Shown: piece by piece, positions 1 to 7,235 of the stretch
Numbering within the stretch: the first letter of the stretch is position 1
How the letters are laid out: the number at the start of each line of letters is the position of its first letter
Assembly: GCA_001790855.1 (NCBI GenBank)
Contig: MGDH01000021.1
Span: 1 to 7,235 of the forward strand
Length of the DNA: 7,235 nucleotides
Direction: 5' to 3'
Source of the DNA: Candidatus Schekmanbacteria bacterium RIFCSPLOWO2_02_FULL_38_14
GTDB lineage: Bacteria > Schekmanbacteria > GWA2-38-11
Notes under the pieces: model-generated
Seen by the model: only the letters and a program-made list of their open reading frames with translations
What the model was told of the DNA's origin: nothing
The model's database searches: none
Program-made: the position numbers and the translations under genes

Positions 1-1
1 A

Positions 2-145
2 CAAACCAAACCCCAGAAGGAAAAACCTTTAAAGCCCTTTAAGATAAAAAAGAAATACATTCCTCCAAAGAACCATCCATGGAGGAAATATCCTGTATTA
101 CAAAAACAGGACATTTCTACTTTGGCAAAAACAGGACATTTCTAA
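2..145 (+). CDS. C-terminal tail of a putative IS transposase (5' end outside window)
   Basis: A reading frame is open from the window edge to TAA at 143-145, giving 47 residues with no start inside the window. It contains KKKYIPPKNHPWRKY, and then KQDISTLAKTGHF at the very end. From memory, a Y-x-P-P-x-x-H-P-W-R stretch close to the C-terminus is typical of DDE transposases of the IS481/ISNCY type, downstream of the integrase core. The last residues are encoded by the 25-bp tandem repeat at 101-150, as expected if the gene runs into the terminal repeat of its element. The catalytic DDE residues would lie upstream and cannot be seen, so neither activity nor family is established. Alternatives are a decayed remnant, or a chance open frame of 48 codons in AT-rich DNA. 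The motif makes the transposase reading the better one. Confidence 0.55.
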   Translation, partial: QTKPQKEKPLKPFKIKKKYIPPKNHPWRKYPVLQKQDISTLAKTGHF

Positions 146-150
146 ATTGG
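101..150. repeat. 25-bp tandem direct repeat, two copies, probable IS end
   Basis: Positions 101-125 and 126-150 match at 23 of 25 bases; both contain AAAAACAGGACATTTCTA and end in TTGG. The two copies abut exactly. The unit is not a multiple of three, so the transposase tail reads the copies in different frames, giving KQDISTL and then KTGHF. This suggests the sequence is kept as DNA rather than for the protein. The likeliest role is a transposase-binding terminal repeat at the right end of the element. TCCTGT at 91-96 can also pair with ACAGGA at 106-111 to form a small hairpin. The outer IS boundary and any target-site duplication cannot be fixed without the left end. Confidence 0.6.
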
Positions 151-151
151 C

Positions 152-200
152 TTGACAATTATTGAAAAATGCTTGACATTTTAATATATATTAATAGACT
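152..200 (+). promoter_or_regulatory. Putative promoter region for the rplU cluster
   Basis: Two perfect -35 consensus boxes TTGACA lie at 152-157 and 173-178. Each is preceded by GC, and they are 21 bp apart. For the second box, TAGACT at 195-200 is a fair -10 match (4 of 6) at a 16-bp spacing. A perfect 14-bp palindrome TTAATATATATTAA (181-194) fills the spacer. No better -10 is seen at 17 bp for the first box. Transcription would begin near 207, leaving an untranslated leader of about 80 nt before rplU. The -35 matches are visible directly; the assignment as the cluster's promoter is inference from position. Confidence 0.45.
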
Positions 201-287
201 CTAAAAATTTCACAGATATCAGAGATATAGTAGTTAATTAATGTAGTTAGAAGATTATCAATAGATTAAAAACCTGGAGGCTAGAAA

Positions 288-599
288 GTGTACGCTATAA
301 TTGAAACAGGAAACAAACAGTACAAGATATCAGAAGGCGATGTGATAAGGGTTGAAAAACTGGAAGGAAATATCGGAGATACTGTTGAGATAAGGGATGT
401 TCTTTTAATAAAGAAAGATAATGAGACCATGGTTGGGTCCCCGCTTGTTAAAGAGGCAAAGATTGTTGGAGAGATAGTTGAGACAGCAAAGGGTAAAAAA
501 GTAATTGTTTTTAAATTCAAAAGAAGGAAGAACTACCGGAGGAAAAGAGGACACAGGCAGTATTATACTGCGTTGAAGATTAATCAGATAGTAGGTTGA
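288..599 (+). CDS. rplU: 50S ribosomal protein L21 (bL21)
   Basis: This encodes a 103-residue protein, the same length as E. coli L21. L21 binds 23S rRNA in the large subunit. The N-terminus (M)YAIIETGNKQYKISEGD and the basic C-terminal segment FKFKRRKNYRRKRGHRQ (about residues 76-92), carrying the L21 signature, are diagnostic. The start is GTG at 288, placed 7 nt after a CTGGAGG Shine-Dalgarno sequence at 274-280. This gives the universal family N-terminus, and no upstream ATG does better. It is the first gene of the cluster. A 129-bp gap with two strong hairpins separates it from rpmA, with which it is normally co-transcribed. I saw no frameshift or missing part. Confidence 0.97.
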   Translation: MYAIIETGNKQYKISEGDVIRVEKLEGNIGDTVEIRDVLLIKKDNETMVGSPLVKEAKIVGEIVETAKGKKVIVFKFKRRKNYRRKRGHRQYYTALKINQIVG

Positions 600-624
600 T
601 ATTAATAAGGTTACATGTTTCTAT

Positions 625-686
625 CTCGATAGACGGGGTTTTCTAACCCCGTCTCGGCGGGACAAGAATGTCCCGCCTATCGGGAG
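625..686. repeat. Double-hairpin palindromic element between rplU and rpmA
   Basis: Two perfect stem-loops sit side by side. Stem A pairs 631-640 (AGACGGGGTT) with 645-654 around loop TTCT. Stem B pairs 656-664 (GGCGGGACA) with 669-677 around loop AGAA. Flanking CGAT (627-630) can pair with ATCG (679-682), closing a three-way junction. The loops TTCT and AGAA are complementary. No T-run follows either stem, so it is not a standard intrinsic terminator, and the transcript can continue into rpmA. Its 660-681 segment recurs exactly, inverted, at 5813-5834 after rsfS. It is therefore a repeat family (REP- or MITE-like), not a local regulatory structure unique to rplU. Confidence 0.75.
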
Positions 687-728
687 AAAAGACATATCAT
701 TATAGAATAAGGATAAGGAGTTTTAAAG

Positions 729-3176
<2,448 letters not shown>

Positions 3177-3194
3177 AAAAAGTTAGGCGGACTA

Positions 3195-3305
3195 ATGTCA
3201 AAACTCAAAATTCAAATGAAATCCAAAGCCCAAATAACAAAAGTTCCTTTAATCATTTAGTCATTTGAACTTGATTTGACATTTGGATTTTGGCCTTTGA
3301 ACTTG
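3195..3305. repeat. Imperfect inverted repeat (MITE-like) between proB and proA
   Basis: The arm 3206-3238 matches the reverse complement of 3260-3292 at about 23 of 33 bases without gaps, and better if one short gap is allowed. A 21-nt spacer separates the arms. Both arms are built from short AT-rich words such as CAAAT, TCCAAA and CAAAA. The element fills most of the 161-bp gap between proB and proA, which are often almost contiguous in other genomes. It encodes nothing and has no terminal T-run after a GC stem, so termination is not evident. It looks like an old insertion of a small non-coding palindromic element. I cannot define its borders or a target duplication. Confidence 0.55.
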
Positions 3306-3337
3306 TAATTAATTCAGAAAGAACATAGAGGAACAAT

Positions 3338-4594
3338 ATGGAGATTAAGGAACTCGTTTCACAAAAAGGCAAACTTGCAAAAAAGGCGTCAAGAGAGCTT
3401 GCAACTCTTTCAACAGGAGTTAAAAACAATGCTCTTTTAAAAATGGCAGATGAGCTTGAAAAAGGGGCAGCAAGGATTCTTGAAGCTAACAAAGGTGATC
3501 TTGAGAATGCGCAGAAGCAGAAATTTCCAAAAGCATTCATTGACAGATTATTCCTTAATAAGGAGAGGATAAAGGATATAGCATCAGGATTAAAAGAAAT
3601 AGCCAAGCTTCCTGACCCGGTAGGGGAGGGAACAAAGATGTGGCAAAGACCAAACGGAATGCGGATAGGGAAAATCAGGGTGCCAATAGGCGTAATTGGG
3701 GTTATCTATGAATCAAGGCCCGGAGTTACAGCAGATGCTGCAGGGCTCTGCCTTAAGTCAGGGAACAGCGTTATTCTTAGAGGCGGTTCTGAGTCAATTA
3801 ATTCTAACAGGGCAATAGCAGGAATTTTATCAAATGCAGCAACAAGCAGCGGAATACCGGAAGGAGCAGTTCAGATTATGGAGATGACTGAAAGAGAGGC
3901 AGTAACTGAACTTCTTAAGCTTGATACATATATAGACCTTATAATCCCTCGTGGCGGAGAGGAGTTAATAAGGTTTATAAGGGAAAATTCAACAATTCCT
4001 TTTGTAAGACATGATAAGGGATTGTGCCATACATTTGTTGATAGAGATGCAAATATTGAAATGGCAGAGAAAATTTGTTTTAATGCAAAAGTTCAAAGAC
4101 CGGGAGTATGCAATGCAATGGAGACACTCCTTGTCCATAAGGATATTGCAGGAAAGTTTCTTCCTTTAATGGTAAAAAAATATAAAGATGCAGGTGTTGA
4201 AATCAGGGGGTGTAGCAGGACAAAAGGTGTTGTCAGCGATATAAAGGATGCAACAGAGGATGACTGGAGGACAGAATACCTTGAATTGATACTATCAGTA
4301 AAAATAGTAGATTCTGTTGAAGAGGCAATATCGCATATTTCAGATTACGGGTCAGGGCATTCAGAGGCTATAATAACCAGCAATTACTTCAATGCCCAGA
4401 AATTCCTTCGTGAGGTTGATGCTTCTTCTGTTTTTGTAAATGCCTCCACAAGACTTGCTGATGGTAATCAGTACGGACTTGGCGCAGAGATGGGAATAAG
4501 CACACAGAAGCTTCACTGCAGGGGTCCTATGGGGCTTGAAGACTTGACTTCGCAGAAATATATAATATACGGGGATGGGCAGGTCAGGCAGTAA
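3338..4594 (+). CDS. proA: Gamma-glutamyl phosphate reductase (glutamate-5-semialdehyde dehydrogenase)
   Basis: ProA reduces gamma-glutamyl phosphate with NADPH to glutamate 5-semialdehyde, which cyclises to pyrroline-5-carboxylate on the way to proline. The 418-residue length is normal for the family (E. coli 417). It has the aldehyde dehydrogenase fold. Visible are the cofactor-domain segments RVPIGVIGVIYESRPGVT (114-131) and SGNSVILRGGSES (141-153), the catalytic cysteine in QRPGVCNAMETLLVH (Cys258), and the ProA signature VEEAISHISDYGSGHSEAI (327-345). The start ATG at 3338 follows AGAGGA at 3327-3332. It stands 161 bp after proB, behind a palindromic insertion, yet has its own good ribosome-binding site, so the pair can still act as one unit if transcription reads through. 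No proC is in the window. Confidence 0.97.
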   Translation: MEIKELVSQKGKLAKKASRELATLSTGVKNNALLKMADELEKGAARILEANKGDLENAQKQKFPKAFIDRLFLNKERIKDIASGLKEIAKLPDPVGEGTKMWQRPNGMRIGKIRVPIGVIGVIYESRPGVTADAAGLCLKSGNSVILRGGSESINSNRAIAGILSNAATSSGIPEGAVQIMEMTEREAVTELLKLDTYIDLIIPRGGEELIRFIRENSTIPFVRHDKGLCHTFVDRDANIEMAEKICFNAKVQRPGVCNAMETLLVHKDIAGKFLPLMVKKYKDAGVEIRGCSRTKGVVSDIKDATEDDWRTEYLELILSVKIVDSVEEAISHISDYGSGHSEAIITSNYFNAQKFLREVDASSVFVNASTRLADGNQYGLGAEMGISTQKLHCRGPMGLEDLTSQKYIIYGDGQVRQ

Positions 4595-4599
4595 GGGGA

Positions 4600-4689
4600 A
4601 GTGAATAGTGAATAGTGAGGAGTAGCTGCAGAGCATAGCTCTGCCTCAGAAAAAACTGACGACTGACAACTAACGACTAATTGCTGATT
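4600..4689. repeat. Phased 7-nt repeats flanking a hairpin, between proA and nadD
   Basis: On the left, AGT recurs every 7 nt at 4600, 4607, 4614 and 4621, within GTGAATA GTGAATA GTGAGGA. On the right, its complement ACT recurs every 7 nt at 4655, 4662, 4669 and 4676, within ACTGACG ACTGACA ACTAACG. Between them is a perfect 7-bp stem, GCAGAGC (4628-4634) with GCTCTGC (4638-4644), around loop ATA. The whole is thus an inverted arrangement of heptamer arrays. No T-run follows the stem on the + strand. The element fills nearly all the proA-nadD gap and reaches within a few bases of the nadD start. Its function is unknown; a dispersed small repeat is most likely. Confidence 0.6.
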
Positions 4690-4692
4690 AAT

Positions 4693-5358
4693 ATGGGCAT
4701 TGGTATTTTAGGCGGTACTTTTAATCCGATTCATTTTGGCCATCTAAGAGCTGCTGAGGAGGTTCGCGAAGAGTTTAATCTTCAAAAAATTATCTTTGTG
4801 CCTTCTGCTCAGCCTCCTCACAAAAACCTGAAAAATATAATTCCAAGCAATTACAGAAAAGAAATGGTTGAAATAGCAATTAAGGGGAATCCTTTCTTTG
4901 AAGTCTCAGCAATCGAAATCAACCGTGAAGGGAATTCTTATACAATAGATACCATATGTGATATTAAAAAAAACTATAAAGAAGATATTTTTTTAATTTC
5001 AGGTGTTGATACATTTAAGGAATTCTCCACATGGAGAAGCGTTGAGGAACTTGTTAAGAGTTGTCACTTTATAGTTACTTCAAGGCCCGGAAGAGACTTG
5101 GAGTCCCTTGTGAGTGTTCTTTCAAATACAGTAACCAAGCGTTTTCCATCAATAGTTTTCAGCTATGAGGGTGTCAAAGGGAGAAGTTCGGTTTTTAATA
5201 TTTCTTCTAGTTCTTACAAAATGTTTTCTATGGAAATCACAGGACTTGATCTATCTGCAACTGCAATAAGAGAGAATATTTCAAAGGGCAAATCAATAAG
5301 GTATTTGACTCCTGCTGAGGTTGAGGAATATATAAAAGAGAACAACTTATATAAATAG
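4693..5358 (+). CDS. nadD: Nicotinate-nucleotide adenylyltransferase
   Basis: NadD joins ATP and nicotinate mononucleotide to make deamido-NAD, a required step of NAD synthesis. From ATG at 4693 the product has 221 residues, normal for the family. The nucleotidyltransferase fold is shown by GGTFNPIHFGH (7-17) with the HxGH motif at 14-17, PPHK (41-44), SGVDTF (103-108), and the C-terminal LSATAIREN (187-195), the counterpart of the ISSTxIR motif. It ends with SIRYLTPAEVEEYI, typical of NadD. The start is chosen because MGIGILGGTFNPIH matches the family N-terminus; TTG at 4681 would add four residues. Neither start has a recognisable Shine-Dalgarno sequence, because the upstream stretch is part of a heptamer repeat. 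The gene order proA-nadD-rsfS is common. Confidence 0.95.
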   Translation: MGIGILGGTFNPIHFGHLRAAEEVREEFNLQKIIFVPSAQPPHKNLKNIIPSNYRKEMVEIAIKGNPFFEVSAIEINREGNSYTIDTICDIKKNYKEDIFLISGVDTFKEFSTWRSVEELVKSCHFIVTSRPGRDLESLVSVLSNTVTKRFPSIVFSYEGVKGRSSVFNISSSSYKMFSMEITGLDLSATAIRENISKGKSIRYLTPAEVEEYIKENNLYK

Positions 5359-5400
5359 TTTTTTATTAATTCAAATGCTCTAAACTGTTTAAATTCTATA

Positions 5401-5408
5401 AAGGAGGG
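5401..5408 (+). promoter_or_regulatory. Strong Shine-Dalgarno sequence that decides the rsfS start
   Basis: AAGGAGGG is the strongest ribosome-binding site in the window. Its GGAGG core (5403-5407) ends 7 nt before ATA at 5415, the optimal spacing. No ATG, GTG or TTG in any useful position lies downstream in the rsfS frame. The site therefore marks ATA at 5415 as the probable initiation codon. ATT at 5409 is too close. Confidence 0.75.
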
Positions 5409-5414
5409 ATTAAG

Positions 5415-5798
5415 ATAAAAAGCGTTAAAAAATCAGTTTCAGTTCCTAAGAATAAAGCCATTCAGGCTGTTCAGTTTGCGCTTGATAAGAAGGCAGAGGA
5501 ACCGGTTGTTTTTGATGTAAGAAAGTTTACTTCAATTGCTGACTATTTTTTTATCTGCCATGGAAATTCTGACAGGCAGGTAAAGGCAATAACAGAAAAT
5601 ATCATTGAGCAGTTCAAAAATACCGGAATAAAACACCTTTCAGCAGAAGGTTTCGGACAATGTACTTGGGTGATACTGGATTACAGTGATGTGATTGTCC
5701 ATGTGTTCAGAAAAGAAGAAAGGGATTATTATAATCTTGAAGGCTTGTGGGGGGATGCCACGAGAGTAAAAATCGCAACCGCTAAAAAGCAGGGTTAA
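5415..5798 (+). CDS. rsfS: Ribosomal silencing factor RsfS, apparent ATA start
   Basis: RsfS (Iojap/DUF143 family) binds ribosomal protein uL14 on the 50S subunit and blocks joining with the 30S subunit when nutrients are short. Read from ATA at 5415, the product has 127 residues. The core runs from KAIQAVQFALDKKAEEPVVF (14-33), through SIADYFFICHGNSDRQVKAI (40-59) and WVILDYSDVIVHVFRKEERD (85-104), to YYNLEGLWGDATRV (105-118). This is the whole family domain without break. The frame is open from 5370, after TAA at 5367. Between there and the middle of the domain it has no ATG, GTG or TTG; the first GTG is at 5670. The strong Shine-Dalgarno sequence at 5401-5408 points to ATA at 5415; ATT at 5409 and CTG at 5385 are weaker choices. 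Automated callers would miss or truncate this gene. It lies 56 bp after nadD, the usual neighbour. Confidence 0.9.
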   Translation: MKSVKKSVSVPKNKAIQAVQFALDKKAEEPVVFDVRKFTSIADYFFICHGNSDRQVKAITENIIEQFKNTGIKHLSAEGFGQCTWVILDYSDVIVHVFRKEERDYYNLEGLWGDATRVKIATAKKQG

Positions 5799-5838
5799 AA
5801 ACCCCGACTATAGATAGGCGGGACATTCTTGTCCTGTA
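5792..5838. repeat. Second, inverted copy of the double-hairpin repeat, in the convergent gap
   Basis: Positions 5813-5834 are an exact 22-base match to the reverse complement of 660-681 between rplU and rpmA. GGGTT (5792-5796) pairs with AACCC (5800-5804), resembling stem A of the other copy. GGCGGGACA from 5817 pairs with TGTCCTGT around loop TTCT, now with G-T wobbles where the first copy is perfect. The rsfS stop codon (5796-5798) lies inside the first stem. Since rsfS and the aminotransferase converge here, the stems might slow or stop transcription from either side, but no clear T-run follows, so I do not call a terminator. Confidence 0.65.
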
Positions 5839-5859
5839 TGTATTTTCAAATTCAACTAA

Positions 5860-7197
5860 TTATAATTTTTCAACTTCTGTTAGTGCCTCTTCAAATATTT
5901 CCAGTGCCTTTGTAGCCTCTTTTTTGTTTATAATCAAAGGCGGAAGAAATCTGACAGAGTTTTCTCCGCAGCCAAGAATAATCAAACCTTTTTTAAAGCA
6001 TTTGGTTAAAAGTTCGCTTCTTTCCTTTATTGCCCGCTTCTTTGTTACTTTATCCTTAACAAGTTCAACACCTATCATTAATCCCTTCCCGCGGACATCA
6101 CCGATTAAACAGTGGCTCTTTTCCATTTCCTTTAAATTCGAAATCATAAAACTGCCAATTACTTCAGCATTCTTCATTAGGCTGTTTTTAACCAGTTCAA
6201 TAGTTACAATTGCAGCTTCACAGGCAACCGGATTTCCTCCAAAAGTGCTTGCGTGTGAACCCGGGACCCAGTTCATAATTTTTTCCGAAGCTACTGTTGC
6301 TGAAAGAGGAAAACCAGATGCTATCCCTTTGGCAAGGACTATGATGTCAGGAATTATTCCAAAATGCTCTATGGCAAGGAATTTCCCTGTCCTTCCTACC
6401 CCTGACTGTACTTCATCGGCTACAAAAAGAATGCCGTACTTTTTTGCGATTTTGTAAAGCTTCTGATGAAATTCCTCTGGAGGCACCACATATCCACCCT
6501 CTCCAAGTATTGGCTCAACAAAAATTGCAGATACTTCTTCAGGTGGGACATTGTGGCGGAAGAGTTCGTCTTCAATCCATTGGACACAGGCTGTATTGCA
6601 CTTTGGATATGTCAGATTATGGGGACATCTGTAGCAATGCGCATACGGGACATGGACAGCGCCGGGAACAAGCGGGAAAAAGTTCTTTCTCTGAATGGTT
6701 TTACTTGCGGTCAGGGAGAGTGAGCCCATAGTTCTTCCGTGAAAGGCTCCAAAAAAAGCAATAACCATTTGCCGTTTTGTGTAATAGCGGGAGAGCTTAA
6801 AGGCTGCTTCAACACCTTCAGTGCCGGAGTTTCCGAAAAATACTCTGTTGTTATTTTTCCCCGGCAAAATCTCATTCAGTTTTTTGGCAAGTTTAAGCTG
6901 AGATGTATAGTAGAAATCTGTCCCTGACATGTGAATGAGTTTCTTTGACTGTTCAGCTACTGCTTTTATTATTTTTGGATGGCAGTGTCCTGTTGAACAG
7001 GCGCCAAGCCCTGCAGAAAAGTCAAGGTACTTGTTCCCATCTATATCAGTTACAACTGCTCCCTTACCCCTTTCAACTACAAGAGGATATGCCCTTGTGT
7101 AGGATTGAGAGATAAACCTTTTGTCTTCTTCAACAAAATTGACTGCTTTAGGACCTGGGACTTCAGTAATCAATTTTTGGAAGGGATTGTTTTTCAT
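5860..7197 (-). CDS. Class III PLP-dependent aminotransferase (ornithine/acetylornithine/GABA type)
   Basis: The 445-residue protein has the full fold-type I, class III pattern. NSGTEGVEAA (123-132) and FHGRT (152-156) line the cofactor phosphate and ring, VADEVQSGVGRTG (259-271) carries Asp261 for the pyridine nitrogen, AKG (289-291) carries the Schiff-base Lys290, and STFGGNP (317-323) carries Thr318. It is longer than ArgD (about 400 residues). The N-terminal EVPGPKA and the segment CYRCPHNLTYPKC resemble the acetylornithine-aminotransferase-like family common in archaea and thermophiles, whose members have been described as ornithine aminotransferases or amino-acid racemases. Substrate cannot be read from sequence. 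Four cysteines (188, 191, 200, 204) cluster in one insertion. ATG at 7197 follows an AGAAGGA Shine-Dalgarno sequence (+ strand 7205-7211) at 7 nt. It converges on rsfS. Confidence 0.9.
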   Translation of the reverse strand: MKNNPFQKLITEVPGPKAVNFVEEDKRFISQSYTRAYPLVVERGKGAVVTDIDGNKYLDFSAGLGACSTGHCHPKIIKAVAEQSKKLIHMSGTDFYYTSQLKLAKKLNEILPGKNNNRVFFGNSGTEGVEAAFKLSRYYTKRQMVIAFFGAFHGRTMGSLSLTASKTIQRKNFFPLVPGAVHVPYAHCYRCPHNLTYPKCNTACVQWIEDELFRHNVPPEEVSAIFVEPILGEGGYVVPPEEFHQKLYKIAKKYGILFVADEVQSGVGRTGKFLAIEHFGIIPDIIVLAKGIASGFPLSATVASEKIMNWVPGSHASTFGGNPVACEAAIVTIELVKNSLMKNAEVIGSFMISNLKEMEKSHCLIGDVRGKGLMIGVELVKDKVTKKRAIKERSELLTKCFKKGLIILGCGENSVRFLPPLIINKKEATKALEIFEEALTEVEKL

Positions 7198-7235
7198 CTT
7201 TGGGTCCTTCTTTTAAATCTTTCCTCTAAAATGGC
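7194..7235 (-). CDS. Possible 3' end of a gene upstream of the aminotransferase
   Basis: On the - strand a frame is open from the window edge, encoding AILEERFKRRTQR, and stops at TGA (7196-7194). That stop overlaps the aminotransferase start as ATGA. The other two frames on this strand hit stops within this stretch. A 4-bp ATGA overlap is typical of translationally coupled genes in an operon, and it would place the aminotransferase second. Thirteen residues are too few to identify a product or to exclude chance. Confidence 0.35.
   Translation of the reverse strand, partial: AILEERFKRRTQR

Follow-up and report, generated by a model that had tools for sequence, protein, structure and literature searches.

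A putative AUA start codon behind a strong Shine-Dalgarno sequence in rsfS of a Candidatus Schekmanbacteria bacterium, with near-cognate rsfS starts recurring in other bacterial orders

The window (the whole 7,235-nt stretch of DNA that was analysed) carries rsfS downstream of nadD, with a distance of 41 nt from the end of nadD to the Shine-Dalgarno (SD) sequence of rsfS (Table 1). The protein read from the rsfS frame matched PF02410 with an E-value of 2.6e-32 over profile positions 3-98 of 98, and matched TIGR00090 over positions 4-99 of 99 with 116.6 bits (cut-off 56.9). These matches bore out the original prediction of a complete, in-frame RsfS domain. Judged by the two profiles, the protein is a full-length member of the RsfS/YbeB family, and its domain is intact and well conserved. 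When the protein was searched against genome contigs, only proteins of 37-50% identity were found, none of them a close relative. In E. coli and other species RsfS is known to bind uL14 and to prevent the subunits from joining, and it is important both for stationary phase and when cells pass from rich to poor medium (PMC3400551). Elsewhere in the window, between proA and nadD (4600-4690), we observed short repeated units (GTGAATAGTGAATAGTGAG ... CTGACGACTGACAACTAACGACTA). Similar GTGAACAGTGAATAGTRA units were present in at least two further places (L180 and L196) of a 341-kb sample of the genome.

Table 1. Coordinates of rsfS, its putative initiation signals and its upstream neighbour in the window
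Feature	Position	Strand	Evidence
nadD, upstream neighbour of rsfS; start at ATG 4693 or TTG 4681	4681..5358	+	
Open frame containing rsfS, stop to stop, stop codon included	5370..5798	+	
Shine-Dalgarno sequence AAAGGAGGG, of which 8 nt (AAAGGAGG) pair with the 3' tail of the 16S rRNA of the same genome	5400..5408	+	
ATT in frame with rsfS, 1 nt past GGAGG; improbable start	5409..5411	+	spacing
ATA, putative near-cognate start codon of rsfS, 7 nt past the GGAGG core	5415..5417	+	
rsfS coding sequence read from ATA, 127 aa, (M)KSVKKSVSVPKNKAIQAVQFALDKKAEE..., stop codon included	5415..5798	+	TIGR00090 and PF02410 matches
GTG, earliest canonical start codon of the rsfS frame, within the RsfS domain	5670..5672	+	

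The rsfS frame contains no ATG, GTG or TTG until the GTG at 5670, which lies in mid-domain. A start at this GTG would halve the RsfS domain and cannot give the whole protein. The frame also contains a CTG at 5385, which has no SD. We found at rsfS two of the features that characterize an infC-type start, namely the absence of a canonical start with an AUN codon in its place, and a strong SD (8 nt) at the usual spacing from the ATA. The 16S tail of this genome is GGATCACCTCCTTTCT, to which AAAGGAGGG is complementary over 8 nt. Within this stretch AAAGGAGG occupies 5400-5407 and AAGGAGGG occupies 5401-5408, placing the ATA 6 nt past AAGGAGGG. The AAAGGAGG 8-mer occurred once in the window compared with a mean of 0.66 in shuffles, so its occurrence alone is not significant. 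The SD stands above chance because of its position, its match to the 16S tail and how seldom frames of this kind occur in the genome (2/262 ORFs, see below).

We considered whether the region before the domain might conceal another kind of start. In all frames of 5359-5470 the sole canonical codon was ATG 5375, which reads ATGCTCTAA and meets a stop two codons on. Therefore no single indel yields an rsfS start, and an upstream ATG concealed by a frameshift or indel was ruled out. A structured leader of rsfS was also ruled out, as the folding was no better than that of shuffles (z 0.81). The Rfam search of the window found no family and no known riboswitch.

The genome of the window comprises 2.68 Mb in 43 contigs and is 99.4% complete. 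In the 341-kb sample, which includes the window, codon usage marked 262 ORFs as coding. Only two of them, rsfS and infC, are clearly coding already ahead of their earliest canonical codon, and both showed an SD followed by ATA. One more candidate, a weak one, lacked an SD with a near-cognate codon. ATA starts as a general habit of this genome were therefore ruled out, as they were confined to rsfS and infC in the sample. The infC locus (L041 / L191, G000:C15 around 17216-17732) reads AGGAGGTGATATAGT-ATA-ATC-AAA and lacks ATG, GTG and TTG before the domain. As infC is the textbook near-cognate-start gene, its recovery serves as a positive control of the method, which beyond it picked out rsfS alone. 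Among the few tRNAs of this small sample, no dedicated odd initiator tRNA was seen. The frame, the SD and the rarity within the genome confirmed the original observation of an ATA behind an SD in a frame that lacks the three canonical codons up to mid-domain, and they support the predicted start there; rsfS almost certainly starts at AUA in the window.

We assembled a survey of 163 distinct rsfS loci from many families. A canonical start was absent in 15/163 loci, which came from 13 families. Eleven of these 15 had ATA, ATC or ATT 4-11 nt past an SD of at least 5 nt, compared with a mean of 2.6 in codon shuffles, where 0/5000 reached 11. Taken alone, the difference between rsfS (15/162) and nadD (1/50) in this first survey did not reach significance (Fisher p 0.13). 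Internal TTG codons inflate the 'nearest canonical codon' of nadD, which was therefore dropped as a codon-usage control. The rsfS loci were then aligned on the conserved DKKAED motif, and the most frequent start position was 15 codons upstream of it. The codons at this position across the 163 loci were TTG 28, ATG 20, GTG 3, ATA 12, ATC 7 and ATT 4, so that ATA, ATC or ATT occupied it in 23/163 loci against a background of 4.9% (p 5e-6). Among the canonical starts TTG outnumbered ATG, and weak starts appear to be broadly favoured for rsfS. A tree of 254 RsfS proteins showed at least 30 switches between having and lacking a canonical codon within 40 codons, a count taken solely as a sign of repeated switching, given the shortness of the protein and a definition that includes upstream codons present by chance. 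Two individual loci differed in spacing or codon: one (L138, G264) had ATT just 4 nt past AAAGGAGG, and another (L113, G071) had CTG 7 nt past GGAGG.

Near-cognate rsfS starts were conserved throughout some orders. The order of G073 comprises 43 genomes in 7 families, and 30 of its loci were fetched; one member is 'Deltaproteobacteria bacterium OFTM105', with locus L039 identical to that of G379. Its codons at the position 15 upstream of the motif were ATA 27, ATC 2 and ATT 1, with a canonical codon out of reach in 29/30 loci. The start column held 3 codons, compared with 4-15 in adjacent columns. On the same loci nadD started canonically in 30/30, which rules out ATA starts as a general habit of this order. 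The order of G062 showed ATC 21, ATA 4 and ATG 5 at the start position (30 loci), with the ATG loci forming one genus. This order is less clean, as many of its loci also had some upstream canonical codon and only 5 had none at all. All 8 rsfS loci in the order of G023 had ATT, two codons farther upstream and after an AAGGAG-type SD.

The order of G263 and G126 had ATA at the rsfS position in some families. TTA occupied this position in 12/29 loci, 7 of them without any canonical codon (L258, L261, L263, L266, L267, L279 and L284), and the TTA in these was preceded by a run of purines resembling an SD, in most cases GGGAGG or GGAGG. Two loci of one family (L268 and L281) had GTC after AGGAGG. 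The TTA and GTC codons of this order are the weakest cases as rsfS start codons. In the same genomes as the surveyed orders, infC mostly had AUN starts, with a canonical codon wholly absent in 18/27. Conservation on this scale indicates that near-cognate rsfS starts can be stable and need not be decaying.

For the closest relatives of the window we compared one same-family genome (70% complete) and two same-order genomes. No rsfS match was found in the same-family genome. The two same-order genomes start rsfS at TTG (AAGGAGGGAAACTTT-TTG) and GTG (GGAGGAAAGA-GTG). The original prediction had looked to an alignment of close relatives for a conserved ATA or ATT, and had held that relatives uniformly with ATG would speak against it. 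The TTG and GTG starts are not ATG and are neutral on the ATA, and the support came instead from the order-wide near-cognate starts in other bacteria. The start codon of infC was ATA or ATC in 4/4 genomes, these being the own genome, the same-family genome (G001, ATA) and the two same-order genomes (G003, ATA; G002, ATC). The ATA in the window lies 23 codons before the DKKAED motif, compared with 15 in the order-wide cases, and hence is not positionally homologous to them. An N-terminal extension is usual in the order of the window, where the TTG and GTG lie 31 and 38 codons before the motif, respectively. The ATA at the rsfS start was not seen in the same-family and same-order genomes, and may be either old or recent in this lineage.

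Conserved near-cognate starts are, to our knowledge, known for very few bacterial genes, infC foremost, and E. coli pcnB starts at AUU. Similar to infC, with its AUU, AUC or AUA start and autoregulation by IF3, rsfS has an AUN start after a strong SD across distant bacteria. In the genome of the window both genes have ATA, and both products hinder subunit association. However, the product of rsfS is not IF3, so any control by IF3 would act in trans, and the rsfS start is near-cognate in some lineages only and UUG, AUG or GUG in others. Outside infC, Streptomyces sigR likewise has a conserved unusual start, GTC, together with an extended SD, and IF3 represses it in trans (PMC5472188). In contrast to rsfS, known here by its sequence, sigR was shown by experiment, and its codon is GTC rather than AUN. 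The AUA starts of infC and ccpN in S. aureus have an extended SD, cvfC1 of the same species starts at AUU, and the near-cognate sites tested there gave ~10-30% of the AUG yield (PMC13009471). The AUN start of rsfS is shared with ccpN, cvfC1 and pcnB, the extended SD and the reduced yield being those of the S. aureus reporters. These three genes, however, have other functions without a link to ribosome hibernation and a narrower taxonomic spread, as far as reported in PMC13009471. The same gene in E. coli also has a weak start, UUG (PMC10917681), but this is one of the three ordinary start codons and not AUN. Genes with a near-cognate start after a strong SD form a known class; our search of the open-access literature found no report of rsfS as a member.

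We consider it quite probable that rsfS is translated weakly from the AUA at 5415 and that its level is capped via discrimination by IF3, as for infC. From the sequence we infer actual initiation at 5415, a weak yield, sensitivity to IF3 and a physiological role. Near-cognate starts function when a strong SD compensates. Here the 8-bp SD helix would hold the 30S subunit on the rsfS mRNA while fMet-tRNA would pair imperfectly with AUA, leaving initiation functional but weak. IF3 disfavours weak codon-anticodon pairs (PMC10158994). The output of RsfS would be expected to be low and to drop as IF3 activity rises, because IF3 discriminates against near-cognate codons. Such an arrangement would cap a blocker of subunit joining during growth, and would tie the RsfS level to the initiation machinery by making its synthesis IF3-sensitive. 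The AUA/AUC/AUU habit kept in whole orders suggests that rsfS output is deliberately restrained at translation initiation. It is likely that the weak start caps RsfS output, and we put forward IF3 as its physiological regulator as a hypothesis; a possible tie to initiation factors had already been suggested in the original prediction.

A G-to-A error or a recent mutation had been regarded as the simplest alternative to the ATA start, but near-cognate rsfS starts recur in three other orders, and therefore a sequencing error or a lone mutation is unlikely. One substitution at base 5417 would give back a canonical ATG, the assembly is in 43 contigs and the two order-mates have canonical rsfS starts, albeit not ATG. 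However, an error in assembly or sequencing would need to fall on the start codon of rsfS, the only family apart from infC for which AUN starts were found here to recur among bacteria, in a genome where rsfS and infC alone show such a start among the 262 sampled ORFs, and we judge it very unlikely. A real but recent mutation might instead have weakened rsfS without regulatory meaning, as a step to gene loss or as local tuning of the kind met in laboratory evolution. Start-codon changes to ATA or ATT do arise under selection, for example in rsbW of Listeria (PMC13068326), and the ATA has no counterpart in the same-family and same-order genomes by which to date it. Against this, the rsfS domain is intact, a strong SD precedes the ATA, and near-cognate rsfS starts are stable order-wide elsewhere, which makes such a mutation an unlikely explanation. 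Initiation at another codon is hardly to be expected. The ATT at 5409, the AAG at 5412, the CTG at 5385 and the internal GTG at 5670 are all in frame, but the ATT and AAG lie just 1 nt and 4 nt from GGAGG, the CTG lies upstream of the SD, and the GTG would give half a domain.

The remaining alternative accepts the AUA start and differs from our explanation by leaving out IF3. The near-cognate codon would be used merely to keep RsfS scarce, with IF3 levels varying too little to regulate, and we regard this as quite possible though somewhat doubtful. The preference of rsfS for UUG in many lineages suggests general selection for low output, and one order frequently has TTA or GTC at the start position, outside the usual near-cognates. 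E. coli rsfS is expressed most in exponential phase (PMC10917681), a peak that fits 'kept low' better than 'starvation-induced'. Nothing direct stands against scarcity alone, but IF3 is known to act on AUN codons, and infC in the same genomes uses AUN.

Under weak initiation at AUA with discrimination by IF3, rsfS might be, after infC, the second widespread translation gene under IF3 control by its start codon, with lineages re-evolving the arrangement with different codons (AUA, AUC and AUU, and perhaps UUA or GUC); we offer this as a tentative reading that may well not hold. On the same reading IF3, separating the subunits from the 30S side, would control through start-codon discrimination how much RsfS is made to separate them from the 50S side. 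Gene callers restricted to ATG, GTG and TTG would probably overlook or shorten rsfS in such lineages, and calls of rsfS as 'absent' therefore need care. If true, a hibernation factor with a near-cognate start in whole orders would link the fidelity of initiation to ribosome silencing.
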